From Lineolata rhizophorae (lineage: Eukaryota > Ascomycota > Dothideomycetes > Lineolatales > Lineolataceae): a stretch of DNA of 64,000 nucleotides. Under the pieces are notes generated by a model, which had not been told where the DNA came from, ran no database searches, and saw only the letters and a program-made list of their open reading frames with translations. This document shows, one piece after another, positions 1 through 64,000 of this stretch. The stretch covers positions 78,533 to 142,532 of the forward strand of contig MU001703.1 in NCBI GenBank assembly GCA_010093515.1. The letters run 5' to 3'. Made by a program: the position numbers and the translations under genes. Numbering within the stretch: position 1 is the stretch's first letter; every line of letters starts with the position of its first letter.

Positions 1-606
1 CAACTCCAATTCCTAGGGGGCTTTTGGCTAGGAAAGGCAGCGGTAGCCAGCATAGATGTAGCCCGTACGTTCGGTGAATGAGTAGATTTGGAACTCTATA
101 ATGAGGGCTCACGTCAGCGAAGGCTAGCCAGCAAGCAGAAGCAAAGAGCAGCGCAGCAGCAACACTCAAGTATAATGGAGGCAACCAGTGGTGATGTTGC
201 GGTGGAGGGTGAGCGGGGAGCACGACGGCGCCTGTGATAGTGTGGTGTTTGAAAGAGCAAAGTAGTACACTACAGCATGTTTCGAACAGGGATTGAAAGG
301 ACCACTGAATGCATAGGAGCATTGCATTTCAAATATGTAAGAGCCGAGATATAGATCTTGCAAATTACGAATTCATCAGAACCATTCGACCGCCATAGAC
401 TTATCACTGTTGGCGAATCCGCCAACCCTTTCCCTTCAAAAGATTGAAATAATAAGTGCAATCACGTCAACTCAAGCCTCATACCGTTGGCTCATATCTC
501 AAATAGACAAACCTCAATTTCATTATAGCTATACCACGATTCATTCTAAGAAACAACCTATCCGCTACGCCTGAGTACCATCAACCCCTCCCCTTCCCGC
601 CTCCTC
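1..606. other. Non-coding DNA downstream of the CHY gene
   Basis: No reading frame here has protein-like composition or a recognisable motif. The segment lies just past the stop of the minus-strand CHY zinc-finger gene, so it probably holds that gene's 3' untranslated region and the start of an intergenic spacer. It is more AT-rich than the DNA that follows. Confidence 0.5.
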
Positions 607-3600
607 CTACTTCGTGCCATGTCTCCTCTTGTACTTCCTAGGGTCTATGCCAAATCAGCAAAAGTGCAATACCATCTTAACCGCGTCATAGGCGCAGGGA
701 AGCATCCACATCCATGAACATGCAAAGGAGTGGCGTTGAAAACAAAGGCTCCCACGCACGAAACCCTGCCATCATGCTAAGAAACCGAATGCTCGAGCCC
801 AAACCCACACAGGCGAAAACGAACCCGAATGCAGGAAGGCAAAAAAAAACTAGCACCCAGGGGGCGGATTGGCAGGACAGATACGTACCCTTCCTCGACA
901 TGCGGACCTTGTCACGAGTGCCTAGGCAGCGAAGCAAAAACCCGTCAGCGATCCCCCCATCATAGCAGTCAAAGAACAACAAAAGCCCGAAGAAGACAAA
1001 AAAAACAAAGAAAAGGTAGATATCCCTCGGAATCACGCTAGAGACGCGGCATCCGCACGTCCCCGAAGACCGTGACTTCCGCACCCCCCTTTCTCATCTC
1101 CCCCCACAGCAAAACCGCGCAAGCGACGCCCCGGACCAAAATTCCAAACGACGCCGCTCTCCAGCGGACATATTCCCAACCCAAGCGGGCCCCAGACGAC
1201 GCGACGCCGCACGGCTCCAACCGCATCTCGAGGTCCACTCGGAATCCGGCGCCGGAACCCGGTCCAAGGGGAAGGGCAAAAGGAAAGCCACGAGACCTGG
1301 CTCTTCCCAGGCGTCGCATATCCGGAAAGGGAAACCACCACCGTCGCGCACGGGGTCCCTCTCCGCCGCGTCGAACTCGACCAACCCCCCTCTGGGCGCA
1401 TCGTCTCAAGGAAGGTACCCTCACCGTACCAATTCTCACGACTCCCCTCCCGCATACCTCACTCAAAACGCATCCATCATACTCGCGCCCTCGAACACCC
1501 CCCCATCCCGCCCCCCCTAAACCCCGCCCTCTGCCCTCCGCCCTCCGTGTGCACGATGACGATCCGCCTCGCTCAGCCGGATCAGCGTCCGTCCGCTCGT
1601 GCCCGGCGAGCCGGAAACGATCAGCGCCTGGGCGCCGCGGAACGGCCGAGGAGCGGCGGCTGCGCGCATGATGGGTTCCGTCATAGCGACCGGACGGATC
1701 GAGGGGCGGGACCGGGGAGACTAGGAGGAACAGGGGGAGTTCCCCGAAAAAGGGAGAGAGGGGATGGTTGGTGCAGGTAGAAGGGAGTTGAAGTGAGTGA
1801 ATGAGTGAGCGAGTGAAGTGAGCGCGGCAGTGATAGGGAGCTGTGCGGCCGTACCGTGCTGCGTGCTGCACCACGTTAATCCCCCATATCCATGCATCCG
1901 ATGGATGATGCCGTTTGGGTCGTCGAAATTCAGCCGCATGCTCCACCCCTCGCCTAGGTAGATTTTCTCTCGACTAGCCTGCAGGTCGTGACAGGAGAAC
2001 AGACGGGCCGCTCGAGGCAACGGTATGTCACTCCGGCAGCGCGGGTGGGCGGGCGACTGCAGGCCGGACATGCGCCGCCGTGCGGCTGCGGGTCTTGAAT
2101 GGCCCCGGCGTTGGCACCAGCATCCAAGCTCCGTCGGTGAGATCTCCGGCGGTGGCGCAAAGAGAGAGAGGAGGCATGCCAGAAGCCGGGGGTTCTCCGG
2201 CGGCCCCAAAATGAAGGAAAAGTAAAAAAAAAAAAGAAAAAAGAAAAAAAAAGAAGGCTACCACAAGCGGCTTGCAGCGCGTGCTTCGGCCCGCATGCAA
2301 CGCGTCACGCAACGGACGACGACAACAACCGGAGCCCTCCCTCTGCGCCTTTCTCCCTTCTTCTCCCTCCCTCCTGCAGACGCGATACGTCCGGCCAAAC
2401 AAGTTCTCGCCCGGGCGAGCAACAACAGTACGATGACGCAGGTGGTTGCACGCGCACGACGCACGACAAACACCCACCCCCCCCGGAGCACGAACGTCTA
2501 ACCCCACAAGGCGGACCCCATGGACAAGCAAACAACAACCCGCTCCGCCCATCTGCGATGCGGCATCGTGGCACCCACCCCACCGAGACGACGACCAGGA
2601 TCTCCCAGCAATCAATCCGGGCCTTCTAGGAGATGTCGGGGCCTTACTGGCGCTCCTCTCCGGCGCGGTTTGCACGCAGGCACCGTCAGATTGGCCGCCC
2701 CAGAATGCGCTTCTCGCTCCTCGCTTCTCGTTGCTGGATGCATGTACCCCGGATTCCGCGCGCGCGCCCAGCATAAGGAATCGCTCGGGGGGACAACTTT
2801 CGGCGCAAGACGACGATTGTGTTACCCCCTCCCCCTCCCCTCCATCAGCGACCCCACAAACCCGCAGCGGCGGCGCCGGTTGCCGGCGCCGGGGAAATGG
2901 GAAGCGGAAAGGCCTGAACTCCGTCGGGCTCCCGTGCCAAACTGGGGGCGCAGAAGGAATTGAATCGAATTGGATTCAATCAATGGATGCATTGAGCTGC
3001 CCCCAGCCGACGGCCATCGGATACGCTACTCGCGCAACCCTATGCGGGCGCTCGGCAGACTTGCCTCGGCGTCGCGCCCCCTCCGCATTTGACCGCAGCC
3101 TCGCGGACGGGCGCACCCGCGCCTTCCTCGCCCCGTAAGATCCAAAACCACCTTGGCAGCGCTGCAGCTTGAGCGCCAGAGCGCAGACCCAATTGCGCTC
3201 GGGAAGGCAGTTCGCGATGGGCTACCCGAATCTGCGGTGCAGAGCCGGAAGGGTCGTTGCGATTGCGCCCCCGCGCTTCTCCCCCCCTGCCCCGGGTGAA
3301 CCATGCCCAGATGCGCACGTGGGCTGCGCGATCGGAGCGACCTGGGGGGGCCTGACGCACATGATGAAGATGACGTTTCCGCCGGCCCTCCCTCGGCAGA
3401 TGGGCTCGGGTGCCGGACGGGAGCGGGAACGAGGAAGGCTTGGCGGCTCAAAAGAACCCAACCTAAGCGTTTGAACCGCTGGGCCAGCTAGCAAAGCCAC
3501 CAACTCTCCGCCATCGTCGATTATTTTGCCGTGGAAAATGAAACAGAAACAGAAAAAGCCCCATCTTGTCGTATTTCCTCTCTTCTCCCCCGGACGCGGA

Positions 3601-6600
3601 ACCGAAACCGCGCACGCGGTGCTTTTCTCGGTCGCACGCCAACGGGCCAAACCGCGCGGCCGGTCATGCGGGCTGGGGGCTGGTTTCCATGGTTCCCTCC
3701 CGCCGGCGCAACCGCGGTCAAATAGAACTCGGACCGGATCCCTCATGGGGTAAATGGTGCTGCCGGTCGCTTGTCGCCTGCGGTGGGCCCCCGGGGCCAT
3801 TGGCCTCGGCGGGAAATTCGAACATGTCGGGGCAGCACGATAACGGGTGTTCCAGTTGGCAACGGAGCCGGCAAGCCTTACTACCGTTCTTCCCGCGGAT
3901 GGGGGTGCCCCTCCATGTCATGTCAGGTACCAAGACGGGGCTCCAAGACGGCCCGGTGGAAAGGCGCCCTTGGTTGGCAGCCAAAAATGCGGGGTGAGAG
4001 GGAGCGAAGGAGCGATCTTGCGCAGGTGATCGCAATGACGTTGTGGGGCTCCCTCCTTGCAAGATTTCAGGATTCCCAGGAATCTTCTCAAAGAAGATCC
4101 CACCCACTGTCTCGGTGCCCGTAGCGAGGAAGAAAAGGTAGGAAAAGGATTCAACCGGATAACCGACCGCAGCGCCGGGGCAAAAAGAAAAAAAAACACG
4201 GCTAGGAAATTCCATCCATTCGGTCGTCAGCTCTGAATTTCGCCTTCCCTCTTCCCGGTGAAGCGGAGAGCTTCCCGCAGCTAGGCATGTAGGTAGGTAC
4301 TCGGTCGGACGTTCCCACCTCACCAGCCACAGCCGCCCTCTCCCTTCCCGCGCCCCGAATATTCCCGGCACTACCACCGTAGGCCCAAGAGCGCCCTCCT
4401 CGGGGCCAAAAGGGGTTTGCCGGCCGTTAACCAGCCCCCCCCCCCCCCCATCCCCCCCTAGGCCCGCGCCTTCGCCGGCCATCGCCACGTTTTCCGATTG
4501 AACGCGCGTTCAGCGGGAGCACTTCCGAAGGCGCGCCGGGTGGTATGTAGCAAGCCAAGGGCCCGTGACCCGGAATAAGGGCACGCCGCATGCGCCGCCA
4601 GACGCCAGGGGTTTCCTGGGTGAGCGAGTTGAGCGAAACCCGTCCGTCGTTGGCGTATCCAAGTGCGCTACGGCATCGCGGGGCGGCGGCAGCGGCGGCG
4701 GCGGCGGCGGCGACTTGGCGGCGGAAAAGGTTTCCTCCAAACCCCCCCCCTCCCCCCCCCCGCCCTTTGTAGCGCGACGGGACCCCGTTGGACTCGAGTA
4801 CGTGCAGTGGTACATCAGGACCATTGGTCTATGATACGGAACCCACTGCAGCGAGCGGTCGCCTGAGACAAGATGGTTCAGTCGAAACAAAGGGCGGCAT
4901 ATCCAAATCATCAAAAGTAGCGTCGGCCCGTGGGAAAAAGTTCGGTCAGTTGTGGCGCCAGTGATCCCAGGAGGTTCCATTCACATAGCCGCTCTAGGAA
5001 GGTTGTAGAGCGCGCATGGCGGAGAAAAAAAAAAGACTCAAGAAAAACTCTGAATGACAGGAAAAAAAGAGACGTAACCAGTCAAGGCCGGCCTTACCTT
5101 TGCCGCCCTCCCAGAATCCGGTGCCGCGCTTGCCCACCAGAGTCGCATGGCAGATAGCGCAGTCTTCGGGACGGTAGTTCTGCTCGCGAGAACCTGTGTT
5201 GCAAGACGAGAAAAGGCACCTTCGTAAGCAATACCGCCCTTTTCCACATCGAACGCAATCAGGGAGCCCAAAACAGTCAAATGGGTACAGGAGTACAGCA
5301 AAGGGGAATGGTCTCGATGCCCAATGAACCGCATTCGTCACCAGCTTTCCAGAAGCGTCAGCCCCACTTCGGTGAAGCAGAGCCCCACTACTACTACGAC
5401 GTAGGCAGTAGCAGCAAGCCCCACTCTCCCCGGCCGAGTCGAGCTGAAAAGCGGCCGGACCAAGTCACGGAAGAGTTTAGGGCCCGGCGCAAGACACGTG
5501 GAAAGCGTGAGGCAAAGGGCGAAACATGAGGCAAAGGATCGTCGGAGGGGGTTTTGCGCTAGAAGGGGCGTGGAAGACGCACAGAAACCACTAGTGTCGA
5601 AGCACATGGCAGACGTTAGCAAATCGCTTCAAATCGAAAAGCAAGAAAGGCAAAAGAAAAATCCAAATCGACGCCACCAGAGGTAACCACGCGCTACGCA
5701 GTGGAGTTATCCAACGGAGAAGTTTCGGTGACCTCTACTAGGTATTGTAGTCGTTCTCGGCCCGAGAAGTCTCGTTCTTTAGACTTCGGCCCTTTACCGT
5801 AAAGGGTACTAAGACGACCCTGCATATTTCCCTCGCGGCTACGAGCACGTAGGTAAGCACGGTAGACGGCCCCGCTTCGGCATCACCGTCATTGCTCGCC
5901 TCTACATACAACCGCCCCCCGTTCGCCAACCTACGGAACACCATCTTCGAATTGCGCCTCGGGCGAGCCGTGGATGACACCTCCCAGAGAGACAGCGGGA
6001 CGCGGCGCGAGAGAGGTACGAGTGTGTACCAGATCTCCGAAACCGCCGGCGCACGTGGCTGCGGGCCTAATCACAAGCCCTTGAAGCTCAACCGCCAGCG
6101 CCCGCTCCAGCGATGTCTCCGCTCGAAACGACCAGTCCCACGTGTGGAGGCCCAACGGCGCAACGTCGTAGCATAACGCCTAGTGCGAGCGCCGGCGCAA
6201 ACAGTCACGCTCGCGACCCTCACTTTTGGTGTTCCGTAGGAAGAAGAGGTAGGGCGGAGCGGGGCTGGCGCCAAGAAAAGTAAGGAAAGCCCGCCACCCG
6301 GGTTCTCCAAGCCTTCCCAGAAGAGGCCGTGGCGCGCGTGCGGATCTGAACTGCCGTCTCTCTCCGGAGCGTCCGACTGGCGCAGTAGCTGCAACGGTGG
6401 GAGAAACAAGTCGCCTCAAAACGTTGCAATTCGGCCGGCCCTGGGCCCCCCGGCTGCAGAAAGAAAAGATACGCGAAACACTTTTTGCGTGTTTATTTTG
6501 AAACCTTCAAGGAAGATTAAAACTCACCATATCATCCGATTGGCGTGCTCGTTGGGATGCGATTCCGTCTCATCGTGACACCTGCAACAAACCAGGACAA

Positions 6601-9600
6601 AAAAAATTTTTTGCGTCAGCGTGATGGGTGTGTCGTATGCCAGTCGAGGGGGAGGGGGGTAGGAGGGGCAGGAACTGCTCGATCGGGAATGCCGTCGCGG
6701 CCGGTAACAGTACTACTACGTAAGCAGCAGCAAAGTCGCCAGGAAAGCAGTCGAAGCAGTTTTGTTGAGAGCTCTCTTCGGGCGGGGTTGGGAATCGATG
6801 ATGATGGAGGGGCAAGGCAAGACAGCATAGGTTGCCCTGGCCCCTCGTATGCATCAGGGCGGAGAATTAAGCGCCGCACGCCGGGGACCGGAGGGGGGGA
6901 GCTTGGGGAGGCCTCACTTGTCACATGCGAAGACCTTTGCGCAGCACGAAAACCTTTTAGGCGCGCCCCCGGGCCAATCAGAGGGCGCGCGCGCGTCAAG
7001 TCAGTGAAACCCGCTCCATTGAAGTCGGCGCGCGGCGCGTTTTGCGGCGGCAGGCGAGCCAAAGGACGTCCGAGCGGAGCCCAATGCAATTGGCACCCGG
7101 AAGCAAAAGGAAAAAGCCGAAAAGAAAGCATACCGGAACCAACGATACGACTTGGAGTAGTGGGCGCAGCGGCCGCGCTTGGGGAGCTCGTGCCCGGCGA
7201 CGATGCCAAGCTTTTCCTTCGCCTAAATGGCGCGCATCCGGCGTGGTGTGCGATCAGCATGCAGCGACGATCTCCGGGGCGTGTGAGTGGGTGGGTGGCG
7301 GGCGCGGGTGCGGGTGTGGGTGTGGCTCAGAAGCCGGGCCCGACAATGAGCCCATCACAATCCGTTGCGATGCCTCTTGGCTCCACCCCGGCCCCTCCTC
7401 GACCTTCGCAGTTGCCTGGTGGATGGATGTATAGGGCGTGTATACGCATACACACTCCCCCGTACTCCTCCTCGCGCACGCGCTGCGCAGGCCCTTCCCC
7501 TTGTGGGAATGCCGGGGTGGCACTTTTTCGTGACTGGTCCGGTGTGGCGGGGATGGGGTGTGAGTGCGAGTGACGACATACCTTTTTGCGCCGTGGTGCC
7601 CTGCTAGCTCGAGCTGTAACGCGACGGGTGGAACTTTTGGTCAATAAAACGCCCTGTATTGGAGCAAATGAAAAAAAGGGTGGTGGGGTCCGCGAGGAAA
7701 GGGGAGCAATCGGAAGCTTCTCCGGGCTGCCGGTAGTGCGACCGACCGCCCCATCGTCGAGCCGCCAATTGGGTGGTGAGAGCCCAAGCAAGGCATGCCT
7801 TACCCGTGGACGTGTTGACCAGGAGGAATTTGACTTCGGGGATGTGGAAGTCTGTCAGGCGCAATGGCCAAGGCACGCGTGTGTGAGCGAGTCGGTTCCG
7901 CACCTCACAAATCAAACGTCGGCCCCAGAAATAGAAAATCGAAAAAAGAGAGTTTGGATAGGAAGCAACGCACTCATCCTGCGATGGCACTCCCTGCATA
8001 TCGCCATTGCGGCGTCCCCCCTGACGGCGGCCACGCTGGACGCCGGCGTCGAGCATTCAGAGCACGTGGGGACGAACGCGCTGCGTCGCGTGCGTTAGAT
8101 GACACGCCCGCCTTAATGATAGCGGCAAAGCTTAAAGCCTTCGTGGGGCGCAAGGAACCACGCGAGACGAACCTTGGAAGCAGATCCACGACGGTGCAAC
8201 CGTCGAGATCAAGGTAGCCGGCACGAACAGAGTTTGCGTGCATCATGTCCATGCGGTAGCCTGGTAGCAAAAGACGAATAGAGTGCATGGTTAGCCATAT
8301 TTTGGTCGTTGATTGAACGAGAAAAAGGGAGAGCAGTCAAGCATCACCGATTCCGAAGGGATTAGCGCATTTCTTGCATGACTCTGTTCGCATGCCAGAG
8401 GAACTGGCCGATGTATTGTTCTTCAGGCTCGATACATCCATGGTAGTCTTGCACCTGTCGCACTTGACCGTGACGCTAGGGGAGACCAATTCGAGAAGCT
8501 CAATGCCATGGAGTTCGAGAAAAGGTAGCGAGATCATGATCCCGCGCTCCGCGAGCGAAGTCATCGAAGTCTGATTCTGCCGTTGCGCGTCATCTTCCTG
8601 TTCTTCCGCTTCGTCGTCGTCCTCCGAATAGGAGTCCGTCAAGTCGGAGCTGTCGTCGCCGCCGTCGTCGTCGCCGGCGCTCCATTCCGGCGGGCGTGGG
8701 ATCTTGATTATGTGACTACGACTGGGAAGATCAGTAGCGTAGTAATATTCATCGCGAGCCTCTTTCTCTTCCTTCGCCGCGGGCTCTCCACCATCCTTCT
8801 CCAGCACAATCGCCCCAGGCTCAGCCCCAGGTTCAACAGCACCAGGCCCATCAACCCGCGCCCGCGCCTGCGCCCCTCCGCCGCCCTCCTGCACCACCAA
8901 GGCGTGCATGTTCTGCGCCAGCCAATTAACATGATTCACCAACGACAAATCCCTCCTATCCTCCGCCCTGGCCGCGAACGCCCTCTCCACGCCCTCCCTC
9001 GCCTCCACCCCGCCCGGCCCCTCCACGCCCACAATCTCGACCCTGCACGGCTCCAGATCGTACATCGCCGGCACCACGAGCCGCACCTGCCGGACGTCGC
9101 GCAGGCCCTCGGGCAGCTCCGCCCGCCGCCGCGGCTCCACCGGCACCGTGAACGCCACGCCGTCGGCCGCCCGCCGAAACCGCGGCAGCTTGCCCAGGCG
9201 CGCCTCTAGCTGGCGGCACTCGGCCTCGCGCCGCGCCCGCGCCGCGGCGCGCCGCTCGGCGCCGTAGCTCGCGGCGGCGCGCTCTCGCGGACGCGCGTCG
9301 TCGTCGTCGTCGTTACGCGGAGCGGCAGTCGGCGGCGGTGCGGCGGCACCCGGAACCGCGCCTGAAGGAGACGAAACCTCGGGCGCCAGTTGCTGCTGCT
9401 GGATGCCGCGCGGTTTGGGCGCGACGAACTTGATCGTATCGGCCTTCTCCGCCTTGAGCAGGCGCTCGAGCTCGCGATCCAGCGCGTTCAGCAGCTGCAG
9501 CAACGTCCTGCGCGGGCCCCTGGCCCCCTCCGCCGCCGCGGCGGCGAGCGCGTCGAACCCGCGCTCGACGTTGATCTGGAACCCGCGGTCCATGTCGCGA

Positions 9601-11245
9601 TTCCGGACGCGCAAGCTAGGCCGCGGCGCTCCGGGCGCCGGGTACGCGCCGGGCACGACGAGCGCGCACTCGAGCGCGGGCATGTCGAAGGGGAAGTCCG
9701 GGTCCGAGGGGACGAGCCTGAAGGTCAGGACCGTCGTCGTCGTCGGTCCCTCCTGGCCCGGCCACTGCTCTTCTGGCTGCTCCTCTTGGCGCCCGCCGAA
9801 GCGCCGCTTCACCTGCGCGATCTCGAAGGCGCGGGGGTCGTCCTGCTGGGCGCGCGGCACGGGCCGGGGCACCGTCGTGCCATGGCCGGGTTGGCGGCTG
9901 CGCTGCGGGGACTGTTGTTGGGCTTGTCGTTCTCGCTGCTGAGGCTGCTGCGCCACATCTCCACTTCCTCGAGCTTCACCCCTTGGCGGTGGCTTGCGGT
10001 GGCGGTGCGACGGGCCACCGCCGTCGTCATCGATGCTTCGGCTTGACACTGGCGGGGAAGGATCCCGCCGCGCGTGCTCAGACTCGGGGCGGGCCGCGGA
10101 CCGGGCGGCCTCGGGCACCTGATTGTGCAGGTAGGGGCACGCATCACCCGCTCGGCAGCCTAAAAAAAAAGTAAAATGCCGGAATTAGCGATCGAGAATT
10201 GGTCAGCCAGATTATAATTCGAGAAATGTCAGGGATGGGAAAGAGGTGGGCATGTGCCAAGTGCGAAACGCGAATCAGGAATGGAGACGGCGATGCTCGG
10301 TACGGGGAATAAGTGAAAATGGGTGATTGAAATGCGGCGTGAGAGACAGGTGATGCGGTGGTTGACCATCCGAAAAAGAAATGCCCCCCCACGCGTGGCA
10401 ACTGCGACAGTGTTATGGAGATTGGGGAAATAAAAACATTATAATTGAGATAGCCGGAGAACAGCACTCCGCGGCGGGAACAGAGACAGAGTGGGAGCCT
10501 GGAACGAGTCCAAAATCCAACGTGCGGGGATCGGGTGTGCGTATTGGGTAGCTGGGGGATAAGGCCGGGCTACTGGGTAGGTAGGATAGGGAGCGATTTT
10601 GGGGCACGCAAATGCAAGCGTGAGTGGAGTGAGTTGACTCTCACTCAGTAAGGAGTCCACAGCCGCGCGTATCCCGGGGGTGCGGGCGCCCGACGAACAC
10701 CACACAGCAGCGGGCAGAGACACCAGGCGTTACAGTTGCAGCAGCTCAGCAACTCAGACTGGTCCGGGGGGGTACGAAGCTGGGCCCCGGCCGAGGCAAA
10801 AGCTACCCCAGGCCGGGCGAGCAGAGAGACGGTGCGGGTGGAGGGGGGAAAGCAGTCATCAGCATTACCTGTTCTGGACCGAAAGAAGCGGCAGGGCACG
10901 GCGCCGGGCGGGCGGCGGCGACTGCGCGGTGCCTGGTGAGGCTGAGAGACTGCCAGCGCATCAGTCCCCGGACGTGAGCAGATGACCTTTCGGGATGCAG
11001 CAGCGCCTCCCGCGCCAGCGCATCAACCGCGGCCGGCGACTCGCCCGTTTTCGTGAGCGAGCGGTCGGCCCTGGACGGGGGTGGCCGTCGGGGTTGCAGG
11101 TTGGTGGTGACTTACCGGTCGCGCCGTCGCCGGCCTGGGTCATGCTGCCGCTGTTGATGTTGCCGCTGTTGGCCGCCGCCGCCGCCGGCCCGCCGCCGCC
11201 GGCTCCACGGCTGCCTAGCACAGCTGCGTCGTCCTCCGGCACCAT
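607..11245 (-). CDS. C3H1 + RWD-like + CHY zinc-finger protein, 14 exons, 883 aa
   Basis: Exons in coding order: 11245-11116, 10949-10869, 10159-8348, 8260-8173, 8080-7974, 7851-7804, 7613-7582, 7222-7134, 6953-6918, 6581-6528, 5590-5583, 5193-5098, 921-889, 644-607. They sum to 2652 nt, exactly 884 codons, and every junction is GT-AG and in phase. The protein has a CCCH finger (Cys63, Cys72, Cys78, His82), a charged middle with RWD-like segments, a conserved block near 675-720 containing MHANSVRAGYLDLDGCTVVD, and a C-terminal CHY finger (about 767-870) with GRCAHYSKSYRWFRFSCC, HPNEHANRMIC and REQNYRPEDCAIC. It ends DPRKYKRRHGTK. The CHY family includes Pirh2 and yeast Hot13, but no RING finger is seen here, and the fungal C3H1-CHY proteins have no established role that I know of. 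The ATG at 11245 was chosen because a strong GTAAGT donor follows; an upstream in-frame ATG at 11287 is possible. The introns total 7987 bp, extreme for this group. Confidence 0.85.
4435..4449. repeat. 15-base C homopolymer
   Basis: An uninterrupted C run inside intron 12 of the CHY gene. Further C-rich strings follow within about 20 bases and again near 4741-4762. Confidence 0.9.
4684..4712. repeat. (CGG)n microsatellite
   Basis: Near-perfect CGG triplets with one interruption, inside the giant CHY intron. This is not coding sequence in the gene model. Confidence 0.85.
5583..5590 (-). other. 8-nt microexon of the CHY gene
   Basis: Minus-strand TGGTTTCT is preceded by CTAG and followed by GTGCGT. 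A consensus branch site GCTAAC lies about 29 nt upstream of the AG. Exon 10 ends in TG and exon 12 begins with GT, so inclusion gives Cys-Gly-Phe-Cys (residues 826-829) and restores the conserved ANRMICGFCSREQNY. Without it the frame is lost. Both cysteines of this zinc-binding pair are interrupted by splice junctions. Confidence 0.8.
5591..6527 (-). other. 937-bp intron 10 of the CHY gene
   Basis: The donor GTGAGT follows the codons for HPNEHANRMI plus TG; the acceptor is CTAG before the microexon. Nothing coding is recognised inside. The following intron (5194-5582) is 389 bp. Confidence 0.75.
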
Positions 11246-14200
11246 GGCTTTGATAGGACGTTCTGGTCTCAGATGCGGCGATGACACTGCGGTTTCTGGG
11301 CGTAGCGCGAAGCTTGCGTGCTGGCCGCGTGCGTTCTTGCTTGCTTGCTTTGCTTGTCACTTTGCTTGTTCGCCCCGCCGACTGGCGATGGTAGTAGTCC
11401 GGGGTGTAGGTGCACGCGGGCGACAACCGTTCGATGGTCGCCAGGCTCACTCCTTTCCACGCCTCGGGCGCCAAAGCGTCTCGCAGCCTGTCGGGCACGA
11501 CGAATGGCTCTCGCTCTGCCCCCGTGGCGGCAGGATCCCGGAGCGGCTGGCGATGGATGATGATTACGGGAGTATTCCAAAGACAACGGGGTGCCCGGGT
11601 GGTTTGGGTTGCGTGTGGCGGGACCAGCGATTATCGTGCAGCGGAGGCACGGCAGCTGAGCAGCCAGCCCTGCCCGGCACGGGTCTTGCCCGCGGGGGCC
11701 GGAGAAACCTCGTGTGCAGTGAGCAAGTGAGAAGTCGGGAGCGGGTCGGTGCGTGAGCTCGTGGCCCGGGGAGGTGTGCATACGTCGTGTATGTACAAGC
11801 TTTTTCCAGAGCCAAAACCAGGATGGCTGCCCACCTATAGCCCTCTTCCTAGTTCTAATAATAATATACCGGGCTTCGGAGAAAAAAGAAGGTGATGACG
11901 GAGCGCCCTGAAAGTGAAGACGACGCGACGCGCAGGAATTCGATATCGGGCTCGACCAGCAAAGTGAGCGGATATGGATCGGAATCCTCACTTTTCCCGC
12001 CGCTTCGTCGCTCTCTTTGTTGGTCTGTATAAGTACATGGGTGGCGGCGCAGGCTGAGCTTTTACTACGGAGCAGGTCTGCAGCGAGGGTGGATGAGTCC
12101 GGCGCCGTCAGTCATGACGCTCCTGGCGCTCATCCACCATCATCGTCGTCATCCCGACCTCCGAGCCGATCCAACCTCTCGCGGCGCGCCCGCCATCAGC
12201 AGGGCAAAGGCCCGCTTAAGCAAGGCATCTCTCTCCTGCACGCAGCCAGCTAGGCAAGCCCAGTCTGCCTGCAGCCGGGGTCTCACAGAAGCGAGGCGCT
12301 TGTGCCTCAATTCGCACGAATGCCATGCCTTCGCGTGATCTTGACTCATAAGGCTGCGTCTGCGAGCCGCTCCCTCGAGAGCCCCGCGAGTCAAGGCTGT
12401 GGCCGCTATGTACACGATGTACACGCGCCGTACATGCCCGTCGGCCCACCTCCGCAGTCCACACGGCCGTCGTGATCAGCCCCTCCAGCTCGACCACGAC
12501 GCGCCCATCTGCTCGAGCCCTCGGACCCATCTCGGCGCTTCGCTTCTGCACACAAAGGCGGCGCCCGCGAGAGGCCGCCCATGCTCCACGTCCCCCGTTT
12601 TGCAAGACACATGCGAACAAGTGAGCGGCTCGGTTTGCGGCAGAGGTCAGAAGGGGCGAGGCGCTGCGGCCTACCGGTTGCCCCCGGGCGGGGGAGGGGG
12701 GGGGGGCACTGACTGCGCTATCGAAGATCTGGGAGGCTCCCGTCGTTCGCCGCGGCTCAGTTACTCGATGGCCTCGACGCTTGGCGCCACTCGACGGCGT
12801 GGCTGCGGGCCGTCCTCTTGTCACTTGAGCGCGTTGGCGGCAAAGCAGCGCCAGCACCGTTGTCCACATCCATCGTCATTCGTAGCCGCCCACTGACCGG
12901 CTGCGCCTCCCGCGTCCAAAGGGACGAAAGGAAGTTCCAAGTAAAGCAAAGATGCGAACTGCGAACCCGCATGTGAGCGCCTCTCCACCCCACCCACCCT
13001 GCATATGCGGAGACGCCAAGACAGCTTTCTAGCTGCCAGTCAGTCAGTCTGCTGCTGCTCCTGCCGCTGCGACGCTTTGCCCCGAAGTAGGGAGAAACCA
13101 CCACACCGGTCTGGATCGGCCGCCATGACAACGCATACACACCTACCTCATTTGCCTCCCCATTACCACCTACTATCGGGCATCCGGGCCACCCTAGCTA
13201 GCCGGCTGCTCATCAGCATTGGGGCTCGTAGACTCGGCCAAATGTTTAGACCCGTGAGAGCGCAACTCACGAGGGCACTCGCCCCAGGGCCGGTCCCCAG
13301 TCTCAGCTATCTATCGGACCAGTCGCTGCGCTGGTGGCTAACTAAGAGCTAAACAACAGCCGGAAGTTAGGCTGTAGGCTATACCATCTGCGCCATCACG
13401 CCTCCGCAAGGGCAGCCCTGCTACGTGACTGACTCCCGCGGGACCGAATGACTGATCCATTGACTGATTGACTGATCGGCGCAGGTAGCTAGACCCGGCT
13501 GATATTTTGAGTCCCATCAGTGCGGCGCATATGGGCGACTCAACAACAGCATCAAGCAGCAAAACAAGAACCACTGTACCTAGGTAAACCAAACAACCCT
13601 AGGTCCTTCTTCGCAACCCATGGGACTTTCATATGCGTTTTCACTCTCGCATGGAAACTCTCCGGAAGACGGCGTGCCTTGCAGCAGAGCCGGAATAATT
13701 CGCTGCAGCCTCTTTCATTAAAACTCAAATAACGTACCTGGGAGGTTCTTTCGCGTGCGTCCGGCCGGTTATGCAGCCTCGGTCCCGGCTCCTGCGAGGC
13801 ACCGGCTTCGGGCTGGCCGCCGGGCGCACGGGGGTGTCAAGGCTCGTGATGAACGGGTGAGCGAGCGGGTGCGCGCCTTGTAGATGGGCCACTATGCGGA
13901 TAGATTGCCAGCACCCCGGGAGCCGAACAGGAAACAGAAGCTTTCGCGAAAAGCGCTGCCTCCCCAGGCGCGTTTGTCGGGGCTGCGTTCTTCGGCAGGC
14001 CCAGGATCTCGGCCCGAGGCTGCGAGAGAGTCTCGGTTTCCGTTTGCTCCCCGTTCCTCCATTCCGAGAACCACTTGCTCGCTCTTCCAGCCTCAATGCC
14101 CTCCTCCCCCCCCGGTCCCCTACCCGCTCCTGATCGGGTGCCTGCTTCCCTTCGAAATTGCCCATTCTCGGGCTGTGTCCGTCCCGTCGGGGCGGCGGGG

Positions 14201-17089
14201 ATCGGCGCGCGTCGCCTCGACCGCGGGAAGCATGTGCCTCCGTTCTCCAATTTCCTAGACGGCATAGATGGATGAGAAGGGCTTGTTGATATTGGCGCAT
14301 GGCGGGCGCAGGACGTGGTGCTGCCGCGGGCGCCGGCGGGCGTCCGCCTTGCATACATATGCTGCGCGTTGCAAGGCACGTTGATGGGCACTGGGGCGTT
14401 CTAATTGAGCGCCATTTCGCCTATGGTGTTACTGCGCGCACGTCGGGGCGGTTCGCATGGTTAAAGACGAAAGCTTGGCCTAGCTACGTAGGTGCCTTAG
14501 CCTTCAGGTTTACGTGGGTAGAGCTCGAATGTAAGTGGGTGCTTCACTAAGCAGGTACGGCTACAGGCGAGGCAATGTAAACGGGCAGATTCGATGTCGA
14601 GGGGAAGGCTATGGATTCGAATAACTCTCCGATGGAGCAACGTTGACAATAAATCCTTCGCCGGCGTGGGGGAGATGGATGGTTGAGGATTCCGGGTGCG
14701 CTCACTGCATGTATCCGACGCCATCAGATGCGCGGACAGGGGGGCCCGATTCGAACTCCTATGCGTGGAAGAGCGTGTGTACAGGGTACGCGGACGGAGT
14801 GACATGTGGAAACGGCGGAGCCAGCCAAAACCTTTCCGCGGGTACCATGTACATGCAATGCATCTTCGAGCCCACCCTTCCTCTGCTCTGGAGCCCATTT
14901 GCTTCTATAATGACTACGATTATACCCCGGCCACAAAGTAAGAAAAAAAAGAGAGAATACGCCAGAAGAGGACATATGGTTGCCCACCAATCCGCGCCGA
15001 CGGGAAACCTTAAAAGGCCTACCCAAACACAGCCTAAACCCGATACTTTGAGACTAGTGACCACCATCTCTCCCACAACCTCATCCTCCGTACTCTCTCG
15101 CAGTCTCAATTTTCTTCAAGCCACGCCACTCCACGCCACGCACCTCCGCCTGTTCTCTGCCCTGCCACCCCCAGCACAAGGCCGCCCGCCGCGCGAATCC
15201 ATACCGAAGAGAACCCGCGGTGGTGATGTTCCCCATCGCGGACGAGGAGTGCGGAAAATATCCGGCTATAACGTGAGTCGGCAAGCAAGGGCGAGGTAGC
15301 CGGGACCTCGGCCCCAATTCGCCTCCGCCTTTCTTTCTCTCCCGCCCGAAAACTCCTCTTTTCTCCTCATCCTCTAGCCGGGACTCACTGGTCACTCCTT
15401 CCCGTCCCGCAGCAGCTCTCGCGTGGCCTGGTGAGTCTGCAAGCGGTGCGGTCCCCGAGAGTGGTTGAGCAAGTACATAGGTACTTTGCACATAACTCCG
15501 TATCGCACCTCAAAAAAACCGCATCGCTTGGATTGATACGCAAGCCAACATGTACGTACGCGTATGTGCATGGCGGCAGAACCTGCTCGCCCACTAGGCA
15601 AGGCTGGCAACGCAGAAGCAGGCCCGCCGGTAAGGCGGGCATACGTACATACGGCCCAAGGCGGCTGGAGAGTAAGGGACCCGGCGGGCGTAGCCGAGCG
15701 AGTGACCTGAACTCGGCCCGGGGATGTAGAGGGCGGGAGCCGGAGACAAAAAGGCGGCAGTGAGAGATGAACGCGAGAAACGGCGAGCCGCCTGCGCGGC
15801 CACTTCCGAGGAACGGGCCGGGGGAAGGAGGTGTCCTGGTTCAAAAGAACGAGCTTGGTAATGTGGATGCAACCTGGACAGGGTAACCTAAGGCCAGCTC
15901 ACTACCATTGACTGCTTCTGCGCTGCCATCGCTACTTGCTATTGCTACTACCTTAGCTATTGCCTACCTAGGCGTCTACTTCTATCCTAATAGCTACCGC
16001 AAATGCAACCCATATGCAGAACGTCCGATAAGCAACAGACACTCCGAGTCTTTAATGCACCGAGCAAAAAGGCGAATCCAAGTAAGGGTGGGTACCTACC
16101 TAAGCGCCTCGGGATCACGTACGCAACGATATTGCCATACAGCTACTTTAGCTAGGTATAGAATACTAGCTAGCCAGCCATCGAAAATGGGTCACAACCA
16201 CTAAACCATCCCTACTATTTGCCTATAATGCCCAATAGCTGAGAAATAAGCTTGGGACGGTTCCAATGGCCGCCACCAGCATCTGCAGGACTACGCACTC
16301 ACCCCCGGTTATTAAGTATTGGCCCGTAGATAGACGACATACACCCAACCGGGGCACACATATAACTCCGCGGTGCACATACGCATACACACGTTGAGGG
16401 ACGATAACTCTGTCGGCTAGCTGGTCGGTCGCCCTCCGGGCGAGACTACCCTCCAAACAATAACTACATCAACCTGGACGCCATCGCCATCCACATGTCA
16501 GTCCAAGTCCCCTCCTGCACGCTGCACACTGCACGCCGCGCATGCGCGCGGGCTCGCCCCGCGGCAGCGGCACCCGTATACAAGTCCGCATCCACCCTGC
16601 GGCATGCTGCGCGTCCATGTGGCCTGGGGTCAGCACGCCAAACAGTACATGGCTCGATTTTCCGGCTGCAGCTGGGCCAATGTTGTAGGGAGCAGGGTCC
16701 TGGGAGAGGCGCAGGGCCCGATTGGGCCCGCGACAAAAGGTTCTAGATGGCGGTTGATTATCGCGGCAAGTGGCGGTATGCGGTAAGCCACGGGCTGGGT
16801 CCAGTGGCCGGGGAGGGGACAGTCGTCTCCGGCGGAAGGAAGAGAGCGAAGCGAGCGACGGGATCGTACGGGCTTTTGCGATGGGCATCCTTCGTGGTTT
16901 GCGTGACGCGTGGGTTCGAGGTCGGAGGACGCCTGCTTTTCGTAATTGGCACTCAGCGGTCTTGGCGGCGATGCCGAGTGTTTCCGCGACGCCGTCATTC
17001 AGTCAGACAGTCAGTCCACTGAACGTCAACATTGCACCATCCACCGCCTGTAGTAGGCGGTAAGTACCTACGCGCGTAGCCACCGTACT

Positions 17090-17117
17090 CACACACACAC
17101 ACACACACACACACACC
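17090..17117. repeat. (CA)n dinucleotide microsatellite
   Basis: About 13-14 CA units without interruption, in non-coding DNA. Confidence 0.9.
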
Positions 17118-18857
17118 AGACGCAAAACTCAAAAATCAAAGGAACAAAAACTCAAAAACATGTCAATACGTCATCCGCTCAGTCCACAGCCAGAAAGCCT
17201 CAAAGCAAATTCCCCGCTCCCCAACCAATCCAACCCCATTCCGAAATCGCGCGGGCGACCCCGTACCCTCAGCATTTCGGCCCTTCATGTGAATCCCTCC
17301 CTCCCTCCCCTACCCAGCCATTATTCCCTCCCAACTACCGCTCCCATCTAGTCGGTGGTACCTAGGTACCTAGTCACCGCCCGCGCCGTCCCGCCCGACT
17401 CGACACCCCCCCGGTCCCGCTCCAAATTCCGGTCGAGCCCTTGCATACATATGTCGTTGGGGCACGCCGGCGTCTGGGCGGGCTCCAATGGCGCTCCCCA
17501 CCGCTAACCCACCGGGTCTGAAGGTACTCTAGCGCTGCGCGGCCGAGTGCAATGCGACGCGTACGTGGTAGAGGCGTGGAGAGGAGGGTTTGTGTGCCTA
17601 ATGTATGGTAGAGAGGAGTAGGTGCGATTAGGTACGTAGGCACGGTAGGGTAGGGATTGCGTGTACATTTGGGTACCTCTAGGTACCTACCTTACGTGCG
17701 GATGCGAGGATAGATCTGGCCGCGAACGGATAGGATGGTTGGAATGAGTGAATAAGTGAGCAAAAAACTGGTTGAAAACTGGCTTTCTTCGCCGAATACT
17801 GCCATATGTGTGGCTTTGTTTATGTCCTTGTGGAGCTTGGTTAAGCGTCTGCGTTGGGCCGAAGTATGCGGCAGTGAGTGAGTGGGCTTTGACTACTCAA
17901 CGCCCAGTGCGCGGGTGCCAACGAGCAGGCCAAGTATGTACCTCGTACATGAGTGCGGCTGCAGGGTACGTAGCTCTCCTGCCAGCAAGTAGTGTGGTAC
18001 ATGGGCAGGTCTTCCGGCAAAGTACCTAGGCAAGTGGAAGTACCTTGAGCCACCCACCCTCCATCCAGGAAGATGTACCTCCAACCTAGCGCCTACTGAC
18101 AATGTATGTACCCTCAACCAACGCCGCAACCAGCAACCAACTATCTCTCTCTCCCTCCCTCCCATCACCAACCTTCGACTTCCAACGAACACATCACTTG
18201 GGCGGCCCCATTTCTCTCTCCCCACCATCCACTTTACTACCATCCCCTCCCCTCCTCATCATCCTCTCCACTTCCGCCCCGCCCCGCCCGGTTGTCCTCG
18301 GATGCGCACCGCCGGTCCCCGCCCGACACTCCAAGGTCCCCCCAAAGCGCCACCAAGTCCCGACTCTATCCAGGGATGGTCCTGTGACAGGTAAAAAAAA
18401 AAAAAGCCCCCCCCAGTGAGCCAACAACGAAAAACAAAGACACGTTCACATACTCCATGCCACACACACGCGCACGCACGCACAGAGAATAGAAAGGAAA
18501 ACCCCAACAATGAAGAGGAATGCAAAACAAAACAAAACAAAGGAACCCCCAAGAGACACAGCACGAGCAAAAGAAAGAAACCCAAAAAAAAAAAGAAAAA
18601 AGAAACCAAAAATTCCGCCCTCCCATCCGAATCCCATTCCCCGCGCCGGGGTGGCCCCGCAGCTGGCCGAACCTGGCCGAACGCGCACAAGCTCTCCAAC
18701 CTTGTGCCCGTGGTCACACCGACGGGCAAAGTTCTTCAGTCCGAGCCCGATTGACGGACGAGGCGCGCGCGCGCGACGGAGCGACGGAGCGCAGCGAACC
18801 AACCGAGGGACCCAACCATGTAGCGGATCAGCTAGGCGGAGGGCGCCTATTGTTGTC

Positions 18858-18861
<4 letters not shown>

Positions 18862-18926
<65 letters not shown>
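18862..18926. repeat. 65-base G homopolymer
   Basis: An unbroken run of 65 G residues on the plus strand, flanked by TTGTTGTCCGGA and TCGTTGAGGG. It is not part of a gene model. The true length is uncertain because homopolymers are error-prone in sequencing and assembly. Such a tract could form G-quadruplex structures. Confidence 0.9.
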
Positions 18927-18927
<1 letters not shown>

Positions 18928-20453
18928 CGTTGAGGGTGGGCACGCAGGCAGCAAGCGGTCCGTAAACAATGGCAGGTACCGACGGGCGGAAGGACAGAAG
19001 CGTGGATTTAGATCGCAAAGTAGGAATCACCGTGTGCCAAGAAAGAACCAAGTAATACGCACTTCACTGTTGACGAACTTTTCCTCTTTAATAAAATAAT
19101 ATCGTCTGTTTTTGGTAAACTTGTTCAATTGGCGTCACTACGCTACAACCAGATTCCATTACCACCCCATCCCATGCCGTTGCCATCGCAATTCTTTTTA
19201 GAGAAAAATTGCACGCAAAAAAGCATTACGAACGCTTCACTTCCTCTTTCCTCTGCTCTGACCGCCCTTCCTCCTTTCCCCTAGAAGGGAATCTGACGAA
19301 GACGCAACAAAAATCCTTTAGCTGCGCGCATGCTCTCCATCTCTTGCTCCAAGCTTCTTTTTCTTTTCCCCGCCGTGTAATGGTACAACAAAAAAAAATA
19401 AACGTGAAAAGTCTCATCTGATAGTACAAAAAGCGCGCAACCGGGCTTGTTGGGGAGGGGGTTGTGATGTGCAGGAGTGGAGCATCTCTCTCGGCGGATC
19501 TTTCCGGCGTCCCAAGCTGCTTGCGGATAGATAAAGTCGAGTAGGCAAAATTGACACTGGCGACGGCGGCGCCGGCGGCGACGGCAACGGCATTATTTCC
19601 GATGTTCATGTGAAAGCCATTCCACCGCGTCATCTCGCTCCTAGAAGACATGTGCACATGTCTCGACCGTTCCACTCTTTATCCCCCACAAACCAAAAGA
19701 TCCGTGTCGCGCCCGAAGAGAGATAGGCACCAGCAAACGACCTCGCCCGTGCACTCACATAGCCCGAAACGGGGCCCCCAGAAAATCTATCACGCCGTCG
19801 CATGGGACACCAATACGTAGGACCCAGACTTCGACTAGGAGAAAGTTTGGAGTAAAGTCTCATCAAGTGATGACGGTAGTGATAGACAAGCAAAAAAAAG
19901 TAAGGCAGCTCACGCACACAAGCATGTGGGGCTGGAATTTATCGGAGATTAGAAGAGTCGTTAAAAATTCATGTGCGCGAAAAGTAGCACAATCAAAACC
20001 GAAAAAAATGCAAATGCAGCGCAAGTGGTATCAGGAAATAAGAAAAGGAAAAAAAAAAAAGAGGAAAAGCAGCCGTGATTTTGAAAGAACACCGTCAACC
20101 CATATTGGCCACATGACGAGCCAGCCGAGCCTTGTTCACAGAATAAAATGTACGACACGTGAAAACCCGAAAAGACATACCCGCACGCCATGATTAGGAC
20201 AGTAAAAAAATCCGATTCATCAAAAACGACAAAAGACCACAAGCAATGAGGGCCCGAAATAATCGCCGGCATGCAAATGCAAAGGTACGAAACACTAGTT
20301 CACGGAAATGTATCGAATATACTAGATGGTGATGGTGGCGGTGACGTTGACAAGTAACGGTTGTGGAGGTCGGATGAGACACTTAGGGAAGGTGCGTGCA
20401 GGAAAAAAGTCGGTGTGGGTATGGGAGAGCCGAGATGTGGGGGTGTCCATCCA

Positions 20454-22335
20454 CTACCAGCCCTTCTCATGGTACTCCTGCAACCCCTGGTCGAAGAACG
20501 CATTCCACGAGTTGTTGCGCAAGTTGCTCTCCTTGATGGTAGGTCGATACGGTAGATGTTGTTGCTGCTGTTGCTGCTGCTGTTGTAGCGCCGGCGGCTC
20601 GCCAGGGAACCGCCTGAGGTTCTTGACGTCGTGGGATGTGTGCCTCCGCTTAAGCGCCGCCGACGAGGCCGCACTCTTCTGTTGCCGCTCCCACAGGATG
20701 TGCTTGCGCAGCGACTCGGGCATCTCCTGGGCCAGCATGTTGCGGCGCGTTGTGCGCGGCGACAGGGCGGGAGGATGTGTGTTGGACGTGGTCACGATGA
20801 TAGGCCGCGCCCGCGAAGCGGTGGGTCGCATCTCGAGCGGTGGTGAGTCGTCGTCGTCGTCGGGCGACGTAGCGAGCGACGGACCGTTGGGTGACGACGT
20901 GCGCGACCGGCGGATGGCGGGTGTGGAGCGGGAGGCGTTGTTCTGGAACGCGGCGGCGCGCTCCTTCTCGTGCAACTGGCTGGTCAGGAGCGACCGGTGC
21001 GAGGTGAGAGCTGGACGTGAGTCGACCCGCTGGAACGACACCTTTTCTGCCGTGGTCGACTCCTCGCTCTCCGAGTCCGAGTCCTCCCAAGCCTCCTCGT
21101 CGTCTTCTTCAATAGCACTCTCCGACTGCTCATCGTCTTCCTCGTCCTCGCTCTCAATAGCCGAATCATTTATTGTGGCGTTGAAATCGCTGATCATGTC
21201 CGGCTTTTCCTTGAACGACGGCTTCTTGAACGGCCGGGTGATATTGTTGGACAGGTTGCTCAGGTTGCTCTTCGTCGACAGCTGCATGTGAGTCTCGAGC
21301 GAACTTTCGCCTCCCTCATCGGATGAACAGCCCAGGACGAAAGTGGCGCCCTTCTTCTTAGAGTCGCCTTTGTTGGTTGGTCCGAGTTCGTGAATTGACT
21401 GACGCGTCGCTTGAGAAGGTTGTAGGGACTGTGCCGGCATGAGCTGCGTCTTGGAGCGATGTGATGAGGATATCCTTCCGGGCTGGAAGCCGTAGACGAC
21501 GCTGTGTTCGCTCATGTTGGTCGAAGTGCTCGCTCCCGAGCCCAAGGTCGGGCTCAGGGAGTCGGTCTCGGCAGTGACGGTGGTCGCCACTGTGGAGGTG
21601 GAGGATTCGGGGAGTTTGTGCGAGGGCTCCGAGCGTGCTGGTGAGACTGGTCGAGGGGTGGTGTCCTCCGCTCGGGAGAAGGGTTGGGCTTGCGAGGTAG
21701 AAAGCGTCTTAGGGAGTGGGGAGAGAGGTTCTAGCTGCTTCTTTTCCTTGATCGAGCACACAATCTTCTCCAAACCGTTCGGCGTGATGTGTTTTTCTTT
21801 GCCTCTACTCCGGCTCTCGGTCGAGTCGGTCCGTTTTATCGTCGGGCGCGTGACCGAGGTGCCCTCGGTGGACGACTCGGAGTCAGGCGTGGAGGAGAGT
21901 TCGGGGACCTCGGCAGCCGGAGCAGCAGCCGTCTGCTCGTGACAAGAGGATTTCGAGGACGCGAAAGAGGGCGACCAGCGGGAGGCGAACAGCGGTGACG
22001 AAGGCGAAGTGCCCGTCTGGTGCTCAGGAGCGCAGCAAAAAGTCTCGCGATTCCATAACCTCCAGCTCATGTTCTCTAGACGCTTGCCGTGCTCCATGGT
22101 TTCGGAGCACTTGGAGAATACTGCAGGTCGGGCGAGGTTAGCAACAATTCGGGCGGCACCGCGGCACCGCGGCACCGCGGCACCCAAAAGGGAAGCCGCC
22201 GGCGATAGGAAGCGGGCGGGGGAGTTCGTCCGTACCAGACCAGAGGCCGAAGAGGTTCTCGGCGTCGCGAGTGTCGATGGTGTGCATCGACTCTAGCTCC
22301 AAGCTGACAATGGGTCGTTCGGAGCGGAAAGGCAT
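20454..22335 (-). CDS. AreA-like (DUF1752) / DUF3295 regulatory protein, 588 aa
   Basis: Two exons, 22335-22236 and 22120-20454, joined across a 115-bp GT-AG intron; the total is 589 codons. Exon 1 encodes an N-terminus ending NLFGLWS. Splicing adds VFSKCSETMEHGKRLENMSW (residues 34-53) and RLWNRETF, the short areA-like motif also called DUF1752. The DUF3295 region follows: an acidic stretch (AIESEDEEDDEQSES), then VSFQRVDSRPALTSHRSLLT, then SPRTTRRNMLAQEMPESLRK and a C-terminus FFDQGLQEYHEKGW. The protein is otherwise Ser/Pro-rich and disordered, with nine consecutive Gln near the C-terminus. Members are presumed nuclear nitrogen or nutrient regulators by the areA-like motif; the biochemical function is not established. 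The ATG at 22335 was chosen because it begins the conserved exon-1 peptide. Neighbours on both sides are gene-free. Confidence 0.85.
22155..22184. repeat. 8-bp tandem repeat in an intron
   Basis: About 3.75 copies of GGCACCGC within the single intron of the DUF3295 gene, roughly midway between donor and acceptor. Copy-number change here would alter intron length without touching the coding sequence. Confidence 0.85.
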
Positions 22336-25300
22336 GCTGCGAGGGCGAGGAGCGCACGTCGGACGTGCGGCTCGGGGCGTTGAGGAAGTAATGTTGGGTG
22401 GCTTTGGGGCGTTGGTTGGGAGGGCGAGAGGGCGGACGGCGGCGAAGGGTCGCGGCGGTGATTGCGTCAAAGATCGGCAGGCCCGGCGGAACACGAGCCG
22501 CAGGTGGGAAGCGACAGCAGGGTGGGCGGCGGCGGCGGCGGGCGGCGGGCAGACAGCATCAGCAGCGCGCCGGCATGCGGGCGGCGGGAGTGGAGGCTGC
22601 TGGCGGTCGTGAAGGAAAGGAGGCGGCGGGCGATTGCTGGCGGAGCAGCGAAGGGCAGCGGAGAGAAGGGGAGTCTTTGTGTGCGGTGGGCGAGCGGCAG
22701 CAGGGCGCGCGGTCTTTGTCGGGATGGAGGACTTGGGGAAGCAGCGACGCGGCGGGTACATAAACCGGCGGCCGCAGCGACACACACCCCCAAGCCCGTC
22801 CCGGAGAGGCGGGTGCAGAGGCGTTTGCGCGCATGGGCAGGGGGAGGGGGGCGGCGGCGGACATGGGGGTGCGCTGGAGCAGCCCCCCTGGCGCCAGCAG
22901 ATACCTGCCCGGTACTTCCAGCCCGCCCACGTCGCCGGCCCCCTCCCCCCTTTACCCCGGCCGGGCCTGATCACCGCCCCCGGCGCGCCCGCTACGGAGC
23001 ACCAGCGCGCGCCGGCCGTGCTAGCGCGCCCCAAACGCCCACGTCCGCCCAGCCCCATCCCCGTGCCCCGACCGCCCCCGACCGGCGCCGCTCCCCGTAC
23101 CGTAACCGTACGGCCCTCGGGCTAGGCCCACCCGGCCAGCGGCCTGGGGTACGTACCCACCCGTGCCACCTCCCTTCCCGGCACCCGCCCCTTCTCGGCA
23201 CCCGTCCCTTCCCTCTCCCTCTCGCTCCCGACCCGGCACCCGACACCTTCACCCGCCCGCCCGCCTGCCAGCTTACCGCCCAAAAAAAAAACAACGGCCA
23301 CCTCGGGGACCCTCTCTCCCTTCCCGTCCTTGCCCCTGGCCGCCGCGCCCGCACGCCTAACGAGGTACACGCTACAAGTACCGATGTACCCACAAGTTCG
23401 TGCAACTAGCAGTAGGTCATCATGCACTAGCAGTCTACTACGGTCCGAGAACTCGCGGCTTCGTGGCACGCCTTTCCGGGCCTCCTCGCGGCAGGCCTGT
23501 TCGGCAAAAGCCCGGAGCAAGACGGCGAGAGAGAGGGGGGTCAAAGAGGCAAACTAGCGTGCGTAGTAGAGTGAACGATGAATGAGTGGACTCAATGAAC
23601 TCGCAAATAACGGCGAAGAGGAAGGGCCGTCGGAGTGAACCCGGCGGGCGCATCACGAGACCGAGCACGGAGGCACAACAAGATGGCCCGGCTCGGTAGC
23701 CAGCGCGCGGGGCGCCCATTGGCAATAACCCGCAAAGGCCGTCACTCCAGGAAAACAGGGCTGTCCCTCTTTCCAGAAGCACCGGCGAATTACGTAGTTA
23801 ATTGCCAAGCGGCCCTGGCCCTTTCCTCCCTTCTTTTTTGCCGTTTGCTGCTGACTCGCCGCCATCTTCTGGCTCCGCCGCCGGCTCGCCGCCCCGTTTC
23901 CCCCAGGTGGCACAGTCACGTAGCGTACGCAGCAGTGGCAGAGCTGGAGAGCGGCGGCGCAGAACGACAGGCGTGAGAAGGGGCCCCGACCCAGGTCCAG
24001 ATCGCCCGTGACCCTGGCCAGCAGCGCGCGTCGTGCAAACCTGACCTAGCTGAGCTGATGAGCTAAACGCCGGGGCTGGGCAGGGCTCGACGGCAGCGAA
24101 GGCGGAGGACCACCCGTCGGTCCCCGATGCCCCGGGGCCAGGCCGCTGAGCAGGTCCAGCCGTCCAAAGAAGGGCCCCGGCCAGGCAAAACCACATGACA
24201 GGGCGGCTCCTATTCCAGGAACACAACCGCCTCGAATCTCCCCTCCTAGCCTTTTTTTCTTAGCCTGTGAGCAGCAAGCTGTGCCGTAGCGGACCAAAGT
24301 GACAAGTCGATGGGGAAAGTTCGCCCGTGGCTCAGCCTTTCCCGCCACAGAGCCTCGCACGTGCGTGGTACTATATATACGTACTCCGTACCTAGGCGCC
24401 TTTTAACTTTCTCTTTTTTTTGGCACCTGTCACATGTTCGCGATGCTGGCCCCGCCCCTTTCTGCCCCCGCAGCGCTCGCCGCGAGAGCGCCAGTTTCCT
24501 TCTATCGCATTTCCTCCCGCTCCGGGAAGAAGCCAGCCGGCAACGGGTGCGTTTCCGTGGGCGACGCTCGCACACGGGCCCCCCCGCGCGGGCGCGGGCG
24601 CGGGCGGGATGGGCGATGCTCGATTCGGCGGCGGTGGCGGTGTGTTCCGCGCGCCATTCACAGATCAACGCATATGCGCCGTGTCATGTATGTAGTAAGC
24701 ACGTTACAGTGCGGGCGCGCGCGGAGAAGCGCGCCGTGGCGGTCTCGTCGTGGCTAGGGACTTTGATTGCCCCCTTGGGCTCTCGCGCTTTCACAAGGAC
24801 TCTGTTGGAGCGAGGTCCGAGTCGGCGATGTGGTGAGAAGTAGGCGGTGGTGGTGTAATTGCCTAGGTAGGTATGCAGGCACATGGATAGCAGTGGCGGA
24901 GGGCGAGCAAGAGAGGGAGAGAGGGTCCTGACCAGTGACTTTACTGAACTGGTGAATTTAGCCGGCAGAAATCAGTTTCTGCTCAGTCAGTCTCCTGTCT
25001 CTCTCCGCCTATTAGGCCCTACTACTTAGTGCGTAGACTATTTCATACGAGGTCGAACAACGGTGCCTGGCCGATGGGGAGAGCCCCGCCGGTTGGCCTT
25101 GAATTATCGCCATCAAAGAAACGAGAATTTGTTATGATTTCGCCTCTCGCAAAGCCATAGGCTTTCACTTCACTGGACCTAGGAGAGGGCCCCGAATCAA
25201 AATCCCTTTTGGCGAGCGTGTGACTTGTGCCGGCGCCGGCGCCGGTGGTCCCAGCAACCGACCACCACGCCCCATCGTCTCCCGTGGATAGACGCAGGGA

Positions 25301-28300
25301 CGCACTTTTCGCCGGGCCCTAAAGAGAAGACAGAACCAAAGGCAACCGCGGGGCGCTCTCCGGTCTACATACATGAAACGTGACGATCCATCACATGCGC
25401 AAGTCGCGAAGCCCCTCTACCTGTCTCCTCGCTCCTTTTCTACGGAGTAACCGAGCCCCTTTCCGGACACGGTGTTCTTGTGGCCAGCTCGAGAAAACCC
25501 GGGGAGGAGGAATCACTTCGTCTCGCGTCCTCGGAAGCGGGATCACGAGAATGTAAAACATAAGGGACTCGCCAGGAGGCGAGTGATTGTGAAAGGGGCC
25601 CGCGACGGGCCGCGGGCGCGGAAGGGAGCGCGGAAAAGCCGTAAAAGTGGCCACCACTGGACCCTTACTTACTAAATGCGCTCGTCACTTTTTGTTCGTC
25701 GCGGGGCTTGCGCCACTCGACGAGAGGAGTCCCAAGTGAGCGAGCCACGCCGCAACTCTATAGGTATACCGGAGATGAGACGGGACGGCCGGCTTATTCA
25801 CCCCCCCAAGAAAAAGTCAAAGTCACAATCGTCACCGACTCGCGCGGCAGGCTAGGGTCCGATGATGAACCACACATTTTTTTTAAAAAGGATTCGGTTC
25901 GTTTTATTAGCATGACTATCAATGTTTATTTTTATCTTCATTTTGATTTTGGACGTTTTCCCCACGTTCGTAGATATCACAGAAAATATGCGATCTGACC
26001 GACGTGATTGGCCAGCTGGGGTCTTCTGCCCGAAAAGTACCGGGGTCGAGTGGGTGGCAATCCTCGGGCTGTCGTTGGATAGGGTTCGTGTGCGACGAAA
26101 AGAGGCCGTCGGTCAATGAGAGGTTCCGTTCGCATCACCGTTGACGAACGTCCCATGGCTGGGGCATCTCCTTCTCCAGCCTTTAGGAGCAAAGAGAGAC
26201 GTGGAGACAAACAAGTCCCAGCCTTGTACATACCCCCTTCCACCTTATCCCACGCTCCCCGTTATCCAGCTGGATTTGGGGACGATTTGAGGCAGCAGAG
26301 TTGGAAAGTGATAGGCAGCAGTCCCCTTCCGTCATCCTCGTGTTTTCCGCTCGAGTAGGAAGACGCCCACGCCAAAAATGCGCACACCGGACCTGTGTGT
26401 TTTGTCTGCCAGCGTGTAAGACAGCGCCGTCATATGTGTGGAATGGGATGGCGGCCGCACGCTCCGTACGCCGTGATCAAATCCCACCATCATCATCATC
26501 AGCAGCAGCAGCAGCAGCACCGTGGATCGGCCCCGGGCCGCAAAATAAGTGGTTGTGAGTCTCTCCCGTCGAGTGCACTACTATGTACCTGCCTAGGTAC
26601 CCTCCCGGCGGGTGCAGAGTTGCGTTGAGGGAGCACTCGCACGCGCGCGGCGCCGCCAACCACCACGCCCGGCGCAATCTCACTCAACCACTCAACCCAG
26701 TCATCACTTTTCGGTTCCGGAGGGTGCACACACTTCGCGATGGGCACCAATCCTTCCCGCCGCCGTCACTCGCTCTTCCCGGGACACCGGTGACGCGCTG
26801 CAGGAGGTTAGAGACGCACCTCAGCACCTGCGCGTTTCGTTCGCCTCGTCCATCTTATCTTCTTTGCCAATAAACAAACACGTAGCAAGTCATCAGTCAG
26901 TCACTTGGTCTACCCCTCGGGTGTGTATTGGGGAGGCCCAGAGGGGGGTGGGGGGGGAGGGGGTTGGCTCATCGTGCGGACGAGTGAGATGGGAGAACAT
27001 AACGCCGGGGATGGGGGGACTCTCCGGGGGGTTTGCTGGGCAGCGCGGGCGCAAAAAATCAGGTGCACCCTTTTGCAGGAGACGCGCGGGCGCGCGGCGG
27101 GGGGCGCATCATGTGCGACGGTTTCATGCGTTGTACATCGCCCCTTGCCTGCCAGGCATGTGTGGCGCGATCGCGGTTCTCGCTGGGGCAGGCCGGGCTG
27201 CGAATAGTAGAATAGATGCGATGAGCCAGTGTGTGCGTGGACGGGAGAGGGGGGCGACGAGGCGACGAATCGATAGGAACGACGAACGAATCTGATCGGG
27301 ACGATAGAGAGAGATCCTCTCATCCGGGCAGAGGGGGGGAGAGGCCGTGTGGCGAAGCGGTTCGCTGGCCTGTCAAGCTGCGCCTTGCGCGAGGCACGGC
27401 GACGATCAACAACAAACGAAGGCGCGGCTGCGAGCGGCGATCCGCCTAGGGCAGCTCGGTACATGGTAACAACTGGAGGCACGCACGCACGCGTCCGGGG
27501 AGCAGATGACCGCGAGATTTCGGGCGACCGTACATACTATGTACACAGCTACAGTTTTACCTGTCCTGATCTGGACCGGCTCCGTCCTCACCGCCATGGA
27601 TCGGTGTGGTGCCTACTGCCGGTTTCCTCTGCCAGTTGGCTCGCGACGTGTTTCGACGCCGTCCACGAGCCACCTCCGCACGAGAGCTGCTGCATTCGTC
27701 GTGCAGATTTCAAAAGTCATTCCGGCCTTTTTTTCCCTTTATTTTTGCCCTTCCACGCGCAGCACGAGGACAACGCACGTCCTGGAATAATTCCCCGTGG
27801 ACCCTTTTTCTTTACTTTCTTTCGATTACTCCGTAAACGGGCAATAATTTCTCCTCGATTTCATTCCACCGAAACGAGACGTTGCCTGTTCCCGGGAGCA
27901 GCGTTGCTCTGCTTGCAATTGCCGGCAGACTCGAAACCGTCGTCCTCGGCGTCGAGTTCTTGCGCGCCCTTGTGACCAGCGCACTGACTTTCGACACGCG
28001 GCGGCGGCGACAAAAGGAAGAGGAACAATCAGCTCTCGAGGCCCCCGTCCGGCCGTTCTCCGTATCGCTCCTCGATGAGTCGATTCCTCGACCCGCTGCG
28101 CAACGGTCCGCAAAGCCGGGAAAAAGGAAACAAAGACGTGCAGTTGGCCGGTGAGCCGCCCGAGCCAGTGACCGCTTGGCCTCCGCAAAGGGTGGAGATG
28201 GGCACGGGATACATACTACGTAGACCAGGCTTCTACCCCACAGTTACCGGGCGCGTCAGCAGATCTCGCACGGACGGCCAGGTAGCGCGCAGGTCTCGAC

Positions 28301-31300
28301 TGGGGGGATAGGGGGTCGCGGCGCCCCGCCTGGCCCCGCCTGATTGGAGAAGAGAAGGCTCCGGAGACGCCTTCACGTGCCAGGCCCGTCGCTCGGACCT
28401 TTTTTCGAGCCCCGACTGATTCTAGAGCACGCCGCCTTCGATCGGGGTACTTCGGTACTTCGCAAGGGCCTGGCCCTTTTTTTCTCCCCGTCGACGATCC
28501 GGAGAGGGTCTGGACACACGACGAGGCAGAAGCAAAGCAAAAGCCCCCTTCCCCGACCGGACCAGCTCTCTCTCAGCAGATGCCCGTGACCACGAACGGG
28601 ACAAAGCGCGAAGATAGCCGCAGCTGCGGCGAAGGGACGCGCGTGGCCACATGCCCTTTTTCTCATGCAGGGTAAAATGGAGTCTGCTCGCGCCCTACGT
28701 GCTAGCCTATCGGGAGATGCGTACCAATGTGGATGAAAAGGGCTATTTTTTACTCGGCTCCATTATGTACTGCGCTTACGGCAAAGTCTCTTTGCCCGCA
28801 AAAGCTTCTCGATAGCCGCCCCCCAGACGCGAAGCTTACCCGGAACCCCACCGCTCACTCGAGTCAGGCCTTGATCAGGCCGCGCTCAGGTACGAGTCAC
28901 CCCGTACCCCGTACCCCACATGGGACGCCCTTGCCAGGTCTGGACCCCGAGAATGGGGTGCCCGTGAACAAAGCTGTCAGGCTGTCAGCAGTCGAAAAAG
29001 ACCGGGTGAGAGTCCGTCAAAGGCAGCTGGAGTGGGCTCCATGGGCGATCCCGTGGTTATGTGGTGAGGGAGGGCTGTGAGCCCAACTGGCTGTCGGTCC
29101 GCGCCGCAAGTGGCCCGAGGGCCGGCCACCATGCCACATTCCCCCCGGCGAACCAAGAGAGAGCCAAGGGAGCTTAGCTACATACGAGCCTCCTCCCGTC
29201 GCCGCCCAACCGCCGTCCGCGCTCTGGCTGCGCCGCCGGCTTACCTAGCCACGTCGGCCGTACTGACTGACATGAGCCTCACTTTTATGACAAACGGACA
29301 TTGAACCTCCTCTCCACTTGCTGCGTGTGCTGAGTGCGGAGCACTAACGCGGCGCCAACGTACCACAGTATTGAGCGGAACGGCGGAATCGTGTCCGCCC
29401 GCTCCCCCGGATTCGCCTTGGGACCTTCCTTGTCCCTTTGCTTGCGTGGCACAGGCATGCCATGCCCGCGCTCCAGCGAACCCGACTGGTGGCGGGAGGC
29501 TCAGGTGCCAAGGAAATGTGGGCCCTCCCAGGGCTCCGCCAAGAAATAGTGGGCCCCTCAGGCTCCAGGTCCTCCCCACCCCAGGCTCCCAGGCTCCCAG
29601 GCTCTCAACCCTTTTTTCCGGGGCCCGTGGCCAATCAGCGTCTCGCGAATTCGAGCTTTCGCCAATGCCCCTGCGCCTGAGCTCGTTCGGCCCGCCTCGC
29701 CCGGGGCCGCGGGGCGAGAAGAGGCGGCCTGCCGCGCGCAACGATCTCTATGTAGTAGGTCGCCTCCATGCTGTCGGTGCGCTCTTGTGTTGCCCCCACG
29801 TTCCACGGTGCGCGTCCCGGCGCAGGCGGGTGCTGCTGTGACCGGTGTGCAGCAAGGCGCGAGGCGTGAGGGGGAGGCGAGAAGCTATGTATTCGGTCCT
29901 AGGTACGGGAACGGGCCGGGTGGGGCGTTTAATGGTAAGCGCGCAGGAAGCGGTTCAACCGTCGTGGAACCACGGAAACGGCGACGCGAGACGAGGCGAC
30001 AGGGAACGCATGAGGATGAGCGTGGATGCGTGTGCGTGTGACGAGCACGACGAGCAAGCGAATTTACTTCGTGTTGGAGACTACCTCTGTAAAACTCGCA
30101 TCCCTCGCTCTCCTCGCATCGAGGATTTACATGTTGCGGTGACACACAATTGTCGCTGATGCAACGGGCGATAATAATATGGAGATGGCGAAAGCTGAAG
30201 GGGTAGGGGTGGAACGTGAAGATACGTACTAGTATATGATAATAGCGTTATACCGCATAAGACGATCGAATCTGATAATGCAGCTGGGGCAGTGGTAGGG
30301 TTTCTCCACCTTACTTGCCTGTCGTCTTTCGCCCCAGACACCCGTATCCCCCGCTGTCCCGCATTCCTGTTCTCTGGAACCGAAAACTCCACCTAATAAT
30401 GACCGGGGCCGGGTTGTCTTATAACCTTTTTGGACTTTTGACTTTCCGAGCTGAACATTAAAAGTGCAACATATACTCCGTATATGTATGTACAATGCTG
30501 TGTACACTGTCCCCGCTTAGATACGGGGCATGGAGAGACCTACGCCTGGGATGAGGTCGCAATCTCCCTCTGCCTACCTCTTAAACAAGAGCACCGACAA
30601 CCGGGGACAGAGTCTAGACAGCACGGTTCCACATGCTATCCTTAGTACCCAAAGAACAAACTTGTCTACCTAGGTAGCTCTCCTAGGATCCCGCTCTGTT
30701 GCACGCCCTAGGGACCTTCCTAACGCGACCCGCAATCCGACCAGCTGGAAAGTTGAAAGACATGTCTCAAGTCGAAAAAATATCGGGACCACCTCTCACC
30801 TGCGAGAGTCACAGGCTCGCCGACACCACCGCGCGCGACGCGTGCCACATACACACCATCCGGGGGTATCCTGAGCACGTTCACGGCATCTCTGAGAAAC
30901 CCCCGGACCCGGATCGTCGAAAACCAACACCAACAGCCCGGACACCCGACTTCCCCGTCAACGACCCCCCGGTCTCTCCTTCACCTCTCAAAGAGGAATC
31001 GGCGTCCCCTTGGGCTCTTTTTTTCGCTCTGGCCCGTGGTGTGATGGAAGGGGCCGGGCCAGCCCTCCGCGCCCGTGCGCCCCTCCTCCCCCCGCCGCGA
31101 GGCCCTCTCCTCTCCTCTCCTCTTCTGACCCCGGCTCGCCGGCTCCCGCGGGCGGCGCCCCAGGAAGCGCACCACCCACACCAGACCCTGGGCCCGGACC
31201 CAGTCCCCCGGAGACGACGGCGGGCGTGCGGCGGCGCCAACGCGCCCCGCCGGCGCGGCCGCTAGCAGGGGTCTTCCCCTTGCCCGCGCGCCCTGAATCG

Positions 31301-34300
31301 TTGCTGCCGGATGCATGGCTATCCCACCAGTAAGGTGGCGCGCGGCTGGAGCCGGGGGCCGGGCAACCGCCTGACGGGCGCCCGCCGGACGCGCACATCC
31401 CAGCACGCCCTGGGCCCCTCTCCGCCTGCCGCGCCGCGCCCGTGTAGCCTAGGTTGCAAGATATACTGCGCAGGTGGTTCGTACTGCGTACTTCGTACGA
31501 AGGTCTGTCTGCAGACTGCCCCGGCGGATCGCTTCCCAGAGCCCCGGTGGGCGAGGCGGCGGACGCTTGGGTCGTCCTGCCGGACCCGTTGGCGGTCGAG
31601 CCCCGCTTTGACGCAGCTACCTATGTACCAGGAGCAAACCCCCCCGGGCAGCCTTGGAGCCCGGGCCCTGGGCATCGGCCCGCGGGCCCCTCGACGAGGA
31701 TAGATGTCCCCACCAGTCGAGCACGATGGGGATTGGTGCTCGCCCATCGTTCTTCATGGGGTTCCCAGCTGGCCGGGTTGTCGTATGATCGTATGGTAGA
31801 TTTCTTTTTTGCCTTTGCTTTTTGGATTGCGGTCCTCAATGCGATTGGGAGAAACTTACTTCGAGGGCGCGCATGGATCGGTTTTGGATATTCGACAACG
31901 CTCCTCCACTCTTCATGTCCAACAAAGGGCGGAAATTAACTATCGGCATCGTGATCTACCATATGGGGAATGGAAGAAACAGAAGCAACTCGATATCTGC
32001 CCCCTTTCGATACCCCTTCACCAAACTTCGTTTTATGGAATACCTTACAATACTATGGTTGGTTTCGGCATCGAGTAACCAGGGACAACATCTTGTCTCT
32101 TTCTCAGAAGTCAAGGGGCTTTGCTGGTGAAAGCTCCGCGGGATCAGGGATCAACGCCGAGGCCAGCTTCATTCTATGCATTCGCTCGCGGCGTGATGAG
32201 ATTTGCGTCGGGCCATCCCTCCCGCGCGCCCCCGAGTTGACCGACGATCGCTGTCCTCGTCGCCGAACAACAACGCGCAAGCATTGACCGTTCAAAGTCG
32301 ACGTGTTGATAGTTCATCACGAGGTTAGACTGCAATGCGGCAATCCCAGCTCCCAGATTGTCCCCATGGGTAGCCGTTGCAACTATAAACTTAAAATTCC
32401 AGCTCAAAAAAGCAAGAGAAACGCATTTATGCAACGTTTCTAGGGGGTCCAGCCAACCAGCGGCCGAGCTGACCCATTTCTTGTGTCCTTTAAAGTTCTA
32501 TAGCCATTGAGCCTATTGCGGCTTTCCCTGCCCGCCCGTTACCGACAACTTGGTAGCTAAAAAAAGTATAAAAAGAAAGCAGCGCAAACGAACGAAGAGG
32601 GACAGCTACTGCTACGTAGGAGAGAGCGGGCACGGCCCTCGCGGATATTCAAGGCGCCAATCCCGCGGGCACCCCGGCCTACGACCCTTAGGTACATAGG
32701 TCCCCCCATGTGAGATTGGTGTGAACGGGAGAGCGACGTTCGGGAGGGAAACCCGCTCCCGTTCACACTTCCCGTCTGCCATTCCGTCGTCACAACCGCA
32801 AGCCGTTTCAGCGCCAGGGTTTGGTTCCCCCCTCAACGAAACCCCCCCACCCGGGGGTTACCCCTTGCGGATTGCGGACGCGGTTCGAGATTGCCCGCGG
32901 CGGCATTGAGCGCCCCCCTTCCCCGGGCGCCGCGTGGGGAGAACTTTACTCAGGGGAGGAGGGCCAAGGAGCTGCGGAAGCCGGCCAGCGGGATGGGCCA
33001 GGGCGCCCGGGGCTTGCCAAGGCGAGGAGGCGTCGAGTGCTTCGAGTGAAGCTGGCCTCCCAACGGGCAAGGAAAGTTTATCTGCATCACGACGGGCGCC
33101 CGGGCGCACGTCCGCAAACTCCGTATCGACTTTTTCTTTTTTTCTGTTCTTTCCTGGCTCGCTGGCTAGCCTTTTGCTTTTCGTTGCTTCATCAAACGAC
33201 GCCGGTCCCGTGCAGAAAGCCACAAGCGCGGCCCGGCCAGAGTGCCTCCTGCACGCTACGGGCTTGGCGGCACGTCCCGCCGGGGCGGGTCTAGCGAGCG
33301 GGGGGAAGCCGATTCCGTCGGATGCCCTGCCGCCGCCCACAGTGAGCCCCCGTGCCGCGCCGCCTCTCGGGGCCCTCTCGCTTCGCTTTTGTTTGAGCCT
33401 GAAAGCCGCCGAGAGGATTGCGCCGTTTGGTACGTACCAAGAGGTGCGTACTACCTACGTAGGTCAGCCTCCGTCCCGCTCCCACGGACATTGACTCTCT
33501 CTCTTTTCTTTGTTTTTTTTCTTCTTCCTTTCCTTTTTGCGTAAGAAAAGTGGGAACGACGGTGGGAATGACGGTGGGTCAAGGGACGTTAGCCCGGCTC
33601 CGGGGGCCCATCTCCTCTCCCACTTGCTCTTAAGCCATTCTCCACTCTTTGTGCCCGTCACGATGGTTTTCGGGACGGCCGCTATCGGCGAAGACAAGGG
33701 CAGACCTGTGGGACGACCGTTTGCTCTGCCGTCTCCCGCTGATATCGGAATTCGGTTCCTGTATGTACCGTACGTACATACCTTCTGGGCGCCACGGGCT
33801 CGGGTACCTGTTACCGTCGGTCGGTTCCCTCTTCTAGGGGTTTTCTAGCTCGCCCGTCTTCCCCGTTCGCCGACCAGCCCCCCCGTTTAATGTCTCTCGG
33901 GTTCGCGATAGCGCCGCGAGAGTTGGGCCGCGCCGAATCGCGCCGGCCGCCCCGTCATGTTGGAAACCCATTTTGCCAAACGGGTGGAGAGAAAAGTAAA
34001 CCCCCCCTCTCCCACCCGTCGCATCATCATGTCCGAAGTGACTCCGAATCCAACGCCAGAACTATTGTAGAGCTAAGACGGGGAAGTGGAGAACTGGCTT
34101 GCTCGCCGTCTTCCCCGATGCCGTCGCCGCGGGAACGATGGCTTCCGTGCGAAGGCCCGAGCGGCCGTGGGCCCCGAGCGACGGCGCTTCATCTACTGAA
34201 TCGCTGGGTCATTGCGGCTCGCCATGGCGCGAGGCTCCTCTTTCTGTCTCTCCACACGTACCAGTGTCGCCCTTAGTACGTTACCTAGGGGACCTTAACT

Positions 34301-37300
34301 CGCCATCAGACACACGGACAGGGTTCGCATGCCCCTCCGCTCGGGAACCTACGATTTCACCCCGGGCAGAGCGTCCTGGCCCGCCGCCGTTCGTCCCGAG
34401 TGCAAACCCCCGTGGCTAATCTCGCGTGGACCGGTCGGCAAGGCGAGAGCGGTGCTTTTCGTTCCCGACCTCCCCCAACGTCCCTCCCGGTCGGGTTGCG
34501 CGGGCTAACAACGTACATACCTAGACGACAAGGGAGGGACGGGCTTCGAGCCGTTTTGGAACCTTGAACGCGCGGAGCCTGCACGCGCGCGCGCGCACTG
34601 CTAGCCCTCGTCCGCGATAGCGGAGCCGCGAGCGAGTTGCGTTTGCCGTGGCCCTGGGACGAGTGTGGGACCTGCGAGCCGCTTCGTTCTCCACCTGCCT
34701 ACTGTAGGTACGGGATCCGATGGGAGACCGGGTTTACGAAGTCTAGGGTGGGGGATAGGTGGACGATGGACGACGATGGTTCCCGATCACCTTGGGACTA
34801 AATGGCTGGCTAGGTACGAGCAGGTAGGGAGAACGCTTTGAGACAAAGGCCCCGCGTGCCGGGCTTTCTTTGCGCTCAGCGTTTGAGTGCCTGGAGCTGA
34901 TTGTTCCTTCCTTCGTACCTGGAATGGCTTCGCCGGTAGGAGGCTACATTGCACCATATCCCCTACCGGTGATGGTCGGCGAAACGTGTTTCCCCCGTCG
35001 ACGTTGCAGACGCAGGATGCATTTGCGGTTTTAAGATGCCGGGGAGCGTGGTGTCCGCGCCGGGGAACGCGGTCGCAGTTGCACGCAGGTACACGCGCAG
35101 ACGGGTGGCTGTCTCCATCCGGAACGAAAAAGGCGCATAACGGAAGGACGTCAAGATTGCCATCCTACGGACAAGTCTTGTCCGGCGGCATGAACAACGT
35201 CGCATGGGGGGAAAAGGGAGAGAACGGGCAATGCCACATGGAAGGAGCCGCTAACCACAACGGCCCAGCTCCGAGGCCCAGCACCGAGGTCCAGGCCTAC
35301 CCCACGCGCCGGCAGCTGGAGGTGGCACGGCCGCACGTGCTCCAGCTTCGTCCCAGCCAACGATCGGCCGCGCCCGCGGGATGCCGTGCGCCTGATCTCG
35401 CTCCTCCCGCCCGGCCGTTCATCCCGCGGACGCCTAAGCCAGATGTGCTGCTGCCGTCGCTGCTGCCGTTCCTCCTCCGGTTGTCTACGCCGGTCAGACT
35501 CTCCGCTGTCCGATTGCTCCCACGGCTGCTCTGCAGCTGATTTCTCATATATCTGCCGTGCGACCGCCGGTGGCCAGGGCGCAGTAGTGGCTGAGGTGAG
35601 GCAGTGTGTCCGGCGCGCTGGGACCAAGGCAAGCGCTGAGCAAACAACGCCCGGCGCAGGCCTCTCTCCTCTTTCTCCGTCCGTGCCACTTACTATAGGC
35701 ATACATCCACACTCTTTATATTTGGGAAGTGATCGGTCAGGAGGATGACCGACCTCGAGGTAAGGGGTTCAGACTGGGGCGGGCAGCTGGACGACCCGAT
35801 CGCCCAGCTCCCGGCCCTTTCTTTTCGTCTTTAATCTATCTCCGCGCATCGAAAAACGGTCCGCCCCGACGGCGCCATTCTCGAGGTCAGCAGCAGTCAG
35901 CTGCCTACGGAGTCCTTTGTCGTCTTGTTTCACAGTCGTTGGCCGCGAGCCGCTCTCCGTCAGTTGCGCATATTCGCGCAACCACCATCCTGTCCCACCG
36001 ACCGTTCTGCCGATTGCTTCCCCATTTTATGTTGTTGGCCACTCCGGATGACTCCAGCTCTGCATGGTGGGTGTGGGGGACGGGCGCGATTACGGTTGAA
36101 GGCCTCCCAGTCCCGTCCAGCCGGGTCAGGTCGTTACTCTGTGCGTCCTCCACCATGTGGTGATCGGCTGCCCCATCGCTTGTGTCTCCTGGCGTTCCAT
36201 GCACTGCCCGGATCACGGTGTTCCACTCATTTCCTTTTGCGCTCCCCTGGCCGGCATGCCGTTCCTTTCGAACCAGAGCCCGTCGGCTCCTTGCGACTCC
36301 TTAACCGTCTGCCGCGGTCCTGCGCAACGGCCCGGACGAGAATGCAACCCCTTTCGACACCCTGGCCGGTCCTTTCTCGCACGAGACCTGGAAGAGTCTG
36401 ACTGCGCTGCGGCTGCTTCTAAATTCTCCGCGGTACCCCGTCGCCGATCTAGATGGCCGTTCCCGAGCCGGCCTCGAAACATGTCGACTTCGTCCGAGGT
36501 GCTGCAGCGCTCACCGCGGTGGTAAGCGCCGCCCACGCTAGGTGTCGGCATGTTCGAATTACACCACACCTTTGCACTTCCCACGGACGGACTCTGTAGG
36601 ATGCGAAATTTCGCCTCACCGTCTGCATACGGTACTCGGAGGTACACGAATGGCCAAGGTTGATGGATAGCCTTCCCCAGAGTTGATCCGGGGACACACA
36701 GGTATGCGTCCGCACCACCATCTTCCAGCTTTACTCGCACCAACCACGTCATCCTGCTCGCGTACCTCAATATCCGCAGCCATCGCCCCCCTGTCCCCGG
36801 GCGCTCTCGTGCACTCCCATCTCCAGTCCGCTCTGCAGGGTCCGGCGGATTAACGATCGCAGCTCGACGGTCTCTCCGGTGGCGTCGGGCTCCGTTGTTT
36901 AACCCAAGCCCGACACGAGCTCCCCTTATACTCGGCCTGTTTCAATCGCGCACACCGCTCCATCCGTCGTGGTCAGGACCTTAGCAGGAGAGGGCCCTTG
37001 CGCGCGTGCCCTTCGAGAAGTCCGCCGCACCGACCACCCCAGATGGGTTCTCTTGTTTCACCGTTTCGACTGTGCGGCCCGAAAACCCCGCAGCGGCGCG
37101 AATCGAAACTCCAGAGAAACGAGCGGCTGCTTCCTTCCTCCTCCCCCCCTCCCCATCCCTCCATCTCCATCTTTCGTTCGCGGCAAAATAGATCGAACGT
37201 TGCCAGATCTTCCGTCCGACACTAGACGGTTCAAGGCCCCACGGTGCGCCTACCCCGGACCCCGCCTTTTCCTTTCCGCGCATTTTTGCCAACCTTTGGT

Positions 37301-40300
37301 AGGCTCGTGCCGCCCCCGTTCAATTTTCTTTTTATTTTCTACTCCTCTTTGGTTCGACATTCTCCCGGCCTTCTCGAAGGGCGGCGCGAGGCACGGACGG
37401 CGCAGGCGCCCGGCAATGCTCCTCTGTTAAGCACGGCCGTTGGGAATAATTACCCGCGCGACGGCGGGCGTTGGGGCGGGGCAGAGCGAGAACGCCAGGC
37501 ACCGTCCAGCCACAAGGTCGTCATGGGATCCTAGAAACCTGTCTCTGCCTCTATTTTGACGATTCTTCCCCAGATGCAGAGAGCCATGTGCCTTGCGCCC
37601 AACGCCAGGGCACGCATACATCCACCTTCCTTTTCTCAACCGCATCTGCCCAGTCCGCCCGCCACACCCTCGCCAACAAAACCCCCTTGTTCCTTCCCCC
37701 TCCCTCTCTCCTCCCAAACTTTGTCACCCACACTCTCATCCGCTCCTCTCACCATCCTCTCTCCACCGCCTCTTTTGCCCTCCATCCTATACCCGATCTA
37801 GCTTATTTTCAGGAACGACGACCGGATTCGCGCTGATGATTTTCCGCCCCAGCCAGCCCTGCCACACGGGAACCCCGCTTCACTTTTACCCGGCGTTGGA
37901 ACCGGGGGGGCCGCCAACGCACGACATCGGGCCCGGGCGCGGCGGGGCGCAGCGTTCACCTAGGGGACGCTTATCCACGAGGGCCACACCCCCTCCCCCC
38001 TCCCTTCTTTTTCCCCATCCGTTGCAGCCTCCGCTTCCCTTTTCCCTCCCCACACCCCCTATCCCCCCTCTCCCTCCCTACCTCTTGCTGACCCTTCCCT
38101 CCCCTTTTTTCCACTCCGTCACCGCCGCCCCGCCGCAAAGCGGTCGGTGCTGACGATGATGATGATGCCCGCTGCCCGTTACTCACCCGGCCGGGCCGTG
38201 CCTGAAGTCGGCTTTTCCCGCGTCTGCCAGTTTGGTTGTCGGCCGTCGCCGGGCACCTCCGTCGGGCCGCGGGGGCGGGTGGAACTCCTCCCCTTTGGAC
38301 ATTGTGATGCCTGCCGGCGCATGTCGTTGCCGGCGCGCCAGACCGGAGACCGGCTCCGATGAAGACGTTTTGCCGTGCGTCCTATTGGTGGAGGCTCGCT
38401 TTAGGCGGGGGCCGCTAAGTGGGAGGAGAAAAAAAAGAAAAAGAGGTTTATTTCTTCTTTTTGGAGAGGGGGGGAAGGGGTCATCTCGAAGGGTTCCGGT
38501 TCTGGAAGAGCTCCGTCCTAGCGGGTTCATAGATCTCGCATGTTTCTTTGTTCCCTTTTTTGAGTCAGCCCTGCTGCACGTGTGCATGCGAGCTGAATGG
38601 TTTTTTTTTTCCTTTTCTCGGGTTGCGCCGGCTTTTCTTTGTTGGTTGCGCACGCGGGCGCGAGCATGGCCCGGGTCGTTTCTGAGTCTTTGTCGCAGAA
38701 GGTTGACGGTGCCGCATGCGGTGTCAATGAGGCCTGCTCCCCGCCCTCCCCCTCCCACCGGCTTCCGGTAGGTTTTCTTTTCTTGTACGCCCCAGCCGTT
38801 GCCAAATGCCGCTCGCCGTTGTGCGGCGGGATGGAGGGTTGGGTATAACGAGGAAGGGTTGGTTGGGCAAGTCCGGGAGGGTACCTGAGGACTACGCATG
38901 ATGGCTTTGAAGGTGAGTTGAGGTTGTTCCGTAGGAAAACAAAAGGTAAAATGAAAGAGGAAAGGGGTACAAGAATATCTTGGAATGCGGCTGGATACCT
39001 CGATCAATGCACGTCGCCGGCGGACGCGGACCCCCCCGCCCGTTCCGCCCGATCCCTACCTGGGTTTGTTTGGTCATGTGTTTGCTTCCCTTCGCTTCGT
39101 GCGGCTGCTGCTACTGCTGCTGCGAGTACATACTGCGGCGAGTCGTTGAGTATGTACGGCCGCGATATGGCAGTAGCAAACTTTGCGTTCTGTGTCGTCC
39201 CTGAGCTTTCTAATTATACCTACTTTTATAGTACGGCAATTCTTCCATTCTACCAGTTCATGTGATACCACAACAGGCCTCATTTAAGCCTATCGTCCTT
39301 ATATGCGATATTGCAGGGAAAGAAACTTAGCGCATTAAGAACAAACTTGTGCCCTAAAGGAAATTTCTTCAAAAGGCAAATGCTCTACTGGCCAAATAAA
39401 TAGGACATGGAACAGTATAAAGCTTGGCACTCTACCCTTAAGCCGAGCCTCAATTCGCTTGAGGGTTTGTAAGTTGGAGCGTAGTACTCGATATAGTTAA
39501 TTCACTATGCACGCACGTCAGACACGTGACGGAGCGGAAACTTGAAGAGAAGTCAGCAGATAAATGCTACCTACGACTACACAGCTTAGACGAGACTGTA
39601 AAAAGCTATTCTGAAGAAATCTCTCGAAACTCTCTTTGAATTCAATTCTGAGCAAATTAAAATAATTCTACCAATACACACTCGAAAATTTCTGCGCGCT
39701 TCGGTCGAACGCTAGACCCGAGCGCGCATGTTATAGTCCCTGGCGGACGAAATCAGGCCAGGCAGCAAAGTAGTCGCCAGTTCCGCACCATTCTCCAAGC
39801 ACTCAGCGTTCTCTACCGCACCGCCACGCTGCTTGACAAGCAAGTGACTCGACTGTTAGAACCCCAAGCGCCTAGAAAGTTGAAGCACACTCGGAAAGAA
39901 TCTCCTCTGCGCTTGGCAGACATATTTATTCCACTTCTAAGGGCTGAAGCCCAATCGCTTTCCATGTCTTCCTACGCCAGAAAGCAATTGCCTAGTAGGC
40001 ATAATGACTCGGAGTTAATGCACCATACAGCATGGCTGCATACCGTAGTGGCAAGCAGTAGAGTTTGGACGGACGACGTACGGATGGACAACGGACAGCG
40101 AGCGGATGGGCAGCGGACAAGATGGGGATAGCATTGGACTGGTAAGTCATGAGAAAATTTTTCGTAGAGTTGTTTAAAAGACCCACTTGTTCCGTGGCTG
40201 CTCAGTGTTCTATCTCTGGCAATTGACGGCTCCTCCGTATTTCTTCCAGCCGACAGAAGTACAGAAGCTCGGATTTTTGTCCTCCACCAAATAAGTCACT

Positions 40301-40367
40301 CTCTGGCTGCCATTCCAAATCTCAACAGTACTGGTTCAAAGCGACGTACGCGACCTTGAAAATCAAT
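22336..40367. other. 18-kb gene desert
   Basis: No frame here can be tied to a protein family. From 22.3 to about 39 kb the DNA is GC-rich with C- and G-rich low-complexity strings. From about 39.2 kb it becomes AT-richer. It contains recurrent CCTAGGTA-like palindromes (26587, 30665-30687, 33436, 34284) and TACTCCGTA/TACGGAGTA motifs (24382, 25441, 27827, 30474). The first part must hold the promoter of the minus-strand DUF3295 gene. Undetected genes made of very short exons cannot be excluded, given the structure of the CHY gene. Confidence 0.45.
26488..26519. repeat. (CAT)n-(CAG)n compound microsatellite
   Basis: About four CAT units run directly into about six CAG units. Not part of a supported gene. 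Confidence 0.85.
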
Positions 40368-40814
40368 ATGGAGTAGAATCGGTGCGTACCTCTCTCTTCT
40401 TCCCTTAGTGGACCGGAACAGTACCGCGTTCAGGTTCGGCCTAGATAACTCCGATCATGACCATCGTGGCACTTCATGCTGTTCAAATAATGCTAACGGT
40501 TCCATTTGCAGACTCGGAAAGTCAGGCCTCAAGGTCTCCAAGGTGTTTTTGGGTGCCCTGTCTTTTGGGAATCCGTCCAAGCAGATGGGGTGGACCATTC
40601 CTGAGGAAAAGGCTCTCTCCATTATCTAATTCGCCTTTGACAAGGGCGTAAACACTTGGGATACGGTACGCTCAGCTGTCTTCGACGCCATCGACGCGTG
40701 CGCCGAACGTTGGGCACCTACACGGACGTACTCGAGATTCATCGCCTAGATCGGGAGCCGCCACGAGAGGAAATTATGAGGGCGCTAAATGACGCCGCGG
40801 AGAGTGGGAAAGTA
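40368..40814 (+). pseudogene. Aldo/keto reductase pseudogene
   Basis: An initial exon ATG GAG TAG AAT CG (40368-40381) is followed by a GT-AG intron (40382-40511). Then comes RLGKSGLKVSKVFLGALSFG, and after it a stop at IPEEKALSII* followed by FAFDKGVNTWDT, the start of an aldo/keto reductase of the fungal oxidoreductase type. A second block, GTYTDVLEIHRLDREPPREE then IMRALNDAAESGKV, matches the later (beta/alpha)8 barrel region. The segment between, which should hold the catalytic Tyr and Lys, is missing, and everything after SGKV is unrecognisable. There are at least two in-frame stops, a frame change and a large internal deletion, so it is dead. It lies about 0.6 kb from the RTA1-like gene, with the two 3' ends facing each other. 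Confidence 0.8.
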
Positions 40815-41400
40815 GGAAAGTGAGGTCTTTGGGCGCCAGTTCGGTATGTGTGCTCTACCATGGCGGTCTCAATACCTAACTATTTTGTACACCAAGTCAA
40901 CGTCTTTATGTTCATCTTCAACGCTTATTCATCCGTAATGGAGACTACCTTAGTACTGGTCCTAGAATCGAAGCGTTGTAAGCAAGGAGTAAGAGAGTTA
41001 ATTTTCTGCTGAATGCTATTGGTGTAGAAACTGATATCTGACAGAAGTATCACGAACTATGTTTTTCTGAAGGCGTATGGTGCTTTTAGTCTTTTAAATA
41101 CAATTTAGCAAAGTCACTTAGAATGTCAAGTAGGCATGCAATATTTCCTGTCCTAACACAGGGTGGAACTTCTATTGGTCCTGCTAGTATCGTAACTTTA
41201 GGGTTAAGGCTATTGCTAATGGTCCTAAAGCTTTCTGCGCATTCAAATCAAATTTAGAAATCAACGATGACCAGAACGAATGAACAAGACAACGCCAAAA
41301 CATGGTAGAAAAAAAAGTCTTCTCCCCAATGTGATCGTAATGCCAACTGCACTGGTGTTCGCTTCCGCAACAGAGCTAAGAATGATCCCAGCTTTCTGTG

Positions 41401-42382
41401 TCAAATCCTGCGATGAGGCTCTGAAACACCCGCATCACGGCTAGCAAGCCTCATGCCCTCTGCATCGACTGCCTTACTCTCCGGCGATCGGCCGATCAAC
41501 GACCCCGGATGTGCGATGAACAGTGCCAACATGGCCGCAAACATTAGCAGCGAGTCAAACACGAACAAACACCACTCATGCGTTATGATATAACCGGAAT
41601 AGCCTTGCGCGTACTCGACCACGCGCACCAAGTTCCTCACCATAATCAGCGCGCTCGTCAAATACAGCATGAACATATGCTTCCTCCAAGGGATACGCGG
41701 CGACACTTCCGTAGGCGCTTTCACCGTCCGGACGTGGAACACGCCTGCCACGACGATGAAAAAGCCGAAGATTAGGATCTGCGCCACGAGCCCGACGAGC
41801 ACGATGGCGCGCCCCAAGTTGCGATTCCCCTCCTGCGCCTGCAGCCCGCCGCCGCCGGACTGGACGAGGAAGCAGAAGACATCGCCGCAGACGAAGACCT
41901 TGGTCACAATGGTGGGCTTGAAGATCGAGTGGTGCGGGGCGTGTACGAGGCGCACGATACGGCCGAGAATCATGTAGATTGTGGCGGCGAAGAGGGCGGG
42001 CGCGACGAGGATGAGGACGGATTGGACGACGTAAGGCCCGAGAGTCAGGTGGTTGCGCGAGTAGATACGTGCGGCGTAGCCGGCCGTTTCGACTGGGGTA
42101 CGAGTGATTCATTAGCACGGGGTCTTGCATTCCTATTGTATTTTGAAGAGCGGGAGAGTGATGGAACGTACAAAGACCACCGACAACAAACGGAATGAAG
42201 TACCGGCTTCGGAAATGCCAGATGCGCCAGATGTGGCCGAGGGTGGCGATCAAAAAAAGAACCATGAAGATAGCATTGCCCGCCACCGAAGGGTCGTATT
42301 CGTAGTAGCCATGCTCAGATGGAGCTCGCTTGGTGAATGTGTTTGTGGCGATAGATATGTAAGGTGGGTGCATTATGGCCAT
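41401..42382 (-). CDS. RTA1-like seven-helix membrane protein, 300 aa
   Basis: Exons 42382-42172 and 42092-41401 join across a 79-bp intron (GTACGT...CCCCAG) to give 301 codons. The junction rebuilds the family signature FVVGGLFETAGYAARIYSRN, followed by PYVVQSVLILVAPALFAATI and YMILGRIVRLV. Hydrophobic segments throughout fit the usual seven membrane helices of the RTA1 (lipid-translocating exporter) family. That family includes yeast Rta1, Rsb1 and Pug1, linked to resistance to 7-aminocholesterol, sphingoid bases and porphyrin transport respectively. The length is normal and the frame intact. The substrate cannot be told from sequence. The next gene upstream, on the same strand about 0.9 kb away, is a Zn2Cys6 regulator. 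An in-frame Met at residue 4 is an alternative start. Confidence 0.9.
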
Positions 42383-43313
42383 TACTCAGGGGCTGATTTC
42401 GTGGCGCGAGAGGGGTCGACTGAATGAGAGTGAGAATCCACTGCGAAGAGGAGTTGGTTGGGAAGCTTGAGGTGTGATATTCATCAAAATCCGTGGGAAA
42501 TGCAACCGTCTAAATACTATTCTAAAAAGGGGTGGATCGCTATGGCAACAATTTGCTGCCTGCTTCCCCGTTGACGCCGGCCATGCATCAACTTTCGCGG
42601 TACGGAGTGCTCGTAGCCTGTAGGACGTGCTGCTGCGCCATCCGCTTGACCGTACTACGTACTCGCGTACTCGCGTACTAGCGTATTTCGACCCTGATGT
42701 AGTAATGCTTCACTACCAAGCTAAGCCCTATCAGTATCTGCTAAGGCAAAACCAGGCGCAACAATGGACATTTTGGTCAAGTTTGCGAAATAGTGGTTTT
42801 AATTCGGATAAGGTTTGTTTACCGGTGAGTACCAGAGCTTTAAAAGCAAATTGACGTTTACAACTTTTCGCTCGGGGTTCGACATCTTGATATTACTGGC
42901 GCTCCAGTTGGTGGGCTAGGTATCTGGCGTCTAATTCTATGGGACCCGTGAGATAATGCGACCACTGACGTTTTAGATAGCTACGCTGAACGTCGGTAAC
43001 TCATCCTTTATTTAGTGTTACGAAGGATTTCACTCTCATGCTCCTTATTATTTATGCCACTAGCGAGAGAACTAAGCATTCGAGAGCGCGGAGCCAAACC
43101 ATTAGGAAGGATTGAGGACGAAGCGCAGAGCACACACTGCAACCGTCCAACAACCTGTTAGTATGAGCAGAAGGTGAAAAACTCTATTTACAAGACCAAT
43201 CGAAGGCTAATGCCCTGGAAAATTGTGCTTCTAACATCATGAACTTCTACATGATGCGCTTCTACCATCTTTCTAGTTAAATACGACCATAGTTTCCTTT
43301 GTACAATGTCAAA
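42383..43313. other. Spacer between the RTA1-like and Zn2Cys6 genes
   Basis: AT-richer DNA with no protein-like frame. It should hold the promoter of the RTA1-like gene and the 3' end of the regulator gene. A TAC/GTA-rich repeat-like stretch with alternating TACGTACTCGCGTACT lies at about 42653-42685. Confidence 0.5.
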
Positions 43314-44803
43314 TCATCTCTCCGCCTGGCTCAACTCCGGCGGCTCAAGCTCGACCATCTGCTTCGGCCATTCCAACCAGTGCCTCCACTCCTCCCTGAG
43401 TAAACACTCCACACTCATCACGACTCTCCTTGCCCACCCATCCAGTATCCAGCGCCTATCATAATCATGCAGCAGCATCGCAAAATATGCCAGCAGAACA
43501 AGAGCGCGGGGTTCTCTCTGACGCAGTAGCTTCATGTACTCTGGCGGCACAGCGGCTGGCCAGACGCACACGGCGGCGAAGCCGTCACGCTGGATCTCTC
43601 GCGCCTGGATTTTGCGAGAGAAAGTGGTTTCGAGCTCGGTGAATGCGACCCCCAGGGCGGCTTGCGGAGAGAGAGGCGCGGGCTGGGGACCAAGACCGAG
43701 CATGGACGCTGGAGTGGGAAGCGGAAACGCGTCAGAAGAACTCGAGGTGGACGAAGGTGTCTCCATTCCGATTTCCATGTCCGCCTCGGTCCCCACAGAT
43801 GCGGCCGCAGCGGTGTCGCCTTGCTCGATCATTGCCCGCAGGAAGGCTAGCTCCGGCACCGGCACCGGCGGTCGAGTCCGCATGGGGTCGTATGTGAATG
43901 AACCGAGCGGGCCCTGTTTGATGCGTTCGCGCCAGGGATCGAACACGGGAACACAGCCTCGAATCATAGACATGACCTTCACAATGCCTTCCACCGCGCC
44001 TCCCGCCCTTCCTCCTTGCCCCGGGCCTCCGCTTCCGCTACTTCTACACTCTCCCTCGTCACAGCGCCCCTCTTCCTCCCCCTTCTCCGATACAAATGCT
44101 ATCGGCACTAATACGCATGCGAAGCAAAACACAGCTTCGTAGTTCCCCTCGTCAATGCCACGGGCCAGCGCGGCGCGGAACTCGCCCAGCGCGATGTGCT
44201 GGTGTTCCGCGGCCCGGACGGCGTAGCAATGAGAGGTCGACGGGTCAGACCGTGCGTGCAGATAGGCTAGGTGCATGGCGGACACGGCAAACAGGCCGCG
44301 CAGCAGGAATGGGTGCCGGAACCCGCGTCGCGGAAATTCCGTCTTGAGGATGCGGGTCCGGACCGGGTCAAAGGTGATGATATTGGTGGACATCCAGTGG
44401 TGGAGGAGCTCGAGGTCGGCGATGTTGAGTGTGGATGGTGGTTGGGCTGACGATGCTGGTGCTGGTGCTGGTGCTGGCGCTGGCGTTTCTAGGGGTGGTG
44501 TGTTTGAGGCGGATGCTGCCGAGGACCGCGGGCGCGAGGTCGCGGGGTACGGGCTCTCGTATTGGATAATGTGCTGTTTGTATTCGCACTCGAGGTCGTA
44601 GTCGCTGCAATTAATACAGCGCGGGCGGCCTTCGTCGCACTGAGATCGGACGTCAGGAATGGCGCCATTCGAAGCTTCGAAGATTTCATGTTGGTGGTAC
44701 TCGCCTTGATATGTCGGCGCTTGCATGGCAGACAGCCCGCCCTCGACTTCCTGTGCTTCTTTCGAGTGTGCGGCTTGCTTCTTCCGCTTGCTGAATCGTT
44801 CAT
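43314..44803 (-). CDS. Zn2Cys6 transcription factor (UPC2-like type), 474 aa
   Basis: Exon 1 is 44803-44705 (33 codons) and exon 2 is 44639-43314, separated by a 65-bp intron with a non-canonical GC donor (AAG|GCGAGT) and a CAG acceptor. Joined, they give the zinc cluster CLPCKRRHIKCDEGRPRC plus INC and a final Cys: Cys24, 27, 34, 41, 44 and 51, spacing C-x2-C-x6-C-x6-C-x2-C-x6-C. The basic lead-in KKHRKSRAG and a middle region (DLELLHHWM, then FPRRGFRHPFLLRGLFAVSA and MHLAYLHA) resemble the sterol-uptake-control (UPC2-like) group. The C-terminus is intact (WPKQMVELEPPEL). A low-complexity Pro/Ala repeat lies near residues 75-95 and a Gly-rich insert near 230. It is probably a nuclear DNA-binding regulator. 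Control of the neighbouring RTA1-like gene is plausible but unproven. Confidence 0.88.
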
Positions 44804-47781
44804 GGCGCGAGTGGCAAGGATTGTTGTCGATTTGAAGTTGCTTGGTGAGTTGGAGATGTGTGGACGAAGGAAAGTTTGAAGGCGGTGCGAGCCTCCACCT
44901 TCGCCGACGATCCGATATGGGACCCTTGCTCCGATAGGACTAGGGTATACTTCCTGAAGCGGCAGTGCTTGAGAGCTCCCTTTTTAACCAAACAATGCAT
45001 CGTCCTCCCTAGCCCCTTTTTGCGACTATGCGCATTCTAATTTCTCAAGTGAGGCTGGGTATTGTCTGAGGAGGAGCAAATACTGCCCTTTTGGTAGATC
45101 CATAGGCCCCTGTTCTGTGATATCCAATCGGAACTAGAGATCCCAAAACAAGCACTGAAGTACCAAATCGCAACATTGCCCAGAAACACTAGAGACCGAA
45201 GCTATCGAGTATTTATAGAAGGACCACTATCTACACATAGAAATAGTTGAGGTCGAATTTTTTCAAATTAGCGTTACAAGCTGAGAGCAAATGAATTAAC
45301 ACTTTCGACAGAACAGAAGACCCATAAAATGCGATTGTGAGCTTTAGTCCTTCCATGTGAACTCATTTTAACACTAGGTGACTTAGTATAAACTCGATAC
45401 AAATTCCCACCCAGCAATTAGACGCCCAAAAACTTTCATAAACAAGCAAATTGCTCTACCTCATGCACTCCTAAACCTTAACAACTACCTACTTGCCGTT
45501 GATGCCCATTGCAAATATCTCACTCTTGTTTATTTCCTCCCTTCCCACTGTGCTTGGCCCGAAATTCGCTCATGTCGCCGCGACCTCATGCTTAATGGGA
45601 TGTATCACAAAGTTACTACTAATGCTATCTATTCTGTCGCCTCCCGAAGCCCCAAAACAAGCGCCTCATGCAGCACAGCCTCTTCTCTACGCAGGACGAA
45701 GGCGTAGCGCCGCAAGCGGACGTCTGACTGGATGTCCACCCACGCCGGCCGAACTGCTGTGTCCGGTAGTTCCCGTAGGAGTCTTAGAGACTCGGTCTTT
45801 GCGAGCCCAGCCGCATAATTGGTCGGTCTCATAGCAATTGATCCTGAGGTCGCTATGGTCTAGCTAAGCAATAGGACCTAGCTAGATTGACTAATTCGTT
45901 TGCTTCTATAGTTTTAGCGATTGGAATTCTTGTTATGCTAAATGCAAATGGAAGTGAGCTAAGCCCTGTAAAAAACTACTTTTAGCCCGACTGCTGAAAA
46001 TTCAATGCTATAGGGTTATCACCTAGCGTGACGCCATCCTGCTCAAAAGACTTGGCGTTCAAAAGCCCAGTCTTTGCCTTCGAAACATATAGCCGCTATC
46101 TTCGCATGCACGAAAAATAGCAAAGATCATAAAAATTACCTTTAATTACTATGTCTTCCTCTTCCTCCTTACTCCATCTCACATGAGCTTCCTCCTTCAT
46201 ATATCCTGCCTTCAATATCCCTATCCTCGATCCGCGTTTCAACCCTAGTAGAGAGCTATCCCAGGCATATATACGAAAAATTTAAAGCATTTTTTAAGAC
46301 TTAGGCTGGTGCTTTAGTGAGAAAAAAAAAAAAAAAGGCTCAAACGAGGAGCGATTGAAGACGAATATGTGACGAGCTACAGTTAGTTTTACTGGCTGAA
46401 AGGCTAAAGCAATCGTACAAACAGAAGAACAAGAAAGACTTTGGAAAACAGAAGGTTGACTGATAAAATAGTAGTATAAAAGAGTCTGGAAAGGGAACTG
46501 GGATAAAAGAAGCACGCTCTAGTTTTGTGCCACTCCATTTGCTGCCCTGCTAGGTTGTGGACATCGGAAGCGGCCTGGGACAGTGCTGCGCGGCATAGAC
46601 AAGTACTGAGTTACTTGCCTGGCGAAGTAGAGGCTAGTCATGGTATGTATTGGCGCCTAGCCGACGCATATCTAGAGTGACAGGCTCAACCTCCTTCTGT
46701 GACTTGAACACGAGGGTTTGTTGGTAAACTCAGAACGACCCAGAGACCACCTTGTTTGTTTGGTATATAGACGCGGCTTATTAATATTCACTTGTGAGCC
46801 GAACTCTGGTCACTCTGGGGGGTGAAGATTAGGTGGAACGCCGGCACTCGACCATTTTTGTAAATTCAGGCAAGAAACACACTTGTCCGAGTCACGGTGT
46901 GCATCGGATTTCGTGCTGCGTTCTGTCAAGATCGCGCGGATGCGCAGTTTCGCGGGGGATCGGCTAAGAGCCTGATGTAAGTGCTGCCGCTGCGGCAGGT
47001 ACGCGTCTGTCTGGAATTTGCGGGACGCGTCGGATGCGGTGGATAGGGTAGATAGAACGAAGAGCGGGATGGAGACTGGTGAGCGGTGGTGATCGGCAGG
47101 AAAGATGATGCGGATTCGACAGATGTTATGAATGAGAAATAGGCGGAAAAGGGAACTTGCTGAGTAAAGGTCTGAAGCAAGTGAGAGATTAGATACCGCA
47201 GGAAAATTGAGTGCGAGGTTGCTTGCTTGCAACCGTCTGGAACAAATGTTGCTGATACCACTACGTTCGGGCGAATTTTCAGCAAACGAACTTTGGGCTA
47301 CAGATTACAAAAGGATGGAAGAAATAGGTGTCGGTGATCACCATTACGAGTAAACGAAAATTTGTCTGCAGATTATAGCCTAAGAACAAACCGAAAACTC
47401 AGGTTATCACTCCTAACACACACTTCAACCAGATAATCCAACAGTACATTTCACTTTGAAAATGTAACGTTAGCGTTGCCAGCCACACAACTTACTCTTC
47501 TCCTACCTAGGCACACCACTCTCAGAGCACACGCTCCATTCTCCACATCAGCCGTTCTATTTGTGTTTTCTTTTTCGCAGTCCTGCCCTTCCGGTCCATG
47601 AACCAAAGAAGAGCTGGTTATGGTACATGCAAGATGCGTCCTTCTTTAACAAGGTACCTAGCTAGCAGCTCCACCTCGATCCCGCTTCACCTTCTCCCGA
47701 AGGTAGGCACCGAGGCCATCCCTTAGCTAGCCCGGATGCACGGACCCAGCTACCCAGCCCTGTCCATCCTCTGCAGCGGAC
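44804..47781. other. 3-kb AT-richer spacer, no supported gene
   Basis: Short frames only. The weak candidate frames at 45493-45834 (plus), 45629-45832 (minus) and 46810-47232 (minus) carry no family motif. The left end should contain the promoter of the Zn2Cys6 gene. A 15-base A run lies at 46322-46336. Confidence 0.5.
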
Positions 47782-50700
47782 TTAAAACTCGTCCTCGCCG
47801 CTGCCAGCAATGATGACGTTGTTGACCTGCACACAACTAGTCAGCACTATCATCCATTCGAAACAAATGAAACCATCTAAGACAACGAAGTCTCAATCCC
47901 ATATTGCCCAAAGAGCGTGCATTCGCCCAGCGCAACAGCGAACGTCGTCCAAAAAGAGGAGCCAAGAAGCCAAGCCCGCACCCCAGCATTCCCACACCCG
48001 CTCCCGCCGCCCTTACGTCCGCCCCGCTCGCCCCGCACGCCCTTGCATCGCGCCCTCTCCCTCTCACCTCAACCCCCTCTGCCCTCTCGCACGCGACATA
48101 CAAGCCAGATGCCAAACGCTGCGCGTCTCCACTTAGCAAGCGGAATGTCAGCGCCGCACCGCCAAGCCAGGGAAACGCCCACACGTCGCACCACGGCTAG
48201 ACCCCTCGTCTGAAGCTACCGTCCGACGTCGCACGGCGCAGACAGCTCAGTCGGCGCCGGAACAAAGCGAGCTGGGTGCATGCTGGCTAAGCGGCGGAGC
48301 CAGGCGGAGCGGAGCGATTGCTCTCCCGGGGAGCGTGGAAGAGGCGTGCGTTCGCCGCGGGCGGAAAGGGAATCGCATAGGCACGACACTGCCTGCCAGA
48401 AGGAACGGCCTGTCGCTCAGGCGTAGGGCTAGCGACGAGACGCGCCTTGAGCATTGCGACGGTGTCGGCGAGCGAAACGGGCCCACGGAACCGAAGCGCC
48501 GCCTTGCGCGCCCTGGTGTAGCAGCCTTGTTGAACACGAAGGGAGCAAGCAGCGGTCATGTGGTCGCGGTCCTGGGAGAAATTCCGAGGTTTGAGGATCC
48601 GAAGGTTTTCTCCACCTTGAAAGGATGTGGGTGCCGGAGAATGCTCCTTCCGCATGGGAAGTAGAACCGTGTTCCAATGTGTGGTACTTGGAGCCGAACA
48701 CAACCGCGGTCCACCATGGCGACCAAGTCAATCCGCAGGGGAGCTTCTAGCTAGTTCCACTATTGAATGAGTTTGAGATGTCAACCATCCACGCGGTCTG
48801 CTCCCTATCCTGTCCACCCTGCCGACTAGCCAAATTAGCCGCCACGGAGCATATCGCGCGCGTATAACACACACCCTTTCGTCTCCCCTCGCACCTCCCC
48901 GTGTTGTCATGGGACGCATCGAAGCGGCACTCGAGAAGAGAAGCGTCGACGTCGGCATCGCGCAACCAAATGTGGCAACTCCGGAGTTGGTTCCGCAAAC
49001 CCGATCGGCAGCCGTCGATGTCATTGATTTGAAACTGGGCGGTAGGGCGCGCGGGCGACGCGCGGGCGGCGAGCGCACCGCAGACGGGACAGATCCTCCA
49101 TCCATAGGGGGACCGGGCGTGGGCCCGCGGAGGCGTGCGCGCGTGCATGCCATGGCGGATTGCCGCCAAGACAACTGTGACGGGCAATTGACAGCTCGGG
49201 CTCTCCGGTGGGCAAGACATGCACGGCGGGTATGCGCGAGACGCCCGCCGAGGAAAAGGACGAAAAGCAAAAAGCGCCCGGCATCTTCCATCCGCCGTGG
49301 CAGGGCTGCAAAAGAATGGCCAACGCAGCAAAGGCAGGGGCTTGAATAAGCCTCTGGGCCGGCCATCTAGAAGACAGAGAACACCACCATCATCGGCCAC
49401 ACCTCGGCCGGAATACGCGCGGTGTGCCAAGCGAGAGGGCAGAGCAGGAGCGGGAGGGGTACAAAATGTGTACCCGTGGGCTGGGACCGAGGCGTGGGAA
49501 GGAATAAAAAAGACAGGACGGAAGACAAGAAAGAGGGGTAGTGGAACAACCGGCAGGGCGTCTCCACGGTAGCGGCGGCGGTCGGCCGTATCGATAGCTG
49601 CCACACCCACCGTCATCTCCAGCACCACACCGGCAACCGCCCATCCCGCTACCACGAACCAGCAACCGGTGCATCCCCCCTTCTTCGAAATTCCTCGAGT
49701 GCCAGCGAACACCTCCGTCGCTTCCTGCTTCGAGGCCACCCGTCCGCTTCACCCGAACGGCGCCTCCTCCGTTCCGAGGCCGGTCCCAATGCAACCCATC
49801 GACGGCCTTTTCATTGTTTTTCCGCAGCACTTCCGAAGCGACTTTCGCGACGCGCAGGCACCCGCAACGCGCGAACTGCCCTCGGGCGCCAAGCTCGTCG
49901 GACGCGACCACGGACCCGGGACACCGGGTCCAAGGCGGGCTGTGATTGGCCTGACCACCGAGGGGCCTCGAGGAGTGGTGTGCGTGGGGGACGGCTTAAT
50001 CCCCGGCACACGCGGCGCGATAGCACGCCGCGCCAGAACCAGACACATGCTACCCAGGAAGAAAGCTCGCGACCCAGGACTAGAGATTGGTGGAAACCCG
50101 GTCGCAGCCCTGATCCAGTACCGTGTATGGAGCGTAGAGATGCCGTACCAGTGACCCCCCCACCAGCGCGCTGGGCTCTTTTGCCGCTGCCGTTCGTCGG
50201 GACATTTGTCGCAGAAAATAGTAACAGTCCTAGGTTGGGCAGCGCGCGCTTGCTTCGCAGATCTCGTGCCATGACAACCCACGCCGAGCGCGATCTCGCC
50301 CCAGCGGCTTTATCCGATGGTAAAACGGACTCCTTCAACGCCCTTCCCAGTTCAGGCCTCCCGCCCACATCATCATTCCGTCTCCCGCGCGCCCTCATCT
50401 CCTTGACAGTCAACGGAGCGGGATGTGACGACAGGCGCGGGTTGCGTTGCGGGAAGGATGGCGGCCGCCTAGGGCAAAGGCGGTAGGGTCCGGCTGTATT
50501 GCGAGGAGCACGCGGGGCGCGTGTGACGAGCGTGCTTCCCAAGATGAGGCGGGCCGTCGCGGTTCGGTGCGGGTGCGACCCGCGCGGGTGCCGACGGGCG
50601 CGGAGGCGGGGCGGCCAGCCCAAGCGAAGCGAGTCGTGCGACAGCGGCTGGGAGACGGGGCGAACCATGCGGCGGCGGCGGCGGGCTGGCCGTGGCGCGT

Positions 50701-53700
50701 GATCGCGACGGGAGCGGGTAGCGGGCCATAATGTGGGCGCGCCGCGTGCTGCCATTGGCCACCCGGTACGGAAAAACAAAAGAAAATGGAAAATTGACAG
50801 ACGAGGCGAATTCAGGCTGGGGGTGGGAGGGAGCCCCCATGGGAGATGGCTGCCCGTGTAGGCAGGCAGTAGCTGGTAGGATGCGCGGTGGATGGTGCTG
50901 GCTTTGGGCCTTTGGGATTTGCTAGTGCGGCTGTGGCTTGTGCCTTGGATGGACGTGTGACCTTGAAGAGACTTGAAGCGTACGTACCTTGAGAACCATG
51001 CGACACAACTGTGTCGCTAGTAAGAGCTGCTGTCGCTTTGAGATCAGGGGGTCGATGACAAAGTGCTCGCGCATGTCTGGAATTGAGCGGTCGCAAAAAG
51101 CACGTTAGCCGCCCGAATCCATTGTGTTTATGTGATGCCAAGACCGAGAGTTGAATGGAAGCCAGTCATGGCCTCGCAGCTGTGGCAGCCGCCCACTTGC
51201 AGCCACCTCCAGGCTGCACCCCGGTGTTTCGGCGGAGGGGGAAAAGGTCAATGGCCGTTGTGGCGCGTATGGAAACAGAAGGGGGTGGCGGGGTGATAGA
51301 AAACGCGACCGGAATCCGTCCGCATTTTGGGAAGGTCCAAAAAAGCAAACGACGATGGGGATCCGTAGTAATTGTGGTGGAGGGGGGGAGGTACAACAGT
51401 GCGAGGTGACGGGTACGTTGCGACGCGAGTGGCACACGAGACTTGGCGTGGGGGCTCGTCGCCAACGAGGGTACATGCATGTCCCCAGCTCCCAACGGCA
51501 CTGTAGCCTGCACGAGACCGCGAGGCGGTGACGGATTCGGATGACGGCGCAGAGTCGTCGGAGAGTTGCGTGTGGTTGGGGCTACCAAAAAGCAAAAGGA
51601 CAAGATCCAGCGGAGCGGGACGCTACACGACACGACCTGATGGGGCATAGCGCGAGGCCACTGGTCAAACCACAGGCTGCGAATGACCTCGATGTACCAG
51701 TGCCATCCGTACCGGGTGTCGATCGCCATCGTCGTCCGAGAATGGCAAAGAGAAAGTGAAACCATTGATGCCGCAACAATAAGAGTATCAATGGGTATAA
51801 ACAACCAAAAAAAAAAAAAAAGGTGTGACGAATCTGCCGAGGAGAAATTTAACTCACCATTGCTCCCTGTGCCCATGCAGTCCACACCGAGCTGGGAGTT
51901 CTTCTCCTTCACCTGTCTACTCTTGACAGCGGCTAGCGTCTCAATAGGAGAGTAGCCAGAGTTCTCGGCGAGGGCCATTGGCACAGAGTCGAGCGCGTCA
52001 GCAAAAGCACGCATGGCATACTGCTCCAAGCCAGGGCTCTTCACGGCAGCATCTTCGACTGCCAGCGAGCACGCGATCTCAGCCGCGCCGCCCCCATATA
52101 CGATGCGGTTGTCGCGCACCAGGTTGCGCACCACGCACAGCGCGTCGTGCATCGATCGCTTGGCCTCGTCGATGATCTAGATTATACCGAGCAGGTCGTC
52201 AGCTGCAAGTGAAGGCGGGAAAAGGCGGCTCGAAAATAAAAGAACAATTGCCGTGCAAGGGTCTGGTAGTGCCGTGATATCTAAGGCGATCGTTTGGATA
52301 TGTTCTCATCTACCGGTGCACGGCACGATCCCACCAGGATGTCCCGCGACAGGCTGCAGACAATGTGCAGATGCAGATACGAACGAAAAAGAGAATATAC
52401 CATCTTGTTGCTACCACGCAGGAACACAGTGACAGCCCGCGTATTGGCGCACTCCTCGATAATGAGCATCTTATCCCTAGTTGTGCCAAAGCTGACCTCC
52501 CTGACAAGACCTGCAGTACCCAGTTTTTCAGGGCTTAGGTCCTCGAAACGGGGTACGATCCGCCCGTTGGTCGCGATGGCGATGAGTTCGATCTCGGGAC
52601 CGCCAACCCACCGAACGGCTGGGAGTTCGTTCGCAAGGAGAAGGTGATTCGCCTCGTCGTCAAATCCCCACTGGCAAATGGCGACGTTGGCACCTGCATC
52701 CTTGATTTGCTGAATCATCTCGGTGAACTTGTTTTGTTCGTAAGCTTGCAAGCGGCGGAACTCGTCGACGGAGGAGATGTCGAGCTTGTGCTTAGTCTTA
52801 GGCTTGGGAGGCTCAAATGCGCAGGTTAGAATGGCGAGCTTTGCGTCGCGAACTTCGGAGGGCATCTGCGGGTGTGAGAAGTCCTTGTCCACAACGACCC
52901 CCTTGACCAGTATCGAGTCCTCGAGCGAGCCGCCGACTTTACCATCCACCTTGATGAGTTCGAAGTCGACATCGCGTCGCTCCAAGTCTGCGACGCTCAG
53001 CACAGCATCGACGGCGATTTGTGCGAACTGATCGTGCGCCTTGGACACGATCTTGCTGCCTAGGGACGTCTTGGCAACCCTGATAAGGTTCGAGGTCTCG
53101 TCACGTGAAAAGGGCATGGTATCTGAGATAGCATCGAGTTTGGACACCGCAACTTCACAGGCCTGGTCGAAGCCATCAGCGATGCGGATAGGATGTATGC
53201 CCTTGTCGATAAGGTCGGCAGCTTGCTCCAGCAATGCGCCAGCCAGTACGACGACGCCCGTGGTCCCGTCACCGATCTCGTCATCCTGCGACTTGGAGAG
53301 CTCGACCATAAGTTTTGCGACGTGGTTCTGAATCTCCATCTATATGTCATACTTATATCAGAATACGTATGCGCGTGTTGAGGGGTCGTGATGAGAAATC
53401 TCATACCTGAGACAGGATCGTGGCGCCGTCGTTCGTGACCGTAATGTCACCGTCCGGTGATATCAGAATCTTGTCTAGTCCTCGAGGCCCCTGCGCGCAG
53501 CCTTATGAGCCAACGTCTACCGATACAGCAACAAGCGTACGTACTAATGACGTCTTCACGATGTTAGCCACAGTGCGGGCGGCCAAAATGTGTGACTTGA
53601 CGGCCTCGATGCCATGCTGCCTCTTCTTCTTTTGTTGACTATATTTCCCGTAAGCCCCGTATCACAAATGTCAGGCGTTGAGTCCTGTTTGTCGCGACAT

Positions 53701-53943
53701 ACTCTCGAACGATGATAAATGGTCGACCCGACTCGTCCTTCATCACCTGGGCTAGGGTTGCGTAGTCAGTTCCGGTTCGCATATCAGCAAGCAAGGCTTG
53801 CGACAAGGATAAAACTTCAGTTAGCTAGCGTACCATTCGACATATCAAGCTCTACAACTTCGTATTAGCATTGCGCTTCCTCTAAAGTGATGGTGGGGCA
53901 AAGTGTGTAAAAGCTTTGCTCGGGAAGACATACGCATCGCCAT
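47782..53943 (-). CDS. cct5: T-complex protein 1 subunit epsilon (CCT5), 563 aa
   Basis: Exons in order: 53943-53934, 53851-53834, 53796-53703, 53638-53545, 53490-53407, 53339-52401, 52176-51858, 51076-50988, 47826-47782; the total is 1692 nt. The product is a subunit of the cytosolic eight-subunit chaperonin that folds actin and tubulin using ATP. Seen directly are [28 protein letters not shown], the ATP-site GDGTT (123-127), [56 protein letters not shown] and [12 protein letters not shown], ending [14 protein letters not shown]. Length fits the family. The first two tiny exons are the least certain part; they give MAMQLDMSNA, close to the usual DLSNA start. Introns 6-8 are 224, 781 and 3161 bp, while the upstream ones are 37-82 bp. 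The gene diverges from HP1, 579 bp away. Confidence 0.92.
47827..50987 (-). other. 3161-bp last intron of CCT5
   Basis: The donor GTACGT follows LCRMVLK and the acceptor TGCAG precedes the 45-nt exon coding [14 protein letters not shown] and the stop. A CTGAC branch site lies about 17 nt upstream of the AG. The interior is GC-rich with long non-protein-like frames on both strands and no recognisable nested gene. Confidence 0.8.
51077..51857 (-). other. 781-bp intron 7 of CCT5
   Basis: The donor GTGAGT lies inside the conserved GSN|DM codon pair and the acceptor is TTCCAG. No coding content is recognised. Confidence 0.8.
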
Positions 53944-54522
53944 GATTGCGGGATGGTGCGGCACGCGCCGCCTTGACTGTTAGCGTAAAAAAGGTCTCTG
54001 CAGAGCGGATGTGCCGAGCGGAAGCAAAAGACGCGTTGTACGAGTGAAGAGATGCACAAGACGCGTGGGCGGCGTGCCGGGAGGGCGGTGGAGACGAGGT
54101 TCAGTGCGGCTCTACAAAAATTGTCTGGACGCCGCGCTGCGGGCTTGGCGGGCCAGAGCTCCAGGTGGTGGTGATCCCTGCGTTGTGGCGCGACGTTTTC
54201 GCTCCGAGGTCCGACCTCCACCACACCAGCCACCCCAGTTCCCTGCCCATCGCCGCCGTCCTGCCTCACTCTGCAGCCCATCTGGCTTCCACCATCATTG
54301 TGCATCTTTCAGCTTCACACGCGGTCATTGACTACCTTCCTGTGCGACTGTGCTTGCCCATGTTGCTCGGCTAGCACTTCACCCTCCGAGAGCGCATCGC
54401 TCGGTTGCCAGCTTCGCGAATCGCCCATCGAAGCCCAAGCACGTAGCTGACCGACGTCACTCACAATAAGCGCGCTTTGAGCTATCTTCGCGCACTCTCT
54501 CCCCCGTTCTACAGCAGACGAG
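53944..54522. promoter_or_regulatory. Divergent promoter region of CCT5 and HP1
   Basis: 579 bp separate the CCT5 start (minus) from the HP1 start (plus), so both promoters must lie here. Pyrimidine-rich stretches just upstream of the HP1 start (CTCTCTCCCCCGTTCTAC) look like a fungal start-site region. I did not find a clear TATA box. Confidence 0.6.
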
Positions 54523-55710
54523 ATGCCTCGTAAGTTCACTACTAACCTCTCGTACCGCTGCCTCCCGGACGGGCATCTGGCGGTGCGCCGCCCGCCGCGA
54601 AACGGCGGCGCATCCCGGGAGCTTCACGCGCCTCTCTACAATTCGTCTACCAGCAATGCGCGACTCAAGTGCTAACTTCAAGCCTCTTCCGTCAGCCCCG
54701 TATGTCCCCGACGAACAAAGCGGTTCCGGTAGCGAAGGCTACGCCGAGGATATCCCCTCGAAGCGCGGCAAGGCTGTGAAGCCGGAGCCGGCGGAGGATG
54801 AGGGTGAGGAGGACGACTCGGAGGAGGAGTTCGTCGTGGAAAAGATCTTAAGGCACAAGTGGATGGACGTGAGTATTTGCGCATGGTCTCATTCGATTTC
54901 TGCCAAAGCGCCCCACGATGCCCTTGAGCAAAGTCTGCGGCTGCGCCGACAATGCGCTGACGCGTTCACCTTGAAGGACCTCCTGTACTTCCAAGTAAAA
55001 TGGCTGGGATATGAATCCGCGTCTGACCGGACCTGGGAACCCGAAGAGAACTTAGCCACCGCGCCCGACGTCCTCCGCGAGTACTTTAAAAAGATTGGCG
55101 GTCGCCCCGAGCGCAAGACCATAAAAGTGGAACCCCCTTCCACAGAACGCAAGCGCAAGAGCGGTGTCTCCTCCGTAAGTGGCACACCCACTGCCAATGC
55201 CTCGGGGTGCGGTCGCGGGCGCAAGAAAGCGCGCACCGCGAGCATTGAAAACGATGGCTCCGATGACGATGGCCCCGTCGGAGATTACCTCGAAGAACGC
55301 ATCATTGTGCGCAAGCATGCGGACTGGGTGCCCCCCAAGGGCAGCTGGGAGACGTACATTCAGAAGATCGACACCCTCGAGGAGAACGAGAACCCTGTGA
55401 CGGGCAACGTGGAGCGCGTAGCGCTGGTTCAGTGGAACGACGGACGTCGCAGCCAGCATCCGGTGCGCGTCTGCAACCAGAAATGCCCGCAAAAAATGCT
55501 CCAGTTCTATGAGGAGCGAGTGTAAGTCCTCTACGCCTTGAAGTCTCATCTCTAAGCCATTCGCTGACCTCACTTCTTTGAAGCGTCTTCCGTACGAACC
55601 CCGACAACGCGAATAATGCGGATAATGCGAATAATGCAGGCCCTGCCGAAAACGGCAATGGAATGATAAAAAAACTCGAGAGCGAGAGCCCCGTATTTGA
55701 GAGCAACTGA
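54523..55710 (+). CDS. Heterochromatin protein 1 (chromodomain + chromoshadow), 297 aa
   Basis: Exons 54523-54529, 54654-54868, 54977-55521 and 55584-55710 total exactly 298 codons; the introns are 124, 108 and 62 bp. An acidic N-terminus leads into the chromodomain (about 60-115: EEEFVVEKILRHKWMD, then QVKWLGYESASDRTWEPEEN). The methyl-lysine cage positions are Phe62 (often Tyr), Trp83 and Tyr86. A basic hinge (ERKRKSG, GRGRKKARTAS) separates it from a chromoshadow domain (about 198-258: WETYIQKIDTLEE, then VERVALVQWNDGRRSQHPVR). This arrangement is HP1 (Neurospora HPO, Aspergillus HepA), which binds H3 methylated on Lys9, dimerises through the shadow domain and keeps repeats silent in the nucleus. 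The tail has a short NANNADNANNA repeat. Exon 1 is only ATGCCTC; the ATG at 54656 is an alternative start. Confidence 0.93.
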
Positions 55711-57238
55711 GATTACGTCTGAATCATAGAGCATAACCGCCACACTTTCGAACGGTGACACTCAAGAATGGGTCTGGAATCCCTCCTCTGAGAATGCGTT
55801 AGGTGAAAGCTGGCAACCAGTAACCCCGCCCTACCTCAAGGCACGGCAAGAGTTGGACTTCTACAGCGACTAGAGTTGACCCAGTCCCCCCCCCCGGACC
55901 CCAAGTTTGGACTCAGTCCTAGAAAAACTTAAATGTTGTCCTTCTCTGAGCCGACGCCTTCTTCTCTTTTCTTTTCTTCGTCCCCTCTTAATCACCCTTG
56001 AAAAAAGCATCTTTTACTCAGTATGCTGGGATGGTATGGCTTGAGCATTCGGAGCAATTACGCTTACCTTCGTAGCCATAGTATCTTCGGGTCCTATTCC
56101 CCCTTTCTTTCGGTCTGATCCTTTTGTGTGGCTTTCTGTTTAGTATACCTCACTTTCCTTTGTTATCTTTTCTCCCTCGGAGCATTATGGGCTGGGTGAA
56201 TGAGAAGGACTTTCCGGGTTTGGTCTACGAGGGTTCTCTCCATGCGGCGTATGGGTTTCATTTCAAGCGTTATTCTTGCTATTCCCTTTACCATCAGAGA
56301 TTCCCTTTCTCCTTTACTGAACCGGCTCTTTGGGCCGGGTCCTTGCGTTTTCCCTATCAAAGTAATTTCGGAGCGGCAGTCAAACCCATACGCTAGGTGA
56401 AATGGAGTTATTGGAGAGGCGGCAATGTGACATTAGTGTACTTGTTCACGAAGAAGCCATTTGTTTGTGCGAGTGTGTGTGTAGAGGTCGGCATGAATTG
56501 GTCCCAAGCAGCCGGCAGATTTTGTCCTACGATCCGTTGTCTACCGGTCTGTCCAAAAAAGCGGATTTAGGCGGCCACAAGTGTCTAGGAAAGTACCTTT
56601 TAAGCTGTACGAATTATGCTACGTATTGCCAGATCTGGTTTCTAGAGCGGACAATCCAGTATGAATAGAAGGCGTGACGTGTCTTAGAACGCATAGTCTT
56701 CAGCCTGCCCCGGCATCGTGTCAAGCATAGACCAAGCGCCCTAATTCCGTCCATATATCACCCAGCATCCCACATCCCACATTGTGCGACGCAATATCAA
56801 GTGCATGATTGATGAATTTCTTACATTACTTCGAAACACCTGGCGCTATGAGCGGCAGGCAGTCGTGGCAGCTGTTATGTACATGAAGATGTCCGCCTTG
56901 TTTCCTCTTCCATCATAATAATCTCACCTCTCTCATGAATTCCCCAGGTGCAACCAGGGATAAAAGAGTAAAAGAAACACAGAGAAGGTAAAATACAGAA
57001 CCCCATTCAGTATCTATACCCATACCTCCAATAACGAAGACACCCAGACGCCGCGTCTTGATGCACTTGACGACCTCCATAATGCCGTCGTGATCTCATC
57101 CCGTACCTACCCAAAGATCGTAAGATCAAAAGCCCAAATATCATCCCGCACATGGGGCAAACTAAGAAAGAAATAGGACGAAATTCCCAAACGCATAAAC
57201 CTACGGAGCGCCCTCGATCCTTCATTTCTTCTCAAGTC
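55711..57238. other. 1.5-kb spacer after HP1
   Basis: It includes the HP1 3' untranslated region. Plus-strand frames at 56124-56400 and 56402-56668 have no motif, and their composition does not single them out as genes. Confidence 0.5.
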
Positions 57239-57391
57239 TCACGCCGCTTCGGACATGTCGCTCTCGCTGGTGGTGGTGCCGCGCCCGCCGCCGCCGACGC
57301 GGCTCTGCAGCACGTAGATGACATAGGCGATGGCTGCGATGGCGATGAAGAGAAGGATGATAATGAGGAAGATGACGATGTTGCGCTTCAT
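57239..57391 (-). CDS. Small single-helix membrane peptide, 50 aa
   Basis: The frame ATG AAG CGC AAC to TGA encodes 50 residues. A near-perfect hydrophobic helix (IVIFLIIILLFIAIAAIAYV, residues 5-24, then IYVL) follows a basic MKRN. After it comes a short Gly/Ser/Thr-rich tail, GGGGRGTTTSESDMSEAA. The shape fits a tail-out single-pass membrane peptide; by the positive-inside rule the N-terminus would face the cytosol. The frame has high GC at third positions and sits alone between AT-richer spacers, which supports a real gene, but I cannot name a family. The clean end of the helix and the polar tail argue against chance. The alternative is a fortuitous hydrophobic frame. Confidence 0.6.
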   Translation of the reverse strand: MKRNIVIFLIIILLFIAIAAIAYVIYVLQSRVGGGGRGTTTSESDMSEAA

Positions 57392-58427
57392 GGTGGTTGG
57401 GGGAAGTGGCGGTTTGGTGGTTGGTAGTAGTTGGTATATAATAGAAGTTCAAGGAGGTGAGCTGGAAGTCGTGAGACCGGAGAAATTGGCTCGGTAACGC
57501 TCAGAATGTTTGTGGGGGAGGTGGAGCGTAGAGTGCGGTTTTTCGGAGTCGGTATGAGTTGTTGGTGAGGTCGGGGGGAATGGCGTCGAGGGTGGAGGTA
57601 ATGAAAGCTAGTCACGCGTCTGAACGTAACCAGGTTAGCTCAAAATGCTCGGAGGAATCTTATTTCCACGATGGCAATTACTCACAAGAGCGACAACCAA
57701 GCCCCACAAAGCAGTTCTTTCCAGAGCTGCAGCTTTGTTGTTCAAATCCAGCAAGAATGTGCTCCTATTTACTCTCTTGAGCTTCTCCGAATCAATAGCC
57801 CTAACTAACTCGATGGCAGCTTTCCAGCGGCGCGACAAAGATGCCACGCACACAAACAGACAGTTGCGATCGCAATTGCTCGACGTGAGAATATGCAAGA
57901 TGAGAGATAGTGCGAACGCAGGGAAACCCGATTGCGGCTCAAAGGCGGCTGGCTCTTTTAAAGGTCATTTACTTTTTGTGGGAGGTTGGGAGCAGGTGGT
58001 GGGGAGAGGGGCCCGTGCAAGGGCTGAATGGCTGGGCAACGAGGGGCTGCGTGGTGGTGGCTGGTTGGTGGCGCATTCGCGGCCGTGCGACGGCCCCACA
58101 ACGACAACATCTGCTGTGAACGGAGTACATACGTAGTACGTAGTACTCCGTAACTTCACCAGCAAAAACAGGTACTAGTAATTTGAGCTACATAGCAACA
58201 ACGGTGTCCTTGATTACTGATGTTAGCTATGAGGCTACGAGTACCTTGCACAATTCACTCGACCATCTTCTATCACGTTTTATCTATGCAATAATCGTTC
58301 AAAACTTTTCTTGCTACCTAGACTCGACGCAACAAAAAAAAAGAAAAAAGAAAAGGAAAGGAAAAACACAAAAAGCAAAATTCAAGAAGCAGAGCTTCTT
58401 GCTCTTCTCAAAAAAAAAATTTTTTTC
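57392..58427. other. Spacer with a TACGTAGTAC-type palindrome cluster
   Basis: It holds the upstream region of the 50-residue peptide gene and the 3' side of the 412-residue gene. At 58119-58152 an ACGGAGTAC and a TACTCCGTA flank a TACGTAGTACGTAGTA stretch, forming an imperfect inverted repeat. A-rich runs fill 58330-58430. No gene is supported. Confidence 0.5.
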
Positions 58428-59666
58428 TTATTTTCCACCCTTCTTTCCTTTCTTCTTGCCGTTGGGCTTATAACCCGGACGGCTCATAGGAGTCTTGGGG
58501 CCGTTCGAAGTTTCGTCCTTCGAACGGGCCCCAAACTCTTCTGGAATATTCGAAAAAATTTCGAGGTCTTCCAGGTGACGGGGGGCGCCAGGGCGGAGAG
58601 GGAGTCGCGAGGCGGTATTCGCCTCTCCGAAGGCGGTTGTCGACGCCCCGAAATCGAAATCGAAAGCCCTTGTTCTGGGCAACTCGGGACTTTGAGCGCC
58701 CTTATTAATCTCTTGGATATCCGAGTTTTTCTCGGTATCCACGGCGCCGTTGGCGCTCTCTGCGCGGGAGACGGAGCCGAAGGAGGAGGTGGAGGAGGTG
58801 GAGGTGGAGGTGGAGGTGGAGGTGGTGGCGGTCGGATGTTCTGTATAGGAGCTCCGAAGAGACTCCTCGGGCTTCTGGAATTGCTCTAACACGGCCTTAT
58901 CGACTTGAGTGTCGAATGTCTTTTCGAGCTGGCGGCGGTGCTTTTTGATCTGGGTGGATACCCTTGCGAGTATCCACCGCTCCAGCTCGACTCGGCACTC
59001 TTGAACCGTTTTGGCGAATTTTGCCTCCACCGAGGCCTCGAGTTGTTGGCGGTACTCTTTGAAGTCCTTTTCGTGCTTTGCACGAATCAAGGCTTCGAGC
59101 ACGCCAACATGCTCGTTCGTGGCCTGGGCGATCTTGTCATCGATCGCGTTCTCAAGTTGCCGACGGTGTTTGTTGACGGCATTGGTTGTCTTGCTCATCT
59201 GTTGACGAACAACGCCGCGACAATGCATCAGGATGAGCGTAACTAGCTCATCCATGATGAGTTTTCCGAGAACGAAGACCGAGATTCCAACGACGCAAAC
59301 TCCGAGGCCCCACTCGGTGACGCCCATAGGGGCCAGGACGTGCTGGACGAGGTGAAACCAAAGCCCGGATAGGACGCCCCGAAGGGCAACGATGAGGTAT
59401 TCCGCCGCGGGGAAGAACTTGTCGAGCAGTCCGATATGCGCCGTCAAGGCGAAATTGACAGGGCGCGTAGTGAGGAGGCAGGTGAGGAGGTCTTCAAGCA
59501 CATCGGAGAGCCATCCGATGGCTTGGAAAGCGCAGACAAGAAGCCAAAGGCAAACCATCGCAACGTTGATCACAAGGCTTGTCGCGACTTTGTCGAATGC
59601 GACGAGAAGCGCCATTGTGGCGAGCAGGAGGAAGGCGAGCAAGAGGAAGTTGATGGTAGAAGACAT
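58428..59666 (-). CDS. Membrane-anchored coiled-coil protein, unknown family, 412 aa
   Basis: A single uninterrupted frame starts at the ATG at 59666. The N-terminal third is hydrophobic: residues about 5-25 (FLLLAFLLLATMALLVAF), 30-52 (SLVINVAMVCLWLLVCAFQA) and 120-142 (GLGVCVVGISVFVLGKLIMD) look like membrane segments, with weaker ones between. Residues about 155-275 are charged and helical, with three repeats of the form KHRRQLE/EYRQQLE (NKHRRQLENAIDDKI, KEYRQQLEASVEAKF, KKHRRQLEKTFDTQV). This suggests a coiled coil built from duplicated units. A Thr/Ser-rich low-complexity stretch follows, then a basic tail ending NGKKKGKKGGK. I recognise no known domain. A purine-rich plus-strand region just upstream is consistent with a fungal promoter. 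Lineage-restricted origin is possible. Confidence 0.7.
   Translation of the reverse strand: MSSTINFLLLAFLLLATMALLVAFDKVATSLVINVAMVCLWLLVCAFQAIGWLSDVLEDLLTCLLTTRPVNFALTAHIGLLDKFFPAAEYLIVALRGVLSGLWFHLVQHVLAPMGVTEWGLGVCVVGISVFVLGKLIMDELVTLILMHCRGVVRQQMSKTTNAVNKHRRQLENAIDDKIAQATNEHVGVLEALIRAKHEKDFKEYRQQLEASVEAKFAKTVQECRVELERWILARVSTQIKKHRRQLEKTFDTQVDKAVLEQFQKPEESLRSSYTEHPTATTSTSTSTSTSSTSSFGSVSRAESANGAVDTEKNSDIQEINKGAQSPELPRTRAFDFDFGASTTAFGEANTASRLPLRPGAPRHLEDLEIFSNIPEEFGARSKDETSNGPKTPMSRPGYKPNGKKKGKKGGK
58783..58830. repeat. (GGTGGA)n coding minisatellite
   Basis: Hexamer-like GGTGGA/GGAGGT units within the 412-residue gene, encoding the Ser/Thr low-complexity stretch on the minus strand. Length variation would stay in frame for whole hexamers. 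Confidence 0.85.
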
Positions 59667-59825
59667 TGTCTTGGTGTCGAAAGTAGGTCTCTGAAGGAAG
59701 GGAAAGAGAAAAGAGAGATGTCTTGAAAGAGTAAGAGAAAGGTAGAAGAGAGACTTAGAGGGAAGAAGAAGAGAAGAGAGGAAGAATGTTAGGGATCTAG
59801 AGAAAATTTATATTGTGGGCGAGCA
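59667..59825 (-). promoter_or_regulatory. Pyrimidine-rich promoter of the 412-aa gene
   Basis: Read on the minus strand, about 100 bases before the ATG are almost all C and T (plus-strand GGAAGAAGAAGAGAAG). A TATA-like ATATAAAT lies just beyond, at about 59805-59812. This is a typical fungal start-site layout, inferred from composition only. Confidence 0.5.
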
Positions 59826-61343
59826 ACTTTTCGCCCACAATGGCTGCCTGATCACCCACGATGGAAAGCGCAACCGTCTGGTAAAGGAAACATATCCCGT
59901 GGCAAGCGCGACGGAGGTCACCTATACTACGCGAGAGGATCACTGTGGCGAAGGTTGCGCCTTACCACGTAGTAACCGAGAGCTTCATACAGCGTGAATG
60001 GGGTTCTATGCGGCGTTATTAACCTCTACGGTCATACCTATTCACCTCTATTTAGACGAGCATTTCTATAAGGGAAGAGATAGTTCTTGGAAGGACGTCT
60101 CGAACTTGAATAGGTAGTTCCCTACTCCGGTGGTCCTTACAAAGTAAGAAACTCATATTTATTGAAGAGCTGTTAGCAGATGTCTAGTTTTGCAAGCAAT
60201 ACAGTAGAAGTTTGCTTTGCACATTGCATGGATTAAACTTAGCCAAAATGACAAATTACAAGCTTACATCCGTGATGGGAGATAACACATAGTTTAGTCT
60301 TGCGATGAAGGAAGCAGGAGACGTTTCCCGACATGGCACCGATGTGAGCTAAGCTCAACGTTTGTGATCTATTTACAAGGCAAATAGTGACCGACCGGAA
60401 CTTTAGGGATAACGTCACTGGTGTTGGTATCTACGATTGTTTCCTGTCTCTACAGTGTCTTGCATGGTATGACAGCTTGAGCTAGAAAGCTGAAAATTGG
60501 GAACTGGAGAAAGTGGATATCATTAAATTTATATTATATTGCGCTATGTTGGATAGCAAAGTAGAGCTCTTATGTTTGTCGTTTTTATAGCTTGCGCAGA
60601 AGAATTGTCGCGACAGCGCTAGTAGCGGCGCCTTCTTTCAAACACACCTCAGGATCTCTTACCCTTACCAAGCATGAGTCGTCGAGTTGTTCCCATACGC
60701 ACAGAGAGACATGTATTCTGAAGATTCCACCGAGGCATTCTCAAACCTAAGTGCCCGTTCTATGCTTACTGCAACCTTGCTTCGTTACGTATACATCATC
60801 TATCTGTGAGTTCACGGGGGAAGTTCGCCACTACGAAGAAATTTACTAACTCAGTCGTAAATGATTACCATTTAGGACAACACTAAAGAACAAGCAAAAA
60901 GGATAACGGCATGATATGCATGGTTGACGTCGGTTTTCCATTGTGAGACAGTTTTATTTTGGAGCGTTCAAAGTTGCAACGCGTGGTTGGAATTAAGCTT
61001 CACCGAACGCACGGACTCCCGTCGCTGATCTCGGCACGCCCCGGCAGCGGTCAAGACTGGCGCACCGACGTAGGAGGGTCTGGCATCGCACCGACGCCCA
61101 CTTCTACTCTTCCCTACACAACCGCACAGTACCTGCAAACAAAAACCTTTTTCCAATAGCGTCATGTTTGCGTGTGACCTAGCTCAATCGTGTAGCACGT
61201 AACACTCTAGCATCCTCAATAGAGGAGAGGTAACGAGAGGCTGTCATATCATTGGAGGATAGGTATGGGGAGGTCCTTGAGTAATTAAGGGAGACTTTCC
61301 ATCCGTCGAAAAGCGCGAACGCTACGTCAGTTTAGATAACGGA
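59826..61343. other. AT-rich spacer, nothing recognised
   Basis: No protein-like frame, RNA gene or repeat structure is seen beyond simple AT-richness. Confidence 0.5.
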
Positions 61344-61979
61344 GTGCATGCAATGTACAGAGCCGTTATACCATATCTAGAAACCGTGCGCGAAGTAGCT
61401 TCCCTAGCATGCCGAAGAAACATGATTATGTTCGAATTGGACACAAAAAATCGCGTAAGCAGACGGCACTCACCAGACCGTAACAGCCCACAGACGAATT
61501 TCCGGGAATGCGAAGCCGACTTACGCCGGGCAATTTTGCCCCAGCTGACTGATCAGAACTGGCAGATTCCTAATGTCCTTCACCTTCCACGCGAGCTGGG
61601 CGATAAAATCTATTGCTGGGTCTTCAGATCAATCGAATTGGAAGTCTCGACACAATTCCCAGCTAAACACAAGTCGAAATATTCCATTTCATTCCTTCGC
61701 GCTTACAGATAGATACGCGAGGAGGCTAAGCCTCTCCGGATTCAAAACGCCACTAGGTCATTTACCTGCCTATTGAACATACTGGATTACATATATATTG
61801 CACCTTCTAATCAGTTTGCCCGGAAAATTCGCCTTACTATTATCGATGCCACGCCCTGCCGTAACCCTCTGTTTTTACCGCACCATCCAGTGTTTGACAT
61901 CCAGTATGCGATCGACCTCTTGCCTGTACTCAACGTAGACAGTCTTACTATTGTCACTTCGACTCGCACGAGACCTTGA
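61344..61979 (+). pseudogene. Broken 2EXR/F-box-like protein gene
   Basis: The frame contains IPNVLHLPRELGDKIYCWVF, close to the LPxELxxKIYxxx motif of fungal 2EXR/F-box-like proteins. Later comes SFLRAYR*IREEAKPLRIQN, matching the usual CRQIxEEAxPLxY element. The only interruption there is a TAG where family members have Gln (CAG), a single C-to-T change of the kind repeat-induced mutation or deamination gives. The same frame continues through TCLLNILDYIYIAPSNQFAR to a terminal stop near 61979. It is shorter than most relatives, and no clean upstream start or splice site was found, so it is read as a decayed gene. A short intron over the stop is an alternative. Confidence 0.5.
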
Positions 61980-64000
61980 ATTCGCAAATACTAAAACGCT
62001 CCGTCGGGAGATGTGCTGGCTGGAAAGCCTTGTATGTATAGTTCCTTGATTTTGATCAACGCAGCGAGCGTCTGAAAATGGAGGATTATGCCTTAGGAAG
62101 CGGTAGGAGTATGCACCTGAGACTTATCTAAGTATGGCTCGCGATGGTGCTGATTCTTGCGCTGGCTTGGAGCGCTACGCTAGCTGCCGGGATAGCCGTT
62201 TCCATCCGATGGAAGACAAGAGCGGAGGGGATTGCTCTGTATGCTTATGCTAGTTGCCAAAAGGATCTAGAGAGCAACAAATTGACTTATCTTTAGCGCA
62301 TGTTGCTGAACCCTAAGATGGACTAGTTGTAGTCCATTGACGGAATATAAATTACTTGAACTCTATAAGCTAGTAGGACGTGAATAGGGAATCTGGAGCA
62401 ATAACAGCTTGTGAGCTTTTAGGATTTTGATTCTTTGAGAGTATTTGTGGAAAGTTTGTAGGATACTGTAGACTTGGGTGCAGCAAATAAACACATAGGA
62501 GGAAATTCGGATATATTGGTTTGTATGTAATGATGCATTGTCTGTCCTGATGCTTAATAAAGGAGGCAATATCTTACTATGTTTGACTGAACAAGGAATG
62601 TCATACTGGACGGCTGTTCGAATGTCAAATTCCATTGCAAGAATTTTAATTTTGTTGCTAAGGGAAAGCGAGAACTTGCTAACCTCGATATGGTAAAAAC
62701 TTGTTCAGCACGTCAGGATACGGGAGAGCACGAAATTCAAAAGCGTTACACACTTTACGTCGATTCGAGCTCTTAGGTGACATTGTGATGACGTTAATAC
62801 AGTGTAACGGCAATAACAGAGTTAGAAGAGATGCTACCTATAAACAACTACTATCTTTCGTGGCTTTCCTTTGAGCAAATGAGCAGAGACCATTAAGTTA
62901 TTATGTACTTATGTCGCTAGCATACAAAAATTTCGTAGCCTGCACTATTAATTCTGCCGAACTGCCCCGTACTCAATTCCTACGAACAGCAAGCGAATCG
63001 AATATGCGACAGGATGCCTGCGAGCGCGTGGACGTTCGGGGTATACATTAGACTTTGTCTCAATCTAGAAATCAATAGAGAGCCTCAACCTTATTTTAGG
63101 CATCCGATGGCCAAGTACCCCAAATAGTAGGACGCGCTATGGGCGGCCATGGGCGTCTACGCACAAGTTACAACGTGGAATCTGCACCCATCCATATTCA
63201 TATTTTTATTGTTGCGAGGTACGGATTTGCCATAATACATCGAACGCCGTACAAGTGGTTCTTTCAACCAGGCTTCGTTTCTACACACTCCAGCATTTCT
63301 CACGAATCACGGCGACCGCAAGCGGCGTAGGCCGGCAAACCGGCACTCACTGGCACCAATGAGTGGAGAAACGAGATGAGAAAAAAGACCGGGCTAGTAC
63401 GACCGGCGCCACGCTCGTGCCCCCGACGCAGGAACCGAATCGTTCTGTTCCTGCATGGTGGCTCGCTCAAGCTTTTAAAGCGCAATCTGGGGCCGCGACG
63501 AATGGGAGTGGGGTGTCGGTGCCACCGACGGCACAGGGGCTCCAGTTGGGACCCGTTGATTGGTGCGCGAAACCTCAAACACGCGACGTTAGAGGCGCCC
63601 CCGGCCGGATAGCGTGCGGACCGGCCACCGGTGAGGTCCGGGGCAGGGCGCTGGGCCAGGAGACGCAAGGGGACCGGCCGGCGCGCTTGGGAAAGCTGTT
63701 CGAGCTCGTTTGAAGAGACCGCTTTGAGGAAGAACGGGTGTCGGAGAGTGCTCGATGGGGCATGCGAAGGTGTCGCTCAGCTGTCTTCAGTCGGCCTCGT
63801 CCGTGTGTTCTGTGCGCTGGGCTCGTCGGCGGAGTCGAGGAGGCCCGCTGTTCCTCCAATTGCTGGGTTGAAGGGCTGACCGCCGACGGCCTGCCGTTTC
63901 GCGGGCTCTTCATTTTTGGTCCTAGTGTCTTGCCCTGCTATCGGACTCTTTCTATGGTGTTGGATTGCAAGACCCTGCCGCGGGCGGGTTAAGCATAGGT
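61980..64000. other. Non-coding DNA; composition shift at about 63.3 kb
   Basis: From 61980 to about 63290 the DNA is AT-rich with no gene-like frame. At about 63300 it changes quickly to GC-rich DNA like the first 39 kb. Frames there (63363-63713 plus and others) show only the Arg/Gly/Pro bias of random GC-rich DNA. Confidence 0.5.

Follow-up and report, generated by a model that had tools for sequence, protein, structure and literature searches.

The locus and its gene content

The window, which is the whole stretch of 64,000 nucleotides of Lineolata rhizophorae DNA that was analysed, contains a minus-strand gene at 11245-607 whose 14 exons join into an open frame of 2652 nt (883 residues followed by a stop codon). 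The predicted protein contains a CHY zinc finger (Pfam zf-CHY, PF05495) that scores 33.2 bits over the whole protein and 38.7 bits over the last 119 residues, both above the Pfam cut-off of 31.3 bits, and the gene is referred to here as the CHY gene. Homology supports exons 8 to 12 only, while the remaining exons were placed by frame and splice signals. Exon 11 and its two flanking introns are listed further below; the other features are the following.

11116-11245, minus strand: exon 1, coding part, 130 nt (frame and splice signals only)
10869-10949, minus strand: exon 2, 81 nt, first part of a C-x8-C-x5-C-x3-H pattern (joined frame; Pfam CCCH models below their cut-offs)
8348-10159, minus strand: exon 3, 1812 nt, remainder of the C-x8-C-x5-C-x3-H pattern (same basis as exon 2)
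8173-8260, minus strand: exon 4, 88 nt (frame and splice signals only)
7974-8080, minus strand: exon 5, 107 nt (frame and splice signals only)
7804-7851, minus strand: exon 6, 48 nt (frame and splice signals only)
7582-7613, minus strand: exon 7, 32 nt (frame and splice signals only)
7134-7222, minus strand: exon 8, 89 nt, start of the CHY finger (...GRCAHYSKSYRWF; frame and CHY homology)
6918-6953, minus strand: exon 9, 36 nt, CHY finger part FSCCAKVFACDK (frame and CHY homology)
6528-6581, minus strand: exon 10, 54 nt, CHDETESHPNEHANRMI plus TG (frame and CHY homology)
5098-5193, minus strand: exon 12, 96 nt, GT plus SREQNYRPEDCAICHATLVGKRGTGFWEGGKG (frame and CHY homology)
922-5097, minus strand: intron 12, 4176 nt
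889-921, minus strand: exon 13, 33 nt, TRDKVRMSRK (frame and splice signals)
607-644, minus strand: exon 14, 38 nt, DPRKYKRRHGTK plus the stop codon TAG (frame and splice signals)

The protein has the tail TRDKVRMSRKDPRKYKR, which we take to be typical of fungal CHY proteins. The exons at 7582-7613 (32 nt), 6918-6953 (36 nt) and 889-921 (33 nt) are small, and together with the 8-nt exon 11 bring the number of exons of 36 nt or less to 4 of 14. Direct reading of the N-terminal region shows the C-x8-C-x5-C-x3-H pattern (10949-10100, minus strand), which is split by the 709-nt intron between its first and second cysteines. A Pfam search found no RING domain in the protein, and no Pfam domain in the eight open reading frames inside intron 12 or in five from other parts of the gene.

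The 13 introns measure, in order, 166, 709, 87, 92, 122, 190, 359, 180, 336, 937, 389, 4176 and 244 nt. All 13 have GT-AG ends, and 11 contain a CTRAY motif within their last 60 nt, CTRAY being the branch motif in 91% of the Fusarium introns of a published set (PMC5677156). That set, 2022 introns from 226 genes, spans 42-529 nt with a median of 57 nt; the CHY gene has 10 introns longer than 130 nt and three longer than 529 nt. The ordinary introns of the window look short, as the 11 gaps between adjacent exon matches to an E2 enzyme are 45-128 nt, with the reservation that at least 5 of the 11 lie within one open frame and so may be insertions. Intron finding by codon use over 252 kb (a 200 kb genome sample and 52 kb of the window) was unsuccessful because codon bias was too weak, and selected only 1 and 4 introns. 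When compared with the genome, introns 10 and 11 match only their own locus, while intron 12 also matches 18 other places, in every case over less than 60 nt.

The length of these introns, together with the position of exons 13 and 14 some 4.2 kb past exon 12, could indicate a gene copy that has decayed or was wrongly assembled and whose exons are joined in no functional transcript. This is extremely unlikely, however, since the frame is kept across all 14 exons, every intron has GT-AG ends and a genome search with the 119-residue CHY part turned up no further copy, its four matches all being exons of the CHY gene itself.

Elsewhere in the window, a large open reading frame at 20457-22292 (minus strand) encodes an AreA-type GATA domain and DUF3295 (478 bits), and a protein with chromo and chromo-shadow domains, presumably HP1-like, is encoded at 54470-55522 (plus strand). 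Further genes encode Zn2Cys6, RTA1-like and CCT epsilon proteins. This gene set points to a filamentous ascomycete. By frame and splice sites, the CCT-epsilon gene has an apparent 10-nt coding exon 1 (53943-53934, minus strand) and an 18-nt exon 2 (53851-53834, minus strand), the latter showing that small exons are not limited to the CHY gene. The window contains no tRNA or Rfam matches. The assembly contains no exact copy of a conserved 17-base pattern of 18S rRNA and may therefore lack rDNA. A search for orthologues gave 19 and 2 pattern matches in collections of prokaryote and virus contigs, none of which was confirmed, and four peptide strings had no match in the literature searched.

The microexon and its junctions

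The CHY finger is interrupted by introns 10 and 11, which enclose an exon of eight nucleotides. The elements of this region are as follows.

5591-6527, minus strand: intron 10, 937 nt
5614-5620, minus strand: branch-site-like GCTAACG on the microexon side of intron 10, read from the sequence
5591-5592, minus strand: 3' splice site AG of intron 10 (TAG/T, the slash marking the junction), supported by splice-signal scoring
5583-5590, minus strand: exon 11, the 8-nt microexon TGGTTTCT, entered in phase 2 and left in phase 1, core of C-G-F-C
5577-5582, minus strand: 5' splice site GTGCGT of intron 11, a hexamer identical to the donor of intron 5
5194-5582, minus strand: intron 11, 389 nt, CTRAY being absent from the last 60 nt; relaxed branch motif GCTTAC

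The first-pass annotation had proposed that this exon encodes the core of a zinc-binding CxxC, and its reading of the junctions is borne out base by base. Exon 10 (6581-6528) ends in ATG ATA TG followed by the donor GTGAGT; TGGTTTCT is bounded by AG and GT (...CACTAG before 5590 and GTGCGT after 5583); and exon 12 begins with GT at 5193 after ...ACACAG. Once joined, the sequence reads TG/T GGT TTC T/GT, which encodes Cys-Gly-Phe-Cys in the protein context MICGFCSREQ, with both cysteine codons split by the exon junctions. It is only with the microexon that the CxxC of the second half of the finger stands at the correct spacing; the same annotation went too far in taking MICGFCSREQNY to be a conserved string. 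The upstream branch site that it had pointed to is also present, with GCTAAC at 5620-5615 and the branch A at 5616, 26 nt before the microexon.

As an internal exon of 8 nt, the element falls within both the narrow (up to 15 nt) and the wide (up to 30 nt) size definitions of a microexon. It has its own branch-site motif, acceptor and donor (GCTAAC, TAG and GTGCGT), and only when it is present does a recognisable protein stay in frame. Skipping shifts the frame, as had been claimed, into ...MIWFSRAELPSRR... and then a stop, giving 860 aa instead of 883. Retention of intron 10 leads to an immediate stop (826 aa), and retention of intron 11 leads to a product of 909 aa with a wrong tail.

Chance matches and rival fillers

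The interval between exons 10 and 12 (6527-5194, 1334 nt) offers many potential small exons. It contains 229 AG..GT pairs enclosing 60 nt or less, 61 of which are in frame without a stop. Among these pairs only the 8-nt filler gives C-x-x-C directly before SREQ. An 8-nt AG..GT filler that yields C-x-x-C arises, however, in 37.6% of 30000 random intervals and in 37.2% of 8000 (each matched to the dinucleotide make-up of the 1334-nt interval), and also in 124 of 334 real genomic tiles. Restoration of CxxC was therefore rejected as proof by itself, being expected by chance about 37% of the time. The exact string CGFC is far rarer (0.27% of random intervals) but was also set aside as proof, since conservation of its glycine and phenylalanine is not supported by the Pfam profile. 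The profile favours the two cysteines and not the residues between them: six C-x-x-C cores, CGFC included, score 38.2-39.4 bits, while changing both cysteines to alanine lowers the zf-CHY score from 39.3 to 35.2, a loss of 4.1 bits.

Scoring against the family profile separates the microexon from its competitors. The 8-nt form scores 39.1 bits (38.7 in a longer form) and stands at the top of 13 forms, the 12 others (drawn from the 60 remaining in-frame, stop-free fillers) scoring 27.2-35.5. Three rivals measured against the 38.7-bit form reached 34.3, 34.8 and 32.7 bits. When the microexon is skipped, the zf-CHY match is confined to profile positions 1-39 and scores 33.0 bits over that half of the profile, still above the cut-off.

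Splice signals, which carry no protein information, were scored with two models. The Fusarium model, built from the published donor, acceptor and branch frequencies of the 2022 introns of 226 genes (PMC5677156), ranks the microexon pair first of 226 AG..GT pairs, about 3.1 bits above the runner-up, a 21-nt pair that fails to restore the frame. Its acceptor is first of 60, and its donor is fourth of 79 when exon positions are counted and second when they are not. The window model, built from 17 other introns of the CHY and CCT-epsilon genes with the tested sites left out, also ranks the pair first of 226 (acceptor third of 60, donor first of 79), with a poor score (-2.5 bits) for the 10-base tract of the microexon acceptor. 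A candidate of 1-60 nt that at least equals the microexon in splice score is present in 188 of the 334 real tiles, so such a score is common by itself. A filler that gives C-x-x-C and also has at least the window-model score of the microexon is rare: 16 of the 8000 simulations produced one, as did a single tile among the 334 real ones; thus, splice signals added to CxxC exceed what chance would give.

The CHY domain of human RCHY1 (2k2c) is a weak match (E 0.0083) in which C-I-N-C is aligned to C-G-F-C without a gap inside the motif, and this distant homologue has a two-residue indel beside the CxxC. Against RCHY1 alone, the 8-nt filler ranks 30th of 62 under the HMMER composition correction, with the skipped form first, second of 62 without the correction and fourth of 62 by BLOSUM62. 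With ranks of 30, 2 and 4, RCHY1 homology alone was rejected as an arbiter because it is too weak.

These rankings bear on the idea that another exon, or pair of exons, within 6527-5194 fills the gap and that TGGTTTCT is a chance match. Sixty other single exons of 60 nt or less would keep the frame without a stop, and an 11-nt filler at 6388-6378 is slightly ahead against RCHY1 alone in two scorings, but the same filler receives 33.0 bits on the family profile, compared with 39.1 for the microexon, and no rival among the tested single fillers, all of 60 nt or less, leads in both profile and splice signals. Replacement by another exon is thus very unlikely. Positions 5590-5583 are, with high confidence, a real internal coding exon of the CHY gene that would be included in the mRNA, a judgement that overlaps with the reading, taken up below, in which inclusion is regulated.

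Comparison with known microexons and CHY proteins

The first-pass annotation was right as to an 8-nt coding microexon that completes a CxxC, but overstated the case in ranking eight nucleotides with the smallest of all spliceosomal exons, as exons of 1, 3 and 6 nt, including a 1-nt plant exon, are reported (PMC4674806). In plants, 2398 exons of 1-15 nt were counted in 10 species (PMC8831610). Plant microexons resemble that of the CHY gene in being tiny, internal and mostly coding, with sizes down to 1 nt and about half having lengths that are not multiples of 3, and they are often absent from annotations. They differ in having RNA-seq support and in forming 45 clusters conserved across land plants. 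Among fungi, gene models of Phanerochaete chrysosporium P450 genes contain comparably short exons, down to 6 bp (PMC1184071); this species, in contrast, is a basidiomycete, and its P450 microexons are described as coding for 2-10 residues and lie among small introns of 45-55 bp.

The closest precedent in kind is Xlr2 of Trichoderma. The report on it (PMC11121469) describes a 20-nt microexon that encodes PCRRCE of a Zn(II)2Cys6 finger, is not expressed in glucose and is missing from the JGI gene model; its authors state that functional microexons were previously undescribed in filamentous fungi. Like the CHY microexon, it belongs to a filamentous ascomycete, has a length that is not a multiple of 3 and contributes two zinc-finger cysteines, and without it Xlr2 loses its DNA-binding domain. 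However, the Xlr2 microexon is 20 nt long, lies in a Zn(II)2Cys6 transcription factor rather than a CHY finger and holds its cysteine codons whole, whereas both are split in the CHY gene. It was also seen in RNA-seq and depends on glucose, whereas the CHY microexon is predicted from sequence. The earlier expectation that an automatic gene caller would miss an 8-nt exon is plausible, given that the JGI model left out the one in Xlr2.

Among CHY proteins, RCHY1/Pirh2 (2k2c, 7ynx) shares the domain family, and its C-I-N-C aligns with the CxxC, but it differs from the CHY gene protein, in which a Pfam search found no RING domain. The Pirh2 CHY domain is reported to have six zinc sites (PMC10148881). 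The cysteines of C-G-F-C would be expected to bind zinc.

How the microexon would be spliced

Introns 10 and 11 would most likely be removed as two ordinary GT-AG introns, each recognised through its own donor, branch site and acceptor. Such intron definition is invoked because complexes that bridge an exon need more than eight bases, and the microexon would not need to be defined as an exon itself. In fission yeast, splice sites are reportedly paired in this way. For a fungus, 937 and 389 nt are large sizes for introns recognised in this way, which counts against the explanation. The microexon would supply the middle 8 of the 12 bases that code for C-G-F-C, completing both cysteine codons, and skipping would shift the frame and give a shorter product, probably one that is degraded. 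Inclusion is probably constitutive because a complete in-frame CHY finger needs the microexon.

The same features allow for a real microexon whose inclusion is regulated, so that splicing would decide whether the full CHY protein is made or a product that is truncated or decays; this is an unlikely reading. That slow removal of the long flanking introns would set the switch, as likened to Trichoderma Xlr2, is equally doubtful. A length of 8 nt, not being a multiple of 3, means that skipping turns the product off. At 937 and 4176 nt, introns 10 and 12 are longer than any of the 2022 Fusarium introns, and intron 11 (389 nt) is far over their median, whereas the five CCT-epsilon introns in the window are only 54-82 nt; the 20-nt zinc-finger microexon of Xlr2 offers a precedent. 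On the other hand, apart from the acceptor tract the microexon has ordinary rather than weak splice signals, and introns 10 and 11 do not fold in any unusual way (z -0.59 and -1.26). Were inclusion regulated, the rate of long-intron removal would set the amount of functional CHY protein, with the 8-nt exon as an on/off switch, an arrangement to which we assign a low probability. Zinc-finger-splitting microexons would then be a recurrent regulatory device of fungi, with Xlr2 and the CHY gene as two independent cases.

Significance

Coding microexons, fungal ones included, are already known, and the CHY gene probably adds another case. No microexon of a CHY gene was found among the best-ranked titles of the microexon literature searched, and one may exist elsewhere. 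The fungal spliceosome is thought to use intron definition on short introns, and the CHY microexon offers a clean test of how it locates an exon of 8 nt that is flanked by introns of 937 and 389 nt. For annotation the case is cautionary, since leaving the microexon out of a gene model costs the protein half of its zinc finger as well as its C-terminus. Taken together, the CHY gene and Xlr2 hint that microexons which split zinc fingers may be commoner in filamentous fungi than gene models show.
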